DNA of 64,000 bases. Origin: Candidatus Bathyarchaeota archaeon A05DMB-2 (GTDB lineage Archaea; Thermoproteota; Bathyarchaeia; Bathyarchaeales; Bathycorpusculaceae). Location: the NCBI GenBank assembly GCA_018475625.1, contig JAAKEZ010000002.1:186001-250000 (forward strand). The letters run 5' to 3'. This document shows, in pieces, positions 1 to 64,000 of this stretch. How positions within the stretch are numbered: the first letter of the stretch is position 1; every line of letters begins with the position of its first letter. Under the pieces are notes generated by a model that was given only the letters and a program-made list of their open reading frames with translations, was not told where the DNA came from and searched no databases. The position numbers and the translations under genes are program-made.

Positions 1-1
1 T

Positions 2-647
2 GACGGACTCAAAACACCTGACTACACAACTATCTGGTGGCGAATCGCAAACATGAAGGTTGATTTGGCATCCACCGTTAACCTATACAAGAATGTAACC
101 ATCGCTGTGGACTCAAGCGGCATAAAGTTCTCTAACCAAGGCGAATGGATACATAGAAAGTGGAGAGTTCAATGGGGCTTCATCAAGGTGCATATTGTTG
201 TTGACATGAAAACCAAGCAGGTCCTTGCAATCGAAGTTACCAAGGAGGATGTTGGCGACGGCAAAATGTTTGGTTGACTGCTGAAGAATTCAGCTAACGT
301 AGCGAATGTTAAACGTGTTATCGGCGACGGCGCGTACGATTCTAACAGTAACTTTCTTAGAGCTAGCAGAATGGGTGTTGATGCGTTGATTAGGGTTCGT
401 AAGAACTCTTCTTTGAAGTCGCGTAAATGTAATCCTCGCAGGCTTGCAGTTTTGGAGCAGCTTGGCAAATGATGGTTGGAGGAAAGAGAGCGGTTATGGT
501 TACCGTTGGATGGTTAAGTCAGCGTTTTCATGTCTTAAGCAGACGTTTGGAGAGTTTATCTGCGCAGTGAAGTGGCCATACATCGTTAAGGAGCTATTGC
601 TAAAGGCTTCGATTTACAATCTTTTCATGAAAATTAACCTAAACTGA
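2..647 (+). pseudogene. Decayed IS5-type DDE transposase, 5' end outside window
   Basis: The reading frame is already open at base 2 and runs through the ATG at 53, so the gene begins before the window. The first part has a DDE-type core (VAVDSSG-like strand, then GDGAYDS at about 322-345) as in IS5-family archaeal transposases. An in-frame TGA at 275-277 interrupts it, reading resumes in the same frame to about 470, and the C-terminal part (KSAFSCLKQTFGE, 444-647) lies in another frame, so there is also a frameshift between about 444 and 470. One nonsense and one frameshift mutation mean the copy is dead. No terminal inverted repeat was recognised after 647. Confident as a transposase relic, less so about the exact IS group. 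Confidence 0.8.
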
Positions 648-719
648 CCGCTAAATTAGAAAGCAGAAGAGAACCTGCTCAAAATCTACTCAAAGATAAG
701 CGCAGTTATGCCTAGAAAA

Positions 720-728
720 CTATATAAT
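720..728 (+). promoter_or_regulatory. TATA box for the B12 radical SAM gene
   Basis: CTATATAAT is a good archaeal TATA element. Transcription would start near 748-752, downstream of the in-frame ATG at 708 but upstream of the ATG at 777, which decides the start of the following gene. Confidence 0.55.
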
Positions 729-776
729 GGAATCATTGGTTATAGACCTTCAGTCAAGATGGGGAGAGCAGCATCA

Positions 777-2162
777 ATGAAGATTACCTTGGTTAATCCT
801 CCATACCCAAGTAACGCGCACTCACACCCGCCCTTCATTCCCTTAGGAATCGCCTATTTGGGAGCGGTCTGTGAAAAAGCTGGCCACGAAGTCACAGTTA
901 TAGATTGCCAGGCGGAGAGGCTCAGTTTTGACGCTTTCCGCAAGCGAGTAGCCCAAACAAACGCGGAAGTTGTCGGCATGACTTCCACAACCCTCACGTA
1001 CAAGTCAGCTTTGGAGAACGCTCGCATAGCCAAAGAGGAACTCCCAAACTGCACCACTGTTCTGGGCGGGTGCCACGCCACTTTCTGGGATGAAAACGCC
1101 CTCAACGAGTGCCCCAGCCTAGATATCATCGTGAGGAGAGAAGGCGAAATAACCTTCATCGAGCTGTTGGAAAAACTGAAAAGCAAGAGCAGCCTCAACG
1201 GCGTCTTAGGAGTGACCTTCCGAAACAGGGACGGCGGAATAACCCGAAACGAGGATCGCCCGTTCATCGAGAATCTGGATGACCTGCCCTTTCCGGCGCA
1301 TCACCTGTTGCCTTTAAGCTCTTTTCACGTTGTGGGGAAAACGATTTTCCCGTTAACAACCAGCCGCGGCTGCGTCTACTGGTGCGAGTTCTGTACTGCC
1401 GTCAGGATGTTCGGCAGAAGATACCGTATGCGAAGCGCCAAAAACGTGGTTGACGAGATTGAAATGATATACAAGAAGTACGGGCAGGACCAGTTCACTT
1501 TCTACGACGACGCGTTCACGGTTGACCGACAGCGAGTCGTGGACATATGCAATGAGATTCATCGACGGAACCTGCCGATACATTGGGACTGCGAAACCCG
1601 CGTGGACATGGTCGACAGGGACCTGCTACAGAAAATGCATGACGCCGGCTGCATAGCCGTCTGGTTCGGCGTGGAATCCGGCTCACAGAACGTGCTGGAA
1701 AAGATGCAGAAGAAGATTAAGCTTGACCAAACAAAACTCGCGTTTAAAACAGCACGCGAAATAGGCTTAATGACGGTGGCAAGCGTGGTCTTGGGCTTTC
1801 CAGGAGAGACTGAGGAGACAGCTTGGGAAACCATAAACTTCGTCAAGGAGTTGGATCCTGACGACATCGGCTTCTACATCGCCACACCTTACCCGGGAAC
1901 ACCTATGTACGATTTGGTTAAGTCAAAGGGCTGGCTGAAAGTCACGGATTTCAACAGGTACGACACGGCAACGCCTACTTTTGAAACACCCCAATTAAGC
2001 GGTGCGAAACTGAAAGAAATTCGCTACAAGGCACATCAGCAGTTCTATCTGCGACCAGGCTACATAATCAGAATGTTTGGAAGAGGCGGCACATACGGCG
2101 TTTCAGCTTTGAAGACTTCCGCTGCCTACATGCTCCGTGCCCTGCACCTGCGGCTCTCTTAA
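777..2162 (+). CDS. B12-binding domain radical SAM protein
   Basis: A 461-residue protein with an N-terminal cobalamin-binding Rossmann domain (begins KITLVNPPYP) and a radical SAM barrel whose [4Fe-4S] cysteines are C199, C203 and C206 (GCVYWCEFC). Members of this family catalyse methylations, cyclisations or rearrangements on lipids, pigments or cofactors; the substrate cannot be read from sequence. I chose ATG 777 over 708 because a TATA box lies inside the longer frame and GGAG sits just upstream of 777. It is a close paralogue of the protein at 23699-25087, with cluster cysteines at identical residue numbers. Its 3' end overlaps the converging DUF1616 gene by about 60 bases. Confidence 0.85.
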   Translation: MKITLVNPPYPSNAHSHPPFIPLGIAYLGAVCEKAGHEVTVIDCQAERLSFDAFRKRVAQTNAEVVGMTSTTLTYKSALENARIAKEELPNCTTVLGGCHATFWDENALNECPSLDIIVRREGEITFIELLEKLKSKSSLNGVLGVTFRNRDGGITRNEDRPFIENLDDLPFPAHHLLPLSSFHVVGKTIFPLTTSRGCVYWCEFCTAVRMFGRRYRMRSAKNVVDEIEMIYKKYGQDQFTFYDDAFTVDRQRVVDICNEIHRRNLPIHWDCETRVDMVDRDLLQKMHDAGCIAVWFGVESGSQNVLEKMQKKIKLDQTKLAFKTAREIGLMTVASVVLGFPGETEETAWETINFVKELDPDDIGFYIATPYPGTPMYDLVKSKGWLKVTDFNRYDTATPTFETPQLSGAKLKEIRYKAHQQFYLRPGYIIRMFGRGGTYGVSALKTSAAYMLRALHLRLS

Positions 2163-2519
2163 CTCTCTTATTTTTACCACGAAGGCGATAAAAGACAAAA
2201 CGAGCACGATGAGTGTTAACGAGTAAGTAATCGAAGTGAACTCGATACCGATGGGTGACAGTCCTAAGAATAAGCCAAGAAGCCCTGCAATGCCGAAACT
2301 TAGAGCAACCGACAGCACTGATTTCTCAACAATGTCAAGCTTGTTTTTCTTTGAGAACAATATGGTGACGAGGCAGTAGCCAGGCAAGAATGCTATGAAA
2401 ACGAAGCTGAACACGTAGCGGATTATGAATAATGGCGAATCTTTTGGAACTAAGTAGACAATTAACAGCGTTAAAGCCGTGAACAAAACAATTATTTCAA
2501 ACCAACGAGCCGGCTTCAC
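2103..2519 (-). CDS. DUF1616-like small membrane protein
   Basis: A 138-residue protein with four hydrophobic segments (about residues 8-25, 30-52, 65-88 and 93-114) and a polar C-terminal tail. The SVALSFG..GLLGLFLG...GI pattern after a cytoplasmic loop resembles DUF1616 membrane proteins, which in archaea often lie near surface-glycan or membrane GT genes. It starts with GTG at 2519. Its last 60 bases overlap the end of the converging radical SAM gene, so the tail is the least certain part. Function unknown. Confidence 0.6.
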   Translation of the reverse strand: MKPARWFEIIVLFTALTLLIVYLVPKDSPLFIIRYVFSFVFIAFLPGYCLVTILFSKKNKLDIVEKSVLSVALSFGIAGLLGLFLGLSPIGIEFTSITYSLTLIVLVLSFIAFVVKIRELREPQVQGTEHVGSGSLQS

Positions 2520-2571
2520 TTCCAGCCCTTCAACAAAATCACTTTAAACTAAAAAATAAAGAATGGAGGAT

Positions 2572-3480
2572 TTAGAGGAAGACCTTGAATATCGGATGCG
2601 TTTCTTCCAGTGGTCGGATATCTAAGTCAGCCATTGCAGATGCAACGTAAGTGTCAACTATAGCTACTGCGGGGAAAACCCATTCTGCTTGTTCTGCCGG
2701 TCCGAACATTAGCCAGTTTGCGCCCACAGTCTGCATTATCGCGTTGGTTGCGGTGACAGGCCCCTTTCTGTACTCTTTGGCGATGTTTGCCTTAACCCAG
2801 CCCATCGTGGTGACGACGTTTCCGGTTCCCAAGCCCGTGGGGTGACCGAACTTCTCCTTAATCTTTGGAATCGCTCTGACTGCTGTGCCCATATCTGGAG
2901 CGAACGCTGGAATCGCTGTGTCTATCAATGGTTTAGTGATCCCGGCTTTGTCCGCTAGCGCCAAGGCTTCTTGTAGTACAGCCATTTTTCCGTCTAAACT
3001 GTTGTCTCTTGGATTGTCAGCGAGTACGATGGACATTTTGATTCCGCTCTCTTTCAGCTTTGTCAACTCCATGTCTGTTACGCCCTTGTAGACTGAGTTG
3101 TATAAGCATCTGTCCTGTAGTCCTGCGTTCTTGACCATCTCTGCAGCTGCCATGCGAACTTTCGGGCTCATCGCATCCAGCATCAATGGAGCTTCGCTGT
3201 GTTTGGCAACGAAATCAACGTATTTCGCGAACGCTTCTTCGGTAGTGCCAACAATGTCAAAAGCAAATGGAACACCTGTTATGTCGCTTTGGATTTGCAT
3301 CCTGTTGATTATATCTTCAGCTTGTTGTGCGTCAAAAATTCCTTTGTTTGCGTCCTGCACCATTTTCTGGCCAAGCCAAAAAATAGAGCCTATCAGAAAG
3401 GTTGGAAGTTCCCCTGGCTGACCGCCTACTTTTACTTTCCCTATTTCGTAGATGTTTTGTTTCGTATTGAATTTTATCAT
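2572..3480 (-). CDS. mtrH: MtrH-family tetrahydropterin methyltransferase
   Basis: A 302-residue protein that aligns throughout with MtrH, the subunit that transfers a methyl group between tetrahydro(methano)pterin and a corrinoid protein. The opening (FNTKQNIYEIGKVKVGGQPG), the LLDAMSPKVRMAA segment and the glycine-rich GTGNVVTTMGW stretch are all typical, and length is normal, so it looks intact. It lies 23 bases downstream of a corrinoid-binding protein on the same strand, almost certainly one transcript. No other Mtr subunit (A-G) is nearby. Such orphan pairs are known in Bathyarchaeia and methylotrophic archaea, where they are thought to move methyl groups from a methylated substrate or corrinoid to the C1 carrier. 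Direction and substrate here are inference. Confidence 0.88.
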   Translation of the reverse strand: MIKFNTKQNIYEIGKVKVGGQPGELPTFLIGSIFWLGQKMVQDANKGIFDAQQAEDIINRMQIQSDITGVPFAFDIVGTTEEAFAKYVDFVAKHSEAPLMLDAMSPKVRMAAAEMVKNAGLQDRCLYNSVYKGVTDMELTKLKESGIKMSIVLADNPRDNSLDGKMAVLQEALALADKAGITKPLIDTAIPAFAPDMGTAVRAIPKIKEKFGHPTGLGTGNVVTTMGWVKANIAKEYRKGPVTATNAIMQTVGANWLMFGPAEQAEWVFPAVAIVDTYVASAMADLDIRPLEETHPIFKVFL

Positions 3481-3503
3481 CTTGCCTCATCTGAAGTGTA
3501 AGT

Positions 3504-3932
3504 TTATTTCAAACCCATTGCTCTCTTCGCTAATTCAGGCGCTTCTTCTTTGTTTTTGCCGAAGAGCGCGCCGATTGCATCTGCGTCTTCCTTTTTGACA
3601 GCTGCGCCGCCCATGATTAGTCCAATTTTGCCTTTTAATCCGGCTGCTTTCAATGCTTCATCTAGTTTTGGCAAGTTGTTTTTTGCAGGTACGGTGTTTA
3701 CTGAAATAGCAATTATATTTGCATTGGTTTCCTTTGCTTTGTCTACAAAGACTTGCGGAGCAACGCTCTTGCCTACGTCAATAGTTTTGAATCCGGCTCT
3801 CTTAAGTGCTCGTCTAACGGCTTCTTTAGCTGTGTCGTGCATGTCAGGTTCGATGTTGCCGATGACTACTGTGCCGAGTGGTTTCTCTGGTTCAGGAGGT
3901 TCTTTTTCCATCATAGATTTAAGCCATGACAT
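3504..3932 (-). CDS. Corrinoid (B12)-binding protein paired with MtrH
   Basis: A 142-residue, single-domain cobalamin-binding protein. The DxHxxG-type base-off motif is present as D30-M-H32-D-T-A, so the cobalt-ligating histidine is kept but the usual glycine is alanine. Later ISVNTVPAKNN and LIMGGAAV match the S/T and GG positions that hold the nucleotide tail. The helical cap found in MtaC/MtbC proteins is missing; only about 18 residues precede the domain. It is first in the operon with mtrH, and a minus-strand TATA-like element at 3973-3981 precedes ATG 3932. The likely role is methyl carrier for the adjacent MtrH. Confidence 0.82.
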   Translation of the reverse strand: MSWLKSMMEKEPPEPEKPLGTVVIGNIEPDMHDTAKEAVRRALKRAGFKTIDVGKSVAPQVFVDKAKETNANIIAISVNTVPAKNNLPKLDEALKAAGLKGKIGLIMGGAAVKKEDADAIGALFGKNKEEAPELAKRAMGLK

Positions 3933-3972
3933 TTACACACCAACTTTTATTTTTGGTTTTTATACCCTCGGT

Positions 3973-3981
3973 TTTTATATT
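3973..3981 (-). promoter_or_regulatory. TATA box of the corrinoid/mtrH operon
   Basis: On the minus strand this reads AATATAAAA, about 20 bases upstream of a plausible transcript start near 3950 and 41 bases before the ATG at 3932. The plus-strand gene at 4038 has its own element at 3991-3997 (TATTTAA), so the short spacer holds back-to-back promoters. Confidence 0.45.
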
Positions 3982-4037
3982 CGAACTCGATATTTAAACT
4001 TTAACTCTATCACTCCTCTATTAATTCAAGAACAAAA

Positions 4038-6377
4038 ATGATGATTAGGGGAACGCAGCACATGTTCAGAACATCGCGAAAATATCTCTTGCTACTCTTA
4101 ATTTTCGTGTTCGCGTTCACCTATCGTATGCTGCTGATGCATCGGGCAACTTATCCTCCTGGAGCTGACATCGGGCTGCATCAGAGCGTCATCTACTCCA
4201 TAACAGGATCAGGCACAACGAATTTCCTGTGGAATTACTATCAGATGGGAGGAGGACTCTCGCTAACCTTCCCTGGCTATCACATCTTTGTTTCGTACAT
4301 AATCATGATGACGGGCATGCCCGCTTACATGGCACATTCCGTGGTTGTCTCATTGTTCTCTTCGCTGATAGTCCTGTGCGCCTACTTGATAGTTCGGACG
4401 TTACAGGGAGAATCAGCCGCTTTAATCGTGGCTTTTCTGGTGGCAATCTCGCGTTTTGACGTAGAAATGCTTCTCTGGGGCGGCTACCCCAACACGGTAA
4501 CGCTTATGCTGATTCCCTTAGTCTTCTATCTATTCTTTCAAAGAGAACGTTTCTCTCTCGTTCCGTTTCTTGCTACGACAGCCATTTTGTCTGGTTCCAT
4601 TTTCTTGACGCATTCCCTCAGCGCCGTCATCTTCATCTTGGTCACATTTCTCACCGCGATGTTGGTGATGGCGTTTTCTAAAAGAATTGGTGTGCCGAGA
4701 GCACACGCGCTCGTTTGGTTTGTACCCCTTTTCCTCGGCGCTCTCCTTGTTTCGCCGTTTCTCATAGATTCCGCGCCTGCATACTTGAGTGCGAACGTGG
4801 ACACGTTCACTGGCGGCATGGCTGACATTAGGCAAGCGCTTCTCTCGACGCGGGTGCTTCCTCTGGAGCTTGTGTTGCCGCCGCTGATTTGTGTTCCCTT
4901 CTTCTTTTTTTTCTCGAAGAAGTATAGAAAACGCTTTTTCACCGTTCCAAGTCTGTTCCTCGCCATGTGGATTCTGGTTCCATTGCTCTTCACCCAAACG
5001 TTTTTAGTGGGGCTGTACACGGATTATAATCGTTTTCTGTACTACACGGTTTTGCCAGTCATCATAATTATCGCTTTGGGAATTGACCACGGCTCCGGGT
5101 TCTTCGCGCGTATAGCGGACACGTACCTGTCATTCACAAAGCAACTGTCACAATCCGCTAAAAACAGCAAAATCGCAACATGGCTAATGCCCCACCTTAC
5201 CCGAAAGAACCTCTACTCTTCCTTCGTCATCGGATTACTGCTTGTGGCTTTTTTCGCCGTGCCAATCTTCCTAACACCATCTCAGGGCGTGACGGCGCAA
5301 AGTTTCTACCAAGTTATGAACGACCCAGAATACGAGGCTATACAATGGGCAAGGCAAAACACGCCAGCTGGCTCAGTCTTCGTTTCCGACGCCCTTTACG
5401 GCTGGTGGTTCTCAGGCTTCGCGCAGCGCCCAACCCTGAGCGCGGTTGACCCACAGTACCTGACACTTGCCCGCGAGTTTGAACCAGCAAAGACTGCGAA
5501 GCTGTTGCTTGACACGGACTACATGATAGATAACGGTTTAATTCAAATCCGAGAAGACGGCGGATACATCGCACGGCACAACCCAGTTATCGTGGCGAAG
5601 CTCAACTGGACTTACTTCCCCTACTCTTTCCTGAACTTCAATAACAGCGAAACACAGGTCAAATACCGCATTAGTGACAGCCCAATGTCGATAACTCTAG
5701 ACAAGCTTACGGTGAAAGAGATGCATATGGAAAACGACTCTGACCACGCTACCATCACCGTCACAAAAGGAAATAACTACTTCAACTACACTGAGTTAAC
5801 TACAGTCTACAGAGGATCACGGTTCGTGAACATATCAATCACGTTAAACGCAGCTAACGGTGTTTCTCTAGACTGGCTTGACTTCACCGTGCACAGCAAT
5901 GGCAAGGTGCTTGCCCAGCAGAACAACACAATTGCACTACTAGACGGGGGAGTGAAAGCTTTCAGCCAACTAATCTTCGCCAAGGAACAGCCGAATGTGG
6001 ACGTGGTTAATCCTGAAAACCCCTGCATCTTTGAATTAGATTACAACTTGCAAGGCAAAACCCGCGGAGAAATCCAATTTTCTGCAACCGCCTACTCAGT
6101 CACCGATAGCTTGGAGTATTATCAGAGCCCAGAAGTAACAGCAGACTATTTTAACAAAATTATCGTCGACAACCTCAATACATACCAAACGAAAGCTCCC
6201 AATTCCCCCGTTCTTGACGTTTTCGACTACCAGAAAGCCGTCGTTGACTGGAACGTTTCATACATCGCTTGCCGAGATTCTGAAATAATCCCGAAATTTG
6301 CAGGCGACCCCGCTTTTAGTTTGGTGTTTATTAACGATGCCGTTGCAGTATTCATGGTGAAAAGAGGCTTCGAATAG
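4038..6377 (+). CDS. GT-C-like polytopic membrane protein (first of tandem pair)
   Basis: A 779-residue protein with one N-terminal membrane segment (residues about 16-34), an extracytoplasmic loop containing D44 and H48 (GADIGLH), about ten further membrane segments up to residue about 410, and a large soluble domain of about 350 residues rich in Asn/Thr and beta-strand-like patterns. This layout is that of GT-C membrane glycosyltransferases, whose catalytic aspartate sits in the first outer loop. The next gene has the same plan with D48/H52, so the D-x3-H spacing is conserved. No specific GT family could be assigned. It probably acts at the outer face of the membrane on dolichol-linked sugars; that is inference. 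The stop is one base from the next ATG. Confidence 0.6.
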   Translation: MMIRGTQHMFRTSRKYLLLLLIFVFAFTYRMLLMHRATYPPGADIGLHQSVIYSITGSGTTNFLWNYYQMGGGLSLTFPGYHIFVSYIIMMTGMPAYMAHSVVVSLFSSLIVLCAYLIVRTLQGESAALIVAFLVAISRFDVEMLLWGGYPNTVTLMLIPLVFYLFFQRERFSLVPFLATTAILSGSIFLTHSLSAVIFILVTFLTAMLVMAFSKRIGVPRAHALVWFVPLFLGALLVSPFLIDSAPAYLSANVDTFTGGMADIRQALLSTRVLPLELVLPPLICVPFFFFFSKKYRKRFFTVPSLFLAMWILVPLLFTQTFLVGLYTDYNRFLYYTVLPVIIIIALGIDHGSGFFARIADTYLSFTKQLSQSAKNSKIATWLMPHLTRKNLYSSFVIGLLLVAFFAVPIFLTPSQGVTAQSFYQVMNDPEYEAIQWARQNTPAGSVFVSDALYGWWFSGFAQRPTLSAVDPQYLTLAREFEPAKTAKLLLDTDYMIDNGLIQIREDGGYIARHNPVIVAKLNWTYFPYSFLNFNNSETQVKYRISDSPMSITLDKLTVKEMHMENDSDHATITVTKGNNYFNYTELTTVYRGSRFVNISITLNAANGVSLDWLDFTVHSNGKVLAQQNNTIALLDGGVKAFSQLIFAKEQPNVDVVNPENPCIFELDYNLQGKTRGEIQFSATAYSVTDSLEYYQSPEVTADYFNKIIVDNLNTYQTKAPNSPVLDVFDYQKAVVDWNVSYIACRDSEIIPKFAGDPAFSLVFINDAVAVFMVKRGFE

Positions 6378-6378
6378 A

Positions 6379-8700
6379 ATGGGGAGTAGCATAGTCTCGT
6401 TAACACTTAACAGCAAAAAGAGAAAACTTCTCGAGGTCACGTTTGCAGCAGTTTTCTCAGCACTAATTCTTGTTCTCTTCTACGCCGTCATATCCATGAA
6501 CGGTCTGGTCTTGGGAAATGACCCCGCTGTCCACCTGGAAAAAGCCCAGATTTTCCTTGAGACAGGAAAAATACCGTTGGAAAACCTTGGATGGACTCCG
6601 CCTCTGTTCCAGATTCTGCTTGCCATGCTCATCTCCTTCACAGGCGCAAACAGTTTTACGCAGTTGATATTACTTGAGAAGACGCTGGCTGTGCTCATCG
6701 ACTGGCTACTGTTCTTCTCGGTTTATCTATTGGGTTCCAGGTTTTTCGGCATGAAAATCGGGGGCATCGCGGCGGTTTTGTTGCTGTTCTGTGTTCCAAT
6801 GTACGAACTTAACCTGTGGGGTGGCTATACCACGGTTCTCGGTTTGGCGTTCCTGTTTTTGCTGCTCCTGTACCTGCCGCTGGCAGCGACGAACTTAGGA
6901 TACGTCGTGGTGGCTTTCTTTGCAGCGTTTTCTCTGGTTTTATCTCATCAACTAACCACGTTTCTAACAGTCTTGATTCTGCCGCCGATTATCTTGTACA
7001 TGCTCATAAAGTCCCGAGGCACCCATCTTAAGGCGCTCATAGCTGTGATTATAGGCGGAGGAATAGCGTTCTTCTTCTACTATTTCAAGGCGATGCTGCC
7101 TTACCTCGGCGTGCTCATCGAACACGTTTTTCTCACGCAAAAGGCAACGTTATATCAGGTTCCAGCCACCACTCTCAGCGCTTTCATGATTAACTTCGGC
7201 TTCATGTTCATAGTCGCCCTTGCCGGCGTCTTTCTTGCCTTCTTTGACCTGAGAGCGAAAAAGGAACCTCTCCTTTTCCTTATCCTGTTCCTGAGTTTTC
7301 TTGTCCCGTTAATCCTGGCTGAATCGCACCTGTTCGGGCTGTACTTGCCTTTCCAATGGTTCATTTACTACCTGACGCCGCCCCTGGTGATTCTCGCCGC
7401 TGTTACACTTAGCTTCGCAGGGGACCAGGTCTCAGCCTTCTACCTTAAGCACAGGAAAAGCTGGAAAAAGCTCCGGTTGAGAGCAGTCACCGTTACCGTG
7501 ATTGCTCTGGTGTGCTTGCTGTTTGTGTTTCGCTTTGGAACAGTTTACGGAAAAATCATGGAAGGAAGCGTGTACTATTCAACCTCCGACTTGAAAGCGT
7601 ACGATGCGGGCGTCTGGCTCAGCACTCATTATCCAAGCGACACAACAGTAGTTGTTACAGACATCCCTGGATTCTGGTTCACGATGTTTTCAGGCAAGAA
7701 TGTCATAGCGGCAACTGACCCTGTCATACAGCGGAACCAGATTGCAGAGTCTGTTTTAGATTTATCTTACGAGATGGAGCATCCTTTAACTCTGGTGAAG
7801 GCTTATGAGGCGAAAGGCACCATCTCGGACGAAAACTACGTATCCATAAACGATGTCTGGAAGCGAGTTTCGCACTCAGCAGCCGACGGAGACACTGTGT
7901 CGTATCAAAAAAACGGCGTCGCTTACAACGAATTGAAGCTGTCAACCTTCAGCCGAGAGATAACTTTTGAAGACGATGGCATGCCGAAGAAGATGGTAAT
8001 TAGTTACTCCAACGGCGAAGTAGCTGTGTCTCAAACGCTGCTTATGCACAATGACAGCTACCCGCTGAGCGTTACTTGGACAGTGGCCGCTCTCAGAGGT
8101 GACATCACCAATGTATCCCTGTACGTGAGCACATTCTTTGATCTTCAATTCTCATTCCTGAAAGCATATGTACCGGGTGCGCTGAACTGGGAGAACCCTT
8201 GGAGCAATCCTTCAAACTCTCAAGGGAATGAGTGGGCGGTCGTAAACTTTACTCGCTCAACTTTAAAAGACAATTACGTTGGATTCTACGACGATAAGAA
8301 CTCGGTTGTTTTCGGGCTTAAGTTCGAAGAGTTGCCCGACTGGGGTAATGTGGGCGCCTTAGCTAACATGCAGATTGACGCGGTGCGGTTCCAGTATGAT
8401 TTCGACAAGATAAGCGCCAACCAAACGGTATCTTTCTCTTATCAGATTCTAACTTTCTCGAAGAACAGTTATTCGGTCATGCAGCAACCTAGCGAGTTGA
8501 AGAGCGTCTTCGACGCTAAGCCCGCGATAACATTTGAGGTCAGCAGTCGAGATTATCATGACTATATCAACGCGAACGACATAAAATTCATAGTGTACGA
8601 CAAAAACCAGCTTGACACCAAAATAGTCAACTGCAAGCTGCTAGAGCTAATCTACGCGAATGACCGATACGTCATCTTCCGAATAAAAGCCACTTCTTAG
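6379..8700 (+). CDS. GT-C-like polytopic membrane protein (second of tandem pair)
   Basis: A 773-residue protein built like its neighbour: first membrane segment (about residues 18-42), an outer loop with D48 and H52 (GNDPAVH), many membrane segments to residue about 400 and a long soluble C-terminal domain. Corresponding landmarks, such as LWGGY in loop 2 and a DIPGFWF versus DALYGWWF segment at the start of the soluble domain, show both arose by duplication, though the soluble parts have diverged strongly. The ATG follows the upstream TAG by one base, indicating coupled translation. It is probably a membrane glycosyltransferase or a related glycan-handling protein; the donor and acceptor are unknown. 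Confidence 0.6.
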   Translation: MGSSIVSLTLNSKKRKLLEVTFAAVFSALILVLFYAVISMNGLVLGNDPAVHLEKAQIFLETGKIPLENLGWTPPLFQILLAMLISFTGANSFTQLILLEKTLAVLIDWLLFFSVYLLGSRFFGMKIGGIAAVLLLFCVPMYELNLWGGYTTVLGLAFLFLLLLYLPLAATNLGYVVVAFFAAFSLVLSHQLTTFLTVLILPPIILYMLIKSRGTHLKALIAVIIGGGIAFFFYYFKAMLPYLGVLIEHVFLTQKATLYQVPATTLSAFMINFGFMFIVALAGVFLAFFDLRAKKEPLLFLILFLSFLVPLILAESHLFGLYLPFQWFIYYLTPPLVILAAVTLSFAGDQVSAFYLKHRKSWKKLRLRAVTVTVIALVCLLFVFRFGTVYGKIMEGSVYYSTSDLKAYDAGVWLSTHYPSDTTVVVTDIPGFWFTMFSGKNVIAATDPVIQRNQIAESVLDLSYEMEHPLTLVKAYEAKGTISDENYVSINDVWKRVSHSAADGDTVSYQKNGVAYNELKLSTFSREITFEDDGMPKKMVISYSNGEVAVSQTLLMHNDSYPLSVTWTVAALRGDITNVSLYVSTFFDLQFSFLKAYVPGALNWENPWSNPSNSQGNEWAVVNFTRSTLKDNYVGFYDDKNSVVFGLKFEELPDWGNVGALANMQIDAVRFQYDFDKISANQTVSFSYQILTFSKNSYSVMQQPSELKSVFDAKPAITFEVSSRDYHDYINANDIKFIVYDKNQLDTKIVNCKLLELIYANDRYVIFRIKATS

Positions 8701-8778
8701 CAAATTGTATCCTAAAAGCAGTTCCAGAAAGAGGACGGATACTATTATCGTTTAAAGTTCAAAAGAAAGAAGGAATTT

Positions 8779-9837
8779 TTACTGTTCGCGCAGCACTTTC
8801 GGCACGTACGCGCACGCTGGGTCGGATTCAAACAGGTCACCCGTGTAGTATTCTGCGCGTGTTCTGCAGCCGCCGCAGATCTCGCGGTACTCGCACACGC
8901 CGCACTTGCCCTTCAGGTTGCTCTTGTCACGCAACTTAAGGTGAAGTTCACTGTGTTGAAGATCATCCCAAACTTGTGTGAGCTTCTTGTCTTTCAGGTT
9001 TCCAAGTCTGTAGCCTTCGTGGAAGCCGCATGACCTGTAATCTCCGTTCTCAGTTACGCTTACATAGTTTCCGCCGATGGTGCATTTTCCTAGAAAGCCT
9101 TCTTGGAACCAGTCCCAGAAGTATGTTGGGTTCTTCTGGCGCACGATTCTCGCGTAGAAAGGTGCGTAAACGTTGATTTTGACTTTTCCCGCCAGCTTCA
9201 CCTGCAGGTCGTAGATTTCGTTGAAAGCTGCTTCATACTCGTCTGGTGTAGGCGCTAAATCGGGCATGTTGGAGCCTGCCCTGCCCACTGGAACCAGGTT
9301 GTGGTAGACGACCATGCGGGCTTTGTATTCTTCTCCGAGTGCTGCTGGGTGAGCCATATCCTTGATATTGTATTTTGTCATCGTGGTGACTATGCAGTCG
9401 AGGATGCCGTTTTCGGAGAGCTTTTTCATTGCGTAAATAGCCTTATCGTAGCTGCCTTTGCGCCTGATTATGTCGTTTGATTCCCTGTTGCCGTCCACGC
9501 TGACTGCCGTATGCACCTCGTACTTCACAAGCTTGTCGAGGCGTTCCTGGTCGAAGGCAAACCCGCTGGTTATCAGGCTGACTTCCATTCCGTACTCTTT
9601 TTCGGCGTACGCTATGATGTCAAAAATGTCTTTCCTTACAAGTGGTTCTCCACCGCTTATACCGAACCATGGCGAGCCGAAATCGTGAATTTCGTCAACC
9701 ATCTTGTAGGCGGTCTTGGTGTCTATCTCGGTGTCTTTGGCGTATTCAGGAGTGTAACTGCAATATAGGCAGCTGCCAACACATCTTCTGGTACACCGCC
9801 AAGTCACCATGTATAATGGTGCCTTTTTCGAAGCCAT
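8779..9837 (-). CDS. Radical SAM/SPASM domain protein
   Basis: A 352-residue protein. The radical SAM cluster cysteines are C19, C23 and C26 (CVGSCLYC), preceded by an extra cysteine at 15. ISGGEPL follows as the SAM-binding GGE motif. The C-terminal SPASM region has the usual cysteine array (CTIGG, CGFHEGYRLGN, CGVCEYREICGGC, then DPAC) for two auxiliary clusters. This architecture matches the AhbC/AhbD/PqqE-like group that acts on haem precursors or peptides; no precursor peptide or haem gene lies beside it, so the substrate is open. I start it at ATG 9837, not 9933, because a TATA-like element (9871-9878) lies within the longer frame. Confidence 0.82.
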   Translation of the reverse strand: MASKKAPLYMVTWRCTRRCVGSCLYCSYTPEYAKDTEIDTKTAYKMVDEIHDFGSPWFGISGGEPLVRKDIFDIIAYAEKEYGMEVSLITSGFAFDQERLDKLVKYEVHTAVSVDGNRESNDIIRRKGSYDKAIYAMKKLSENGILDCIVTTMTKYNIKDMAHPAALGEEYKARMVVYHNLVPVGRAGSNMPDLAPTPDEYEAAFNEIYDLQVKLAGKVKINVYAPFYARIVRQKNPTYFWDWFQEGFLGKCTIGGNYVSVTENGDYRSCGFHEGYRLGNLKDKKLTQVWDDLQHSELHLKLRDKSNLKGKCGVCEYREICGGCRTRAEYYTGDLFESDPACAYVPKVLREQ

Positions 9838-10163
9838 CAAGGTCACAGACAAAGCTAAATAAACATATGCGATATAAAACTTCCTCCTAAAACTCGAATT
9901 TCCGCGTATAATTGGATGGTGCAGACTATCCATTTTTTAGCACTTTTCAGCTCAGAAAAAAGCAACAGCATGACGCTATCAAAAAAGAGCAATTTTAAAC
10001 CATCACCTGTATGTATTGACGTTTGACATAGGATGGGAACGGCCTTATTTGAAGGCGAAAAGTCTAAAGAAACCAGATGTTCCTCAGAACGCGAGTAAAA
10101 CGCACAGTTAATTTTAAATACGCCTGCGTTGTTATTCGCCTTTTGTTACCTGGTGTCCCATGA
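9838..10163. other. Divergent promoter region with a hairpin and T-run
   Basis: This 326-base spacer separates divergent genes. It contains the minus-strand TATA-like element at 9871-9878, a plus-strand TATA (TTTTAAATA, about 10112-10120) for the RLAN gene, and a 7-bp stem (TGGATGG/CTATCCA, 9913-9919 with 9926-9932) followed by six T. The hairpin is listed separately. Nothing else recognisable. Confidence 0.5.
9913..9938 (+). terminator. Hairpin plus T6, terminator-like
   Basis: A 7-bp stem with one G-T pair, a 6-base loop and a T6 tail. It is oriented to stop plus-strand transcription although no plus-strand gene precedes it. It may insulate the divergent promoters or end a short non-coding transcript; a chance structure is possible. 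Confidence 0.25.
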
Positions 10164-10856
10164 GTGTTGGTCGTTTCAAGCATCGACCTAACAAAAGACT
10201 TACACGCGATAAAGCCTTCCACGTTTCTGGAATCTTCAATTAAAAGCGCAGTTCTCAATATAAACACTGATTACCGCTACCTCAAAACAGGCTACTACGT
10301 GTCCCTGCACGCGGAAGTCCTCGGCAACAAGGTAATCCCCACAACCGAGAACATTATAGATGCCAACCGAACCCCAATCCTCCTGCTAAGAGCCCAAAAA
10401 GCTGGGATTCCCACATTGCCAGCTATCGTGACTGGTTCGGTGAATAAAATAATTTCTGAACTTGGCTTTCCAGTGGTCATTTTCGCCGTTAACCCCTTCA
10501 TCTATTATGGATACAAGACAGCTCACAATCGAAGCGCGCTTTACCGCGCAGTGAAAAGCTTGGGCATGAATTACAAGTTCGCCGTGTGCGCTCAACCGCT
10601 CATGGGCGAAATGGTCTCCTTCAAATCGTTCTTCGGTAAATGCGAACAGGACGAGGAAACCAAGAGAATCTCTGAGCAAGTTTACTCGCTTTTCAAAATC
10701 CCAGTCTGCAAACTACACGTCCAAAAAGCCGAAGACAAAACGTATCTCTGCGGTCTTCAGCCCTTGAGAACGACTGAGTTTTCCCCATTAGACATGAAAA
10801 CGATTCAAAGAGAGGTTATGCTGCTTATGAGGCAAGGTGACAACTTCGGTGCCTAA
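10164..10856 (+). CDS. RLAN-domain protein (RimK-like ATP-grasp N-terminal domain)
   Basis: A 230-residue protein starting with GTG. The whole chain resembles the RLAN domain normally fused to the N-terminus of RimK-like ATP-grasp ligases: the opening VVSSIDLTKDL, then YYVSLHAEVLGNKVIPT and a conserved tail with the EFSPLD segment. Here it stands alone, and its last 20 bases overlap the ATP-grasp gene that follows, so the usual fusion is split into two translationally coupled polypeptides. The likely role is substrate binding or dimer formation for the ligase. Start codon choice is supported by the TATA box about 45 bases upstream. Confidence 0.65.
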   Translation: MLVVSSIDLTKDLHAIKPSTFLESSIKSAVLNINTDYRYLKTGYYVSLHAEVLGNKVIPTTENIIDANRTPILLLRAQKAGIPTLPAIVTGSVNKIISELGFPVVIFAVNPFIYYGYKTAHNRSALYRAVKSLGMNYKFAVCAQPLMGEMVSFKSFFGKCEQDEETKRISEQVYSLFKIPVCKLHVQKAEDKTYLCGLQPLRTTEFSPLDMKTIQREVMLLMRQGDNFGA

Positions 10857-11727
10857 AATCGCTTGTTTCGTCGAGAAATACAATTTCTCTGACCCCAGGG
10901 AAGAAGCTGCACTCCAAAACTTTAAGCATGCTGCAGAAGAGTCAGGACGGGAATTCCATTTCCTTTTCAGGGAGGATATCTCGGAAATTCCACGGTACGA
11001 CGCAGTTTTCATACGGGCAACCACGGACCCGCTTAACACTGCATACATCGTCTCAAAAACCGCCTGGGAACTCGGGTTAAGAGTCATCGACGACCCTGAA
11101 TCGATACAGATATGCGCCAACAAAATCCATCAGTACGCGCTGTTCGAGAAGTTCAACGTGCCCCGAATCCCAACTGTCTTCCTGAACAAGGACGAACTGC
11201 ACCACAAAAAAATTGCACAAATATTCCGCACGTTGGGGAAGCCAGTCGTGATAAAGGCGCCCTACACCAGCTTCTCCCGCTTCGTAGAGAAAGCCGCCTG
11301 CGAAACCAGCTTCAGAGAAGTCGCCAAAAGATACTTCAGAAAATCCGATGTTCTGGCAGTGCAGAAGTTCGTGCCCACAGCCTTCGACTGGCGAGTCGGC
11401 GTCCTCAACAACGAAGTCCTATACGTGTGTAAGTACATGATTCCAAAAGGCAAATGGAAGCACGGCGCCAAACTCAGAGGCAAGCCCACGGTCGTCTGGG
11501 GCAGAACAGTATCACTCAAAAAGCAGAACGCACCTCAACAGATCAAGGAAGCAGCGTTAAAGGCATGCAGCGTGGTCGGCAAAGGGCTGTACGGAGTGGA
11601 CATAAAAGAGTCCGACGGCGAGTTCGTAGTGGTGGAAGTCAACGATAATCCAAGCATCTACGCAGGCTACGAAGACCTCCGTGACAGAGACCTCTACAGA
11701 AAAATCATCGACTACTTATCCGCGTAA
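10837..11727 (+). CDS. RimK-like ATP-grasp ligase
   Basis: A 296-residue ATP-grasp enzyme of the RimK/glutathione-synthetase type. Visible landmarks: a pre-ATP-grasp Rossmann region (residues 1-95), DDPESIQICANKIHQYALF, the ATP-binding strand KPVVIKAPYTSFSRFV, a hinge LAVQKFVP, and the metal/ATP-binding end VVVEVNDNPSIYAG with the E-x-N signature. These enzymes join an amino group to a carboxylate through an acyl phosphate. It begins with GTG 10837 (alternative GTG 10849, which has a better spaced AAGGTG). It overlaps the RLAN gene and is followed after about 70 bases by a deoxyhypusine synthase. The substrate is unknown; peptides or small amino-acid metabolites are usual for RLAN-associated enzymes. 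Confidence 0.82.
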   Translation: MTTSVPKIACFVEKYNFSDPREEAALQNFKHAAEESGREFHFLFREDISEIPRYDAVFIRATTDPLNTAYIVSKTAWELGLRVIDDPESIQICANKIHQYALFEKFNVPRIPTVFLNKDELHHKKIAQIFRTLGKPVVIKAPYTSFSRFVEKAACETSFREVAKRYFRKSDVLAVQKFVPTAFDWRVGVLNNEVLYVCKYMIPKGKWKHGAKLRGKPTVVWGRTVSLKKQNAPQQIKEAALKACSVVGKGLYGVDIKESDGEFVVVEVNDNPSIYAGYEDLRDRDLYRKIIDYLSA

Positions 11728-11798
11728 CCCCGCTTCTTTCGACACATATTTATTCTAACCAAACCATTGTCGATCCGTAAAAAGAGAGGCTTAGCAGC

Positions 11799-12731
11799 AT
11801 GCTGAAAGAACCAGTCAAAGACTACGAGTTCAAAAAAACAATGTCCGTGGACGAGCTTGTCACCCAGATGGAAGAAGCATGGGGTTTCACCGCGGGAAAA
11901 CTCGCCGTCGGCGTGAACATCTTGGAACGCATGATTCAAACACCCAACTGCATCAAGTTCCTCTCATTCACCGGAAATCTGGTGGCGACCGGCACAAGAG
12001 GCGTCTTCAAGGAGCTTGTTAAGAAAAAGCTTGTTGACGTCGTCATCACCACCTGCGGCACACTGGACCACGACATAGCGCGTTGCTGGCGGAACTATTA
12101 CAAGGGCTCCTTCGTCATGAACGACGCCAAACTCCACCGTGAAGGCGTAAACCGCCTTGGCAACGTGCTGGTTCCAAACGACAGCTACGGTACCATAATA
12201 GAGGAGAAGATGCAAGCGCTGCTTCAGAACCTGTGGAAAGAGGGCAAAAAAGAGGTCTCGGGCAGGGAGCTATGCCGCGAGATAGGCTTACGCTGCTGCA
12301 ACGAAAACTCAATTCTCTACTGGGCAGCACGAAACAACGTTTCGGTCTACGTGCCTGGCATCACGGACGGCGCCGTCGGCTACCAGACATGGCTTTTCAG
12401 CCAAGACCACGATTTCAAACTTAACCTACTCAAAGATGAAGGCGAACTCAGCGACCTCGTCTTCACGGCGAAGAAAACGGGCGCGTTAATCGTGGGCGGA
12501 GGCATCAGCAAGCACCACACGATTTGGTGGAACCAGTTCAAAGAAGGCTTAGACTACGTTGTGTACGTCAGCACGGCGGACGAGTGGGACGGCAGCCTCA
12601 GTGGCGCCCGGCCAAGAGAAGCGGTTTCATGGGGGAAAATTAGCGAGAAGGCAAAGCGCATTATGGTTGAGGGCGACGCCTCGGTTATCCTTCCATTGAT
12701 GACGAGTGCTTTGTTGAGCCGGCTGCGTTAG
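11799..12731 (+). CDS. dys: Deoxyhypusine synthase
   Basis: A 310-residue deoxyhypusine synthase, which moves the aminobutyl group of spermidine to a lysine of aIF5A using NAD. The catalytic lysine is K238 in GGGISKHH, followed by the signature TADEWDGSLSGARPREAVSWGKI region that binds spermidine. N-terminal SFTGNLVATGTRGVF corresponds to the NAD-binding strand. All key elements are kept, so this is the copy expected to make hypusine. It converges with a second DHS-family gene; the stops are two bases apart. Confidence 0.9.
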   Translation: MLKEPVKDYEFKKTMSVDELVTQMEEAWGFTAGKLAVGVNILERMIQTPNCIKFLSFTGNLVATGTRGVFKELVKKKLVDVVITTCGTLDHDIARCWRNYYKGSFVMNDAKLHREGVNRLGNVLVPNDSYGTIIEEKMQALLQNLWKEGKKEVSGRELCREIGLRCCNENSILYWAARNNVSVYVPGITDGAVGYQTWLFSQDHDFKLNLLKDEGELSDLVFTAKKTGALIVGGGISKHHTIWWNQFKEGLDYVVYVSTADEWDGSLSGARPREAVSWGKISEKAKRIMVEGDASVILPLMTSALLSRLR

Positions 12732-12733
12732 GC

Positions 12734-13798
12734 TTAAGTTATGTTCTTAAAGAGCCAAGACATGTCTGGTGCGATGCGCTTAGTTTTAACTCTTTCGCAG
12801 AGCGCGTGTGCAATCAGTGGCAACGCGATGGTGGCGTCGCAGTAGCATACGGCACGTGTTCCTGCTTGGCTGTTAATTTTGCCCCAGCTAATCGCCTCTT
12901 CCAGCGTGCAGCCCGACAGGCCACCCCATTGCGGCGAGTCAGTGGTTATCTGTATAGCATACTTGTGCGGGTAATAGTATTCTTGCAGGCTTTTGCGTAA
13001 GCCGCCTTTTCTACCTTCTACGCCTTTGTCTTGGGTCATGGGTGAAACTGAGATGGCAATGAGTTGCGTTAGGTCTTTCGGCACTCCTCCGCCGATGTAG
13101 ACTACGCCGATGTCTTTGGTTTTGGTGCCGATGGTGACGAACTGGTCGAATTCTTTGACGCTGTCAAGGATTACGTTGTGTCCTCGATTTTTAGCCATCA
13201 GGAACGTCTCGCCGTACGCACTGTCAACCATGGCTGGGCTGAAGATTGGGACGCCATTCTCATAGGCGACTGCGGCGATGGCGGGGATTTTTTTCTCGCT
13301 GAGGTATTTGCCGAGCAGGTGGAAGAATTCTGCGGATGAGTACGGGTAATCGGTTTTCAGGGTCATGACGAAGTCGGTGATTAGTTCTTCCATTTTGCGG
13401 TAGTCGGTTTCTTTGCCGAAGACATCGTAGTACCTGTTAATATCTGCTTTCAACAGTTCCTCGTCGTTTACGAGGTGACTGCCCTGCCAGTAGCCAAAGC
13501 CCATGGCGTCCACGATGTCCTCGGACACGTTAGCACCCGTGGAGACCAGCACGTCGATGAAGCGTTTCTCCATAAACCAGTTTACTATCGTCCATTGCCC
13601 AGCGGTGCTCATGGAGCCCGCCAAGCCCATGACAATAGTCAAATCTTTTTCTTTGAGCATGTTTTCCCAGACATCAACCGCCTCGCCTAGTTTCCTGCCT
13701 TGGTAGGCGGTTCGACTCATCTCAGCCAGGAGTTGTGAGATGGTTTTCTCTTTGACTTTGATTGGTTCAAGTTTTTTAGTGAAGTATGGCTCGCTCAT
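12734..13798 (-). CDS. Deoxyhypusine-synthase-like protein (divergent paralogue)
   Basis: A 354-residue DHS-fold protein. The Schiff-base lysine is retained at K241 but in the context GGGVPKDL instead of GGG..KHH, and the spermidine-binding segment reads TTDSPQWGGLSGCTLEEAISWGKI. The PQWGGLSG form and the GGG.PK form are characteristic of the bacterial-type DHS-like/homospermidine-synthase-like branch, so the product may be a polyamine rather than modified aIF5A. It faces the canonical enzyme tail to tail, which is not a recent tandem duplication because the two differ across most of their length. It starts with ATG 13798. Nearby agmatinase (49.7 kb) shows a polyamine route from agmatine. Exact reaction uncertain. 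Confidence 0.8.
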   Translation of the reverse strand: MSEPYFTKKLEPIKVKEKTISQLLAEMSRTAYQGRKLGEAVDVWENMLKEKDLTIVMGLAGSMSTAGQWTIVNWFMEKRFIDVLVSTGANVSEDIVDAMGFGYWQGSHLVNDEELLKADINRYYDVFGKETDYRKMEELITDFVMTLKTDYPYSSAEFFHLLGKYLSEKKIPAIAAVAYENGVPIFSPAMVDSAYGETFLMAKNRGHNVILDSVKEFDQFVTIGTKTKDIGVVYIGGGVPKDLTQLIAISVSPMTQDKGVEGRKGGLRKSLQEYYYPHKYAIQITTDSPQWGGLSGCTLEEAISWGKINSQAGTRAVCYCDATIALPLIAHALCERVKTKRIAPDMSWLFKNIT

Positions 13799-13927
13799 TA
13801 ATTTGCACCTCGTTGTAGATTAGTTGTCTCGTATTTGAAATTTGCCATCGCAGCTTGGAGTTGCATCCGAAAACATTTAAAAAAGTAGCAGCACAGTATA
13901 ATATTGGTTTTTTAAGGAGTAAGTTGG

Positions 13928-14251
13928 ATGTCTTCAAAAAAAGTTGCTAAACCACCAGCTAAAAAGCAGAAACCCACTTTGGCGCCTACCACGTACATGG
14001 ACCACGACGATAAAAACTACTACATTCAGGTTGAAATGCCAGGCGTGAAGAAAGAAAACGTAGAACTTTCGGTCTCTGACCAGAGTTTCTGCGTCAGAGG
14101 CGCAAGGGAAGACGTTGAGCTTTTGGGATGTTTCGTTCTGGCGCATCCTGCAGATGCCGAGAATGTCAAGGCTAAATTCGAGGACGGCTTGCTAAACATC
14201 GAAATTCCTATAAAAAAGATTCTCAAAGGAAAGAAAGTGAAGATAGAGTAA
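13928..14251 (+). CDS. Hsp20/alpha-crystallin small heat-shock protein
   Basis: A 107-residue protein: a basic, Lys/Pro-rich N-terminal 25 residues, then an alpha-crystallin domain. YYIQVEMPGVKKENVELSVS is the usual first strand pair and AKFEDGLLNIEIPI is the signature near the C-terminus, where G-x-L is present (GLLNI). It is shorter than most Hsp20 proteins because both flanking regions are minimal. GGAGT precedes ATG 13928 and a TATA-like TTTAAAAA lies at about 13875. Presumed holdase chaperone in the cytoplasm. Confidence 0.82.
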   Translation: MSSKKVAKPPAKKQKPTLAPTTYMDHDDKNYYIQVEMPGVKKENVELSVSDQSFCVRGAREDVELLGCFVLAHPADAENVKAKFEDGLLNIEIPIKKILKGKKVKIE

Positions 14252-14347
14252 ACTTTACCTTCCAAACTTTTTTCTATTATCAACCTGTTTTTCCATACAA
14301 GTTGAGAATCGGCTTCACAAGGGACAAGAAATGAGGGTGAAAAAATT

Positions 14348-15328
14348 TTAGATGGGGTAAGCTCCGCATATCTTGCAGAACTGAATCTTTGTTTTCACGT
14401 AGCCTTTGCAGTAGGGGCACTGGATTCCGCCGTTGTCAGGGTAAACCTCTGAGGGTTTTCCGAAGATTTTTCTGAAGTGTTCGTAGTAAAGCAGTTGCTC
14501 TTTGTCCTGTATCTTCACGTCGTCGTTGGCTAGTATCTTTTTCTTCTTTTCCTCAAACTCCTTGTCAGAGAACATGTCGTTGAAGAAGGTTCGCAGCACT
14601 TCGGTGCCTGTTCCCTGTTCCAAAGGAGCTTTAGGTCGCCAGATGAGTTCTTTCGGGATTATGTCTTCGTAGGCTTTCCTCATTATCCACTTGCCGTATT
14701 TCACGCCGTCGTGCATGTTTATCTTAAACTTAATCGGCAGCTTTTTCGCCCAGTCCATGAATTCCGGGTCCATGTAAGGCGCTTTGATTGTCATTCCAAG
14801 CGATTCAGCCATGGGTATCGAAGAGAAACCCATCTCCGCCCACATCTCCTGCTGTTTCTGGGCGAATTCTTCCTCGGACAGGTGGAATTGCCATGGGTAT
14901 CCGAAAAGCTCGTCTAAGGCGTCACCCGTGAAAACACTCTTTAAGCCTTTTTGCTTGAATATTGTTAAGCCTATGTAAACGGGCATGCTGTTTCTGATTT
15001 CCATGGGATCAAACTTCTTCAATGTTTTTACCACTTTCGGGGCGTTGCTGAGAACATCGTCGCGGTCGAACACATGTGTTTCATGGTTAAGCTTCAGGAA
15101 AGCCACCATTTTCTTCACGTATTCCGTGTCCTGTGGGTTTCCATGCTTAAAATGCATCGTCAAGCACGGGATGTTCGGTTTGTACTTCACTACTTCGTAA
15201 GCTATGATTTGAGTGTCTGTTCCAGCCGAGAAGAGCATAGCGTCAGCCATATTTTTCTTTACAACCTTGTTCACTAAGGCACGGACTTGGGTCAGAAGGC
15301 TTGCGTATTCTTGTTTTTCAAGCGTCAC
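14348..15328 (-). CDS. Asparagine-synthetase-like PP-loop protein with C-terminal zinc ribbon
   Basis: The protein has the adenylating half of asparagine synthetase without the glutaminase half. The PP-loop SGGxDS is altered to SAGTDT (residues about 34-39 from this start), while TGDALDELFGYPW, the metal and substrate motif, is intact. The last 30 residues form a CPYCKGY...CKICG zinc ribbon, which is unusual for this family. The GTG at 15367 lies only about 5 bases from a strong TATA box (15371-15378), so I use GTG 15328, preceded by AAGGG; it then has 326 residues. It may transfer ammonia or activate a carboxylate on a macromolecule; the role is unknown. Confidence 0.7.
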   Translation of the reverse strand: MTLEKQEYASLLTQVRALVNKVVKKNMADAMLFSAGTDTQIIAYEVVKYKPNIPCLTMHFKHGNPQDTEYVKKMVAFLKLNHETHVFDRDDVLSNAPKVVKTLKKFDPMEIRNSMPVYIGLTIFKQKGLKSVFTGDALDELFGYPWQFHLSEEEFAQKQQEMWAEMGFSSIPMAESLGMTIKAPYMDPEFMDWAKKLPIKFKINMHDGVKYGKWIMRKAYEDIIPKELIWRPKAPLEQGTGTEVLRTFFNDMFSDKEFEEKKKKILANDDVKIQDKEQLLYYEHFRKIFGKPSEVYPDNGGIQCPYCKGYVKTKIQFCKICGAYPI

Positions 15329-15370
15329 GTATTTTTCCCTTCGTGATACCACAATTTGTGGCCCCACGGG

Positions 15371-15378
15371 TATATAAG
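15371..15378 (-). promoter_or_regulatory. TATA box that decides the start of the PP-loop gene
   Basis: On the minus strand CTTATATA. With the usual 24-26 base spacing, transcription starts near 15349, so the longer reading frame from 15367 could not be fully translated. Confidence 0.5.
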
Positions 15379-15526
15379 TTTATCCGTCTGAGTACAAAAG
15401 GCAAAAAATTGTAAACATGTGTAAGAAAAAGTAAGAAAAAACTGAACACTCAACCGCAGAAACTAATTTTTCCCTCAACACAGTTAACTTTAAAAGTTTT
15501 AGCAGCCCGTTCATATTAAAGGTACG

Positions 15527-16339
15527 ATGCCAGTGACTCAGCAAAACGTTCCGAAACAGGAAACACGATTGAGGGTTAGCCTAATTCATATGAAAGTTCG
15601 CACCTCCTTAAAAGCCAATCTTGAAGCAGCCTCAGCAACTGTCCGCAAGGCCGCTGAAAAAAAACCTGCATTCATCGCGCTCCCAGAATACTTCTCCGTT
15701 CCAAACAACATGGAACATTTTGATTCAGCAGAAAAAATTAGCAAAGAAACATACGAAGAAACCATGAAGTTCCTCGCGGACATCAGCAAAGAGTTTCCAA
15801 GCATCTACATTTTAGGCGGCACCGTGCTCGAAGAAGACCACGGCGTATTCTACAACACTAGCACCCTGTGGAGAAACGGCTCGCTCATTAAAAAGTACCG
15901 CAAAAGAAACCCGATAGCCGTCGAGTTGAAGGCAGGCGTGAGCCGCGGTGACAAGCCAGCAGTCTTAACCACCGACCACTGCACAGTAGGCTTGCTCGTC
16001 TGTGCCGACATGTTTGACCAGCCTACCATAAAAGCGGTTGTTGACCTAGGCGCGGAACTCGTGTTCCTACCCGTCGCAGCCATGGGCACACATCCGCACG
16101 TGGCGGGACACCCGCTGACGGAGAAACTTGCCTCGGAAAACGGCATCTACGTTGTTAAAGTGGGCAACGTCAGCAGCAACGCCAGAGGCGGAAGAAGCGC
16201 TTTCATCACGCCATGGGGCATAGAGCAAGAAGTCTCGGATGCAGTTGAAGACTCGGTAATGACCATAGATTTTGACATGCACAGGCTCAGAGAATACCGA
16301 AAATCATTAAAGAAAAAGAAGGAAAAATCTGCTGCTTAA
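15527..16339 (+). CDS. Carbon-nitrogen hydrolase (nitrilase family)
   Basis: A 270-residue nitrilase-superfamily amidohydrolase. The catalytic triad is visible as E54 (ALPEYF), a lysine at about 123-126 (IKKYRKRNP) and C159 (GLLVCADMF). Family members release ammonia from linear amides such as N-carbamoylputrescine, omega-amides or carbamoylated amino acids. Sequence does not resolve the substrate; the polyamine genes in this genome make an N-carbamoylputrescine-type amide possible but not shown. A TATA-like AACTTTAAAAG precedes it by about 40 bases. It ends in a lysine-rich helix. Confidence 0.85.
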   Translation: MPVTQQNVPKQETRLRVSLIHMKVRTSLKANLEAASATVRKAAEKKPAFIALPEYFSVPNNMEHFDSAEKISKETYEETMKFLADISKEFPSIYILGGTVLEEDHGVFYNTSTLWRNGSLIKKYRKRNPIAVELKAGVSRGDKPAVLTTDHCTVGLLVCADMFDQPTIKAVVDLGAELVFLPVAAMGTHPHVAGHPLTEKLASENGIYVVKVGNVSSNARGGRSAFITPWGIEQEVSDAVEDSVMTIDFDMHRLREYRKSLKKKKEKSAA

Positions 16340-16346
16340 GCAGAGC

Positions 16347-16430
16347 TCACATTTTTAGTTGCCAAATGGCAACGCAGCCAATTCTAAACGCTAGGACGAG
16401 GATGGCAACTGCAGATGTTCCAAGCATCAT
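16347..16430 (-). CDS. Possible 27-residue hydrophobic peptide
   Basis: An uncalled small frame between the nitrilase and TFS genes. It starts with two ATG codons at 16428-16430 and 16425-16427 and encodes one membrane-spanning-like segment (GTSAVAILVLAF, then CVAIWQLKM). It is about 60 bases downstream of the TFS stop on the same strand, so it could be cotranscribed. Length, composition and the K-M end suit a tiny membrane protein, but there is no strong ribosome-binding site, and its 3' end overlaps a GTTGCC/GGCAAC hairpin (16358-16373). Confidence 0.3.
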   Translation of the reverse strand: MMLGTSAVAILVLAFRIGCVAIWQLKM

Positions 16431-16489
16431 AGCTCAGCCTGTCGGATTCTTACCCCATAACAACTGTGACTTTGCGGAATGCACGCTGC

Positions 16490-16831
16490 TTAGGTGTATT
16501 CTCTGAATGTGTAGCTGCATTTAGTGCAGCGGAAAAACTGCGTTGAGGATTCGTCGCCTCCGCGTGTCTGCACTTGCCAAAAGTACACGAGGTTGTTGCC
16601 GCATTTGGGGCATTCCACTTTGAGCGTTGGCATCGTGTTGATTTTTTGCTCCTCTTTTCCTATAACCGTCACCTGTTGCTTGATGTCGTGTTTGATTACT
16701 TTGCTCATTTTAGGCTTGAATTCTTTGCTTGCTGTTGACTTCTTGTAACCGCATTTGGAACATACGAGCATTACTGCTGTTCCAGACTTTTTAGGCTCAA
16801 AAATGGAACCGCATTCTGGGCAAAACTCCAT
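16490..16831 (-). CDS. tfs: Transcription factor S (TFIIS-like/RNA polymerase subunit M family)
   Basis: A 113-residue protein with two zinc ribbons. The N-terminal one uses CPECG and CSKCGYKK; the C-terminal one uses CPKCGNN and CTKCSYTFREY. Between the last two pairs is RGGDESSTQFF, with the acidic D-E pair that enters the RNA polymerase active site and stimulates cleavage of backtracked RNA. Length and motif order are standard for archaeal TFS, so it should be active. AGGT lies upstream of ATG 16831. Confidence 0.9.
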   Translation of the reverse strand: MEFCPECGSIFEPKKSGTAVMLVCSKCGYKKSTASKEFKPKMSKVIKHDIKQQVTVIGKEEQKINTMPTLKVECPKCGNNLVYFWQVQTRGGDESSTQFFRCTKCSYTFREYT

Positions 16832-17008
16832 AACAGAACCTCGTTTCTTCTTTTGCTTGCCCTATGCAGCACCCAAATCAAAATATAAGTATTTCCAAAG
16901 GCAACCAGCATTCTGCCGCGAAAAAGATTCAGTCTATCCCACGTACATGACAAGGTTAAATAGAGTTTACCACTTAAAACCTAAACAACCACACCTAAGA
17001 GGGAAAAC

Positions 17009-17893
17009 ATGAAGATCATTCTAGGTCCTGCTTCGACAGCACTCGGCGAAAAAATCGCTGACTTAACAGGATTCGGAAAAGTATCTACCGCGCACAAGAC
17101 GTTTCCAGACGGCGAAAGCTACGTTCGCTTAGAAGACAACGTGCAAAACGAACATGTTGTCATCGTGCAAACCACCAGTATGCCACAGGACACGCGGCTC
17201 ATGCAGCTCGCGTTCATGGCAAACGCCGCAAAAAGGAACGGCGCACAAAAAGTCACTGCTGCAGTGCCATACCTCGCGTATGCACGCCAAGACAAAATGT
17301 TCCTGCAGGGCGAAAACATAAGCATCGAAACAGTCGCAGCAATGCTCAAAGCAGCAGGAGTTGACGCCTTGGTCACGGTGAACATACACGCCGAAGACGC
17401 ACTTAACAAGTTTCCGTTCCCATCGAAAAACCTCAGCGCCATCCCGCTATTAGCTGATTACTTCGTCAAGGAAGGCTACGGAAAAGCGTTCGCGTTGGCA
17501 CCAGACAAAGGTGCAATGTACATCGCAAGGCAAGCACAAGCCGTTTTACGCGGCGAAGCAGGATACTTGGAGAAGCAGCGTGACCGCTACACTGGAAAGA
17601 CCAGCCACACTGGTAAAGACTTTAACGTGAAGGGGCAAACCGCCATAATCTTCGACGACATCATCAGCACAGGCGGCACAATCGTGGGCGCCGCAAAAAT
17701 CCTCCGGGAACTCGGCGCAACCCATGTTTTCGCTGCATGCGTGCACCCGCTGTTGATTGGCGACGCTGAAACGCGTATCTTGGATGCTGGTGTCGAGGAA
17801 ATCGTGGGAACTGACAGCGTTCCAAGCCACACCAGCAAAGTCACTCTCGCACCGCTGTTCGCTGAATGGTTAAGGGCGCAGAAAAGTGGCTAA
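17009..17893 (+). CDS. prs: Ribose-phosphate pyrophosphokinase
   Basis: A 294-residue enzyme that makes PRPP from ribose 5-phosphate and ATP, feeding the purine genes found elsewhere here (purA, purB). HKTFPDGESYVRL near the N-terminus and the PRPP loop AIIFDDIISTGGTIVGAA near residue 215 are diagnostic; the flexible-loop KQRDRYTGK segment is also present. GAGGG lies just upstream of the ATG, and a TATA-like TTAAATAGAG is at about 16955. The last 8 bases overlap the next gene, so prs, the methyltransferase and rnz form one operon. Confidence 0.93.
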   Translation: MKIILGPASTALGEKIADLTGFGKVSTAHKTFPDGESYVRLEDNVQNEHVVIVQTTSMPQDTRLMQLAFMANAAKRNGAQKVTAAVPYLAYARQDKMFLQGENISIETVAAMLKAAGVDALVTVNIHAEDALNKFPFPSKNLSAIPLLADYFVKEGYGKAFALAPDKGAMYIARQAQAVLRGEAGYLEKQRDRYTGKTSHTGKDFNVKGQTAIIFDDIISTGGTIVGAAKILRELGATHVFAACVHPLLIGDAETRILDAGVEEIVGTDSVPSHTSKVTLAPLFAEWLRAQKSG

Positions 17894-18923
17894 ACTCTTT
17901 TTCCTGCTCTCAGGCGAAAACGAGACGTTGCCTGCTGCAGAGTTAACCGCCATACTCGAAGCTGAAAACATAGACTTCCAAGTCAAGGAGAAACTTGACC
18001 AAGTTGTAAGACTTGAAGCAGACTTGCACAGCGTGCAAGCAGTTCACCGCAGGTCAGCGTACACCATGATGAGCGCCATCGAACTCTTTACTTGCCCAGC
18101 TGAGGAAGCAGCCATCACGGAAACGGCTGAACAAACGGACTTCACAGATGTTCTAAACGCAGGGGAAAGCTTCGAGGTTCGCGTAAGACGTATAAAAGAA
18201 CACGCAGAAATGCTAAGAACAATTCCTCTTGAAGCGAAACTAGGCAAACTCATCCTACGCAGCACGCCAAACGCCAAGGTTAACCTGAAAAACCCCAACA
18301 AAACCTTCATCGGAGTCATAACCAGCAACAAACTGGTCTTCGGTGTGAAACAGGCGGAAATCCAGCCTAAAACCTTCTCTGAGCGGCGCCCCAGAAAAAA
18401 ACCCTTCTTCCACCCGTCCGCCATGCCATCCAAACTAGCGCGCTGCATGGTAAACTTGGCACGTGCAAGAACAGGCGAGTTGCTACTGGATCCGTTTTGC
18501 GGAACTGGAAGCGTGATGATTGAAGCCGCTTTTATTGGTTGCCGCGTTCTCGGCTTAGACATCCAACGGCACATGATTGTAGGATGCCGCATCAACCTCA
18601 AACACTTCGGCGTTGACGCAGAGGGCTTGGTGATTGCTGATTCCAGAAAGCTTCCTTTTCGGGGTTTGAGTTGTTTGGTGACTGATCCGCCTTACGGCAG
18701 GTCAGCTTCCACGATGAAGTCAACTACCAAGCAAATAGTTGAAGGCGTGTTAAATTCAGCGTTCACTTTGCTGGGTGAAGGACAACGGATTTGTATTGCT
18801 TCGCCGAAAACATTAAACATCGTGCAGTTAGGTGCTGATCTGGGGTACAGGCATTTGGAGTCTCATTTCGCTTATGTCCACAGGACCTTAACACGAGAGA
18901 TTGCCGTATTCCAGAAAACATGA
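17886..18923 (+). CDS. THUMP-domain tRNA (guanine-N2) methyltransferase, Trm-G10 type
   Basis: A 345-residue protein starting with GTG inside the end of prs. The first about 160 residues are a ferredoxin-like plus THUMP tRNA-binding region; the C-terminal half is a class I SAM methyltransferase with LLDPFCGTGSVMIEAAF (SAM loop) and VTDPPYGRS, the N-P-P-Y-like motif of amino-methylating enzymes. This is the archaeal Trm-G10/TIGR01177 pattern, expected to dimethylate G10 of tRNA. Its neighbour RNase Z also acts on tRNA, which fits the operon. The stop overlaps the next frame (ATGA at 18920). Confidence 0.88.
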   Translation: MAKLFFLLSGENETLPAAELTAILEAENIDFQVKEKLDQVVRLEADLHSVQAVHRRSAYTMMSAIELFTCPAEEAAITETAEQTDFTDVLNAGESFEVRVRRIKEHAEMLRTIPLEAKLGKLILRSTPNAKVNLKNPNKTFIGVITSNKLVFGVKQAEIQPKTFSERRPRKKPFFHPSAMPSKLARCMVNLARARTGELLLDPFCGTGSVMIEAAFIGCRVLGLDIQRHMIVGCRINLKHFGVDAEGLVIADSRKLPFRGLSCLVTDPPYGRSASTMKSTTKQIVEGVLNSAFTLLGEGQRICIASPKTLNIVQLGADLGYRHLESHFAYVHRTLTREIAVFQKT

Positions 18924-18940
18924 GGTGCGATGGCGTGAGC

Positions 18941-19858
18941 ATGCGTGTGTTGTTTCTGGGAACTGCTGGAAGCGTTCCAACGCTGGAGCGGAGTTTGCCC
19001 GCTGTGCTTGTTCAACGCGGGAACGAGCAGTTCATGTTTGACTGTGGTGAAGGTGTGCAACGGCAGATGCTGCGGGCGAAAACGGGGTTTCACAAAAAAA
19101 TGAAGATATTCATCTCCCACATGCACGGCGACCATGTGCTGGGTTTGCCAGGGCTACTGCAGACCATGGCGTTGATGGATAGGCAGAGGAAACTTGAAGT
19201 GTATGGCCCAGAAGGGATAGCCAATTTTCTGCAGTGTGTTAAGGAGACGTTGCAGTTTGGTTTGACGTTTCCTGTTGAAATCCGCGAAATATACAGTGCT
19301 GGCATCGTCTGTGAAGAGGAGGAATACACGGTTTCGGCTGTGAAGTCGAATCATGTGGTGCCGAGTTTAGCTTACGCACTTGTGGAGAAGCCGAGACCGG
19401 GAAAATTTTACCCTGAAAAAGCGCGAGCGCTCGGTGTTCCTGAAGGCGAGTTATGGTCAAGGCTTCAACGCGGCTGCGAAGTCAAGCTGAGTGATGGCAG
19501 AACCGTGCGTGCTGAGGATGTGTTGGGTTTGCCGCGAAAAGGACGGAAAATTGTTTACACGGGTGACACCAGACCCTTTGAGGGCTTCACCAGTTTCGCG
19601 ACTGGTGCAGACTTGGTTATTCATGATGCCACGTTGGATGACGCGCTTGCTGAGAAGGCGGTTATGGATGGGCATTCAACGCCGAGTGAAGCGGCTTTGC
19701 AGGCTTTGTGTGCTAAGGCTGAGCGTCTGGTTTTGACACATATTAGCGCAAGATATCCTAATGCGAAGTTGCTTTTGGATCAAGCGCGGAAAATTTTTGG
19801 GAACGTAGTTGTGGCGGAGGATTTTTTGGAGTTGGAGTTGCCGCTTTCTGAGGGTTAA
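18941..19858 (+). CDS. rnz: Ribonuclease Z
   Basis: A 305-residue metallo-beta-lactamase-fold tRNA 3' endonuclease. FLGTAGSVPT opens the protein, SHMHGDHVLGLPG carries the zinc HxHxDH ligands, YTGDTRPF carries the next aspartate, and HSTPSEAA and LTHISARY supply later ligands and the HST loop. An in-frame ATG at 18920 overlaps the upstream stop, but homologues begin at MRVLFLG, so I use ATG 18941; GAGGTG lies 13 bases before it. The gene ends overlapping the converging TIM-barrel gene by four bases. Confidence 0.9.
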   Translation: MRVLFLGTAGSVPTLERSLPAVLVQRGNEQFMFDCGEGVQRQMLRAKTGFHKKMKIFISHMHGDHVLGLPGLLQTMALMDRQRKLEVYGPEGIANFLQCVKETLQFGLTFPVEIREIYSAGIVCEEEEYTVSAVKSNHVVPSLAYALVEKPRPGKFYPEKARALGVPEGELWSRLQRGCEVKLSDGRTVRAEDVLGLPRKGRKIVYTGDTRPFEGFTSFATGADLVIHDATLDDALAEKAVMDGHSTPSEAALQALCAKAERLVLTHISARYPNAKLLLDQARKIFGNVVVAEDFLELELPLSEG

Positions 19859-20640
19859 GCGAGTAGTTGTTTGAGGTTTTTGAGACTTTCTTTGACGTGT
19901 TCCACAGATTCTATCATCAACGTTTTGTCGTATGCTATGCCCTTGAGGTTTTCTGCGAAACGTTGCCAGTCTATTTTGCCGTACCCAACTCCGAGGTGCT
20001 GGTCGTTCATGCCCATGTTGTCGCTGAGGTGCATATGCACGATTTTGTCAGGCAGTTTTCTGAGGAAATTTTCTGTAGTGTCTTCTAGGTTTGCGTGTCC
20101 TACATCGAGTGCCATGCCTATGTCGTTTAGGCTTGTTTCCCTGTAGAACTTGATGAAATCTTCTGCGTTTTTCATTATGAAACCGTATTTTTTGGGCAGA
20201 TTTTCCACGGCTATGTTTACGCCCAAGTTTTCTGCGGTTTTATGCAGTGTGTGTATGCTTTCGATGTTTTGTTTCCACTCTTCACCTGGATAGAAGCTAC
20301 TGATGCCTGTTTGGCTTCCAGGATGAAAAACCCAAAGTTTAGCGTCTAACGCACTTGCGTAGCTGAGTGACTCTTCTAGCCGTTTGAGTGTGGCTTTGAG
20401 TATGGGTTTGGAGGGCGAAGCAATATTCATGTCAGCGAACGGCGCGTGCACAGTGTACTTTATGCCCTTGGACTTTGCTATTTCTCTGAGCGTTGCCACC
20501 CTTTTCTCAGTTAAGGCGTGCAAACCCTCGTCAACAACCTCTATGTACGGGGTTTCCACGTTGGCAAGGTATTGAACCATCTTGCTGAACGGCTTGCTTA
20601 GGCAGTAGAGCATAGATAAGCCGATTTTTGGTTGAGTCAT
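19855..20640 (-). CDS. Sugar phosphate isomerase/AP-endonuclease-2 family TIM barrel
   Basis: A 261-residue protein. Barrel strands with metal-ligand motifs are visible: VHAPFADMN, LWVFHPGSQTG, IAVENLPKKYG, GMALDVGHANLED and IVHMHLSDNMG, as in xylose-isomerase-like/endonuclease IV fold enzymes. The N-terminal extension from ATG 20748 is not typical, so I start at ATG 20640 (TQPKIGLSML). It could be a sugar epimerase or an AP endonuclease relative; the pattern does not decide. It is the last gene of the minus-strand cluster, 150 bases after the DUF167 gene. Confidence 0.75.
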   Translation of the reverse strand: MTQPKIGLSMLYCLSKPFSKMVQYLANVETPYIEVVDEGLHALTEKRVATLREIAKSKGIKYTVHAPFADMNIASPSKPILKATLKRLEESLSYASALDAKLWVFHPGSQTGISSFYPGEEWKQNIESIHTLHKTAENLGVNIAVENLPKKYGFIMKNAEDFIKFYRETSLNDIGMALDVGHANLEDTTENFLRKLPDKIVHMHLSDNMGMNDQHLGVGYGKIDWQRFAENLKGIAYDKTLMIESVEHVKESLKNLKQLLA

Positions 20641-20791
20641 GCGTCTGATTCCCCTAATTAGTAAGTTTTTAGGCGGTTTTATTCTCAAGTTCGCGCTTAA
20701 TAACCTAGCTATGTACTCGGTGCTTTCCAGTGAAGCGGGAACTTTCATTACCTTACGCGACTTATTTGGCTCGCTTCTTACCTCTGTATGC

Positions 20792-21157
20792 TTAAACCTC
20801 TTCCAAAATCTCTTTTTCGCTGGGTTTCTTCTTTCCTTTATACTGTTCGTTGATTTCTCTGAACAAATCTTTTGGCTCTTTGCCTTCGTTGCGTAGAAGG
20901 CGTTCTACTTCACTTTTTGTCATGCCCTCCAACAACAGGCGTTTTTGTCTTGAAGTGGCACCTGATACCAGTTCGACATTTGTGTGGAAGAATTTTGAGA
21001 GGACTTTCAATAGTTCCCTGTTGACTTTGCCCTTGACTGGTTCTTCGGTGCATCGAACAACCACTTCGTCTCCTTCGAGGCGCACTTCGAACCGTTCGGA
21101 TTTGGGTTTCACGAAAACCTCGATGACTGCGCCGTCTTTGTTTTCGGTGATTTTCAT
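20792..21157 (-). CDS. DUF167 (YggU) family protein
   Basis: A 121-residue protein. The DUF167 core is in the first 85 residues: VFVKPKSERFEVRL, PVKGKVNRELLKVLSKFF and VELVSGATSRQKRLLLEG are all family hallmarks. The C-terminal 35 residues are an added Lys/Glu-rich tail. I start it at ATG 21157 because this ATG overlaps the topoisomerase stop as ATGA, indicating translational coupling. The biochemical function of the family is not known. Confidence 0.85.
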   Translation of the reverse strand: MKITENKDGAVIEVFVKPKSERFEVRLEGDEVVVRCTEEPVKGKVNRELLKVLSKFFHTNVELVSGATSRQKRLLLEGMTKSEVERLLRNEGKEPKDLFREINEQYKGKKKPSEKEILEEV

Positions 21158-22803
21158 GCTGTTGCGCACTCAGTCTCGTCTTCAAGGCCTAAAGCCCAGC
21201 TGAACTTCTTCCGCAATGTTTTCGGATAGAACTTTTTCAGGTCAAAATCCACTTTTTTCGCCCATTTCACGTACGCCATCGGGTCGATATACGACTTGAG
21301 CGATGTGCCCAGGTTGTATTCTCGAGTGAGCTTCGTCAATTCGAGGTCAAGCCGTGCTTTCTCGATTCGTTTGGTCAACGCGTCGGTTTTCTTGCCTTCC
21401 GCCTTCTTCTGCTCCAGCTGAGCCTCCATTTCCTTAAGTTTGGCTTCCTTTCTGGCTAAACGTTCGTCGAAGTTGGGTGGGATTTTTCGTTTGTGGTTTG
21501 CCACTTCCGCCACTTTCAGGTTCGCCATTTTCGCCGTGTACGTCTTAACGTAGACAGGGTCTTCTTTTGTCACGGCGCTTTTGGCGAGTTCTTCTTTCAC
21601 GGTTTTTGTGCATCTCCAAGTGCGGAACACTTTGGCGGTCAATCCAGGCATTTTTTCAGATAGGAAGCGTGAAACCTTCTTAGAGTCTATGCCTTCGAAC
21701 AGGTATTCCTTCTTCGTGTCATTCATGTATTCCTTGATGTTCCTGATGACTGATGCTGGCGCCTTCACGCTCTTTTCCCATCTGACGGAGTCCTTGCCCA
21801 GGAAGTCGAAGTGCAAGGTGTCGCCTTCAATTTTGATGTGCTCCGGTCTCAGCGTGATTGCGCCGACTGTATCGGCTTCGCCTGGGTCTTTTTCGTCGCC
21901 AACTCTCATGTTAGGGTTCAGGATAAGCCAACAGACCGTGGCAACTTTCCTTCTGCTTTCATTTTCTGCGTCGAGGTTTTTGATGATGTGGTTTTCGATG
22001 GCGGCGATTTGCTTGCCCAGTTTCTCGGCTTTTTGGAACTTCTCTTTTTCACGGTTTTGCTTGAGGAACGCGGTGTCGCTGAACCAGACGTACTTGATTT
22101 TTCCAGTGAGCTTGTCTTCCCATTTTGCTACGTACATCTTGTCGGGTTCCCAAACGATTTCCTTCCAGTTTCCCGGAGGTCTTGGGCTGTCAGGCGATAG
22201 GTTGAGAATGATGTCTTCTTCTCGCGGCCCTTCCTTCCATTTTCCCCTTCTCGGGTGGTCGCCGCGACCAGCGAAGAGGCAGGAGGGTTCCGCGGTCCAG
22301 TTGGCGATTTCCAGTTTTTGCCCGTCCACTTCGGCGACTGCGTACTTGACTTTGAGCTCTTCACGTTTAGCTTTGCGTTCCGCGGCTAGCCGCTTTTTTT
22401 CTTCGGAAGTCATGTTTTGCTTCTTTTGTTTTTCCTGATCCACAAAGTTGGCGATTTCTGAAAAATCAAGATCTGCGTGAATTGCAGCATTAGGATCAGC
22501 TATGTCGTTTGCAGCATAGTTTTCTATCTTCTTAAGATATTCCACGGCGAAGGAGCCGAGGAACTGCAAGGTTGGGTTCTCCAGCTTCAACTGCTCCAAG
22601 AAGTCATGCATGAAGTTCTTCATGAAAACCTTGTCCGGCGGCGACGCTGTGGACTGTCGTTTCCTTATCCACGCTGTCGCCATCTGCTCACTTTTCGGAA
22701 ACAGCTTTATCGAGGCTCCCCTGATTTTGATGCTGAAACCCTTGTAATCATATGTCGGGACATAGACGCCGTTGTGTCTCAGGCTTTTCATATCGTGCTT
22801 CAT
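21154..22803 (-). CDS. Eukaryote-type DNA topoisomerase IB
   Basis: A 549-residue type IB topoisomerase. The central region has WKEIVWEPDKMYVAKW and WFSDTAFLKQNREKEKF, followed by the catalytic core with RVGDEKD (first active-site arginine), LGKDSVRWEK, the second-arginine region FRTWRCTKTV, ANHKRKIP and the nucleophile Y505 in LGTSLKSYIDP. A charged coiled-coil linker (about residues 425-480) sits before the tyrosine, as in the eukaryotic enzyme. Among archaea this form is known from Thaumarchaeota and Bathyarchaeia. Its ATG overlaps the stop of a small upstream ORF, and its stop overlaps the DUF167 start. Confidence 0.9.
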   Translation of the reverse strand: MKHDMKSLRHNGVYVPTYDYKGFSIKIRGASIKLFPKSEQMATAWIRKRQSTASPPDKVFMKNFMHDFLEQLKLENPTLQFLGSFAVEYLKKIENYAANDIADPNAAIHADLDFSEIANFVDQEKQKKQNMTSEEKKRLAAERKAKREELKVKYAVAEVDGQKLEIANWTAEPSCLFAGRGDHPRRGKWKEGPREEDIILNLSPDSPRPPGNWKEIVWEPDKMYVAKWEDKLTGKIKYVWFSDTAFLKQNREKEKFQKAEKLGKQIAAIENHIIKNLDAENESRRKVATVCWLILNPNMRVGDEKDPGEADTVGAITLRPEHIKIEGDTLHFDFLGKDSVRWEKSVKAPASVIRNIKEYMNDTKKEYLFEGIDSKKVSRFLSEKMPGLTAKVFRTWRCTKTVKEELAKSAVTKEDPVYVKTYTAKMANLKVAEVANHKRKIPPNFDERLARKEAKLKEMEAQLEQKKAEGKKTDALTKRIEKARLDLELTKLTREYNLGTSLKSYIDPMAYVKWAKKVDFDLKKFYPKTLRKKFSWALGLEDETECATA

Positions 22804-22958
22804 TCAGCAACCTTCCCCTGAAAGGCTTGATTCATGTCTTGCTTCAACGTTTGAAACCTCTTGACTGCGCTTCCTCGTTTCCATGCTTTTTGTTTTCTGC
22901 GTTTATAAGCGAAACTTTCTGTTCTCTGTCCCTTTTCTGCCTTAAAAACGTTCACCAT
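22800..22958 (-). CDS. Small basic ORF coupled to topoisomerase IB
   Basis: A candidate 52-residue protein (from ATG 22958; ATG 22970 is an alternative). It is rich in Lys/Arg, with KRRKQKAWKRGSAVKRF in the middle. Its TGA overlaps the topoisomerase ATG (ATGA), the same coupling seen at the next junction, and it fills the otherwise empty 170-base gap after the metallopeptidase. I recognise no family. A DNA- or RNA-binding accessory protein is possible but only inferred from charge. Confidence 0.4.
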   Translation of the reverse strand: MVNVFKAEKGQRTESFAYKRRKQKAWKRGSAVKRFQTLKQDMNQAFQGKVAE

Positions 22959-22974
22959 AAATATGCTCATCAAC

Positions 22975-23379
22975 TTATAAATCGAGGAGAGTTCTTTTGG
23001 AGGCTCTTGTCTGCTGAAGTTTCCTGTAGAGTTGCTCCACGATTTTGCGTTCAACGTAGCCCTTGTGTGGGCGGAAGCCGCCTGAGAATCCGCCTGGAAT
23101 ATGCAGGAGTTCGTGGATTAGGGTTTTCTCTTTTTCTTCTTTGGACATTTTGTCGTAGATTTCCGAGATGACCTCAATCGTGTAGGACGGGGGGAGGTTA
23201 AGCACGCCTTGCCAGATTTTGCCTAAGCCGTGGATGCGGGCGATGGTGCGTCTTGCTTTGGAGCCTCTGCTTCGGACGCAGAAAACAAATTGGGGCACAA
23301 CATGATAAAGCTCCAAGTCAGCGGCGATTTGGTCTATTTGCTGTTTGATTTCGGGCGCGTCGTAATATTTTATTGGCAT
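22975..23379 (-). CDS. Putative zinc metallopeptidase (HExxH)
   Basis: A 134-residue protein with HELLH at residues 89-93 and a further histidine at 105 in GGFRPHKGY, giving a three-ligand zinc site. N-terminal YYDAPEIKQQIDQIAADL and RGLGK-like RIHGLGKIWQGVL match a family of small putative metallopeptidases widespread in archaea. No signal peptide, so it is cytoplasmic. It heads the minus-strand cluster leading to topoisomerase IB. The biological substrate is unknown. Confidence 0.78.
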   Translation of the reverse strand: MPIKYYDAPEIKQQIDQIAADLELYHVVPQFVFCVRSRGSKARRTIARIHGLGKIWQGVLNLPPSYTIEVISEIYDKMSKEEKEKTLIHELLHIPGGFSGGFRPHKGYVERKIVEQLYRKLQQTRASKRTLLDL

Positions 23380-23698
23380 AGGTGTCTCACGCAGACTTGA
23401 TAAGTGATTAAACTTTTAGAGTTAAAAAGGTTACAATCAAATTGAAATTGACACGTGAAGAAAACCTAAAGCCCTTAAATATGTTGTAAATAGCTTCTGA
23501 GGATGGCCCGTCGCCTCTACTTTCAACATGGTTTGGCGCTTAAAAGCGTCAATAGCGACTACCCCTCTATAGGTTTCTGCAATGAACCTCTATTAGGCTC
23601 CAAATAGGCTAGTTTCTCTCTGTCTGCGCGGGGCGTCAACCCCTCCACTGAAGTGATGGTCAATTTGTTGGGTTGTTCGCGTGGAGCTTTCCGGCGAG
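23380..23698. other. Spacer holding a possible structured RNA
   Basis: This 319-base spacer between a minus-strand start and a minus-strand stop contains no convincing protein frame. A plus-strand TATA-like CTTAAATATG at about 23474-23483 and several hairpins downstream suggest a non-coding transcript, listed separately. Confidence 0.4.
23503..23690 (+). ncRNA. Candidate structured non-coding RNA
   Basis: Starting about 25 bases after a TATA-like element, the segment has in order a TGGCGC/GCGTCA hairpin with loop TTAAAA (about 23534-23551), an AGGTT/AACCT hairpin (about 23571-23589), a GGGG/CCCC hairpin (about 23630-23643) and a CAC/GTG mini-hairpin. It does not match the conserved cores of RNase P RNA, SRP RNA or a tRNA as far as I can see. 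The opposite strand, as a 3' UTR of the radical SAM gene, is an alternative. Confidence 0.3.
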
Positions 23699-25087
23699 TT
23701 ATCTGAGCTTCAGCCTGATTGAGCCTTTCAGATGCGACAGAATCGTCAGCGCTGTTGCGAGGGTCCAGAACTTGCGTTTGCGGTAGTTGTGGAAGAAGTA
23801 TCCGGGGCGCAGGTAGAAGTGGTGGAACGCGGCTTCGCGCAGTTTCCCGAGGTCTTTCATGCTCAGCCACGGCGTCTCAAAAATCGGCGTCGTAGTGTCG
23901 TATTTGTCGAAGTCAGTTACTCTCAGCCAGCCCTTCTCCTTAACTTGGTCGTACAGGGGTGTGCCGGGGAAAGGCGTAGCCACGTTATAGAAGCCTACGT
24001 CGTCAGGACTTATCTTCTCCACGAACTTTATGGTCTTCCAAGCAGATTTTTTGGTTTCTCCGGGAAAACCGAGAATTACGTTGGGAACAGGTTTTAGCCC
24101 GAGCTCCCTCACCCAGCCAAGTGCTTTTACGGTTTGTTCGGTGGAGATTCCTTTTTTCATGCAGTCTAAGACTTCTTGTGACCCAGATTCCACGCCGAAC
24201 CAAACGGATATGCAGCCTGCCTCTTTCATTTTCATAAGCAGGCCCTTGGTAATCATGTCCACGCGGGTGCCGCAGTTCCACGTTATCTTTAAGCCTCGGC
24301 TTAGGATTTCGCGACATAATTCTTCAGTCCGGGGCTGGTCGACGGTGAAAGCGTCATCGCAGAACGTGAATTTGTCCACGTTGAAGGTCTTGTAGAGATA
24401 CTCAAGCTCGTCTACCACGTTTTTTGGGCTGCGCATTCGATATTTTCGTCCATGCATTCTAACGGTGGTGCAGAACTCGCACCAGTAGACGCATCCTCTG
24501 CTCGTCGCCAAGTAGAGAACATCCTCGTATTCTCTTAGTCGCTCCATCGGCCAGAGGTGCCTTGCGGGAAAGGGAAGCGCGTCCAAATCCTCTATGTAGG
24601 GTCTGTCTGGGTTCCTCACGATTTTCCCATCTTTTCTGCATGTTGTGCCTATAACGTCGTTGATGCTTTTGCCCGCTTCTATTCTCTGCACCATCTCCAA
24701 GAAAGTGTTTTCACCTTCTTTTCGCACCACGACGTCTAGTTCTGGGCATTCTTCCAGTGCTTTATCGTCCCAGAATGTGACGTGAGGTCCTCCCATTATG
24801 GTTAGGCAGTTCGGGTTGACTTCTTTAGCTATCTTTACTAACTTGAGTCCTGTCTTGTATGTTAGTGTGGATGAGGTTACTCCGACAACGTCTGGTTGCC
24901 GTTTACCGATTTCAGTTCGAAATTCTTCAAATGAAAGCTTTAGCACTTGGCAATCGATAACGTCAACCGGATATTGGTTCTTCTCTAAAACAGCAGCTAA
25001 ATATCCTAAACCCAGCAAGGCGAAGGGCAAATGCATGGCGGCGCCAGCCGGAGCAGCTGGGTTCACAAGCGTTACGTGCGGCTTCAT
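23699..25087 (-). CDS. B12-binding domain radical SAM protein (paralogue)
   Basis: A 462-residue protein with an N-terminal cobalamin-binding domain (HVTLVNPAAPAGAAMH at the start, VIDCQ and MGGPHVTFWDD later) and a radical SAM barrel with cluster cysteines C199, C203 and C206 in RGCVYWCEFC. It is clearly paralogous to the gene at 777-2162 along its whole length, including GVESGSQ, VLGFPGET and the C-terminal FYLRPGY segment. The reaction is unknown; BchE/HpnP-like chemistry is the general class. It stands alone on its strand. Confidence 0.85.
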   Translation of the reverse strand: MKPHVTLVNPAAPAGAAMHLPFALLGLGYLAAVLEKNQYPVDVIDCQVLKLSFEEFRTEIGKRQPDVVGVTSSTLTYKTGLKLVKIAKEVNPNCLTIMGGPHVTFWDDKALEECPELDVVVRKEGENTFLEMVQRIEAGKSINDVIGTTCRKDGKIVRNPDRPYIEDLDALPFPARHLWPMERLREYEDVLYLATSRGCVYWCEFCTTVRMHGRKYRMRSPKNVVDELEYLYKTFNVDKFTFCDDAFTVDQPRTEELCREILSRGLKITWNCGTRVDMITKGLLMKMKEAGCISVWFGVESGSQEVLDCMKKGISTEQTVKALGWVRELGLKPVPNVILGFPGETKKSAWKTIKFVEKISPDDVGFYNVATPFPGTPLYDQVKEKGWLRVTDFDKYDTTTPIFETPWLSMKDLGKLREAAFHHFYLRPGYFFHNYRKRKFWTLATALTILSHLKGSIRLKLR

Positions 25088-25411
25088 TCTTCTTCACTAA
25101 TGCTAATTATTCCACAAATAAAAGATGTTGAATGCTTAAACGTTTCGCATAAGACCAGTGAAAATGAATATGAGAGATATTTGGCAGATTTATTCTCAGT
25201 TTATGTTTGTTTTGGATGTTTCCCCACAATCAGGTTGAATTTTCAAGCTGTTCTGGAATCTTTGATCGGTGTGCGAGACTTATCGAAAAGTAACATGCTT
25301 TATTTATGCTAACCCAGCGTGACAGTAAGAACCCTGCAAAAATGTGATTAATACTATAAGCCAGTGTTTCCTTAGTTGCATTGTAATTAACTGAAGCGAC
25401 GGCGTGTTTGA
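25088..25411. other. Divergent promoter region, nothing else seen
   Basis: An AT-rich spacer of 324 bases between the minus-strand radical SAM gene and hel308. TACTATAAGC at about 25353-25362 is a plausible TATA box for hel308, giving a start near 25385. No stable hairpin, repeat or convincing small frame was found. Confidence 0.4.
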
Positions 25412-27643
25412 GTGAAGGTAACAGAATTATCAGTGCCCGAGTCAGTAAAGGATATCCTGCTTCGTTCAGGAATTGCCGAACTGTATCCTCCTCAGGAAGA
25501 AGCCATAAACGCCGGAGTTTTAGAGGGCAAGAACTTGGTTCTGGCGAGTCCCACCGCTTCGGGAAAAACGCTGGTTGCAGAACTCTGCGGGCTCAAGCAT
25601 GTCTTGGAGAAGAACGGCAAGGTGATTTACTTGTCACCGTTGAGGGCTCTGGCGAACGAGAAGTTTGACGAGTTCAAGAAGTATGCGGGCATCAGAAAGC
25701 AGAACGGTCGGCGGGTAAGCGTGGGCATCAGCACTGGAGACTTTGATAGCAGCGACCCGTGGCTGGAACGCTACGACATCATAATCACCACGAATGAGAA
25801 AGCAGACTCGCTCCTGCGGCACCGAGCCAAATGGATGGACGAGATATCACTGGTCGTGGCGGACGAGGTGCACCTGCTGAACGAGGCGGAACGCGGTCCC
25901 ACGCTGGAGGTGGTGTTAGCGAGGCTCATGCAAGTCAACTCTGACCTGCAGGTTTTAGCGCTGAGCGCGACCATACACAACGTTGACGAAATCGCGGATT
26001 GGCTGAAATCGGCTTACGTCGTAACCGAATGGCGTCCAGTTACCCTGAAAGAAGGCGTCCTTCTGCAAGAGGAAATCCAGTACAAGGACGGCGACGCGAA
26101 AAAAATCGAAAAGAAGACGCGTGACGCGACTATCAACATAGTTTTGAACACCGTGAAGAACGGCGGTCAAGCACTGGTTTTCGCTTCGACCAGAAAAAAC
26201 AGCGTGACCGCGGCGAAAAAAATCGCGAACTACACCTGCGAAGTTCTGTCTAAGCCTGCTAAGCGGTCGCTGGAACAGGAAGCAGAAAAGATTCTGTCTG
26301 CAGGCGAACGCACGCGAATCAGCGAGTCCCTTGCTGAACTCGTCAAGTGCGGCACCGCCTTCCACCACGCTGGCTTAGCAGGCGCACACCGCCGCTTAAT
26401 CGAAGACCTATTTCGCCAAGGAAAAATCAAAGTACTCACAGCCACGCCAACGCTGGCTTTCGGCGTAAACCTCCCTGCCCGCACGGTGGTCGTTCAAGAT
26501 TACCGCCGCTGGGAGCCAGGTTACGGTTATTACCCGATTAGCGTGTTGGAGTACAAGCAGATGGCGGGCAGGGCGGGCAGACCCAAGTACGACAAGGTGG
26601 GTGAGGCAGTGCTCGTGGCGAAGACCGCAGACGAGGCGGATTACCTGATGGATAACTACGTGCTGGCGCGTCCCGAACGAATTTGGTCAAGGCTGGCAGT
26701 TGAAAGGATAATCCGCGGTCACGTGTTAGCAACTGTCGCATCGGACTTTGCGCACACGGAGAACGGCATCTACGAGTTCTTCGGCAAAACCTTCTACGCG
26801 CACCAGTACGACGTGAAAGCCATCAAAAGCATAATCGCCAAGATTCTGAAGTTCCTTTACGACGAAGGAATGATTAATCTGTCTGGCGAAGACGTCTACG
26901 CCACCAAGTTCGGCAAGCGAGTCAGCGAGCTTTATATAGACCCCTTGTCAGCCATAGTCATCCGCGATGCCTTGAGGAAAAAGCCGGCTAACCTGACCGA
27001 TCTCAGCATGCTGCACCTGATTGTGCACACGCCAGACATGGGTCCTGTGATGAGACCATACGCCAGTGAAATGGATGCGCTGGCAGTCCAGGTGGAGGAG
27101 CATAAGGACGAATTTTTCGTGGAGGTTCCGAACGAGTGGGACGACCACATTGCTTATGAGGAGTTTCTGGGCGAAATGAAAACAACCTTGGTTCTTTACA
27201 GTTGGATTGATGAGGTGAGCGAAGAGAAGCTGCTGGAGCAGTTCAGGGTTCAGCCCGGTGACCTTTACAGGATTATTGAGAACGCGAAGTGGCTGTTGCA
27301 CGCGACACATGAGCTGGGTGCGCTACTCGGAAACAGGGAGATTCTGCCTTTAGCCTTTGAACTCGTGGAGCGTGTGTCCAAGGGGATCCGGAAGGAGCTG
27401 CTGCCGATTGTCAAGCTGGAAGGGGTTGGTCGCGTGCGCGGACGCATAATCTACAACGCGGGTTTCAAGACAATTGACGACATAAAACGCGCCTCGATTG
27501 AGGATTTGACGAACTTGCCGCTGGTGGGTCCGCGGTTGGCTAAGAAAATCAAGGAGCAGGTGGGCGGCTTCGTCAAGAAGGAGACTTGGGAGAGACTTGA
27601 GAAAGGCGAGGAGTGGAAACAGAAGGCGTTAACAGAGTACTAA
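25412..27643 (+). CDS. hel308: Hel308-type superfamily 2 DNA helicase
   Basis: A 743-residue Ski2-like helicase starting with GTG. Q-motif YPPQEEA, Walker A ASPTASGKT, DEVH Walker B, LSATIHN motif III, AFHHAGL motif V region and QMAGRAGRP motif VI are all present, followed by a winged helix, a ratchet domain and a C-terminal helix-hairpin-helix (GVGRVRGRIIYNAGF...LVGPRLAKKI). This layout is Hel308, which unwinds forked DNA at stalled replication forks. Length is normal for the family. No neighbour suggests an operon partner. Confidence 0.92.
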   Translation: MKVTELSVPESVKDILLRSGIAELYPPQEEAINAGVLEGKNLVLASPTASGKTLVAELCGLKHVLEKNGKVIYLSPLRALANEKFDEFKKYAGIRKQNGRRVSVGISTGDFDSSDPWLERYDIIITTNEKADSLLRHRAKWMDEISLVVADEVHLLNEAERGPTLEVVLARLMQVNSDLQVLALSATIHNVDEIADWLKSAYVVTEWRPVTLKEGVLLQEEIQYKDGDAKKIEKKTRDATINIVLNTVKNGGQALVFASTRKNSVTAAKKIANYTCEVLSKPAKRSLEQEAEKILSAGERTRISESLAELVKCGTAFHHAGLAGAHRRLIEDLFRQGKIKVLTATPTLAFGVNLPARTVVVQDYRRWEPGYGYYPISVLEYKQMAGRAGRPKYDKVGEAVLVAKTADEADYLMDNYVLARPERIWSRLAVERIIRGHVLATVASDFAHTENGIYEFFGKTFYAHQYDVKAIKSIIAKILKFLYDEGMINLSGEDVYATKFGKRVSELYIDPLSAIVIRDALRKKPANLTDLSMLHLIVHTPDMGPVMRPYASEMDALAVQVEEHKDEFFVEVPNEWDDHIAYEEFLGEMKTTLVLYSWIDEVSEEKLLEQFRVQPGDLYRIIENAKWLLHATHELGALLGNREILPLAFELVERVSKGIRKELLPIVKLEGVGRVRGRIIYNAGFKTIDDIKRASIEDLTNLPLVGPRLAKKIKEQVGGFVKKETWERLEKGEEWKQKALTEY

Positions 27644-27652
27644 GGCAGAGTA

Positions 27653-28990
27653 CTAAGGTTCTTTGGCGAACTCTTCTGCCTGCTTAACGGCTGTGCCCAG
27701 ATAATTCTTCGGGTTTAACGCCTCGTCTATTTCCTTCTCGTTCAGCTTGCCACTTACGAGCCTGTCTTGCATCAGCGCTTTTTTGAAGGGCTGTTTCTCA
27801 ACGGCGCTCTGTATTGTCAGCTTCCTGAGGAGCTCATGGGCTTCCTGCCTGTCTACACCCTTCCTTGTCAAAGCCATCATGACAGCCTCAGACATGGCGC
27901 GTCCCTGTGTCAGTTCCATGTTCTGTAGCATTCGCTTTTCGTCAACCCGCAGGTTCGCCACGATGTCGTTCATAAGCGCCAGAAGATAGTCAACCAAAAT
28001 GCAGGATTCTGGAAGAATAAAACGTTCAGCCGAGGACTGGGTCAAATCGCGTTCATGCCACGTGACCATATCCTCCAAAGCCGGAGTCACCAAGCTTCGC
28101 GCGATTCGGGCTAAACCGCAGACTCGCTCGCATATCTCAGGATTTTGCTTGTGAGGCATCGTCGAGCTGCCAACTTGTTTCTCCGCCTCAAAAGACTCAA
28201 AGAGCTCACCAATCTCGGGGCGCTGCAGCTCGCGGATTTCGGTGGCAAAATTCTCCAACGAAGAAGCAATCATGGCGAGGACACAGACTAATTCGGCATA
28301 GCGGTCTCTCTGCACAATCTGCGTGGAAATCTCCGCCGCATGAATACCTAACCGTTTCATGACAAGGGCTTGTATCTGCTCAGCGTGTTCGCCTAAACCT
28401 GCTTGGGTTCCAACCGCCCCGCTCATCTTGCCAACGACAACTCGTTTTTTGCATTCGTCCAACCGCTGCATGTGTCGTGAGATTTCGTGTCCCCAAACGG
28501 CGAACTTGAAGCCAAGCGTGATTGGCAAGGCATGTTGACCATGAGTTCTGCCCATCATCACCGTTTCCTTGTAGCGTGCCGCTTGCTTTTGCAAGATATT
28601 TTTCAGCGTGACAAGTTTTTTCTCGATTATGTCTATGGCATCCTTCAGCTGTAGGGCGTTGGCTGTGTCGACTATGTCGTAGCTTGTGGCGCCGAGGTGA
28701 ACGTAAGCGCCGCTGGAACCGCAAACCTCTGATAACGCGCGCACCAACGAGGCAAGGTCATGTTTTATCTCTTTCTCGATGGCTTTCACCCGGTCAAGCT
28801 TGACATATTTCAGGGAAGCCATGGCGACTATTTTTTCCGCATCTTTCCGCGGGATGTCGCCGACTTCCGCGTGCGCCCAAGCCAGTGCGGCTTCAACGTC
28901 TAGGAGCTTTTGAACGCGGGTCTCCTCTTCGAATACTCGGCGCATCTCGGCGGTTCCGTAACGACCTGTGTCTATGGGTAGAATCGGCAA
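27653..28990 (-). CDS. purB: Adenylosuccinate lyase
   Basis: A 445-residue fumarase-superfamily lyase acting twice in purine synthesis (SAICAR and adenylosuccinate cleavage). The signature GSSTMPHKQNPE is present, as are GRTHGQHALPITLG with the general-acid histidine and LGATSYDI with the conserved Thr/Ser. I start at TTG 28990 (LPILPIDTGRYG), where family members begin, with GAGGGAAAA upstream, rather than GTG 29017. PurA is in the same window at 47 kb, and PRPP synthase at 17 kb. Confidence 0.92.
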   Translation of the reverse strand: MPILPIDTGRYGTAEMRRVFEEETRVQKLLDVEAALAWAHAEVGDIPRKDAEKIVAMASLKYVKLDRVKAIEKEIKHDLASLVRALSEVCGSSGAYVHLGATSYDIVDTANALQLKDAIDIIEKKLVTLKNILQKQAARYKETVMMGRTHGQHALPITLGFKFAVWGHEISRHMQRLDECKKRVVVGKMSGAVGTQAGLGEHAEQIQALVMKRLGIHAAEISTQIVQRDRYAELVCVLAMIASSLENFATEIRELQRPEIGELFESFEAEKQVGSSTMPHKQNPEICERVCGLARIARSLVTPALEDMVTWHERDLTQSSAERFILPESCILVDYLLALMNDIVANLRVDEKRMLQNMELTQGRAMSEAVMMALTRKGVDRQEAHELLRKLTIQSAVEKQPFKKALMQDRLVSGKLNEKEIDEALNPKNYLGTAVKQAEEFAKEP

Positions 28991-29082
28991 TTTGTTTTCC
29001 CTCGACAGAAGATACACGGATTAAAGATTAATGTTTTACCAAATCATTATGAAGGTGTATCGAAGAGGCGTGTCTTCCGAAC

Positions 29083-30564
29083 ATGAAAACCACGATGGCA
29101 GTGTTAGACAAGACGGGCGGCGACGCGGCAGCAGCGGTGGTCAGCGTGCTCAAATCACTGCACACTGGACAGCGTGTTAACTTTGGGATAGCTTCATCCA
29201 CCATTGTCAGAACGTACAAGGACGCCGATGCCTTCCAGAGCCACGGATTGAAATCGCCAGTCGTGATGGGTTATGCCTTTTCAAACGCCCATCCCAATGC
29301 CGCGCATCAGCGTGTCAGGTTGGAAGATGCAGCGGTAGTTTTTGATGGACGGATATACTCACCAGCCGGAACCTCAGTCATTGAAATGCTCACCAAAAAA
29401 CCGCTGCAGAGAGACAGCGGCAAAGCTTTATTCGGTGAGGTCGAAGGTGACTTTTCGTTCCTGATAGCAGAACCAAAGAGAATCATCGTGGGAAGAGATG
29501 TCGTGGGCGTTCAGCCTCTCTATTATGGAGAAAACAAAAGAGTTGCCGCCCTCGCTTCCAGCCGAAAGGCTTTGTGGAAACTGGGAATAGAAAAAACCAG
29601 TTCGTTTCCGCCTGGAAACTTGGCGGTCGTCACCAGTGAAGGCTTCAAATTTGAGCCTGTTAAGACGTTGACTTACGCAGAACCCGAACCGATAACAATG
29701 CAAACGGCAGCGAAAACGCTTAATAAACTGCTGGAACAATCAGTCCGCAAGCGTTTAGCGGGAACGACGGAGGTAGCCGTGGCGTTCTCGGGAGGCTTGG
29801 ACAGCAGCGTAGTCGCCTTTCTTGCAAAAAAATGCGGCGCGAACGTGCGCTTAATCCATGTGAGCTTGGAGAACCGTCCTGAAACGGAAGAGGCGAAGAA
29901 GGCAGCCGATGCGTTGCGGCTTCCCATACAGGTGCACCTGTTCAAGGAATCGGATGTCGAAGAAGTGATTTCTAAGGTTGTAGAACTCATTGAGGAACCA
30001 GACCCAGTGAAAGCGAGCATCGGGGTGCCGTTCTACTGGACAGCAGAGAAGGCAACTGAGGCAGGGCTATATGTGCTGTTGGCGGGGCAGGGCGCTGACG
30101 AGCTTTTCGGAGGCTATCAACGGTACGTTAACGATTACTTGGCGCATGGCGAGGAAAAGGTGCGAAGGACAATATTTGAGGATGTTTTGAGGCTTCATGA
30201 AAGTAACATCGAGAGAGACGTGAAAATCTGCAGCTTCCATGACGTGGAACTGCGTTTGCCTTTCGCATCTTACCAAATCGCCCAGTTTGCGTTAAGCCTT
30301 CCCTTAGAGTTGAAGTTTGAAAAGAAGCAGGATTCTCTGAGAAAAATGGTGTTGCGAAAAGTTGCCGAAAACATCGGCTTGCCCGGATCTATTGTGGAGA
30401 AGCCTAAGAAGGCTGTGCAATATGCCACAGGTGTAAGTGATGTTCTAAAAAAGCTAGGACGGAAACAAAACAGAACAGTGAAGGAATACGTGAACGCGCT
30501 TTTCCTTACTCAACGTGAACAAACGGAAAGAAACGACCCGAGTAGAGCCTTCGGAACTACATAG
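29083..30564 (+). CDS. Asparagine-synthetase-like protein without glutaminase cysteine
   Basis: A 493-residue protein with both domains of class II asparagine synthetase. The C-terminal ATP pyrophosphatase loop is intact, SGGLDSS at residue about 234, with the GADELFGGYQRY motif at about 342. The N-terminal glutaminase-like domain starts MKTTMAV and has no cysteine at position 2, so it cannot hydrolyse glutamine in the usual way; GDFSFLIAEP and GRDVVGVQPLYYG from that fold are kept. It probably uses free ammonia or another amine, making an amide on an unknown substrate. Divergent from purB. Confidence 0.8.
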   Translation: MKTTMAVLDKTGGDAAAAVVSVLKSLHTGQRVNFGIASSTIVRTYKDADAFQSHGLKSPVVMGYAFSNAHPNAAHQRVRLEDAAVVFDGRIYSPAGTSVIEMLTKKPLQRDSGKALFGEVEGDFSFLIAEPKRIIVGRDVVGVQPLYYGENKRVAALASSRKALWKLGIEKTSSFPPGNLAVVTSEGFKFEPVKTLTYAEPEPITMQTAAKTLNKLLEQSVRKRLAGTTEVAVAFSGGLDSSVVAFLAKKCGANVRLIHVSLENRPETEEAKKAADALRLPIQVHLFKESDVEEVISKVVELIEEPDPVKASIGVPFYWTAEKATEAGLYVLLAGQGADELFGGYQRYVNDYLAHGEEKVRRTIFEDVLRLHESNIERDVKICSFHDVELRLPFASYQIAQFALSLPLELKFEKKQDSLRKMVLRKVAENIGLPGSIVEKPKKAVQYATGVSDVLKKLGRKQNRTVKEYVNALFLTQREQTERNDPSRAFGTT

Positions 30565-31085
30565 TTTAGGTTACAGGCTGGAGCGCTGCATGGTATAGTT
30601 TTGTGTTTTCCTCCGTTAGTTCAGAAAACTTCTGAAGTTAGTCAAGTAACCTTCGAGAATCCTTTTAATCACGAAAACAGCCTTATCTATCGTAGGGCAC
30701 AAGTGGGTAAACGTGCGGCTCTGTTGCTCATTGCCATGTTAACGGTATCACCCCTGCTGATGATTAAGCTTGCATTAGACCAGTCAACACCTAAGCCTTC
30801 TGTCCAAAAAATCATGAAGAGTTTACTCAAGCGTAAGAAACTCAACAGCAAAGTCGAAGCATCAAAGAGATCATACACACATAGGCCATGAACTCCGAAC
30901 AAGTCCTCGACAGAAACGCACCAGTTGAAGGTACAACCACTTACGAGAGCCAAGCAGATTTGGAAACGTATCAACTAACCGTCCTCGCCGAAGGTTGAAA
31001 CAGCTCATCCAGCAATCGGCAAGAACCCAGAAACGGTTCAAATCCACCGTCAGAGAGAGAAAACAGCTACGTTCCACCACGGTAC
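30565..31085. other. Long spacer, possible gene remnants
   Basis: A 521-base spacer. A perfect inverted repeat TTCAGAA-AAC-TTCTGAA lies at 30620-30636, shortly after the end of the asparagine-synthetase-like gene. A frame at 30601-30891 contains one hydrophobic stretch but has a TTG start, no ribosome-binding site and no family signature. The rest (30900-31080) looks like lysine/arginine-poor non-coding or decayed sequence. Confidence 0.35.
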
Positions 31086-31658
31086 TTATGGAAAAGGCTG
31101 AACAATTTGGGCGAGTTCTTTTGCCCAGCCGCTAATGGCGTTCAGGTCTCTTGTGTCGTAGAGTCCGGGTTCTGTTTGTGGCACGCCGGCTTCTTCTAGT
31201 TGAGGTTTAATCGCCTCCATGAATTTTCCAAACAGCCAAGGTACTTTGTTGTAGTTGTAAACGCCTCCGAACAAGCCCAAAGCTATCGGTTGCAGATGGT
31301 ATTTGGCGGCTTTTTCTTCCAGATACTTTGTTTTTGCGTTTTTGATTGCTTCTGCTTTGTCTGTTTTATTGTCTAATGGTTGTGTGCTGCCGCAGCATAC
31401 GAACAGCGCCACTTTCTTTTTTGCCAATTCTTTCTGGAACTTTTGGAGGAATTTTTCAGGTTCTTTGGTCCATCTGTGTATTTGGATTCCACTGCCCACG
31501 ATGACGAGATCGTATTCTGTGATGCCTTTGACTTTTTCCTGTTTGGCGTTGACCACCCGAACTTCGAGTTCTTCTTGGCGGAGAATTTTGGCGATTTCTT
31601 CTGAAGTGCTTGCGGCTGCTCCGTATCGGGTCCCATAAACAATCAATGCTTTAGTCAC
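31086..31658 (-). CDS. Flavodoxin-domain protein (HemG/protoporphyrinogen-oxidase-like)
   Basis: A 190-residue protein starting with GTG. The FMN phosphate loop is YGTRYGAAASTSEEIA, with GSGIQIHRWTKEPEKFL and the CCGSTQPLDNK segment typical of flavodoxin-like proteins related to HemG. It presumably carries electrons from or to an unknown partner in the cytoplasm. The C-terminal part (DTRDLNAISGWAKEL) matches the end of the domain. No haem gene is adjacent, so a specific oxidase role is not supported. Confidence 0.78.
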   Translation of the reverse strand: MTKALIVYGTRYGAAASTSEEIAKILRQEELEVRVVNAKQEKVKGITEYDLVIVGSGIQIHRWTKEPEKFLQKFQKELAKKKVALFVCCGSTQPLDNKTDKAEAIKNAKTKYLEEKAAKYHLQPIALGLFGGVYNYNKVPWLFGKFMEAIKPQLEEAGVPQTEPGLYDTRDLNAISGWAKELAQIVQPFP

Positions 31659-31805
31659 AACTCAATGCCCCATTTTATTGTATGCGTCATAGCTGATAGA
31701 GCTTTCGGTTAATACGCTTCAGGTGGGGCCACTGCTCTGCATAGGCAAATGTTTTGTGAAACAGTTTTCGGTATAGCTTATTGTTTTGGCGTTCACTAAA
31801 ACCTG

Positions 31806-32240
31806 CTAAAATCGCTTCGGTTCCGATCTGGTGTAGATTTCAATCACATAGTTGTCAGGGTCACAGAATGACACGGCATAGTATCCTGGCTCAAATTGAG
31901 GATGCTCTTCGCATGGAAAAAGAGGGTCAAACCCTCTCTTCTTCATTTCCCTCTCGATGTTGTTGACGGATTCTTTGTCCCGAACAAGAACGGCTAAGTG
32001 GTCTGCCACGATAAATTCCTCTCCGGTTGGTGCCTTGCGCTTAATTCTTGGTTCCTGTGGCGGGCTCAGCCAAATCTGAAAGTTCCCATTAGAAAGACCG
32101 AACGCCTCTTCGGTTTCCATTACGACCGCAAAACCAAGACTATTAAGCAAAACTCTGTAGAACTCCTTCGATTTGCTCAGGTTTGACACTTCGATTCCTA
32201 CATGACCAATAACCGCATCGATCTGTTTTTCAGAAATCAT
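31806..32240 (-). CDS. VOC-family (glyoxalase-like) protein
   Basis: A 144-residue vicinal-oxygen-chelate protein with two beta-alpha-beta-beta-beta repeats. H13 (IGHVGIEVSNLSKSKEFY) and a histidine in DHLAVLVRDKESV supply likely metal ligands, and the end FCDPDNYVIEIYTRSE includes the family-typical D-P-D-x-N...E. It could be a glyoxalase, dioxygenase or resistance protein; the sequence does not decide. It is a single gene with its own short spacer. Confidence 0.82.
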   Translation of the reverse strand: MISEKQIDAVIGHVGIEVSNLSKSKEFYRVLLNSLGFAVVMETEEAFGLSNGNFQIWLSPPQEPRIKRKAPTGEEFIVADHLAVLVRDKESVNNIEREMKKRGFDPLFPCEEHPQFEPGYYAVSFCDPDNYVIEIYTRSEPKRF

Positions 32241-32469
32241 ACATTCACACCGCCGTTCGTTTCAGTTTTTTAGCTTAAATACTTTTATCAAGATGAGGGA
32301 GAAAAAGGGGAAAAGTGTATAGTAATTCGCGTGGAGAAACTGCTAAGAAGTTGGAGGTGCCCGGAGTGAGAAATTGGCGGCGGAGACAACGGCATGGAAA
32401 AGAAAAGTAGCGCTCATTAGAGAAATCCTTATCTGAAAACAGCGTTTTGTACAAGCAGGTGAGCAGAAA

Positions 32470-33804
32470 ATGAGTATCTTTAGGGCTTACGACATCCGAG
32501 GAATCTACGGCAAAGACCTGACCGAGGAAGTTATGAAGAAAATCGGGATGGCTGTCGGCACCTACCAGCCCGGCAACTTCACCGTTGGAAGAGACTTCCG
32601 AGAACACAGCGACCAACTGGAAGAAGCGTTCATTTCTGGACTGGTGACCACAGGTTCTAACGTGCACCTTGTCGGAACCTGCCCAGCCAGCCTCTGCGTT
32701 TTCTCAAACTGGAAACTAAAGAATAACGTGGCAGCCTACATCACCGCTTCTCATCTGCCGGCGGAGTGGAACGGCGTCAAGTTCTTCCATCAAGACGGCG
32801 TTGGATTCTTTGAAGACGAGAACAAAAAGCTGGAGCAAATCCACAAGACGGGACCCTTCAGAAAAGGTGCGGGTACCGTAACAGAAGTGGGGGGCATGGA
32901 AGAAGAATACATAAGCTTCATCCAAGAAAGAATAAAACCCAAAAAGCTGAAAGTGGTTGTTGACTTCGGAAACGGCGCCGCCTGCCTGCTGGTGCCGAAA
33001 ATCCTGAAAAGACTGACGACGGTTGAAGCCCGGTACCTGTATGATTGGCCTGACCCAACTTTTCCAAATCGAGACCCCGAACCCAAACCCGAGTCGCTGA
33101 CGGCTTTAAGCAAGAAAGTGGTGGAAGAAAACGCTGATTTGGGCGTGGCGTTCGACGCTGACGGCGACCGAGCACTCTTCGTGGACGAGAAGGGTGAGGT
33201 TATGATGGCGGAACAGAGCGCCGTCCTCTTCATACGGGATCTGATGAAAACCCGCCGAGGACCCGTGGTTGCGAATATTGAATGCTCAAGCCTGATAGAC
33301 GAAGAAGCCCAGAAGTACGGTCAAAACGTTTTTCGCATACCAGTGGGTCACACTTTTCTGGTGCAACAGACCCAAGCGTACAACGCCATCTTGGGTGTTG
33401 AAAAGTCTGGGCACATCTGCGTACCCAAATTCTACTGGTTTGACGATGCGATAATAAACAGCATCTATTTGATTGAGATAGTGTCGAACCTTGGAAGACC
33501 CGTGTCAGAAATCATCCGTGAGATGCCTGTCGAATTCTTCGAAAGAGTCGAGATAGACAGCACTGATGAAGCAAAATTCAAAATCGTTGACGCTGTAATG
33601 CAAGAAGCCGCTGAGAAATATGAGAAAATTACTGCCATAGACGGCGTTCGAATAGATTTTCCAGACTCGTGGGCTCTTATCCGGGCGTCGAACACTTCCC
33701 CGAAACTCCGGTTGACGGTGGAGGCAAAAACCGAAAGGAGATTGCACGAGTTGAAGAAAGAGATTATGGCGCTGATAAGTGACGCTGCGCGAAAACAGGA
33801 CTAA
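32470..33804 (+). CDS. Phosphomannomutase/phosphoglucomutase
   Basis: A 444-residue alpha-D-phosphohexomutase. It opens FRAYDIRGIYGKDL; the catalytic serine lies in TASHLPAEWNG, where the usual asparagine after TASH is leucine; the metal loop is FDADGDRALF; the sugar-binding loop is GVEKSGH; and the phosphate-binding end is IRASNTSPKLRL. All four domains are present at normal length. It converts mannose or glucose 6-phosphate to the 1-phosphate for glycan synthesis, and may also act as phosphoglucosamine mutase. It is monocistronic by spacing. Confidence 0.9.
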   Translation: MSIFRAYDIRGIYGKDLTEEVMKKIGMAVGTYQPGNFTVGRDFREHSDQLEEAFISGLVTTGSNVHLVGTCPASLCVFSNWKLKNNVAAYITASHLPAEWNGVKFFHQDGVGFFEDENKKLEQIHKTGPFRKGAGTVTEVGGMEEEYISFIQERIKPKKLKVVVDFGNGAACLLVPKILKRLTTVEARYLYDWPDPTFPNRDPEPKPESLTALSKKVVEENADLGVAFDADGDRALFVDEKGEVMMAEQSAVLFIRDLMKTRRGPVVANIECSSLIDEEAQKYGQNVFRIPVGHTFLVQQTQAYNAILGVEKSGHICVPKFYWFDDAIINSIYLIEIVSNLGRPVSEIIREMPVEFFERVEIDSTDEAKFKIVDAVMQEAAEKYEKITAIDGVRIDFPDSWALIRASNTSPKLRLTVEAKTERRLHELKKEIMALISDAARKQD

Positions 33805-33969
33805 TCCGCTTCACGTTTCTTTTCTTTTTGGCCGCGTCAATTCTTATAAGCAGCAATGTACACTCAAATATTAACGCTTGTCGCTAACGCATGGATTTCG
33901 TTCAGATGTAATTTAGGCTGTTTAAGCTTCTTAAAAAAGGAGAACCTGTAGATTGACCAAACCTGTTCA

Positions 33970-34857
33970 ATGCGAGTTGATACGCGTGTGAAAATCAAAG
34001 AGTTTATGTCACTAATTAAAGAGGCGTTCAGGCATTGGCAAGCGCATAAGCCAACACAACGTGCCTCAGCGTTGGCGTTTCTCGGCATTTTTCCCCTTCC
34101 TTCATTGCTTATGATTACGGCGACGATGCTTAGCCAAATTTATGGTGAAGCAACCGCTCTTGACCACGTGCTTCAGGATATAGCGACTGTTGCGGGGCCA
34201 GTGATAGCTGACTTGTTCCGGCAGGTCCTCGAGAACGTGAGGAACCCCTTCGCCACCGCGTTAATCTCTGCTGGCAGCTTGACATTTTTCATGTTAGGTT
34301 CCATCGTCGCCTTCGGCGAGCTGCAGGACACATTGAACATGATTTGGGACGTAGCGCCGCCTAAGCACAGGAAATTAAAAGAAAAGATAAGGTCAAGGAT
34401 TACGTCGTTTTTGCTTATCTCTGGGCTCGGCATTTTAGTAGTGATTTGGACAGGCGTTACCGCTGTCGTGTTCAGCTTTATCCGTCTCACCGCCGGGTCA
34501 TCAGCGGGAGTGTCAATTCTTCTAGGGGTTGCGGACGTGGTGCTTTCCTTCTTTTTAGTGACATTGCTTTTTGCGGTGATTTATAAGATGCTGCCTGACA
34601 CTCAGATTGCTTGGAGAGATGTTACATTGGCTGCCGTTTTGACGGCTGTACTCTTCACGGTAAGCAAGTACCTGTTTGAGATATACATCCAAGCCTTCTT
34701 CGCCACATCAGTTTATGGAGTTGCAGGAGCGATTATGCTTCTTCTACTTTGGCTTTTTCTGGTAGCTCAGTTTCTGCTGTTCGGAGCGGAATTTTCGAAC
34801 GTGTATGCTGAGAGGCTGGGTTCGCGTTCAGACCGGTGGAAATCGGTAAGGAAATAG
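33970..34857 (+). CDS. YihY/UPF0761-type membrane protein
   Basis: A 295-residue protein with about six membrane segments. RASALAFLGIFPLPSLLMI, LGSIVAFGELQDTLNMIWDV and the end VYGVAGAIMLLLLWLFLVAQFLLFGAEFSNVYAER are typical of the YihY/BrkB family. The function of the family is not established, despite the name ribonuclease BN once given to it. ATG 34006 is an alternative start. A TATA-like CTTAAAAAAG lies at about 33928. Confidence 0.85.
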   Translation: MRVDTRVKIKEFMSLIKEAFRHWQAHKPTQRASALAFLGIFPLPSLLMITATMLSQIYGEATALDHVLQDIATVAGPVIADLFRQVLENVRNPFATALISAGSLTFFMLGSIVAFGELQDTLNMIWDVAPPKHRKLKEKIRSRITSFLLISGLGILVVIWTGVTAVVFSFIRLTAGSSAGVSILLGVADVVLSFFLVTLLFAVIYKMLPDTQIAWRDVTLAAVLTAVLFTVSKYLFEIYIQAFFATSVYGVAGAIMLLLLWLFLVAQFLLFGAEFSNVYAERLGSRSDRWKSVRK

Positions 34858-35042
34858 CGGTGCTGTAATGTTCAGGCGTGGTCGTTTTTCTATTTTATGT
34901 ATGGGTATTAGTGTTGGATTTTTGGACAATTTTTTAGTATAGGTTGGTTTTGGAGAGTACTTGTGCATATATGTTTGGTTAATTGTGCTCTCTCTTGGAT
35001 ATACGTTCAGAAAATATATAAATTTATATTTCAAACGGATAG

Positions 35043-35050
35043 TTTTAAAT
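35043..35050 (+). promoter_or_regulatory. TATA box of the ammonium transporter gene
   Basis: TTTTAAAT, giving a start at about 35072. The in-frame ATG at 35066 would then be cut off, which supports ATG 35126 as the real start. The 200 bases upstream are very AT-rich, with no clear operator. Confidence 0.5.
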
Positions 35051-35125
35051 ACTTGTATGTGATAAATGCACAGAAAAGAACAAGTAATCAATACAAACGT
35101 CAAAAGAACGAGAGGAACATCAAAC

Positions 35126-36415
35126 ATGAGTGCAGTCATACCAACAAACTCGGGCGACACAGCTTGGCTAATAGTTGCAACCGCCCTCGTCATGCTAATG
35201 ACCCCCGCACTAGGCTTCTTCTACGGCGGCCTAGTCCGCAAAAAAAACCTATTGTCCACGATAGTGCAGTGCTTCGCCATATTCGCAATCATAAGCCTAG
35301 TCTGGGCTCTATGGGGCTACAGCCTCGTGTTCGGTACCAGCTACGGCGGCGTCATAGGTTTTGCCCCCGGCTTGCTCGCCCTCAACAATGTCGGCATAAA
35401 CAATGTCACCGTAGCCTTGGCGCCTACCATCTCAACGCTACTATTCTTTGCGTTTCAGCTCAAGTTCGCCGCCATAACCCCCGCATTGATAATCGGCGCA
35501 TGCGCAGAAAGAATCAAGTTCCGGTCGCTACTAATCTTCATGGTACTCTGGTCCACTTTCATATACGTGCCAATCGCTCATTGGGTCTGGAACCCTGACG
35601 GCTGGCTGAAAGGAATAGGCGCCATAGACTTCGCAGGCGGCATCGTCGTCCACATCTCCGCCGGTTTATCCGCCCTCGCCGCCGCACTCGTTATCGGCAG
35701 ACGCAAAGGCTGCGCCATCCCATGGAAGCAACACATGCAAGCTCTGGACAAGAAGGACAGCGCAACTGAATTCAAGCCCACCAACATCCCATACGTACTG
35801 CTCGGCGCAGCGCTACTGTGGTTCGGTTGGTTCGGATTTAACGCGGGCAGCGCCTTGGCAGCTAACAACTTGGCGGTTTCAGCATTGGTTACCACAAACT
35901 TGGCAGCGGCAGCCGCAGGAGTAAGCTGGATGATCATGGACTGGATATTCAAAGGCAAGCCATCAGCAGTCGGTTTAGCCATAGGCGTCGTCGTCGGCCT
36001 AGTCGCCATCACACCAGCAGCAGGCTTCGTCAGCGTTGGTTCAGCCATAATCATAGGATTGGCAGCAGGCATAATCTCAAACCGCGTCGCTAACTGGAGA
36101 GCGGGCAGATCAAGAATCGACGACTCACTGGACGTGTTCGCATGCCACGGCGTCGGTGGACTCTGGGGCTCAATCGCCACAGGACTATTCGCCTCAGCTG
36201 CCATAGGTGGCGCTAGCGGTCTGCTATTCGGCAACCTGCACCAGTTCTTGGCTCAGCTTGCAGCCGTCGCGGTTGTGGTGCCGTTCGCGTTCTTCGGCTC
36301 ATACGTGCTGCTCAAAGTGGTCAACGTCTTCAGTCCCCTGCGAGTCAGCCCTGAAGCAGAAGATGCAGGCTTAGACCTCAGCGAGCACGGTGAAGAAGCC
36401 TACCAACTTGACTAA
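35126..36415 (+). CDS. amt: Ammonium transporter (Amt/Rh family)
   Basis: A 429-residue Amt protein with about eleven membrane segments. MTPALGFFYGGLVRKKN in the first helices, FGTSYGG, HISAGLSALAAALVIG with the pore histidine, ALLWFGWFGFNAGSA and DVFACHGVGGLWGSIATG with the second pore histidine are all diagnostic. It moves ammonium across the membrane. AGAGG lies 13 bases before ATG 35126. No GlnK gene follows, so its PII regulator is elsewhere. Confidence 0.95.
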   Translation: MSAVIPTNSGDTAWLIVATALVMLMTPALGFFYGGLVRKKNLLSTIVQCFAIFAIISLVWALWGYSLVFGTSYGGVIGFAPGLLALNNVGINNVTVALAPTISTLLFFAFQLKFAAITPALIIGACAERIKFRSLLIFMVLWSTFIYVPIAHWVWNPDGWLKGIGAIDFAGGIVVHISAGLSALAAALVIGRRKGCAIPWKQHMQALDKKDSATEFKPTNIPYVLLGAALLWFGWFGFNAGSALAANNLAVSALVTTNLAAAAAGVSWMIMDWIFKGKPSAVGLAIGVVVGLVAITPAAGFVSVGSAIIIGLAAGIISNRVANWRAGRSRIDDSLDVFACHGVGGLWGSIATGLFASAAIGGASGLLFGNLHQFLAQLAAVAVVVPFAFFGSYVLLKVVNVFSPLRVSPEAEDAGLDLSEHGEEAYQLD

Positions 36416-36489
36416 ACGCTCAGTCGCGGCTATCACCGCTCCGCTCCCTTCATTTTTTCTAAAAAATGCTCTGGTCGTTATTTTGAAAA

Positions 36490-37188
36490 CTAAAGGGCTG
36501 CGAGAAGGACTGCGATTATGCCGCTGAGGAAAACACCGTCAAAGGTGCCTGCGCCGCCTATGCTGGCAACTGGCGCGCCGAGTTTAGGAATAATCTTTAG
36601 GTTTGACAGATCTGCACCTGTGAGGGTGCCTAGAACGCCTGCGACGTAAGCGACTATCGAAGGAGCACTTGTAGGAAGAATGAGAGCCATCAGGGCTGCG
36701 GTTAAGGGCGGAATAAAGACAGGGGTGACTATGCCCACTCCTTTTACGGGTCTCGCAACTGCGTGTGTTACAAGCGCGACCACGGCTACGCTTATGAAGC
36801 TGTACAGAACAACGGCGGCCGTGGTCTTGTACAAAAGATAAATGGAGACGGCGATGGGTACCAAGGCGCCCCCAACATTGACAGCTATGACGGTGATAGC
36901 TTCGCCATACTCGACTTTTGGGATTCGGTATAGTACCCCGAAGAAGGTGACGAATTCGTCCGTGATAACTGGCACTTTAGTTTTGATTTTCAGGAGTGGA
37001 ATGTTAATGTAGCTCCCCACAAAAGTGCCGACCAGGATCAGTGTGGTTGCTATTGGATTGAAACCGACTTCCGCAAAGGCTAAGCCGATGACGCTTATGA
37101 ATATCAGTCCTACTGCGAAGGCTAAAATTATCAGCAATATCGCGAACACTAGGAGACTATGTGGAAAATAGATAGTTTTCCTACTCAT
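36490..37188 (-). CDS. DUF1614 family membrane protein
   Basis: A 232-residue protein with about six membrane segments. GSYINIPLLKIKTK, VNVGGALVPIAVSIYL, FIPPLTAALMALIL and the end GGAGTFDGVFLSGIIAVLLAAL match DUF1614 proteins found in archaea and some bacteria. Function unknown. It converges with amt and is followed at distance by the kinase gene on the other strand. No partner gene is evident. Confidence 0.8.
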   Translation of the reverse strand: MSRKTIYFPHSLLVFAILLIILAFAVGLIFISVIGLAFAEVGFNPIATTLILVGTFVGSYINIPLLKIKTKVPVITDEFVTFFGVLYRIPKVEYGEAITVIAVNVGGALVPIAVSIYLLYKTTAAVVLYSFISVAVVALVTHAVARPVKGVGIVTPVFIPPLTAALMALILPTSAPSIVAYVAGVLGTLTGADLSNLKIIPKLGAPVASIGGAGTFDGVFLSGIIAVLLAAL

Positions 37189-37442
37189 TCTAACCTCGCA
37201 ACCTGACTATCGGAAACACCACTTCGTCTGCTTTACCAATGCGCTCTTATCTGTTTTGACCTTTTTGGTTTTCCCGCGAACCCTTGTCTCTTCCGCCAGC
37301 TGGTTCTTTAAATCCCTTTATATACGGTGTCCATAGTTTCGCTGAGCGTCAGTTTTGAATGCAGATTCATACGGTTGATTCATAACCATTTTAATCTTCG
37401 CCATGGCTTAACTTGGCTAGTTGAATATTGACGTTGATTCGG

Positions 37443-39698
37443 ATGTTGGATGCTACCGTAGACTCTGTAAACGAGTTATGCGCATACGTTGGCGAAGAGA
37501 AGATACGTATTCTGCATGTAGATGATGACGCCAAGTTTCTAGCTGTTGCCAAACAATGCTTGGAAGAGCAAGGTCTGATAAAGGTTGACATTGCGCTCTC
37601 GGCAGAAAGCGCCTTGGAAAAATTGAGCAACGCCAGATACGACGCGATTGTGGCTGACTATCAGATGACGGGAAAAAACGGTTTGGAACTACTCGAGGAG
37701 CTGCGGCAACGAGAAATCGATATTCCCTTCATCTTGTTCACGTGCAAGGGTAAAGGAGAAATCGCCATCGAAGCTTTAAACGCAGGCGTGGAACGATTCA
37801 TCGACAAGCAAGGCGAAGCAGAAGCAACCTACCAAGAACTAAGGCACAGCATCATCAGTGCGGTGAAAAGGCGAAGGACGGAAACGCTTCTGAAAGAGGC
37901 GGAAAACCGCCTTCGGCAAATAACCGAAAACATCCAAGACATCCTTCTGTTAACCGACACAAACTTCATAGTTACGTACGCCAGCACCTCATGCAAATCT
38001 ATTCTGGGGTACGATCCAAACGACATTGTAGGAAAATCCCTCGAACATCTGATTCACCCGGACGATCTGCCAAACGTGATCAAAACTGTTGAGAAGGCGA
38101 TGGATAACCGATCTGGAGACAGAATGGAAGCCCGTGTTAAACACGCTGATGGGCACTTCTTACTTTTGGAGGGCATTGGAAGAATCTTAATTGACGGCAA
38201 GGGTCAGTTTGCGGGAGCAGTTCTGACTTGCCGCGATATCACGGAACGCAGGAGAATGGAGCAAGCCATTAAAGAATCGGAGGAAAAATATCGGAAACTG
38301 TTCGAAGAGGCTATAGACGCCATTTTCGTAGCCGATGCTGAAACAGGAATCATTGTCGACTGTAACCGTGCAGCGACAGCGCTAGTTGGGAGACCGAAAT
38401 CAGAATTGATCGGTATGCATCAGCGTTTTTTGCACCCCGAAGAAAATGCTGGTAAGTTTAGCAAGAGTTTTGAGCAACACCTGCGAGAAAACGAAGGAAA
38501 TGTAATTGAAGCCCAAATCGTCACGAAGAACGGTGAAATCAGAGACATCGCAATAAAAGGCAATCTGATCGAGATTCACGGCAAAAAAATGCTTCAGGGA
38601 ATATTTCGAGACATCACAGAGAACAAGAAGAGCACAGAAAGAGTCAATTTTCAAGCACGCATGCTGAACGCCGTTGGACAAGCTATCATAGCTACAGACA
38701 TGAACGGAACAATCACGTACTGGAACCTTGCAGCTGAACGCATCTACGGCTGGTCTGAAGCCGAAGTACTTGGTCGCAACATCATTGACATCACACCTGC
38801 CGAAACTTCAAGAGAGCAAGCAACGAAAATACTTAATCGGTTGATTGCCGGGGAAAGCTGGTCAGGAGAAACCCTTGCTAAACGTCGCGACGGCACGATT
38901 TTCCCAGCGATTATGACAGATACGCCGATTGCAAACGACAAAGGAGAGTTAATTGGAATCGTTGGCATTTCAACCGACATAACCGAGCAGAAATGGATGC
39001 AAGAAGTTCTTGAACAAGCAATCGCACAAGTGGCAGAGCTTAATGAGAAACTGCGCGTGGTTGGAGGCTTGACAAGGCATGATGTCCGGAACAAACTTTC
39101 CGCGTTAAACGGTCGGCTTTACCTTTTGAAGAAGCGGTGCGGCGGCAATGTGGAGGCTCAGCAACATATAATCGAGATGGAGTCAATCTCCAAACAGATT
39201 CTGCGGATTCTGGAATTTGAGAAGGTGTATGTGCAGGTTGGGGCAGAAGAACTTGAGTATGTTGATGTGGAAAGACAGTTATATGAGGCTGCTACCCTTT
39301 TCTCGGATTTGAAGGGTATCCAACTTATCAATGACTGCGGTGGCTTGATGGTGCTTGCGGATTCCCTGTTAAGGCAGTTGTTCTATAACCTTATTGATAA
39401 CACGTTGAAGTATGGTGAGAAAACCAGCGTCATCAGAGTATACTATGAAGAGGAAAAAGACCAGCTTAGGCTGGTTTATGAGGATGATGGCGTGGGAATA
39501 CCTGATGATGTGAGAGTTAATCTTTTCCGGGAAGGCTATGGGAAAGGTACTGGGTATGGGCTTTACCTTATTCAGAGGATATGTGAAGCTTATGGTTGGT
39601 CGATACAGGAAACGGGCAGTCAGGGTCAAGGCGCAAGGTTCACGATGACTGTGCCGAAAAAAAGCAAAGATGGCAGGGAATGCTACAAAGTTGGCTGA
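37443..39698 (+). CDS. REC-PAS-PAS-PAS histidine kinase
   Basis: A cytoplasmic kinase of about 750 residues with no membrane segment. Domain order from residue 20: a receiver domain (HVDDD acidic pocket, phospho-acceptor in IVADYQM), then three PAS domains, the first and third with clear ..DITERRRMEQ and ..STDITEQK ends, then an H-box with GLTRHDVRNKLSALNGRL, and a catalytic ATPase domain with N-box NLIDNTLKYG and G-boxes DDGVGIP and GKGTGYGLYL. Receiver-first kinases are common in archaea without a DNA-binding partner. Start ATG 37443, with in-frame TTG 37428 possible. No response regulator is adjacent. Confidence 0.88.
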   Translation: MLDATVDSVNELCAYVGEEKIRILHVDDDAKFLAVAKQCLEEQGLIKVDIALSAESALEKLSNARYDAIVADYQMTGKNGLELLEELRQREIDIPFILFTCKGKGEIAIEALNAGVERFIDKQGEAEATYQELRHSIISAVKRRRTETLLKEAENRLRQITENIQDILLLTDTNFIVTYASTSCKSILGYDPNDIVGKSLEHLIHPDDLPNVIKTVEKAMDNRSGDRMEARVKHADGHFLLLEGIGRILIDGKGQFAGAVLTCRDITERRRMEQAIKESEEKYRKLFEEAIDAIFVADAETGIIVDCNRAATALVGRPKSELIGMHQRFLHPEENAGKFSKSFEQHLRENEGNVIEAQIVTKNGEIRDIAIKGNLIEIHGKKMLQGIFRDITENKKSTERVNFQARMLNAVGQAIIATDMNGTITYWNLAAERIYGWSEAEVLGRNIIDITPAETSREQATKILNRLIAGESWSGETLAKRRDGTIFPAIMTDTPIANDKGELIGIVGISTDITEQKWMQEVLEQAIAQVAELNEKLRVVGGLTRHDVRNKLSALNGRLYLLKKRCGGNVEAQQHIIEMESISKQILRILEFEKVYVQVGAEELEYVDVERQLYEAATLFSDLKGIQLINDCGGLMVLADSLLRQLFYNLIDNTLKYGEKTSVIRVYYEEEKDQLRLVYEDDGVGIPDDVRVNLFREGYGKGTGYGLYLIQRICEAYGWSIQETGSQGQGARFTMTVPKKSKDGRECYKVG

Positions 39699-39853
39699 CA
39701 GCAGTTCTGCTGAAACTGGCGCTCGGAAGACTATAGCTCCTCTATATCTAGCATGAACTTTAGGTTGAATTTTAGAGCAGGGTTCCTTGTTGCGAAGCAC
39801 GTGTTCGCGTTACTTATTTATTTTCCATCTTCATATTTTTGGCTGGCGATTGC

Positions 39854-40429
39854 ATGAAGGTTGTTGCTTTCAACGGAAGCGCGAGGAAAGACGGAAACAC
39901 TGCCATACTTCTAAACCGCGTTTTGCAGGTTCTTGAAGCGGAAGGTATCGAAACTGATCTGGTTCAGCTTGCTGGGAAGCAAGTGTATGGCTGCAACGCT
40001 TGCCGGACCTGCTTCACGACTAAGAATAAGCGTTGCGTCATCGAGGGCGATAAAGTAAATGAGTATATACAGAAGATGCTAGATGCAGACGGCATAATCC
40101 TGGGTTCACCTGTTTATTTTTCGATGATGACGCCTGAGATGAAGGCGCTAATTGACAGGGCAGGCTACGTGGCGCGCGCCAACGAAGACATGTTTAAGCG
40201 CAAGGTGGGCGCAGCAGTGGTGGCCGTCAGGAGGGCAGGTGCGATGCCGACCTTCGACGCGATCAACCACTTCTTCCTGATAAGCCAGATGATTGTGCCC
40301 GGCTCATCGTACTGGAACATTGGAATCGGAAATAAGAAAGGAGAAGTGGAAAGCGACGAGGAAGGCATGCGTACCATGGAAGACTTGGGAAAGAATATGG
40401 CATGGTTGATAAAGAAACTGAAAACCTAA
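39854..40429 (+). CDS. NADPH-dependent FMN reductase/iron-sulfur flavoprotein
   Basis: A 191-residue flavodoxin-fold protein. [17 protein letters not shown] is the FMN-binding loop, and the compact cysteine motif [15 protein letters not shown] is that of archaeal iron-sulfur flavoproteins that bind a [4Fe-4S] cluster. [20 protein letters not shown] is the flavin isoalloxazine loop. These proteins take part in electron transfer or oxygen detoxification in anaerobes. ATG 39854 is preferred over TTG 39839. Confidence 0.85.
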
Positions 40430-40441
40430 TTCTGTAAAGCA

Positions 40442-40765
40442 ATGCCCTGTTCACGCTTGAGTCTTTTTTATTTTGCATATGGCTTATCTGACGCAGTTTT
40501 TCCACAAGCGTTAAGGATAGTGATACCTGCATGGAGCAACGAGTTCTGCTCCCTGACGAAAAGCACCGCTGCACTCAGTTTGATAGGAATTAAAGACTTG
40601 ACAGCCGTCGGCGCCACGATTGTTGGTCAATTGTACGTGGTGCTTCCAACATGGATGCTTATAGCGTTAATCTATCTTGTTTGGGTTACAGCAATCGCAA
40701 AAATATCAGACGTTATCTACGAGAAAAAGAAAAGCCCAACGCTGGAAATCTCTGCAATAACATGA
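40442..40765 (+). pseudogene. Relic of a polar amino-acid ABC permease C-terminus
   Basis: The frame aligns with only the last third of HisM/GlnP-type permeases: FPQALRIVIPAWSNEFCSL is the EAA-like cytoplasmic loop, followed by KSTAALSLIGIKDLT and one last membrane helix. The first helices are missing and no upstream permease sequence was found, since the frame starts 13 bases after the flavoprotein gene. No ABC ATPase or binding protein is nearby. It is a truncated copy, probably non-functional. Confidence 0.65.
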
Positions 40766-40780
40766 TTCGTGTGCTCTTTT

Positions 40781-41896
40781 TTAATCTGCTTTGGCATCTG
40801 TTTTTAAGTCATCCAGCCATCCCGCTTGCTCGTCCACCTGACGCTTGAACATGACGCCGAGGTTTTTCCTGTCCTTAGCCTGGTGATATTTGAAGTATAT
40901 TTCTCCGTTCATTATGCCGAGCACTTCTATCTTGCCGGTTTTGTGCGCCATGATGTACTTGAAGCGTTTGCTGTGCCCGTTACAGTTTACCTTTGCTTTT
41001 TCCACGATTCTTACGCCCTCACAGATTGGAACCTGAAAGTGATGCTTGACTCTCTTGACGGGACGGCATTGGAAAACATAATAAGGTGCCACGCCTATGC
41101 TCACCAGTCTGTTCATTAAAGTTGCAAGCGTGCAGGGGTCGTCATTAACACCTCTTAGCAAAACCGTCTGATTGCTCAATAGAACGCCTGCTTTAAGCAA
41201 ATTGCTTACTGCCTTTATGGACTGAGGAGTAATTTCTCGTGGATGATTGAACTGGGTGACCACGTATAGTCTCTTGTCCTTTTTTGAGTATTTCTTTAAG
41301 AGGGCAAGAAGATTCGGCCCATTCAATCTGGCTGGAAGTGTAACGGGCACCCTGCTTCCGAATCTTATGAAACTAAGGTGGTCTATCTTCGCTAATGCCC
41401 TTAGGAATCGTTCGATAATTTCAGTTTTAAGTACAAGTGGGTCTCCGCCGCTGATTAAGACGTTGTTTATTTCTTTGTGTTCTGCTATGTACTCTGCTGC
41501 TTCTTCAAAGCGCTTCACGATTTCCTCGCTTGGCAAGCCAACAAGACGTTTCCTAAAGCAGTGTCTGCAGTACACGGCACACCTGTTTGTAGCTAGTATT
41601 AGCGCGGTTTCGGAGTACTTGTGCTGAAGCCCGGGCATTTTCGTGTTTTCGGTTTCGCCGCTCGTGTCATAGAAGCCTTCAAGGTTTAATTCCTCAACAG
41701 ACGGCAAAGCCATTTTCCTTATCGGATCATCTGGGTCGTTCCAGTCTATAAGCGACAGGTAGTAGGGGCTAACGCGCATAGGGTGAATCTGGATTACCTG
41801 CCCTAACTGCGCTTCTTCCTCAGGAGAAAAGTATGTAAATTTTTTGAGCTGTTCTATTGTGAAGATGCTCGCCTCTAATTCTTTGTGTTCTGGCAT
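40781..41896 (-). CDS. KamA-family radical SAM protein (lysine 2,3-aminomutase-like)
   Basis: A 371-residue protein with YSETALILATNRCAVYCRHCFRKR at the start of the barrel, where CAVYCRHC is the [4Fe-4S] motif, NVLISGGDPL the SAM site, and VNDDPCTL in the barrel. The usual aminomutase PGGGGK motif that holds the pyridoxal phosphate lysine is not seen. The end HKTGKIEVLG...EIYFKYHQAKD resembles KamA-like archaeal proteins rather than true lysine 2,3-aminomutases. It may not be a PLP aminomutase. It is divergent from citrate synthase. Confidence 0.78.
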   Translation of the reverse strand: MPEHKELEASIFTIEQLKKFTYFSPEEEAQLGQVIQIHPMRVSPYYLSLIDWNDPDDPIRKMALPSVEELNLEGFYDTSGETENTKMPGLQHKYSETALILATNRCAVYCRHCFRKRLVGLPSEEIVKRFEEAAEYIAEHKEINNVLISGGDPLVLKTEIIERFLRALAKIDHLSFIRFGSRVPVTLPARLNGPNLLALLKKYSKKDKRLYVVTQFNHPREITPQSIKAVSNLLKAGVLLSNQTVLLRGVNDDPCTLATLMNRLVSIGVAPYYVFQCRPVKRVKHHFQVPICEGVRIVEKAKVNCNGHSKRFKYIMAHKTGKIEVLGIMNGEIYFKYHQAKDRKNLGVMFKRQVDEQAGWLDDLKTDAKAD

Positions 41897-42255
41897 ACAG
41901 TTTGAAATCCCCTTTATTCCTATGCTTACAGAGCCAGTTACATCGACTAAAATGTGAAGTACACGTTTCCGTCTTTACCGGCTCAGACTATAACAGGGAT
42001 TTATCGTTTAAAAAAGTTTTGTCAAATCATCCTTGAAAATCTGACTTTCAGCGCAAAAAATTAACAGTACTCTCCAGAAAAGTTTTAAAGATTAACTTCT
42101 CTATATTTTCTCTGCATCTGCAGGTCCTAAGCAAGCAGATACCTACCTGAGACAATTAAGCATCTATAGCCATGTCCGCATGCTTGCAGGGGCATTCAGT
42201 TGTTCTTGCTCCAAACACGTGAACAGGCCTAGAAACCAAAGGATGATGAAGTAAA
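41897..42255. other. Promoter and long leader of citrate synthase
   Basis: A 359-base spacer. A TATA-like TTTTAAAG at about 42083-42090 would start a plus-strand transcript near 42112, leaving about 144 bases of untranslated leader before the citrate synthase ATG. The leader begins with an ATCTGC/GCAGAT stem (42116-42121 with 42135-42140). GGATGATG just before the ATG is a possible ribosome-binding site. The other half carries the promoter for the divergent KamA gene. Confidence 0.4.
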
Positions 42256-43395
42256 ATGAACGAAAATCATGATAGTGATAAAGTGGTCGTTCGTGGCTTA
42301 AGAGATGTTGCCGCTGCCGAAACCAAAATCAGCTTTGTAGACCCCAACGGTGCCCTCTACTATTTAGGATACAGCATTGACGACCTTGTGGAGCGAGTCT
42401 GCTATGAAGAAGTGGCCTACCTTCTACTGAACGGTAAACTCCCCAACAAAAACGAGTTAGATGATTTCAGAGCGCAACTAATTTCTGAAATGAATCTGCC
42501 TGAGGCAGTTATTAACAGCATCAAATCTGCCCCTCTCTGCAGTCACCCGATGGAAGTCTTGCGAACCGAGGTGTCTCATCTTGGCATGTACGACCCAGAC
42601 CGTGATGACAATTCTGAAAAGGTTTATCGGAAAAGGGCCATACGTTTAGTGGCAAAAGTTCCCACCATAGTCGCCGCCCATCATCGGTTACGCATTAATC
42701 AGAAACTTGTTACTCCAAAAGAAGAATTTGGCTTCGCCGAAAACTTTCTCTACATGTTCCGAGGGATCCCTGCTGATAGTGAAGAAAAAATAGCTATCGA
42801 CCGTTTTATGACGCTGCACGCCGACCACGGCTTTAACGCATCCACTTTCGCCGCGCGCGTGACAGCAAGCACCAACTCAGGCATGTACTCGGCTGTAACC
42901 TCAGCCATTGGGACGCTGAAAGGCCCACTTCATGGAGGCGCTAGTGAAAAGGTGATGCTTATGCTCGATAACATAAACACCGAGGAAGAAGTGGAAGAAT
43001 ACATACAAGGAATGCTGGACGACCAAAAAAAGATAATGGGCTTCGGTCACCGAGTCTACAAAACAGAAGACCCGCGAACTAAACACCTTCGGGTCATAGC
43101 TGAAAACCTCTGTCACCGCGCCAACAGTTTGAGTTTATACAGTCTGTGCCTTAAGATTGAGAACGTTGTTCACGAAAAGAAAAAGATTTTCCCCAATGTG
43201 GACTTTTATGCAGCAGTAGTTTTGAACGCTTTAAGGGTTCCCAAGGAATATTTCACTCCTTTCTTCGCGTCAAGCAGGATAGCCGGCTGGACCGCCCACA
43301 TAATCGAACAGTACCAAGACGCAGTTCTCCTTCGTCCTTCCTCAAAGTACGTGGGAGAATTCGGAAGAACTTTCGTCCCGATTGAAAACAGATAA
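42256..43395 (+). CDS. gltA: Citrate synthase
   Basis: A 379-residue short-form citrate synthase. Catalytic histidines lie in GPLHGGASEKVM and MGFGHRVYK, and the aspartate in NVDFYAAVVL; LRDVAAAETKISFVDPNGALYY and GYSIDDLVE are the usual N-terminal segments. It condenses oxaloacetate and acetyl-CoA; in an anaerobe it is likely part of an incomplete TCA pathway to glutamate. 2-Methylcitrate synthase activity cannot be excluded from sequence. Confidence 0.92.
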   Translation: MNENHDSDKVVVRGLRDVAAAETKISFVDPNGALYYLGYSIDDLVERVCYEEVAYLLLNGKLPNKNELDDFRAQLISEMNLPEAVINSIKSAPLCSHPMEVLRTEVSHLGMYDPDRDDNSEKVYRKRAIRLVAKVPTIVAAHHRLRINQKLVTPKEEFGFAENFLYMFRGIPADSEEKIAIDRFMTLHADHGFNASTFAARVTASTNSGMYSAVTSAIGTLKGPLHGGASEKVMLMLDNINTEEEVEEYIQGMLDDQKKIMGFGHRVYKTEDPRTKHLRVIAENLCHRANSLSLYSLCLKIENVVHEKKKIFPNVDFYAAVVLNALRVPKEYFTPFFASSRIAGWTAHIIEQYQDAVLLRPSSKYVGEFGRTFVPIENR

Positions 43396-43457
43396 ACATG
43401 CAAGCAATAAAGTTGAGAGGAAAAAATTGGGACTCCCAAAAAAACTGAGCACTGTAG

Positions 43458-45101
43458 CTACTTCATGATTGCCTTCAAGTCTTCTTCAGCCGTCGTTATC
43501 GGCATGATGTTGAACTTTTCAACCAGCACCTTCAGTATATTCGGCGTTATGAACGCGGGGAGGCTTGGTCCGATGCGGATGTTCTTCACGCCCAAGTACA
43601 GTAGCGACAAAAGTATGGCAACAGCTTTCTGCTCGTACCATGAAAGCACCAGTGACAGCGGCAAGTCGTTTATCGGAACTTTGAAGGCTTCCGAAAGCGC
43701 TTGAGCCACCTTGACGGCGGAGTAGGCGTCGTTGCATTGTCCCATGTCCAGCAGTCTTGGAATCTCGTCTATGGTTCCTAAGTCCTTGTCGAAGAACCTG
43801 AATTTCCCGCACGCAAGCGTTAGCACAACCGTGTCACGTGGCGCTTTCTCAACAAACTCCGTGTAATAGCTTCTTCCAGGTTTGGCGCCGTCGCATCCGC
43901 CGACCAGCAGGAACCGCCGGATGTGACCGTTTTTCACGGCCGCGATGACTTTGTCTGCCACGCTTAACACGGCGTTTCTTCCGAAGCCCACGGTGACGTA
44001 TTTGCCTTCTCTGTCAGCTTGGAAGCCGGGCAGTTCCAGCGCCTTTTTAATCACCTCGCTGAAGTCATGTCCTTTCACATGTGGTGTGTTCGGCCATGCG
44101 ACTGGTCCTGACGTGAAAATGTTGCCTTTGTAGGTTTCCATCGGTCGTTGGAGGCAGTTGGTCGTCATCAGTATAGCTCCTGGAAACTCGGCGAACTCTC
44201 TCTGCTGGTTTTGCCACGCTGTGCCGTAGTGACCGTAGAAGTGCGGATACGCTTTCAGCTTGGGGTATCCGTGTGCTGGCAGCATTTCTCCGTGCGTGTA
44301 AACGTAGATGCCTTTTCCTCGGCTCTGCTTGAGAACCTCTTCGAGGTCTTTGAGGTCATGTCCCGAAACCAAGATTGCCTTGCCTTTTTTGACGCCGAGA
44401 GGTACCTTCATCGGGACTGGGTGACCGTAAGTTTCCGTGTTTCCAGCATCCAGAAGCTCCATGGCTCGTATGTTGACTTCACCGCACTTTAAAGCTAAGC
44501 CTACGAAGTCGTTGACGCTGAGAGACTTGTCCAATGGCGCCACGAGTCCTCTGTGTATGAAATCAAAGACTGAGTCGTCCTTTTTCCCGAGAATGTACGC
44601 GTGGTAAGTGTAAGCTGCGACGCCTTTTAAGCCGTAAGTTAACAGCCAATGCAGCGAACGCAAGTCCTCATTTGCGGCTGGATCTGATTTTATCCCAACC
44701 AGTTTCCCCTGTGCTATAAGTCCTTCCTTAGTTTTCTCTAGAACCAAATTTGCGGGCCCACTGCTTGCACTGATTTGCGCCCCAGCAGCTTGCGTTTTCT
44801 TCTTTAGCTGTTCCCGTAGTTCAACCGTCTTTTTTATGTAGTTGATGATGCTGTCAGGGTCGAAATTCACGTTCGTTAATGTGGTGAAAAGCGCTTCGCA
44901 AGTAAAAACGCTGACTTGCTCGTCCTTAACGCCGACCTTTTCTGCTTCAATTACTACCTGCGAAAGTCCCCTTAGCGCGTATATAAGCAAGTCTTGGAGA
45001 GTGGCAACTTCGGGGGTTTTTCCGCAGACGCCTACAATGGTGCATCCTTGTCCTTTGGCGGTTTGTTCGCATTGGTAACAGAACATTTGTTCTTGACTCA
45101 T
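43458..45101 (-). CDS. hcp: Hybrid cluster protein (hydroxylamine reductase)
   Basis: A 547-residue protein. The N-terminal cubane cluster motif is CYQCEQTAKGQGC...C (C-x2-C-x8-C-x5-C). The hybrid-cluster ligands appear as LVSGHDLKDL, THGEMLPAHGYPKL, TNCLQRP, GGCDGAKPGRSYYTE, LACGKFRF and MGQCNDAYSA. These enzymes act in nitrosative-stress defence (NO reductase) in anaerobes. I use ATG 45101; GTG 45110 is in frame. A Bat-type HTH regulator gene begins 0.7 kb upstream, on the same strand. Confidence 0.94.
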   Translation of the reverse strand: MSQEQMFCYQCEQTAKGQGCTIVGVCGKTPEVATLQDLLIYALRGLSQVVIEAEKVGVKDEQVSVFTCEALFTTLTNVNFDPDSIINYIKKTVELREQLKKKTQAAGAQISASSGPANLVLEKTKEGLIAQGKLVGIKSDPAANEDLRSLHWLLTYGLKGVAAYTYHAYILGKKDDSVFDFIHRGLVAPLDKSLSVNDFVGLALKCGEVNIRAMELLDAGNTETYGHPVPMKVPLGVKKGKAILVSGHDLKDLEEVLKQSRGKGIYVYTHGEMLPAHGYPKLKAYPHFYGHYGTAWQNQQREFAEFPGAILMTTNCLQRPMETYKGNIFTSGPVAWPNTPHVKGHDFSEVIKKALELPGFQADREGKYVTVGFGRNAVLSVADKVIAAVKNGHIRRFLLVGGCDGAKPGRSYYTEFVEKAPRDTVVLTLACGKFRFFDKDLGTIDEIPRLLDMGQCNDAYSAVKVAQALSEAFKVPINDLPLSLVLSWYEQKAVAILLSLLYLGVKNIRIGPSLPAFITPNILKVLVEKFNIMPITTAEEDLKAIMK

Positions 45102-45182
45102 TTCAATCACTGCCTAATGATTTATTCTTGGGTTCAGATAGATGTTTCCCCTGAAATGTTAGGGATTAACGGGCGACGTGGT

Positions 45183-45821
45183 TCACGTGGGTTCTTTTTC
45201 AAAGTAGTTCTCCAGTAGCCTACGCGTTCCTCTCCGTATTATCTCTGAGAGCGTGGCTGGACTTACGCCCAGCTTGGTGGAGAACTCGCGCATCCCGACT
45301 TTCCTCGGATAGTCAAAGAAGCCACCTTTCAGGGCTAACCAGAATATGCGCTCCTGCTTACGCGTCAGAACCCCGGTTTTCGGTTCGAATCCCCCCATTT
45401 TCACGACTGTGACCCTGTTACCTGAGTTTTCCAGCGCCTTTATGATGTCCGTGTACGCTTCGAACGTGGGTACAATAAAGCTGTACATTATCGTGTATTC
45501 TTCCATGCTTTTTCCCGAAATCAAAAACGCGTCCCGAGACAGTATGGTGTTGCAGACCTCGCAACCTTCGCTTTCAAACCATATGGACGCCTTTCCTTCG
45601 GTTTTTACTCTGGGCGCTCCATGCCTGAGTTCTCTGGGAATTTTCTTAATCTGATCTCGGTCAAGCTCGATTAAATGCTTCACTACGCGGTTGCTGGAGC
45701 CTCGGATGTCATTTACCTTCAGTTGTTTCAGCCCGAGAGAAGCAAACTTTTTCAGAACCCTACATTGCCTGTTCTCCACTTCGAGAATTACGTGGTACGG
45801 TTTGCGCCAAACATCAGCCAT
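45183..45821 (-). CDS. Bat-type (HTH-10) transcriptional regulator
   Basis: A 212-residue protein with an N-terminal alpha/beta region (about residues 10-140) that carries a short cysteine pair, SEGCEVCNTILS, and a C-terminal HTH_10 domain (LTRKQERIFWLALKGGFFDYPRKVGMREFSTKLGVS). The last part, VSPATLSEIIRRGTRRLLENYF, is the recognition helix region of bacterio-opsin-activator-like proteins. It precedes hcp on the same strand with about 80 bases between them; control of hcp is plausible, and the cysteines could sense NO or redox, but this is inference. Confidence 0.82.
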   Translation of the reverse strand: MADVWRKPYHVILEVENRQCRVLKKFASLGLKQLKVNDIRGSSNRVVKHLIELDRDQIKKIPRELRHGAPRVKTEGKASIWFESEGCEVCNTILSRDAFLISGKSMEEYTIMYSFIVPTFEAYTDIIKALENSGNRVTVVKMGGFEPKTGVLTRKQERIFWLALKGGFFDYPRKVGMREFSTKLGVSPATLSEIIRRGTRRLLENYFEKEPT

Positions 45822-45884
45822 TCTAAATCAAACTCCAATACTTTGGTCAGAGCCGCCTTTTAAAGAGGAGAGTTGCCTTCAAGC

Positions 45885-47033
45885 TTACGTTTGTGGAGGG
45901 GGTCTTGTCCCCAAGACAACATCCACGTACGTGTTCACGCCGCCTCTTACCACTGTAATGGTTAAGGTTTGTCCGGGCATGGTTTTCTCTTCAAGATAGC
46001 TTGCCAAGTCATCATTGTTCTTTATCACGGTTGCGTTCAAGGCGATTATGATGTCATTTACTCTGAGTTTCCCGTCTGAAGGTCCACCTGAGGTGACTTT
46101 GACGATTCTCCAGCCGTAAGTGACGCTGGCGTCTATTTGCTGCGCCATGTCGTAGCTCATGTCTTGCCCAGAAACGCCCAAATAAGAATGTCCTTCGTAG
46201 GCTCCTTTAGTTACCAAGGAAGATATCTCCCTAAGAATCGTGTTCGACGGGATGGCAAAGCCTAAACCTTGGGAGTCAGAAACAATTGCCGTCGTTATGC
46301 CCACCACGTTCCCAACCGCGTTCAGCAGTGGACCGCCAGAGTTTCCAGGATTTATCGGCGCGCTTGTCTGTATGATGTTAGCTATAGAGAAGCCGCCTGT
46401 ATAATCTTCGGTGATGGTTCTTCCCAAAGCGCTTACCACGCCCGTGGTTAAAGAGCCAACCAAGCCGTATGGGTTTCCTATGGCGATGACGGGGTCACCC
46501 ACGCGCAGAGTGCTGGAGCTCACGATTTCGACAGGCTTAAACTCGCTTGCTGGAGCGTCATTGACTGAAAGAATGGCTAAATCAGCATACGCGTCTGTTC
46601 CAAGGACAATCGCTGCGTAACCATGGCCGTTGGAGAAAGTAACGCTTAGGTCAGTTGCTCCATGGACAACGTGATAGTTGGTTATGACCACGTTCCTGTT
46701 TGCATAGTTATAGACGAAGCCTGAGCCTTGAACTCCGGTTCCGTCACTTTCGGTGCCCTGAACCAGCACGATGGAGTCGCGGACGTTACTGTAAATATCC
46801 GCCAGCGAAGTGCCGTTCTGGTAAATCGTGATGTTCTGGTAAGTCACGTTCTGAAGCCCTGTTAAAGCGGACACCTGGTTCTGCAAATCCGAAACCTGGT
46901 TACTAAGGCTGTTCGTTTTCTCAAAGGTTATGAAGAAAACCGCGAGTCCGCCAATAAGCAAGCCCGCTGCAAACAGCAGCACCATGAAGGTAACTGAAGC
47001 CTTTTTGCAGGCACCGAAGCTAAGCATATTCAT
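45885..47033 (-). CDS. HtrA/DegP-like serine protease with PDZ domain, membrane anchored
   Basis: A 382-residue protein with an N-terminal membrane anchor (about residues 11-36), a short coiled coil, a trypsin-like domain and one PDZ domain. The catalytic triad is visible: H in TNYHVVHG, D in DAYADLAIL, S in PINPGNSGGPLL. The PDZ part starts at SYLGVSGQDMSYD and ends near QTLTITVVRGG. It should face outside the membrane and degrade or hold damaged extracytoplasmic proteins. Start ATG 47033 has GAGGTG five bases upstream; GTG 47039 was also possible. Confidence 0.9.
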   Translation of the reverse strand: MNMLSFGACKKASVTFMVLLFAAGLLIGGLAVFFITFEKTNSLSNQVSDLQNQVSALTGLQNVTYQNITIYQNGTSLADIYSNVRDSIVLVQGTESDGTGVQGSGFVYNYANRNVVITNYHVVHGATDLSVTFSNGHGYAAIVLGTDAYADLAILSVNDAPASEFKPVEIVSSSTLRVGDPVIAIGNPYGLVGSLTTGVVSALGRTITEDYTGGFSIANIIQTSAPINPGNSGGPLLNAVGNVVGITTAIVSDSQGLGFAIPSNTILREISSLVTKGAYEGHSYLGVSGQDMSYDMAQQIDASVTYGWRIVKVTSGGPSDGKLRVNDIIIALNATVIKNNDDLASYLEEKTMPGQTLTITVVRGGVNTYVDVVLGTRPPPQT

Positions 47034-47082
47034 CTGCACCTCTTTAGAAGATATTTAGCAACTTTCAGATATAACTGTTCTA

Positions 47083-48078
47083 TCATCTTCGGTCGATGAT
47101 GTCTAAGGCTTCAGGACCAGTGCCCACCAGAACCACAGGTACACCTGTTTGGTTTTCAACTTCCGCAATGAAATCTTTCGCTTCTTTCGGAAGGTCACTG
47201 AATTTTCTGGCGCCTTGGCACTTAGGGAACAGGCAGTCCAGCTTCGTCAACGCAGACTGAGTGGCACCGTTAATCTTGGCAACTTTCTTTGCCAACTCAA
47301 AATTAAACGGAGCAGAACGTCTGTCGCGACCCGTTCCCGCGGCGGTTTCAAACCAGCCCCTCGCAACAGCTTCCTCCTTCGTCATCTCACCCGGCAAAGG
47401 TCCAGCGCCAACACGGGTTATGAACGACTTGTAGACTATGAGGACGTCGTCAACTCTTGTTGGTCCCACGCCTGCTTCAGACGCGATAGCCGCGGCGCCC
47501 GTGTCTCTGCCCGTCACGTAAGGATAGGTTCCATGAAAGAGGGAAAGCATGAAACCTTGCGTTCCTTCCAGCAGCACTTTCTTGCCAGCGTCCAAGCCGT
47601 CGTTTACTTCGGCGACGCCGTCTGTCAGGAACGGCTTCAGTTCAGGGATGTCTTTGGCGAGTTTGGCGGTTCTTCTCACTCGTTCTTCAAGTGCGGGTCC
47701 GACACCCCAGCCCGTGGTGCCCAAGCCCTTCAGATGAGCGCTGGTTTTGTCCTGGACAGAGTGTTTTTCTTCGATTATGGAGGCATTCTGGTCTACGCCC
47801 ATTCGACCGTTAACTTTTGTCAACTCGACTTCTTCGAGGAGTCTGCCGACGTGGATGTTGGCGCCTGCCGCTACCAGCAATCGGCACTTGTCATAGACGA
47901 ATGCGGCTGGAACCATATGCAACGCGTATTTTTTTCCGTTTATCCACACGGTGTGAGCTGCGTTGACTGAGCCGGTTCTCACACAGAAGTCCAGTTTATC
48001 TTTGAGGGCGAGGTAACTGATTATTTTTCCTTTGCCTTCGTCTCCCCAGAAGGCGCCAACTATAACTGTGCATGGCAA
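47083..48078 (-). CDS. purA: Adenylosuccinate synthetase (short archaeal form)
   Basis: A 331-residue enzyme that couples IMP and aspartate with GTP. VIVGAFWGDEGKGKI is the N-terminal P-loop region, NAAHTVWINGKKYALHMVP and the STRGAGK-equivalent GTTGWGVGPALEER region follow, and VRTNSVN-like TGSVNAAH is present. It is about 100 residues shorter than bacterial PurA, as in many archaea. It starts with TTG 48078, an uncommon start and the only in-frame choice I see near family start. With purB it converts IMP to AMP. Confidence 0.9.
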   Translation of the reverse strand: MPCTVIVGAFWGDEGKGKIISYLALKDKLDFCVRTGSVNAAHTVWINGKKYALHMVPAAFVYDKCRLLVAAGANIHVGRLLEEVELTKVNGRMGVDQNASIIEEKHSVQDKTSAHLKGLGTTGWGVGPALEERVRRTAKLAKDIPELKPFLTDGVAEVNDGLDAGKKVLLEGTQGFMLSLFHGTYPYVTGRDTGAAAIASEAGVGPTRVDDVLIVYKSFITRVGAGPLPGEMTKEEAVARGWFETAAGTGRDRRSAPFNFELAKKVAKINGATQSALTKLDCLFPKCQGARKFSDLPKEAKDFIAEVENQTGVPVVLVGTGPEALDIIDRR

Positions 48079-48154
48079 CGCGTTTCACCGCTGAAAGTTT
48101 CCCTTGAGAAATTATTTAATTTTGTGGACGTTTTCATGCCTATTGCTTAGCGTC

Positions 48155-49378
48155 TCAGCGCCCGTTGATTTCTGGAAGTAGCTTGAGTGTTCGCAGTATC
48201 TTCTTGAATTCTTCATCTTTCAGCGATGCGCGTCTTCCGTTTGCGTAGACTTCCTTCACCTTCTCCACGACCGCCATAAGCGCTTGCTCATCTGGAGCGT
48301 TGCCTGTGAGTTGAGTGATTTTGTGTTTGATTATGCCTTTTCCTGACTGTTTTCCAATGGTCAAGCGTCGCGTGTTGCCCACAAGCTCAGGTGGATACGG
48401 CTCGTAAGTCCGTGGGTCGCTTAGTACGCCGTGGGTGTGGATGCCTGACTCATGTGCGAAGCCGTAGTCGCCCACTATCGCCTTGTTGGGTGGAACCACG
48501 TATCCTGTGGCTTTGCCGATGAAGTCCGCAGTCTGCTTGAGCTTCTCTGTTTTGCCCTTGAACTTGTTGACGCCGTAATGCATGTAAAGGTTCAGAATAA
48601 CCTTTTCAGTCTCGGCGTTTCCTGCTCTCTCGCCAATGCCGAGGAACGTGGTACTCGCGTAAATCTTGTCCCAGACACCTGACGCTGCCTTGATGGCGGC
48701 CATAGTGTTTTCAACAGCGTTTCCGAAATCGTCGTGTGCGTGAATTTCGATGGCGTTTATTCGCGTTTCTTTGCGTATAGCGTGGACCTTAGCTGGGATT
48801 CCGTTTGGAAGTGGGGCTCTTGGGTCGGAGAGTCCGATGCCTACGGTGTCGCATACGCGGTAGCATTCTGCGCCTGCCTGCGCCACGGCGTTGATAAAGT
48901 CCCGCTCAAAGGCCCAGTCTGCGCGAGTGCTGTCTTCGCCGTGGACGAAAACTCGGAGCCCATGTGTCTTGGCGGCGTACTCGACCACATCAACCATGTT
49001 GGCGAGGATTTGCTCTCTGGTTTTCGTTGGCCATTTTGCGCGGAAGTGAATGTCTGATACGGGGTGGGATATGCCTACTTCGTTGAAACCGCATTGGAGG
49101 GCGCTGTCGATGTCTTCTTTGACGGCGCGGCACCATCCAGCCACACGCATGTTGAGGTTTAGGTCTTGAATAAGTTTTGCGGCTTTCTTATCTGGTTCTT
49201 GGTAGTGGAACACTTCGATTCTCTCCACGCCAATCTGGCTGAGAAATTGAGCTATTTTAGCGGCGTCTTTGGGTGCCGCGGCTAAGCCGGGCATTTGGAT
49301 GCCGTCTCGGAGTGTGGTGTCGTCGATTATGGGTTCAGTGTTTAATCCCAGTTTAAAGTAGAAAGTGTCTATTTCCAT
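48155..49378 (-). CDS. Homocitrate/2-isopropylmalate synthase family acyl-CoA condensing enzyme
   Basis: A 407-residue DRE-TIM enzyme. DDTTLRDGIQMPGL carries the catalytic D-R-E arginine; EIHAHDDFGNAVEN is the HxH metal and catalytic segment with H-A-H-D-D; GIGERAGNAE and ESGIHTHG follow. Length lacks the C-terminal leucine-regulatory domain of LeuA, so it is more like homocitrate synthase, AksA or citramalate synthase. The choice among these cannot be made from sequence. It is a single gene on its strand. Confidence 0.85.
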   Translation of the reverse strand: MEIDTFYFKLGLNTEPIIDDTTLRDGIQMPGLAAAPKDAAKIAQFLSQIGVERIEVFHYQEPDKKAAKLIQDLNLNMRVAGWCRAVKEDIDSALQCGFNEVGISHPVSDIHFRAKWPTKTREQILANMVDVVEYAAKTHGLRVFVHGEDSTRADWAFERDFINAVAQAGAECYRVCDTVGIGLSDPRAPLPNGIPAKVHAIRKETRINAIEIHAHDDFGNAVENTMAAIKAASGVWDKIYASTTFLGIGERAGNAETEKVILNLYMHYGVNKFKGKTEKLKQTADFIGKATGYVVPPNKAIVGDYGFAHESGIHTHGVLSDPRTYEPYPPELVGNTRRLTIGKQSGKGIIKHKITQLTGNAPDEQALMAVVEKVKEVYANGRRASLKDEEFKKILRTLKLLPEINGR

Positions 49379-49673
49379 TTTTCACGACTCTGCTTGTTTT
49401 TCCTTCTCCCTGTGGAGGTGCAATGCTTAGAAATTGCAGTCTGGTCATTGATAAATGTTTCTGCATGTTTTTTGAAAGTTTGTTCAGCAATTAATGAGAC
49501 ATTGTTGCAGTTTCATCAGAGATTTGTCAAGCTAAAGGTTTACTTTAGTCAAAAGCAATATTAAGACCAACTTCTAATTTCCGCCAATCTCCATGTTTAA
49601 GCCCTTTAAATAAGGGGATGGGTAGTTAAAAGTTATTTATAAGGAGGCATAGACGAAAAAATCACACGCCAGC
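49379..49673. other. AT-rich spacer with a hairpin, nothing else recognised
   Basis: A 295-base spacer between two minus-strand genes. CCCTT-TAAAT-AAGGG forms a 5-bp hairpin at about 49602-49617. A TATA-like stretch for the upstream synthase gene lies near 49425. No protein frame is convincing. Confidence 0.35.
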
Positions 49674-50573
49674 TCATTTAAGTGCTACTTTTTCCAGTTG
49701 GCACAGCATCTCGAACACTACTTTAGCCGCAGCAACCGCTGAGATACCCATGTCATAAACAGGTGCAATTTCTAAAACGTCGAACCCGACCACACGATTG
49801 TCGCACAGCGCGCACACCACGTCTATAAGTATGTGAGTGTCGATTCCATCAGCTTCTGGATTCTGCACCGCAGGAGCAAATGCAGGGTCAAGCACGTCCA
49901 TGTCAACCGACAAGTAAACGTTCTCGTATGGCTCAAGTTTCTCCTTAAGCTTCTGTGCCACCTGCTCTGCGCCTTCATTACTGACCTGCTGAGACGTGAA
50001 AAACGTTATCCCGGTCTTCTTTGCATAGTCCAGTTCTTCTCGGCAAACGGCTCGTGTGCCCACTTCCATTATTTTCGCGGGCTTCACTTCTTCGTTGATT
50101 ACCCGCATGAAAGTGGTGTGAGAAAGCGTCAGTCCCTGATATTCTCTGCGCAAATCCAGATGCGCATCGAAACTGACGACAGCGGTTTCCCGTGCTTTAT
50201 CTCCTAAACCTTTCAACATGCCCAACGTTATGGTGTGCTCTCCGCCAATCGCCACCGGCATCTTCCCCGCTGCTAAAACGTCCGCGACCACCAGTTTCAG
50301 CATGTCCACGGTTTTCCGTGGGCTCGTGGAAACATGCAAATCACCAGCGTCGTGCAAGGGCAAATCTTCAACGTCTATTCCAGAACGGAAACTGTACGTT
50401 TCAATGTTCAGCGAAGCTTGCCGTATGGCGTTTGGTCCGAACCGCGCTCCAGTCCTGTACGTACTGGTAACATCGAACGGAACGCCGAAAACCACGTATC
50501 TAGCGTTTTCAAAGGGTTTTTGAGTACCGCTAAAAACGTTCGATTGTGAAATAAACAAGTCCAAGTGGCTCAT
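49674..50573 (-). CDS. speB: Agmatinase
   Basis: A 299-residue ureohydrolase. Metal-binding motifs are GGEHTIT (H), SFDAHLDLR (D-x-H-x-D) and SVDMDVLDPAFAP (D-x-D). GARFGPNAIR and VGTRAV match agmatinase-type proteins. It makes putrescine and urea from agmatine, which then supplies spermidine to the deoxyhypusine synthase seen at 11.8 kb. Arginase cannot be completely excluded, but the family pattern and archaeal context favour agmatinase. Confidence 0.9.
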   Translation of the reverse strand: MSHLDLFISQSNVFSGTQKPFENARYVVFGVPFDVTSTYRTGARFGPNAIRQASLNIETYSFRSGIDVEDLPLHDAGDLHVSTSPRKTVDMLKLVVADVLAAGKMPVAIGGEHTITLGMLKGLGDKARETAVVSFDAHLDLRREYQGLTLSHTTFMRVINEEVKPAKIMEVGTRAVCREELDYAKKTGITFFTSQQVSNEGAEQVAQKLKEKLEPYENVYLSVDMDVLDPAFAPAVQNPEADGIDTHILIDVVCALCDNRVVGFDVLEIAPVYDMGISAVAAAKVVFEMLCQLEKVALK

Positions 50574-50670
50574 TATTAATCCTTCTTTCTACCTGTTTTC
50601 TCGTGGGTTGCTCTAAACTCTTTCGCTTGCTTAGACGTGAAAGGACAAGCACCGCACGCCATGCGAACAT

Positions 50671-50680
50671 TAAATTTATT
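50671..50680 (+). promoter_or_regulatory. TATA box for the small membrane protein gene
   Basis: TTAAATTTAT. It places the transcript start at about 50700, so the frame open from 50603 is not translated from its beginning and ATG 50720 is the likely start. Confidence 0.45.
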
Positions 50681-50719
50681 AGCAAAGCTCTAATGCATAA
50701 AGGGGTAAGGCGACCAGAA

Positions 50720-51076
50720 ATGTCATTCGCATCTAAACTCAGAAGCATCGAACTATGCTATGTTGCGCCCATCGGATTTTACAGCATTGCTGGAATCATA
50801 CTTCTCGCAACGCTACCCTTCGCCAATTTCCCGCCCCACATCGGATTAACAGGAATCCTGAGCATAGTTACCGCTTATGGCCTGTTCAAGAAAAGGTTCT
50901 GGGCAATATGGCTGGTTGCCGCCCTGTTCGCCGCCGCCACAGCAATCGCTCTAATCACCCTGTACTTCGTCGCCTTCAGCAATCTCGTAACAAGCTTAAG
51001 CATGATCGCTTACGCTGTCCTCACATGGGTCTTCACGCTGTACTTGGCAGTGAAAAGCAGACCCACAGAAGCATAA
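50720..51076 (+). CDS. Small four-helix membrane protein, unknown
   Basis: A 118-residue protein with four hydrophobic segments (about residues 11-31, 37-56, 61-83 and 88-110) joined by short loops, and a basic end. SFASKLRSIELCYVAPIGFYSIAG opens it. I do not recognise the family. Hydrophobic spacing is that of a small integral membrane protein. It is divergent from agmatinase and converges with moeA; neither suggests a function. Confidence 0.6.
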   Translation: MSFASKLRSIELCYVAPIGFYSIAGIILLATLPFANFPPHIGLTGILSIVTAYGLFKKRFWAIWLVAALFAAATAIALITLYFVAFSNLVTSLSMIAYAVLTWVFTLYLAVKSRPTEA

Positions 51077-51080
51077 AGCG

Positions 51081-52319
51081 CTAAGCACTCTTTAAAAGCA
51101 ACACCGCAACTTCTTCGCCTGCATCGATAAACTGCTCGTTCTCAGGCACCTCGATAAAACCGTCAGCCTTAGCAAGCGTGGTTATAGCTCCAGAAGCCCC
51201 TGTTTCCACAGGCTCAGCCACCAACCTGCCTGACTTCTCCCGGTTCAGCTTGACCATGACAAATGTTCGCCTGCCTTTAGCCGAAAACATCCTTGCGCCA
51301 GCAACAGCCTTGACCACGCTGGTTCCCGTGACTGGTCTGCCTGCAAAGCCCTGAATTAGAGGGCGAACAAGCAGTTGAAACAGCAGCAACGCGGAAGTTG
51401 GATGCCCAGGCATCGAAAAAACCGTTTTCCGCCCCACAAGCGCCACCGTCGTGGGTTTTCCCGGCTTCACAGCTATTCCGCACACGATTAAGCCTGGTTC
51501 GCCGAGAGAACCTACTGTTTGCGGCATAAGGTCATGTGGACCCACGGAAACTCCGCCAGAAGTTACCACCATATCCGCGGAAGCCAACGCGTACTCCAAA
51601 GCTCGCCGTAGCTGCGCTTTGTCGTCGGGAACAACGCCCATGCATACTGGTTTTCCACCTGCTTCAAGCACTGCGGCGCTCAGGCTGTAAGCGTTTATGT
51701 CGTAGATTTTTCCAGGCGGCAACTTTTTGCCGGGTTCAGTGACTTCTCCGCCTGTAGAGAGAACCGCGACCACGGGGACCTTAAAGACCTTGGCTTTTGC
51801 GTAGCCTAATGCGGCCAAGACGCCTATTTCCGAGGAACCCAGAACGGTTCCAGCTTTGAGGACGGTTTCGCCTTTTTTGATGTCTGAGCCTTTCTTCATC
51901 ACGTTCTCGCTCTTAGTTACAGCTCGGTAAACGAGAAGGACATCGCCGAGTTTTTCGGTGTTTTCAATCATAACGCATGCGTCTGCGCCTTCTGGGATTG
52001 GTGCACCAGTGACGATTTCTGCGGCTTCGCCTTTTGCGAGGCTGATATGTGGCGGTTCGCCCACGTTCACGGTGCCGCAAACCTTCAGTTTTGCAGGCGT
52101 GTTCTCTTCTGCGCCGTAGGTATCTTCGGCTTTCACGGCGTAACCGTCAACTGTTGATCTGTTAAAAGGCGGAATATCCAAGCTGGAGGTTACGTCCTGC
52201 GTGAGTACGCGATTGTGTGCTTCCAGCAACGGGACTTCTTCTTCGCCCAACGGTTCTGGCTTAATCTTCTGGTGGATGGCGTTTTTCGCCTCGTCAAACG
52301 ACATGAGTCGCCTAAACAT
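51081..52319 (-). CDS. moeA: Molybdopterin molybdenumtransferase MoeA (second copy)
   Basis: A 412-residue MoeA: an N-terminal linker domain with NRSTVDGYAVKAEDT, the TGAPIPEGADACVMIE segment, then the MoaB-like MPT-binding domain with TSGGVSVGPHDLMP and SMPGHPTSALL, and a final beta-barrel. MoeA inserts molybdate (or tungstate) into adenylated molybdopterin. The ATG overlaps the end of the upstream moeA paralogue by eight bases. It is the downstream member of the pair. Confidence 0.9.
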   Translation of the reverse strand: MFRRLMSFDEAKNAIHQKIKPEPLGEEEVPLLEAHNRVLTQDVTSSLDIPPFNRSTVDGYAVKAEDTYGAEENTPAKLKVCGTVNVGEPPHISLAKGEAAEIVTGAPIPEGADACVMIENTEKLGDVLLVYRAVTKSENVMKKGSDIKKGETVLKAGTVLGSSEIGVLAALGYAKAKVFKVPVVAVLSTGGEVTEPGKKLPPGKIYDINAYSLSAAVLEAGGKPVCMGVVPDDKAQLRRALEYALASADMVVTSGGVSVGPHDLMPQTVGSLGEPGLIVCGIAVKPGKPTTVALVGRKTVFSMPGHPTSALLLFQLLVRPLIQGFAGRPVTGTSVVKAVAGARMFSAKGRRTFVMVKLNREKSGRLVAEPVETGASGAITTLAKADGFIEVPENEQFIDAGEEVAVLLLKSA

Positions 52320-53577
52320 CCACTTTCACCGTCTCCACGGTTCCGAACAAACGGACAGCGACAAGTTCGCCTTGCGCCAAGCCTTCTCTGTTTTCTGAAA
52401 CGATAACAAAGCCGTTGCTGCGCGTCATGGTTGAAATGGTGCCTGACCCTCTTGTGCTTACGGGTTCCGCGGTGAATTCGCCGTTTTTCTGCGTGACCAG
52501 AACGCGGACGAAGGTTCTTCTTCCGAGCGCTGTGGCTACTTTCCGCGTCATAACCGCCCTTACAATGGGTCTCGTTTCTTCTTGGCTCATGCCAAGCATT
52601 TTGCAGATGAGTGGCCGCGCGAAAGCTTCGAAGCCGATTACAGCGGCAACTGGGTTTCCTGAGAGAATCAGCACTGGCTTGCCGTCTATGGCTGCGAGTG
52701 CGGTTGGCATGGCGGGTCGCATGGCTATGCCGTGGACTATCACGCCAGGTTTTCCTGTATTGTTTACTGCGTCTGGGACCAGGTCGAGCCCGCCAACGCT
52801 GGTTCCGCCAGTGGTTACTACGGCGTCGCATTGGTGGAGTCCTGTCTTGATTTTCTCGGCTATTTCGTCTATGTCGTCTTTTGCTATGCCGAGGTCGACT
52901 GGTTCGGCGCCTAGTTCGCGGCACATTGCTGAGAGCATGACGCGGTTGGACTCGAAAATCTGGTTTGCTGTGGGTGTGGTGCCTGTTTTGGCGAGTTCGT
53001 TTCCTGTGGCGATTATAGCGATTCGGGGTTTGCCCGCTACTTTGACGCTGGTGTTGCCCAACGCGGCGAACAAGCCGAGGTGGTATGGGTTTAGACGTGT
53101 TCCTTTTTTGGTGGCTGTTTCGCCTTTCTGGATGTCTTCGCCTTTTCGTGAGACGTTGGCGTTGGGCGCTAACGGTACCCAAACGTCCAGCTTGCCATCG
53201 TCGCGTTTCCGCGTGTTTTCTATCATCACTACTGCATCTGCGCCTTTAGGGATCGGGTTTCCAGTCCACAACTGCTTCGCCTGCTTTGCGCCGATTTCAG
53301 CAGAGTCGGTTATGGTGAGGGTTGCGGGTTTGAACTGTGTTGCGCCTGTGGTGTCTTCGGCTTTGAGCGCATAACCGTCCACGGCTGACTTATCGAACCT
53401 CGGCAAATCCTCTTGCGCTATTACGTCTTCGGCTGAAACGCGGTTCAAGGCTTCCTGCAGTGGAACGGTAACGGTGCGGACGTTAATTTGGAGCGCGCGG
53501 AGCCAGGTTTCCAGCGCTTCGTCTACACAGGTGAGTTTTTGGAACCCTTTCAGTCTCGCCAAGATGCATCCCAACAT
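52312..53577 (-). CDS. moeA: Molybdopterin molybdenumtransferase MoeA (first copy)
   Basis: A 421-residue MoeA, also with intact motifs: DKSAVDGYALKAEDT, GNPIPKGADAVVMIE, the MPT-binding TTGGTSVGGLDLVPD and LSGNPVAAVIGFEAF. It is about 40-50 percent similar by eye to the second copy and precedes it in one operon. Two MoeA paralogues are common in archaea; one is often specialised for tungsten or for one step. Neither has the fused periplasmic-binding domain found in some MoeA. Start ATG 53577. Confidence 0.9.
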   Translation of the reverse strand: MLGCILARLKGFQKLTCVDEALETWLRALQINVRTVTVPLQEALNRVSAEDVIAQEDLPRFDKSAVDGYALKAEDTTGATQFKPATLTITDSAEIGAKQAKQLWTGNPIPKGADAVVMIENTRKRDDGKLDVWVPLAPNANVSRKGEDIQKGETATKKGTRLNPYHLGLFAALGNTSVKVAGKPRIAIIATGNELAKTGTTPTANQIFESNRVMLSAMCRELGAEPVDLGIAKDDIDEIAEKIKTGLHQCDAVVTTGGTSVGGLDLVPDAVNNTGKPGVIVHGIAMRPAMPTALAAIDGKPVLILSGNPVAAVIGFEAFARPLICKMLGMSQEETRPIVRAVMTRKVATALGRRTFVRVLVTQKNGEFTAEPVSTRGSGTISTMTRSNGFVIVSENREGLAQGELVAVRLFGTVETVKVDV

Positions 53578-54214
53578 AGAGTTGATTGCTTACCGTAAAA
53601 ACGTATCGTGAACGGCCGAGAAAATAAATTTGGAGAAACGATCCTTCATCAATTCCAAGTTGCTAATTTTTGTCAGCGCCATTTAAATCCGTACTATTTT
53701 TTAGTTTCTGATTCTCGGAGCACATAATGGCTACTGGAACGATGTGCATAGCGGCACAACTATGAATGCGGATAGCATTCCGTATTGAAGAGCAGGGTTC
53801 ATTGAACCTTGTTTAAAAATAATCTGAAATGTCACCCTTGTAATCCGCAAAATACTTGCCGCAGGAAGCCATCACAATTATTGAATAACTATTCAATTTA
53901 TCTCCATAAAATAAGCAGTATTACTACCCCAAATAATACCAAATATAAAGAAAAACACGTCGAACAGCCACCATTAACTCTGTCGCATTGGGCTCAATAT
54001 ATGAATAGGCACCAAAAAATGCCAAATTCCAAAACCAACAGAGCCAGCGCCACCAATTATCACCAAAATCTTGCCAATTAAACCAGATGTGTCGTCCAGC
54101 CTCTGGTTTTCAAATATTCTGTTAAGTATAAAAGCTCTGAGATTTTGAGAAATATATTTTGCAGTCTGTTTTTTAACAAAAAGGCTCTCGTACTCGCGCC
54201 CTAGGTGTTGGTAG
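53578..54214. other. AT-rich spacer at the host/provirus boundary
   Basis: A 637-base stretch with no convincing protein gene. It contains a TATA-like TTTAAAT (53682-53688), two good hairpins (53765-53786 and 53794-53810) and a run of very AT-rich sequence to about 54200. Composition changes sharply from the moeA gene, which fits with a boundary of an integrated element. Confidence 0.45.
53708..53815 (+). ncRNA. Candidate small structured RNA
   Basis: About 25 bases after a TATA-like element, an 8-bp stem AATGCGGA/TCCGTATT (loop TAGCAT, 53765-53786) is followed by a 7-bp stem AGGGTTC/GAACCTT (loop ATT, 53794-53810) and GTTTAAAAAT. Two adjacent stable hairpins behind a promoter-like element suggest a small RNA. 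No known family recognised. Confidence 0.25.
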
Positions 54215-54245
54215 TGGTGGGGCCGCTGGGATTTGTTCCCGCCCC
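54215..54245 (-). other. tRNA 3'-end-like sequence, probable attachment site
   Basis: Read on the minus strand, this ends AAATCCCAGCGGCCCCACCA, which is a typical archaeal tRNA 3' end with an encoded CCA, a discriminator A and a C-G-G-C-C-C-C acceptor strand. The T-stem and T-loop upstream (GCGGGAACAAAT) are damaged, since TTC is replaced by AAC and two stem pairs fail, and no complete tRNA body follows. This is as expected for the partial copy left at one end of an element integrated in a tRNA gene. Confidence 0.35.
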
Positions 54246-54373
54246 TCAGGGTGACATGCAAGGCCGCCAAGCCAGTGGCGATGACTCAGTTTCTCGTTTC
54301 TTCGCGCTCTTCCCTTTTTTCTTTTTTGGGAAACTTGGTTGTGTCGGCGCAAGTTTGGCTGGGGGTGAAATTA

Positions 54374-54565
54374 ATGACAAAGAATTGTCCTGTTTGCGGA
54401 GCGTTCATTTCAGACGAGGTGTGGTCAGGTGTGCCCAAGCCAAGGGTCAACTGTCCAAGATGTGGCAGTTCAAGAAATTGGAAAGATGGAAAGTACGAAG
54501 GTCCTTTGGGAAGTATTCAGCGGTATCTTTGCAGAGATTGCAACTATCGTTTTTCGAAACAATAA
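54374..54565 (+). pseudogene. Integrase/transposase-type zinc-ribbon fragment
   Basis: A 63-residue product: MTKNCPVCGAF, then CPRCGSSRNWKDGK and QRYLCRDCNYRFSKQ. The second C-x2-C...C-x2-C unit with the R-Y-L-C-R-D-C-x-Y-R-F-S form is the N-terminal zinc ribbon of archaeal tyrosine integrases and some transposases. The frame stops immediately after it and no integrase catalytic part follows in any frame. It may be a relic, or one half of an integrase gene split by integration. ATG 54374 follows GGGGGTG. Confidence 0.55.
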
Positions 54566-54653
54566 TGTCTTTTGTGGTTCAACCTCTTTCTTCTCTTTTT
54601 TTCCTCTCGCTAGTTAAGCCTTTGAAAGTTTTAGTCAGGGAGGCCCTTCCCTA

Positions 54654-54800
54654 GTGGACGCTGCTATCTGTGTTGATTGTGCAGAATGGTTTGGCTGCTG
54701 TCATAGTGGCAAGAGGGAGCGGCGGCTTAGGTATAGTCGTGTGGCTTCCAGTGATGCTTGCAGCGATTTTAAGCCTAGACGACTGAAGGAGCAAACTTAG
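54654..54800 (+). CDS. Small Cys-rich viral protein
   Basis: A 48-residue frame from GTG 54654, preceded at 54639-54643 by GGAGG. It has VDCAEWFGCCHSGKRERR and later SSDACSDFKPR, giving a likely zinc site from C-x2-C, C-C and a later cysteine. Its TAG overlaps the ribosome-binding site of the next gene, so both are probably read together. Similar small Cys-rich proteins are common in archaeal viruses. Function unknown. Confidence 0.5.
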   Translation: MDAAICVDCAEWFGCCHSGKRERRLRYSRVASSDACSDFKPRRLKEQT

Positions 54801-54812
54801 GAGGATTTGTTT

Positions 54813-55700
54813 TTGGCGAAATCAAGTGGAAGTAAAAAAGTTTGTTCTCCAAAGTCTAGAGTAAAATTTGACACCAAGACTGTGCGCACTTGGGTTATTC
54901 CGTTGCTAATGCGTATTGATGTTGGTGATTATCCGACTAAGGCTGGGCGCATCATTGGATTAAGCCGTCAGCATACCTGGTACTATGTTAGGAAGCTTGC
55001 GGAATGCAATCTTATCCAGCGTGAGAAGCGGAGCAACGTGGTTTTTTACGAGCTTACGCCTGAAAGTAAAAGACTTCTCACGTTATGTGAGGGAACGGTT
55101 TTTCCCGCACGGCTGTACCGGTTTGACAAGTGCCAAGTGGCTTATGAGATTTTGGCGGATGGGCTTACTCCTGAGAATTTTAAGAAAGTGGAGATGGTGA
55201 ATTGGACGGCTTTGCTGGGGACAGAGTTAGGCGTTCGGGTGCGTAAGACTACGCGGAGCTGGATTGTGCACGTTGAGGTTATTCGTGGAAGGAATCCGAT
55301 TGAGGTTACGAATTTGGCTATGAATTTGGCTAACAGGGTTCGGAATGCACTCTGTAGCAAGTATGGGTGTGTTCTGGGTGAAGGCAAAATTGTTGGCGGA
55401 GAGATGGCCAATGAGGATCCTGTGGCTTCGCTGTTTGGTCGCTATTTTACGGTTCGGACGGATAAGCGTAAGATTGATCACAGTTGGGGTCCAGGCGAAC
55501 TGGAGCATACGCAGCGGGACGCGGTTATTGAGTATTTGCAGATGCCGGAGAAAGTGAGGAACATTGAAGGGGAAGTTGCGGCAATGCGCAGCGACATAAG
55601 CCAGTTAACCAGTACGTTGAGGCAGCTTTTTGACGCTGAAGGCAATGGTCAGCCAAGTTCACCTAAGAATGCAGGAGGCAAAGATGGCTACGTCGCTTAG
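54813..55700 (+). CDS. Winged-helix protein of the provirus
   Basis: About 295 residues. Residues 18-95 form a winged helix: TWVIPLLMRIDVGDYPTKAGR, GLSRQHTWYYVRKLAECNLI as the recognition helix, then VVFYELTPESKRLL. The middle (TALLGTELGVRVRKTTRSWIVHVEVIRG) is a beta-rich domain of unknown type, and the end a short coiled coil (IEGEVAAMRSDISQLTSTL). TTG 54813 is eight bases after GGAGG (54800-54804) and is preferred over TTG 54807. It may be a repressor or replication initiator; neither is shown. Confidence 0.6.
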   Translation: MAKSSGSKKVCSPKSRVKFDTKTVRTWVIPLLMRIDVGDYPTKAGRIIGLSRQHTWYYVRKLAECNLIQREKRSNVVFYELTPESKRLLTLCEGTVFPARLYRFDKCQVAYEILADGLTPENFKKVEMVNWTALLGTELGVRVRKTTRSWIVHVEVIRGRNPIEVTNLAMNLANRVRNALCSKYGCVLGEGKIVGGEMANEDPVASLFGRYFTVRTDKRKIDHSWGPGELEHTQRDAVIEYLQMPEKVRNIEGEVAAMRSDISQLTSTLRQLFDAEGNGQPSSPKNAGGKDGYVA

Positions 55701-55905
55701 AATTTACTACGAGCATTCAAGGAATTGCCATGTACGCAGTATCGCGTTAATGGCAGTGAAAACCTGTTCAAAAGCCATTTTAGCCCTATGTGCTGGGTAT
55801 GGGAAAAGTCCATGCTTTTTGGGACTCAGCGTTTTGAGGGTGGTTGGTGTAGATGGCGCAGTGTTAGATTTTGCTTTCGTTAATGGAGCAAATTTACTGG
55901 AGTGA
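55684..55905 (+). CDS. Small hydrophobic Cys-containing protein
   Basis: A 73-residue frame whose ATG 55684 is six bases after GGAGG (55673-55677) and lies inside the end of the winged-helix gene. It has TSLRIYYEHSRNCHVRSIALM at the start and a mostly hydrophobic rest with four cysteines. Its TGA overlaps the GGAGTGA ribosome-binding site of the next gene. I recognise no family. Coupled signals support it as real. Confidence 0.5.
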   Translation: MATSLRIYYEHSRNCHVRSIALMAVKTCSKAILALCAGYGKSPCFLGLSVLRVVGVDGAVLDFAFVNGANLLE

Positions 55906-55915
55906 GCGCTTTAGA

Positions 55916-56374
55916 ATGGAAACGACTGAAAACCCTGTTCAAAACACCAAAAAGAAGCGCAGCCAAAGCGATAAGATAGGGCGTTTAAAGTATAATCAGC
56001 AACTTCTCAAGCAGACTTTGTTTGAGGTTGAAGAGGTAAAGCTTATGTTACGAACAATCTTTGCAGGCCTGAAAAGCTCATTCAATTTTGAGCAGCCCTT
56101 AATCGAACGTGTAGTCTGTAAAGATGAGGTTGACAAGGCTATTTTGCAGTTACTTTTTGAAGCAGGTAGCAGTGGTTTACTGCCTAAAGATTTGCAAACG
56201 CGGCTTGTGCATTTCAAAGTTACACGGCATCAAATAAGCAGAAGAATACTTAGAATGAACAAAAGATTGGAAAAAGAATTTGGTGAATGTATAGCGGAAA
56301 AGCGCGGCTGGCACTGGGCTTTAACAAGTTTTGCGATAGAAATCTGGGGAGAAAGTGAAAATAGACCAAATTAA
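55916..56374 (+). CDS. Winged-helix protein of the provirus (second)
   Basis: A 152-residue protein. It opens with a charged, KKKRSQSDK-containing tail, then a helix likely to form a coiled coil (residues about 22-55), and a C-terminal winged helix (VDKAILQLLFEAGSSGLLPKD, then VTRHQISRRILRMNKRLE). ATG 55916 follows GGAGTGA (55899-55905) by ten bases; longer starts at 55883 and 55871 overlap the upstream gene. It may be a DNA-binding regulator of the element. Confidence 0.55.
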   Translation: METTENPVQNTKKKRSQSDKIGRLKYNQQLLKQTLFEVEEVKLMLRTIFAGLKSSFNFEQPLIERVVCKDEVDKAILQLLFEAGSSGLLPKDLQTRLVHFKVTRHQISRRILRMNKRLEKEFGECIAEKRGWHWALTSFAIEIWGESENRPN

Positions 56375-56567
56375 GGGATAACTTACGGTATTAAGGTCTA
56401 TGAAAGTAAACTTGTGTCCCTCTCAATTGACTGCTTCAGGTTGTTTTTAAGCTTTTTAGTAAACAATTATAGTTAAAAGCGATAAAGTTCAGACTTAAAC
56501 TAAACGATTAATCGAGTTTGGGTATTGGAAAAAGGCATTAAATATTAAAACAGAGAATATAGCCCTA
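56375..56567. promoter_or_regulatory. AT-rich promoter region, probably leaderless transcript
   Basis: A strong TATA-like ATTAAATATTAA at about 56537-56549 lies only about 28 bases before the ATG at 56568, so the next gene's mRNA is probably leaderless or nearly so. The segment is strongly AT-rich. Confidence 0.45.
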
Positions 56568-57914
56568 ATGGCGATAAAAATGACTTCAAATCAAACGACA
56601 GATAAAAATCGTGTTGAAATTCACGACGCTTTAAGCCATAAGACGCGCATAAAAATTTTAAAAGTTCTTCGAGATCATGGACCTTTGGGATTTGCAGAGT
56701 TAAAGGTAAAAAGTAACACTGAAAACAACAGTACTCTTCAGTTTCACTTGTTAAAACTAGGCAGTTTGATAGAAAAGCAACTGGGAAATTACGCAATCAC
56801 TGAAGAAGGTAGGGCTGCCTTGCTTGCTTTTCAGCCAATTGAAAAATATAACGAAGATGCACGATTCAGAGAACAAGTTGGGTTACTTATTCGGGCTTTA
56901 AGAAGCGATATAGAAAGTGTACAAGAGATATCTATTGTCCAGTTATCATTCCTTGGTCAGCGAGTTATTCCATACTTAACTTCAGCTTTATCGACAGCCA
57001 TAAAAGAGGCTGAAAATCAAGAAAAAAACAACTATTATTATGACAGTTCTAGGAAAAGAGGACCCGAAAATGCGATAAGGAGTATTGTTAAAGCATTAGG
57101 GATTATCAGTGTTCCTTCAACTGTTGATGACGTTAGTAAGGCATTACCTCGCACTGAAGCATTCGACGCATTAGCGAAAATTGGTAACAAACAAGCTCTT
57201 GATGCTATCGTTCAATCAATCTCTAAATGGTATTTCAAAAATATCGACACTTATTATAGTGACCCATATGGTCATCCATTGACACACGAGGATGACGAGA
57301 AAGCCACACAAGTGGATGAATTCGCTCGGAACATAGTTAATCATTTTGAAGAAGAAGCCCAACGGTCGCTAGAAACAGCAATGGTGACTGACAATTTCCT
57401 GGGCAAACAAGTAATTGCAAGAATGCTGGGTGTTATTGGTGACGACAGATCAGTCGGGTCTCTTTTAACAGCTCTGGAGAAAGAAAATTTTGCTGTAAAA
57501 GCAGAAACAGCGAAAGCGCTAAGACGGCTTAAGGCAAATACTGCTGTAGACAAATTGGTAGAAGAATTGCTCAAAACACAGGAGTTATTCACACAATCGG
57601 AACAAGGAAACTTTACTTTTGAAGAAAACGAACGAGAAAATGCAAGAGAAGCATGTAAAGCAATGGTGCAAGCATTACTTGATTTAGGCTCAATAAATGA
57701 CTGGATAAAAATTGCTTTTCATCGCCCAAGAGATGATCACTATGCAGAGCCTTTTGATAAAGCGTTGATAGAAAGCAAAGAACAAGCAGTACCTGCATTA
57801 ACCAAACTACTTAGTGATCCTGATGCGAGCATTCAGACCGCTGCAGCTGAGATGATCGCTAGAATCAAACGTGGCAAAGAAAACTCGGATTACTATTCCA
57901 GATACAGGTATTAA
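56568..57914 (+). CDS. Winged-helix plus HEAT-repeat protein
   Basis: A 448-residue protein. An ArsR-like winged helix occupies residues about 12-85 (HDALSHKTRIKILKVLRDHG, then STLQFHLLKLGSLIEKQLGNYAITEEG). From residue about 100 to the end it is built of HEAT-like repeats of about 30 residues (e.g. VGSLLTALEKENFAVKAETAKALRR and AVPALTKLLSDPDASIQTAAAEMIAR) broken by charged linkers. The combination of a DNA-binding domain with a HEAT scaffold could serve sensing or defence. Base use is more A-rich than in the host. It is followed directly by a micro-ORF. Confidence 0.65.
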   Translation: MAIKMTSNQTTDKNRVEIHDALSHKTRIKILKVLRDHGPLGFAELKVKSNTENNSTLQFHLLKLGSLIEKQLGNYAITEEGRAALLAFQPIEKYNEDARFREQVGLLIRALRSDIESVQEISIVQLSFLGQRVIPYLTSALSTAIKEAENQEKNNYYYDSSRKRGPENAIRSIVKALGIISVPSTVDDVSKALPRTEAFDALAKIGNKQALDAIVQSISKWYFKNIDTYYSDPYGHPLTHEDDEKATQVDEFARNIVNHFEEEAQRSLETAMVTDNFLGKQVIARMLGVIGDDRSVGSLLTALEKENFAVKAETAKALRRLKANTAVDKLVEELLKTQELFTQSEQGNFTFEENERENAREACKAMVQALLDLGSINDWIKIAFHRPRDDHYAEPFDKALIESKEQAVPALTKLLSDPDASIQTAAAEMIARIKRGKENSDYYSRYRY

Positions 57915-57929
57915 ATGGAGGTGAGAGAA

Positions 57930-58013
57930 GTGGGAAAAGGTAGAGGTGGTTGGCCAAGCAAGAATCCAGGCAAACCTTCTGGTGGTGGGCGCGATAACAA
58001 CCCACCTACGTAA
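57930..58013 (+). CDS. Micro-ORF, Gly/Pro-rich 27-residue peptide
   Basis: GTG 57930 lies seven bases after GGAGGTG (57917-57923), one of the strongest ribosome-binding sites in the window, and the frame runs VGKGRGGWPSKNPG and ends with SGGGRDNNPPT before TAA. An in-frame ATG at 57915 would add five residues but overlaps the ribosome-binding site. The product has 9 Gly, 5 Pro and one Trp and no hydrophobic core. It directly follows the HEAT gene. I do not recognise it. Its low-complexity, conserved-looking turn motifs suggest a real peptide rather than chance. Confidence 0.45.
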   Translation: MGKGRGGWPSKNPGKPSGGGRDNNPPT

Positions 58014-58452
58014 TTTTTTAAGGGTAAGTTTGCTCTTTTAACATCCCTTTTTTAAGTAAATAATTAGAAATTATTTGCTATAATTATTGATGAGATTTTA
58101 ATTGTTTTTAGGCAAAATACAGTGTCATTTGCTAAAAAACAATAAATAACTATTGGTTTGGGAACGATTTGGATTGTTGAGCATTGAAAAATATGTTTTC
58201 AAAATGAACTTCTATCCATTCACTTCTTGACCTTTTTTCTTTTATGGCTTCTTGGTCTATTTTTTGCAGTATGCGGTTCGACAGAGCTATGCTTACCGGG
58301 TGTTTTCGCATTCGCTGACTCCTACGATAGTTTTCAGTCTGTTAATATTTAATAATTGTTGTTAAGGTCTAATAAAGCTTAACAACAGCCTTTTTCAGCA
58401 AAACAAGCCTAAATCTGTCTTATGACTATTCTGAGGGAGGTTTGAAACAGGC
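58014..58452. other. AT-rich regulatory spacer before the virion genes
   Basis: A 439-base stretch without a protein gene. TTTTTT after the micro-ORF at 58014-58019 may act as a T-rich terminator. Near the right end a TATA-like AATATTTAATAAT (58346-58358) is followed by a 10-bp perfect inverted repeat and then a GGAGG (58436-58440) that serves the protease gene. Confidence 0.5.
58357..58389. promoter_or_regulatory. Perfect inverted repeat over the late promoter start
   Basis: TGTTGTTAAG (58358-58367) and CTTAACAACA (58379-58388) form a 10-bp perfect inverted repeat with an 11-base spacer. A TATA-like element ends just upstream, so the expected transcript start lies within the repeat. This is a candidate operator for a dimeric regulator, or a short stem at the 5' end of the virion mRNA. 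Confidence 0.4.
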
Positions 58453-59514
58453 ATGTCTCAAGAGAACTGCACTAACTGTAAGCGGGTAAAAGAGCACGTG
58501 GGAACGGTTCTTCCTTTTCAGGTTCTTGAGAAAATAACTGATAAGCCCTTGCGCATTCGGGGAGTGGCCATGTGCACGGGCATAAGCCGAAATCTTAACA
58601 TTTACACCTCTGAGGAACTACAAGCCTTCTCAGGTAAGCTGGCTAATGCTCCAATCTACATTGAGCACGTTGCTGTGCCCAACGCTGTTGGCAAAGTAAC
58701 CAAGACCGACTGGGACGGGCATAACCTCTGGTACGAAGCTGAAATCTACGATGACCAGACCGCTGAGAAAATCCGCAAAGGACTAATCCAACACGTAAGC
58801 GTGGGGGCAGACTACGAAGCCATTGACGTTGTGGACGGCAAGGTCCCGCATGGATTGCATAATGCGGAGTTAAGTCTTGTAGCAGTGCCAGGTATTCCCG
58901 AAACTAACGTGCAGGTTTTGGAGAAGTTCGTGGACACCAAGGTCACGGAAGCTCTAAGAAAAGCGGGTGTTCAGGAGGCAGAGTGGGATACTGAGTACAT
59001 CAACAACCTGCCCGACGACTGCTTTGCCTACATTGAGGCTGGCGGGCAAAAAGACGACCAAGGCAAAACCACACCCAGAAGCCTTCGGCACTTGCCATAC
59101 AAGAGCGCTCAGGGCAACTTGGACGCGGCCCATGTCCGAAACGCTTTGGCACGGTTGGATCAGACAGAGATTTCTGCTGAGGCGAAAGCTCAAGCCCTAA
59201 AAAAGCTGTGCGCAGCAACTGGAGAACTCCAAATCGAAAGTGCCGTGTGCAACTTGCAAGGGAAAACTGAAGCACTCCAAGCGCAGCTGACCGAAGCGCA
59301 GAAAGCACTCGAAGACTTGCGGAAGCAGTTGCCCAATGGCGGCTTGCTCAAGAACCCGCTTAAACTGATTCCAGCTTCTGAAGCTGCCAAGATGGTTGAG
59401 TCTGTTTTGCCTTCTCCAATGGTTCAGAGAAGCTGGAGTCTTGGACCGCAGCGCATGTGCCAAGAACTGCGAAGAGTAGTTGTGCAGTTAGAGCAGAAGT
59501 CAGGGGGCAGCTGA
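58453..59514 (+). CDS. Prohead protease with C-terminal scaffold-like coiled coil
   Basis: A 353-residue protein. The N-terminal half has the phage prohead protease pattern: IRGVAMCTGISRNLNIYT, then GKLANAPIYIEHVAVPN, then GLIQHVSVGADYE with serine in the H-V-S-V-G strand and ELSLVAVPGIPETNVQVL. The middle (DDCFAYIEAGGQKDDQGKT, ALKKLCAATGEL) is a domain often found in such phage proteins, and residues about 268-300 form a coiled coil that could act as scaffold. It should cleave capsid proteins during maturation. It is preceded by GGAGG and the inverted-repeat promoter. Confidence 0.72.
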   Translation: MSQENCTNCKRVKEHVGTVLPFQVLEKITDKPLRIRGVAMCTGISRNLNIYTSEELQAFSGKLANAPIYIEHVAVPNAVGKVTKTDWDGHNLWYEAEIYDDQTAEKIRKGLIQHVSVGADYEAIDVVDGKVPHGLHNAELSLVAVPGIPETNVQVLEKFVDTKVTEALRKAGVQEAEWDTEYINNLPDDCFAYIEAGGQKDDQGKTTPRSLRHLPYKSAQGNLDAAHVRNALARLDQTEISAEAKAQALKKLCAATGELQIESAVCNLQGKTEALQAQLTEAQKALEDLRKQLPNGGLLKNPLKLIPASEAAKMVESVLPSPMVQRSWSLGPQRMCQELRRVVVQLEQKSGGS

Positions 59515-59599
59515 AGCGTGTTTATGCTCACTTTTGTGGGGGAGAGTACCAAAGGACGAACTTTGGGAAATTCAAAACCGAGAATCGATTTGATTTTGA

Positions 59600-60028
59600 A
59601 TGGCTGATAGATCTGGCAAAAGCTGGATGGCAGTTGGCGAAACCGACGACCCCAACGCGTTAATCGAGTCGTTTGAGGCTGAGGCTGCAGTCACCAAAGG
59701 CTCACCCGTCTACCTAAGCGCGGACAACAAGGTTTCGGAAAGCCCCGGCGGAGACAACGCTATAGGCGTAGCCGTCAAAACTGTGGCTTTAGGCGAAATG
59801 TGTCCTGTGCTGAAGCGTGGCAGAGTCAAAGTTACCGCTAACGGTCCAATAACCCGAGGCACGGCAGTCTGCAGTGCAGCAAACGGCAAAATCACTCAGC
59901 TTGTAGATCAACCCGTGAACGAGGGCGGCTCAGCGACGTACACGATTTTCTATAACCGCAAGCTCGGCACAGCCCTTCAATCTGCAACGGCGGACGGCGA
60001 CCTGATTTTCATAGATGTGGAGAAGTGA
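59600..60028 (+). CDS. Capsid decoration-type protein (DUF2190-like)
   Basis: A 142-residue protein, mostly beta strands. TKGSPVYLSADNKVSES, AIGVAVKTVALGEMCPVLKRG and RVKVTANGPITRGTAVCSAANGKI follow the pattern of small phage head-decoration proteins. It sits between the protease and the major capsid protein, the usual place. Its last four bases overlap the next GTG. An 85-base spacer before it contains nothing clear. Confidence 0.65.
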   Translation: MADRSGKSWMAVGETDDPNALIESFEAEAAVTKGSPVYLSADNKVSESPGGDNAIGVAVKTVALGEMCPVLKRGRVKVTANGPITRGTAVCSAANGKITQLVDQPVNEGGSATYTIFYNRKLGTALQSATADGDLIFIDVEK

Positions 60029-60987
60029 CATCGATGAAACCACGACTTTTTGAATCGCTGATGGCTAAGCCGAACGACCAGCGTGAAGTCTACGAGAAGC
60101 TCAAGCTGAAAACTGAGCATCCGTTCCTGAAGCGCTATGCTGCTATGGGCATAAAGGAAGGCTTGTTCAGCGACATGACAGGCGCCCTTGGCAGAATGCA
60201 CGACACACTTGTGCAAGCCGCCTTTCCCGAACTCATTGGCAGAAACATAATCACCGTTATGCCTACATCCGAGCCGATGGAGCGTTTTCCGCTGGACGTG
60301 GACGCTGTTGCTTACCGCTATTCTGAAGGTGCAGTCACAAGGCTGAGCGGTAAGAAAAACACGACAGTCGACATCTACACTAACCAGTTGGTTGATGCTT
60401 CCGAGGAGTGGACACGCGAGTTTCTCGAAGATGCCACTTGGAACGTCATGGACAACATGGTGCAGAAGGTCGGCAGAGCCATAGGACTTGAGGAAACCGA
60501 GGCGATCATCGCATTATATGGTGCAATTGCGGATGCAGATTTGGCTGGCGGAGCACCAATCAACGGAAACAACGCTGTGCTTAGCTGGAGTGGACTGCTT
60601 TCGTTGCATAATGCTGTTCGAGGCGAGAACTGGCGCCCTACAGTGTTGGCGGTTAGCGAGACACAGCTGCATCAGTTGCTCAACGATGACAAGTTCATTC
60701 ATGCGCAGTATTTCCCAAGCAGTGAAACCGACATTGAGCAGGGCAGCATCGGAAGCGTCTTAGGCATGCGTGTTCAGGCGAGCACTCTGGTTCCTAACGG
60801 CACAGCCTACGCCATAGACACCCGAGTAGCGTCAGCTATGCTTCTGCGCAGGGACATAACAGTTGAGGACTGGGAAGACGTCAAAACAGGCAAGTACGGC
60901 GTTCGTGCAACCACACGGTTTGGCTTAGGCATCCTGCGTTCAGCTGCAATTGCCAAAATGACCAACATCAAAACTACGCTGACCTAA
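60025..60987 (+). CDS. HK97-fold major capsid protein
   Basis: A 320-residue protein. The N-arm is short; the body has KNTTVDIYTNQLVDASEEWTREFLEDATWNVMDNM (spine helix region), EEWTREFLEDA, RPTVLAVSETQLHQLL and GSVLGMRVQASTLVPNGTAYAID, then AVRATTRFGLGILRSAAI-like end, all typical of tailed-virus and encapsulin-type shells. The GTG 60025 overlaps the previous gene; ATG 60034 is an alternative. A T-rich stretch (about 61009-61025) follows and may give partial termination, which would raise capsid protein levels over portal. Confidence 0.75.
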   Translation: MTSMKPRLFESLMAKPNDQREVYEKLKLKTEHPFLKRYAAMGIKEGLFSDMTGALGRMHDTLVQAAFPELIGRNIITVMPTSEPMERFPLDVDAVAYRYSEGAVTRLSGKKNTTVDIYTNQLVDASEEWTREFLEDATWNVMDNMVQKVGRAIGLEETEAIIALYGAIADADLAGGAPINGNNAVLSWSGLLSLHNAVRGENWRPTVLAVSETQLHQLLNDDKFIHAQYFPSSETDIEQGSIGSVLGMRVQASTLVPNGTAYAIDTRVASAMLLRRDITVEDWEDVKTGKYGVRATTRFGLGILRSAAIAKMTNIKTTLT

Positions 60988-61054
60988 ACACTCGTCAACG
61001 TATCAACCACTTTTCCTCCTTTTTTGGGGCTATCAAATTCACGAGGTCTAACCC
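60988..61054 (+). terminator. T-rich stretch after the major capsid gene
   Basis: TTTTCCTCCTTTTTTGGGG at about 61012-61030. Archaeal termination often uses such T-rich sequence. The portal gene follows within 30 bases with its own start, so this may only reduce read-through. Confidence 0.3.
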
Positions 61055-62290
61055 ATGAGTAAAGTCTTCAGGAAAATCCGTGAGGTCCTCTCCTATGCGC
61101 CTGCTTCGGGCGTGGCATCTCCAAAGCAGAGAGTGTTCTTTGACACTTCCTGCATACCTTTAACGGATGTTATGAAGCTTTACGACCGAGACCCAACATG
61201 CAAAAGCAGCGTAGATCTACTGGCAGCATCCACGGTTGGCATGGGCTTCTACACCACAGCCGATGAAAAATACGAGAAAGCCTCCGAAGCGAAAGCTGCT
61301 GTGGACAAGTTCTGTGAAGACGTCAACGTGGATGGCATGCTCAATGAAATGGCTAAGCCGCTGATTGGTTGTGGCAATGATTTTTGGCTAAAACTCACAC
61401 CTGAACAGCTAACCGATATCGTACGCACACCAATTGATGCGATACAGCGTATTGGGCTTAGCTCCGTTCCCGACTTGAAGCTTCCAAACAAAGTTACGGG
61501 CTATCAGCTCAAGAGTACCTATGCTGGTAGTGCAGGAAATGAGCTTAAGCCTGAAGCTGTGATTCACTGGCGCCTTAGCGGTGATGTCCCCTCCGGTTTT
61601 GGAGTCGGTTTGTTGCAGGTGCTTTTGCACACGTTAACGCTTGATACTGATAAGCGCCCATCGTATGCATGGATGAAGGCGAAAATCGAGAAGATACTGC
61701 CGAACATCTTCACAAAGTACGCTGGACCCGATGTTGTTGTGCAGTTGGAAGGACAGAAAGAGGACACCATCAAGAAGTACGAGAGCGCCATTAAGAATCG
61801 ACCGGAAGAGGGGCAGTGGCTTTTCAGCGGAGCCAAGAATGTTGGAGTCTATCCCGTCACAATCGACCCGCGAGCTCGCTTCGAGTACTATATCGACCAT
61901 ATGGTTAACCAGTTCTATCTTGGATGCGAAACACCGCTACCACGGCTTTTCAGCACTCCAGGCTTCACCGAAGCCTCGGCGAGAGCAGCCTTAGACCTTC
62001 AGGACATGCTCATCAAGCCCGTGCAGCGGTACATCAAGCGTCAAGTAGAAAGGGAGATTTTCGCGGTTGTCGTCGCTCAAGCGGGTCTTGATGCGGTTAA
62101 GGCGAAGGTTCGGTTGAATTTTGGCAGTCCCGAAACACCTGAGCTTGTGCCCTCAGACCTGATTAAGGCTGCTGAGTTGGGGCTGGTTAGAGCGGAAGAG
62201 TTCCGAAAGAACGCTGTCAAGTTTGGCTGGGAGCTTTGGGATGCCCAACCCGAAGGGGAAGTTCAAAGTAAGGAGGTAAATGAGAAATGA
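61055..62290 (+). CDS. Portal protein
   Basis: A 411-residue protein. DVMKLYDRDPTCKSSVDLLAAST, GNDFWLKLT, IQRIGLSSVPDLKLPNKVTGYQ, AVIHWRLSGDVPSGFGVGLL and the helical wing/stem region IDHMVNQFYLGCETPLPRLF...ARAALDLQDM match phage portal proteins. The portal forms the twelve-subunit ring for DNA entry. It lies downstream of the major capsid gene instead of upstream of the protease, which is not the canonical order. Its stop overlaps the next ATG. Confidence 0.75.
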   Translation: MSKVFRKIREVLSYAPASGVASPKQRVFFDTSCIPLTDVMKLYDRDPTCKSSVDLLAASTVGMGFYTTADEKYEKASEAKAAVDKFCEDVNVDGMLNEMAKPLIGCGNDFWLKLTPEQLTDIVRTPIDAIQRIGLSSVPDLKLPNKVTGYQLKSTYAGSAGNELKPEAVIHWRLSGDVPSGFGVGLLQVLLHTLTLDTDKRPSYAWMKAKIEKILPNIFTKYAGPDVVVQLEGQKEDTIKKYESAIKNRPEEGQWLFSGAKNVGVYPVTIDPRARFEYYIDHMVNQFYLGCETPLPRLFSTPGFTEASARAALDLQDMLIKPVQRYIKRQVEREIFAVVVAQAGLDAVKAKVRLNFGSPETPELVPSDLIKAAELGLVRAEEFRKNAVKFGWELWDAQPEGEVQSKEVNEK

Positions 62291-62499
62291 AGTTGTCAGA
62301 TAAACAGCAAGCGCTTTTGATGTTTGCCGCTTTCGTTCTGCCTCCACTAGCTACTTGGATGGGGCTTGGCTTTCCAACTGGAAACGTCGAGCTTGGCATT
62401 CTTGGCAGCTCAATGGTTGGCGGAATAATTGCTGGCATCAAAGAACTGATGGGCGGCAAACCGCAAGAAAGCGCTGCTGCAAGTGCAGGAGCCGCATAA
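62287..62499 (+). CDS. Small two-helix membrane protein of the provirus
   Basis: A 70-residue protein, ATG 62287 overlapping the portal stop as ATGA. Two hydrophobic segments (about residues 9-27 and 36-52) flank a Gly-Phe-Pro-rich turn; the end is Ala/Ser-rich and soluble. This could be a holin-like or membrane-contact protein. Its place within the head genes, between portal and connector, is unusual for a lysis protein, so a different role is open. Confidence 0.5.
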   Translation: MKLSDKQQALLMFAAFVLPPLATWMGLGFPTGNVELGILGSSMVGGIIAGIKELMGGKPQESAAASAGAA

Positions 62500-62501
62500 A
62501 A

Positions 62502-62852
62502 ATGGGTAGTGTGTCAGCGGAAGATGTCAGAGATGCCCTCAACGTAAAAGACTCGGATATTTCTGACGCTAAAGTTCTAAAGATGATTAAGCGAGCAGAG
62601 GTCACTTTAGAGCTTGAACTCTCCGCTGGTATCGACTACCAGAACTGCAGCGAAGCCCAAAAAGAAGCAATAACGCTCCTGGCTGCCATTTACGCAGTAT
62701 GTTACTTGACTGGCGGCTCAGCAATCGGCTTAAACTTCAGCGTAGGCGACCTAACTAATTCCACAGCATCTTTACCTAGTTTAGCGGTTCTGCAGGCGGA
62801 ATTCGAGCGGGTTCTATCTAGCCTCAAAGAGCCTTATGTGGGGAGCGTGTAG
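62502..62852 (+). CDS. Head-tail connector/adaptor protein
   Basis: A 116-residue protein of mostly helices. SAEDVRDALNVKDSDISDAKVL and MIKRAEVTLELELSAGIDYQNC, then AITLLAAIYAVCYLTGGSA, match the small gp6-like adaptors that follow portal genes. It should sit under the portal ring. I start at ATG 62502, not the longer frame from 62355, because the latter lies inside the membrane-protein gene. The stop is two bases before the next ATG. Confidence 0.6.
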   Translation: MGSVSAEDVRDALNVKDSDISDAKVLKMIKRAEVTLELELSAGIDYQNCSEAQKEAITLLAAIYAVCYLTGGSAIGLNFSVGDLTNSTASLPSLAVLQAEFERVLSSLKEPYVGSV

Positions 62853-62854
62853 AC

Positions 62855-64000
62855 ATGGGAACCGTTCCTGAAGTTTATTTCCAATTTGTCATGGAATATG
62901 CGCCTTATGTCTACGTGATTCCGCCTGATACACCGGATCCAGCGTTTGGACAAGGCGTCTTAGCAGCCAGTTTTGCCATCGACTTTCTCTGTGAGGCGTA
63001 CTCTGCCAAGCAGTTTGAGGACAGAAAAGCAGAAGTCTATGACAAAATCGTTAGCTTAGCTGATTGGGTTCTAACCCAGCAGTGCACCGACCCAGCAAGG
63101 AAAGCGTATGGCGGATTCAAAAGCAGCGAAACCAGCACATACTATTACAGTGTAGACGCCTGCAGAGTCATTCCGTCACTTCTAAGAGCATATGAACTCA
63201 CGAATGATTCCAGCTACCTGGATGCTGCCAAGCTAGCTGGCGGAACATTTCTCAAGACTATGCAGGACCAGCAAGCCTATGGTGGCTTTGCACGGGCGGT
63301 AACAATCGGGGACGCATGGCTCCTGCAGATGGATATTGAATGCCTCTACGGACTAGTAGGACTGAAGCTATTGGCAGAAAAACACGACACATCCAATGCA
63401 GCCGTTTACCAAAGCATAATGGGCAAGGCAGTTGGCTTTCTCAGGGAAGGCTTAGAAAACTTATGGCTGCACTTCGACCCTTCAGATGGCAAATGGCACA
63501 GAGTCGGCTTAGCTGAGAATGAGGTTTACGATGACCCGTTCGCCTATGCCTTAGTGGGTTTGTATGAGGTGGAAGGTTGGAGTCTCACTTGCCAGAGAGT
63601 CTACAACTTCCTAAACAACATTCGTGCCAGCGCCACCTATCCAGCCTATGACCCTGCCGTGTGCTGGGCTGGCTACATAGACGTCGTCAGCAGGTTCGTT
63701 GCTTGTGACTATTATGATGCGGTTACAAGTGGAATCCTCTGGCGAATCCGCAGAAACCACGACCAACCCAGCCTAAAGTTCAGTGTAGAAGTCATCGGCA
63801 AACACAGTGAGGAGTTCATGTTCTGGGGCGTCAAGCATGCCGAATACAGCTTTGTGGAAAACAAGTGGGCTATGGCGACGGTCTGCTGGATAGCACAGCT
63901 ATTCCTAAACTACGAGGAACCCACAACCCAGTTTACCAAGATTCTGAGAAGCAAAGGCGAAGCCGTTACGCTTTATCCTGTTCGTCAAGCTGCCGTCACG
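62855..64000 (+). CDS. Alpha/alpha-toroid-like virion protein, 3' end outside window
   Basis: Open from ATG 62855 to the last base, 382 codons without a stop. Residues about 35-345 are paired helices with loops such as AYGGFKSSETSTYYYSVDAC, AYELTNDSSYLDAAKLAGG and AENEVYDDPFAYALVGLYE, the pattern of six-hairpin sugar-active enzymes or epimerases. From residue about 357, TTQFTKILRSKGEAVTLYP looks like the start of a head-closure or other structural domain. It directly follows the connector gene, so it likely belongs to the head-tail joint or tail. The stop and full domain list are beyond the window. Confidence 0.6.
   Translation, partial: MGTVPEVYFQFVMEYAPYVYVIPPDTPDPAFGQGVLAASFAIDFLCEAYSAKQFEDRKAEVYDKIVSLADWVLTQQCTDPARKAYGGFKSSETSTYYYSVDACRVIPSLLRAYELTNDSSYLDAAKLAGGTFLKTMQDQQAYGGFARAVTIGDAWLLQMDIECLYGLVGLKLLAEKHDTSNAAVYQSIMGKAVGFLREGLENLWLHFDPSDGKWHRVGLAENEVYDDPFAYALVGLYEVEGWSLTCQRVYNFLNNIRASATYPAYDPAVCWAGYIDVVSRFVACDYYDAVTSGILWRIRRNHDQPSLKFSVEVIGKHSEEFMFWGVKHAEYSFVENKWAMATVCWIAQLFLNYEEPTTQFTKILRSKGEAVTLYPVRQAAVT

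Follow-up and report, generated by a model that had tools for sequence, protein, structure and literature searches.

A glycan-enzyme-like (alpha/alpha)6 toroid as N-terminal extension of a predicted head-closure protein in Bathyarchaeia tailed proviruses

Within a 64,000-nucleotide stretch of archaeal DNA (the window hereafter; G000:C37:186001-250000), a tailed provirus encodes a predicted protein in which an (alpha/alpha)6 toroid lies N-terminal to a head-closure (stopper) domain, beside the putative portal and adaptor. This architecture is supported by structure prediction, fold search, gene order and toroid-less relatives. Computation establishes the two-domain fold, its genetic position, its conservation and its dispensability in a related virus. 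At its head-tail junction, the virus probably displays a ring of glycan-active domains with which to handle the sugar-coated surface of its host.

Predicted structure of the two-domain protein

The AlphaFold2 model of the 463-residue protein (alignment of 56 homologues; mean pLDDT 86, pTM 0.87) consists of six helix pairs (residues ~6-367) followed by a beta-barrel (~369-459). The pairs are formed by helices 35-50/52-74, 99-116/119-138, 161-177/179-201, 226-240/244-254 and 289-302/304-316, and by helix 340-351 with either 359-367 or 6-15; in the prediction they form the closed ring of an (alpha/alpha)6 fold. For the helical part, a Foldseek search of the PDB retrieved sugar 2-epimerases, the unsaturated glucuronyl hydrolase 3wiw, GH76, GH8 and other (alpha/alpha)6 proteins (E ~1e-7 to 1e-5), the TM-score of the whole model to any single enzyme being 0.4-0.54. 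The earlier note, made from the sequence alone, had read the frame as paired-helix repeats of the six-hairpin type, and the six predicted helix pairs and the (alpha/alpha)6 matches bear this out; a prediction devoid of an alpha/alpha toroid, which would have told against it, was not obtained, as the model shows a toroid with high confidence.

The C-terminal part was matched in the PDB search to a neck chain of Pam3, 8hdr_A (TM 0.74, normalised to target length), and in a search of viral models to many head-tail joining proteins and SPP1-type adaptors. Together with the phrog_939 match of a stand-alone homologue, these matches identify the domain as a beta-barrel of the SPP1 gp16 / Hc1-type head-closure fold. 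Among the matches listed in the viral library, none matched both domains over its length. The further proposal that the toroid runs into a head-closure or joint segment is likewise upheld by the barrel, the 8hdr_A match, the gene order and the toroid-less relatives.

Reading frame and sequence conservation

The gene lies on the forward strand at 62855..64000, where the earlier note had seen a 382-codon open frame cut by the window end. The frame is present there and runs stop-free for another 81 codons past the window end, to a total of 463 (L008:5856-7247; window-equivalent end 64246). A stop codon directly after the window, with no second domain, had been named as grounds for rejecting the fusion; the 81 additional codons instead encode the beta-barrel. 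The toroid takes up residues ~1-367, while the C-terminal head-closure barrel (residues 369-459) starts at 63959..64000 on the same strand and lies nearly all beyond the window, its first ~14 residues alone falling inside. Only 2 bases separate the gene from the putative adaptor gene, and the next gene is overlapped by a few bases, as is seen in packed virion operons.

An alignment of 112 distinct full-length sequences, with identities as low as 43%, has both domains in one frame throughout. For close pairs, median omega is ~0.08 in the toroid and ~0.05 in the head-closure domain (synonymous distances are high, 0.6-1.4), and the toroid is under purifying selection. It is also the more conserved of the two domains, with a mean top-residue frequency of 0.76 versus 0.66 across the 112 sequences. 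Broken copies in some other genomes (G055:C10, G037, G082) would suit a fusion by accident, a pseudogene or an error of assembly, but such an origin of the frame is barely conceivable: many assemblies together provide 112 distinct intact sequences, and omega is ~0.08, which rules out a chance or artefactual frame for the family.

Several variants of the gene were also observed. A subgroup (L014:358-1980; also L110, L111 and L116-L121) carries an extra segment of ~70 residues near toroid residue 22, and a similar segment is found again in the baseplate gene of L176, which suggests a mobile small domain. At L288:5630-6670 (G007:C1), a deletion remnant fuses the N-terminus of the toroid in frame to the C-terminus of the baseplate protein. 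In L155 / L173 (G155:C1:127105-127326), a head-closure-like remnant shares one frame with an apparent DNA topoisomerase VI subunit B, a joined frame that reads as a trace of integration or a chimera.

Gene order in the virion module

The genes leading to the toroid-head-closure gene are all on the forward strand, and most are assigned from position and conserved synteny: a putative prohead protease/scaffold of 353 aa (58453..59514), a putative capsid decoration protein of 142 aa (59600..60028), a putative major capsid protein of 320 aa (60025..60987) and a putative portal protein of 411 aa (61055..62290), the last of which gave no match in family and profile searches. The putative head-tail adaptor (116 aa; 62502..62852), directly upstream of the toroid gene, is assigned by position; its homologue in L176 has a weak match to phrog_302 ('virion structural protein'). 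In L008, the order is putative protease/scaffold, decoration, major capsid protein, portal, adaptor, toroid-head closure and a 340-aa gene, followed by tail tube, a 156-aa gene, Neck1-type tail completion (phrog_5, E 1.5e-16), a short tape-measure-like gene, a baseplate-like gene and a small gene, and then by small terminase, large terminase (phrog_2, E 7.3e-37), an ABC-ATPase/acetyltransferase and Argonaute. The order adaptor, toroid/head closure, terminator and tube is intact in ~137 of the loci examined. In these loci the gene thus follows portal and adaptor and precedes the tail terminator, as a head-closure gene should, with portal, adaptor and terminator assigned by position and fold only.

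The 340-aa next gene, the putative tail terminator (model pLDDT 90), aligns at its N- and C-terminus with the short terminator and carries ~170-190 residues inserted between. The fold of this insert matches several carbohydrate-binding modules (CBMs), phloem lectin and capsule tailspikes, as well as phage 812 baseplate proteins, the CBM likeness being weak (E 1e-4 to 3e-3, low TM). On these fold matches, a lectin-like beta-sandwich module would usually sit on the ring next to that of the toroid. The toroid occurs with a bare terminator in L073/L074, L215 and L250, so that the two modules are separable and an obligate pairing is ruled out; apart from loci cut by contig ends, no locus was seen with the terminator insert and without the toroid.

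Provirus of the window and distribution of the fusion

The left attachment site of the provirus is a 22-bp exact repeat of the 3' end of a tRNA-Pro gene (54214..54235, forward strand; partner L009:11492-11513), and an integrase gene (L009:10191-11459) adjoins the tRNA-Pro repeat. The element between the repeats, of ~33.3 kb, holds the toroid-head-closure gene, a gene for a winged-helix (DUF7347) and HEAT-repeat protein (56568-57914) and an Argonaute-family gene (L008:16519-18744, window-equivalent 73518-75743; PADLOC PprPIWI, E 9.6e-73). Next to the latter lies the ABC-ATPase/acetyltransferase gene (L008:14860-16356; weak mad3-like match, E 1.9e-11), which accompanies the virion module in many relatives. 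The provirus also encodes a UvrD-type helicase with a PD-(D/E)XK nuclease domain (L009:3909-6653; also GajB-like), beside which a DNA methylase gene is found (L009:1510-2523).

A Bathyarchaeia provirus of 33,358 bp with pPIWI and a 'CpcE' gene, BATPV1 (JAAKEZ010000002_pro), is described in an earlier report (PMC11705971). The provirus of the window is probably BATPV1 or a close relative, because its size of ~33.3 kb, its Argonaute and its HEAT-repeat gene fit that description. If it is BATPV1, the gene at 56568-57914 is probably the metabolic gene that was published under the name phycocyanobilin lyase (CpcE), and its product is more likely a HEAT-repeat regulator or scaffold than a light-harvesting enzyme. 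The sole epimerase of that report is a UDP-glucose 4-epimerase of another provirus, and the passages found in it make no mention of a neck-toroid gene or fusion (PMC11705971). No mention of a neck fusion was found in a survey of Bathyarchaeia viruses (PMC10848311), nor any report of one in targeted searches of non-subscription literature.

The window genome holds six distinct copies of the gene, with 56-72% identity to the window copy. Six diverged copies of the virion module (L008, L010, L011, L012, L013 and L014, some on short contigs or contig ends) in one archaeal genome represent heavy polylysogeny or remnants. The gene is present in 29 of the 101 relatives searched, in 146 confirmed IMG/VR stretches and at 17 loci of GTDB-species contigs whose record titles name Bathyarchaeota, Crenarchaeota or an uncultured archaeon, which rules out an oddity of a single genome. 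No match was found by tblastn among 50,697 phages. A toroid profile matched 11 of 300 genomes across the phylum, ten of them in the window's own order. Besides viral copies, this search gave a single cellular toroid, a distant one (G445/L287; hhalign probability 94%), so that no close cellular source of the toroid emerged from it.

Relatives without the toroid

In G065 (L176) and the IMG/VR contigs L178-L181, the same place is taken by a stand-alone head-closure protein of ~112 aa, which begins where the toroid ends in the window gene and is followed by a terminator of 153 aa. The stand-alone protein matches phrog_939 (head protein; E 8.6e-8), which supports the identity of the C-terminal domain, and has a weak match to phrog_161 ('head closure Hc1'; E 0.18). 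Since such a clade exists, the toroid can be regarded as an add-on. In the tail-tube tree, the toroid-less clade is nested among toroid-bearing clades, and the simplest reading is that the toroid was lost or replaced there; alternatively, the module may have been exchanged. Whether lost, replaced or exchanged, the head closes without it.

L176 also encodes a GH32/43/130-like propeller, recognised below threshold (best E 2.8e-4), and a family 2 glycosyltransferase located between portal and adaptor; a substitution of the toroid by these two is possible. Three of its virion genes, at L176:12682-13683, 9424-10026 and 4222-5238, correspond to the propeller, a 200-aa ORF of unknown family and the glycosyltransferase, respectively.

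Candidate chemistry of the toroid

In sequence, the toroid best matches the D-glucuronyl C5-epimerase family, locally, over the hairpins at residues ~64-225. Of 17 diverse members, 14 gave a match to the Pfam family C5-epim_C (PF06662), with a best E of 1.3e-5. The window protein alone scores 21.6-22.3 bits against a cut-off of 23.3, over part of the profile only, and a six-frame search with neighbouring stretches added placed four of the six copies in the window genome above the cut-off, again with a partial profile. The stretch of human C5-epimerase that can be aligned with the toroid is 342-450, and the catalytic tyrosines of that enzyme presumably lie beyond it.

The other (alpha/alpha)6 families gave less. 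No match to PF03663 (GH76) was found in the window genome or the 17 members, and Pfam gave the toroid no match to PF07221, the AGE-type sugar 2-epimerases; the catalytic histidine pair of the latter is missing, as the toroid has at most one near-invariant histidine (H215). When compared by hhalign, archaeal GH76 and 2-epimerase sequences did not match the toroid in any meaningful way, and nothing usable came from a GH88-like set whose template ORFs were partly mis-extracted. PF06662, GH88, GH76 and the sugar 2-epimerases share the (alpha/alpha)6 fold with the toroid, but the matches are local only and the catalytic residues unmatched. We know of no member of these families that forms part of a virion neck.

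The toroid is rich in conserved residues. D101, R104, W214, R216, D226, D227, Y231, Y265, W271, Y274, Y287, D288, R299, W324 and W345 are invariant or near-invariant in the 112 sequences, and D101, R104, W214, R216, D226, D227, Y265, W271, Y274, Y287, D288, W324 and W345 lie, in an exploratory reading of the model, where the first helix of each hairpin opens, either within its first turn or in the loop that precedes it. This is the usual active-site face of the (alpha/alpha)6 fold. Conserved charged and aromatic residues are enriched in these loops and turns (Fisher P ~0.001-0.01), an exploratory figure in that the segments were picked after the model had been viewed. The invariant pair Asp226-Asp227 occurs within YDDPFAYAL. 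Two adjacent aspartates where an inner helix starts form the catalytic pair of GH76 alpha-mannanase; the archaeal GH76 sequences L307-L309 have YYDDNEWVTLAL here, which hhalign leaves unaligned with YDDPFAYAL, and the likeness is a motif resemblance and a lead only. Of the candidate catalytic acids, for which the earlier note proposed to look, D101, D226, D227 and D288 are invariant, but none can be aligned to a characterised enzyme. The earlier note had suggested a surface depolymerase or a decoration fused to the neck; the invariant pocket-like residues and the CBM-like insert of the neighbouring gene favour glycan handling, and the toroid could be either of the two.

Proposed role and its rivals

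Known stoppers form a hexamer between the adaptor and the tail terminator, and by this analogy a virion neck would display about six toroids facing outward. The window protein is read as the head-closure protein of a Bathyarchaeia tailed provirus, carrying a glycan-enzyme-like toroid as an N-terminal extension, with the terminator, through its usual carbohydrate-binding-like beta-sandwich insert, forming a second ring. During adsorption, toroid and insert, as catalytic domain and binding module on two stacked neck rings, would attach to the glycans of the host's S-layer or surface coat and cut or otherwise process them. Glycans are suggested by the fold, by the invariant acids and aromatics, by the C5-epimerase sequence matches and by the CBM-like neighbour, and we consider it somewhat probable overall that the protein is a stopper with a toroid extension whose neck rings process host-surface glycans at adsorption. 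A more specific version is held tentatively, at rather less than even confidence: a split machine, with an active (alpha/alpha)6 enzyme on the stopper (candidate residues Asp226-Asp227, with Asp101 and Asp288) and a lectin module on the terminator, would divide catalytic domain and binding module between two stacked neck rings and make the head-tail junction a surface-processing organ of this group of archaeal tailed viruses.

A serious though less probable alternative is that the toroid retains the fold of an enzyme ancestor without its chemistry and serves as a non-catalytic, glycan-binding or reinforcing neck decoration, such as a lectin or an adaptor-stopper clamp. Non-enzymatic neck decoration is known (PMC12886913, PMC10491603), and for no enzyme family could the catalytic set be confirmed in the toroid. 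However, many invariant acids, arginines and aromatics on one face, and conservation above that of the head-closure domain, exceed the needs of a scaffold, even if a lectin pocket would fit them too. It is unlikely that the toroid works within the infected cell, as a uronate or sugar epimerase for instance, and modifies the glycans of virion proteins while particles are assembled. The C5-epimerase match, the fold match to sugar 2-epimerases and the glycosyltransferase between portal and adaptor in the toroid-less relative would fit such an activity, but it would not need fusion to a stoichiometric neck component, and no glycosyltransferase was present among the window provirus genes read. More generally, the toroid may have a role in lysis, in assembly or of a purely structural kind.

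Comparison with known systems and significance

Virion enzymes acting on host glycans are known at tail tips, tailspikes and baseplates. To our knowledge, virion-borne glycan-active domains have precedents, while the head-closure position and the toroid-stopper architecture do not. The closest comparison is HFTV1, an archaeal tailed virus solved head to tail, whose turret hub protein combines carbohydrate-binding and deacetylase-like domains and is proposed to bind and trim host glycans; its authors were aware of no previous case of a carbohydrate-degrading domain in an archaeal virion protein (PMC12494034). Both systems place a predicted carbohydrate-active domain and a binding module on an archaeal tailed virion; HFTV1 has them on capsid turrets, with a deacetylase-like fold and both domains in one protein, whereas here they are on the neck stopper and terminator, with a toroid fold and in two genes. 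The toroid-stopper would thus do from the neck what HFTV1 does from its turrets.

The stopper of phage 812 is a hexamer that has an external beta-sandwich and touches outer decoration proteins with its termini, and decorations sit at its adaptor-stopper and stopper-terminator joints (PMC12886913). It shares with the window protein an extra domain on a stopper; the extra domain is a beta-sandwich in 812, without an enzyme-like toroid, and a predicted toroid here. The consulted part of the DepoScope report lists the alpha/alpha-toroid among phage polysaccharide-degrading folds, where it is rare (11 of 984 fold hits), and makes no mention there of a head-closure fusion (PMC11326577); these depolymerases share the fold class of the present toroid.

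An enzyme-like domain in the head-closure protein, a neck component that is among the smallest and the most tightly constrained, occupies a new place. The fusion is kept across a large group of Bathyarchaeia viruses, whose hosts, archaea of soil and sediment, are hardly cultivated. Natural controls are at hand in the clade that lacks the toroid and in those whose terminator is bare, and as the gene can be expressed alone, it offers a direct handle on the surface glycans of these hosts and on how their viruses pass them.
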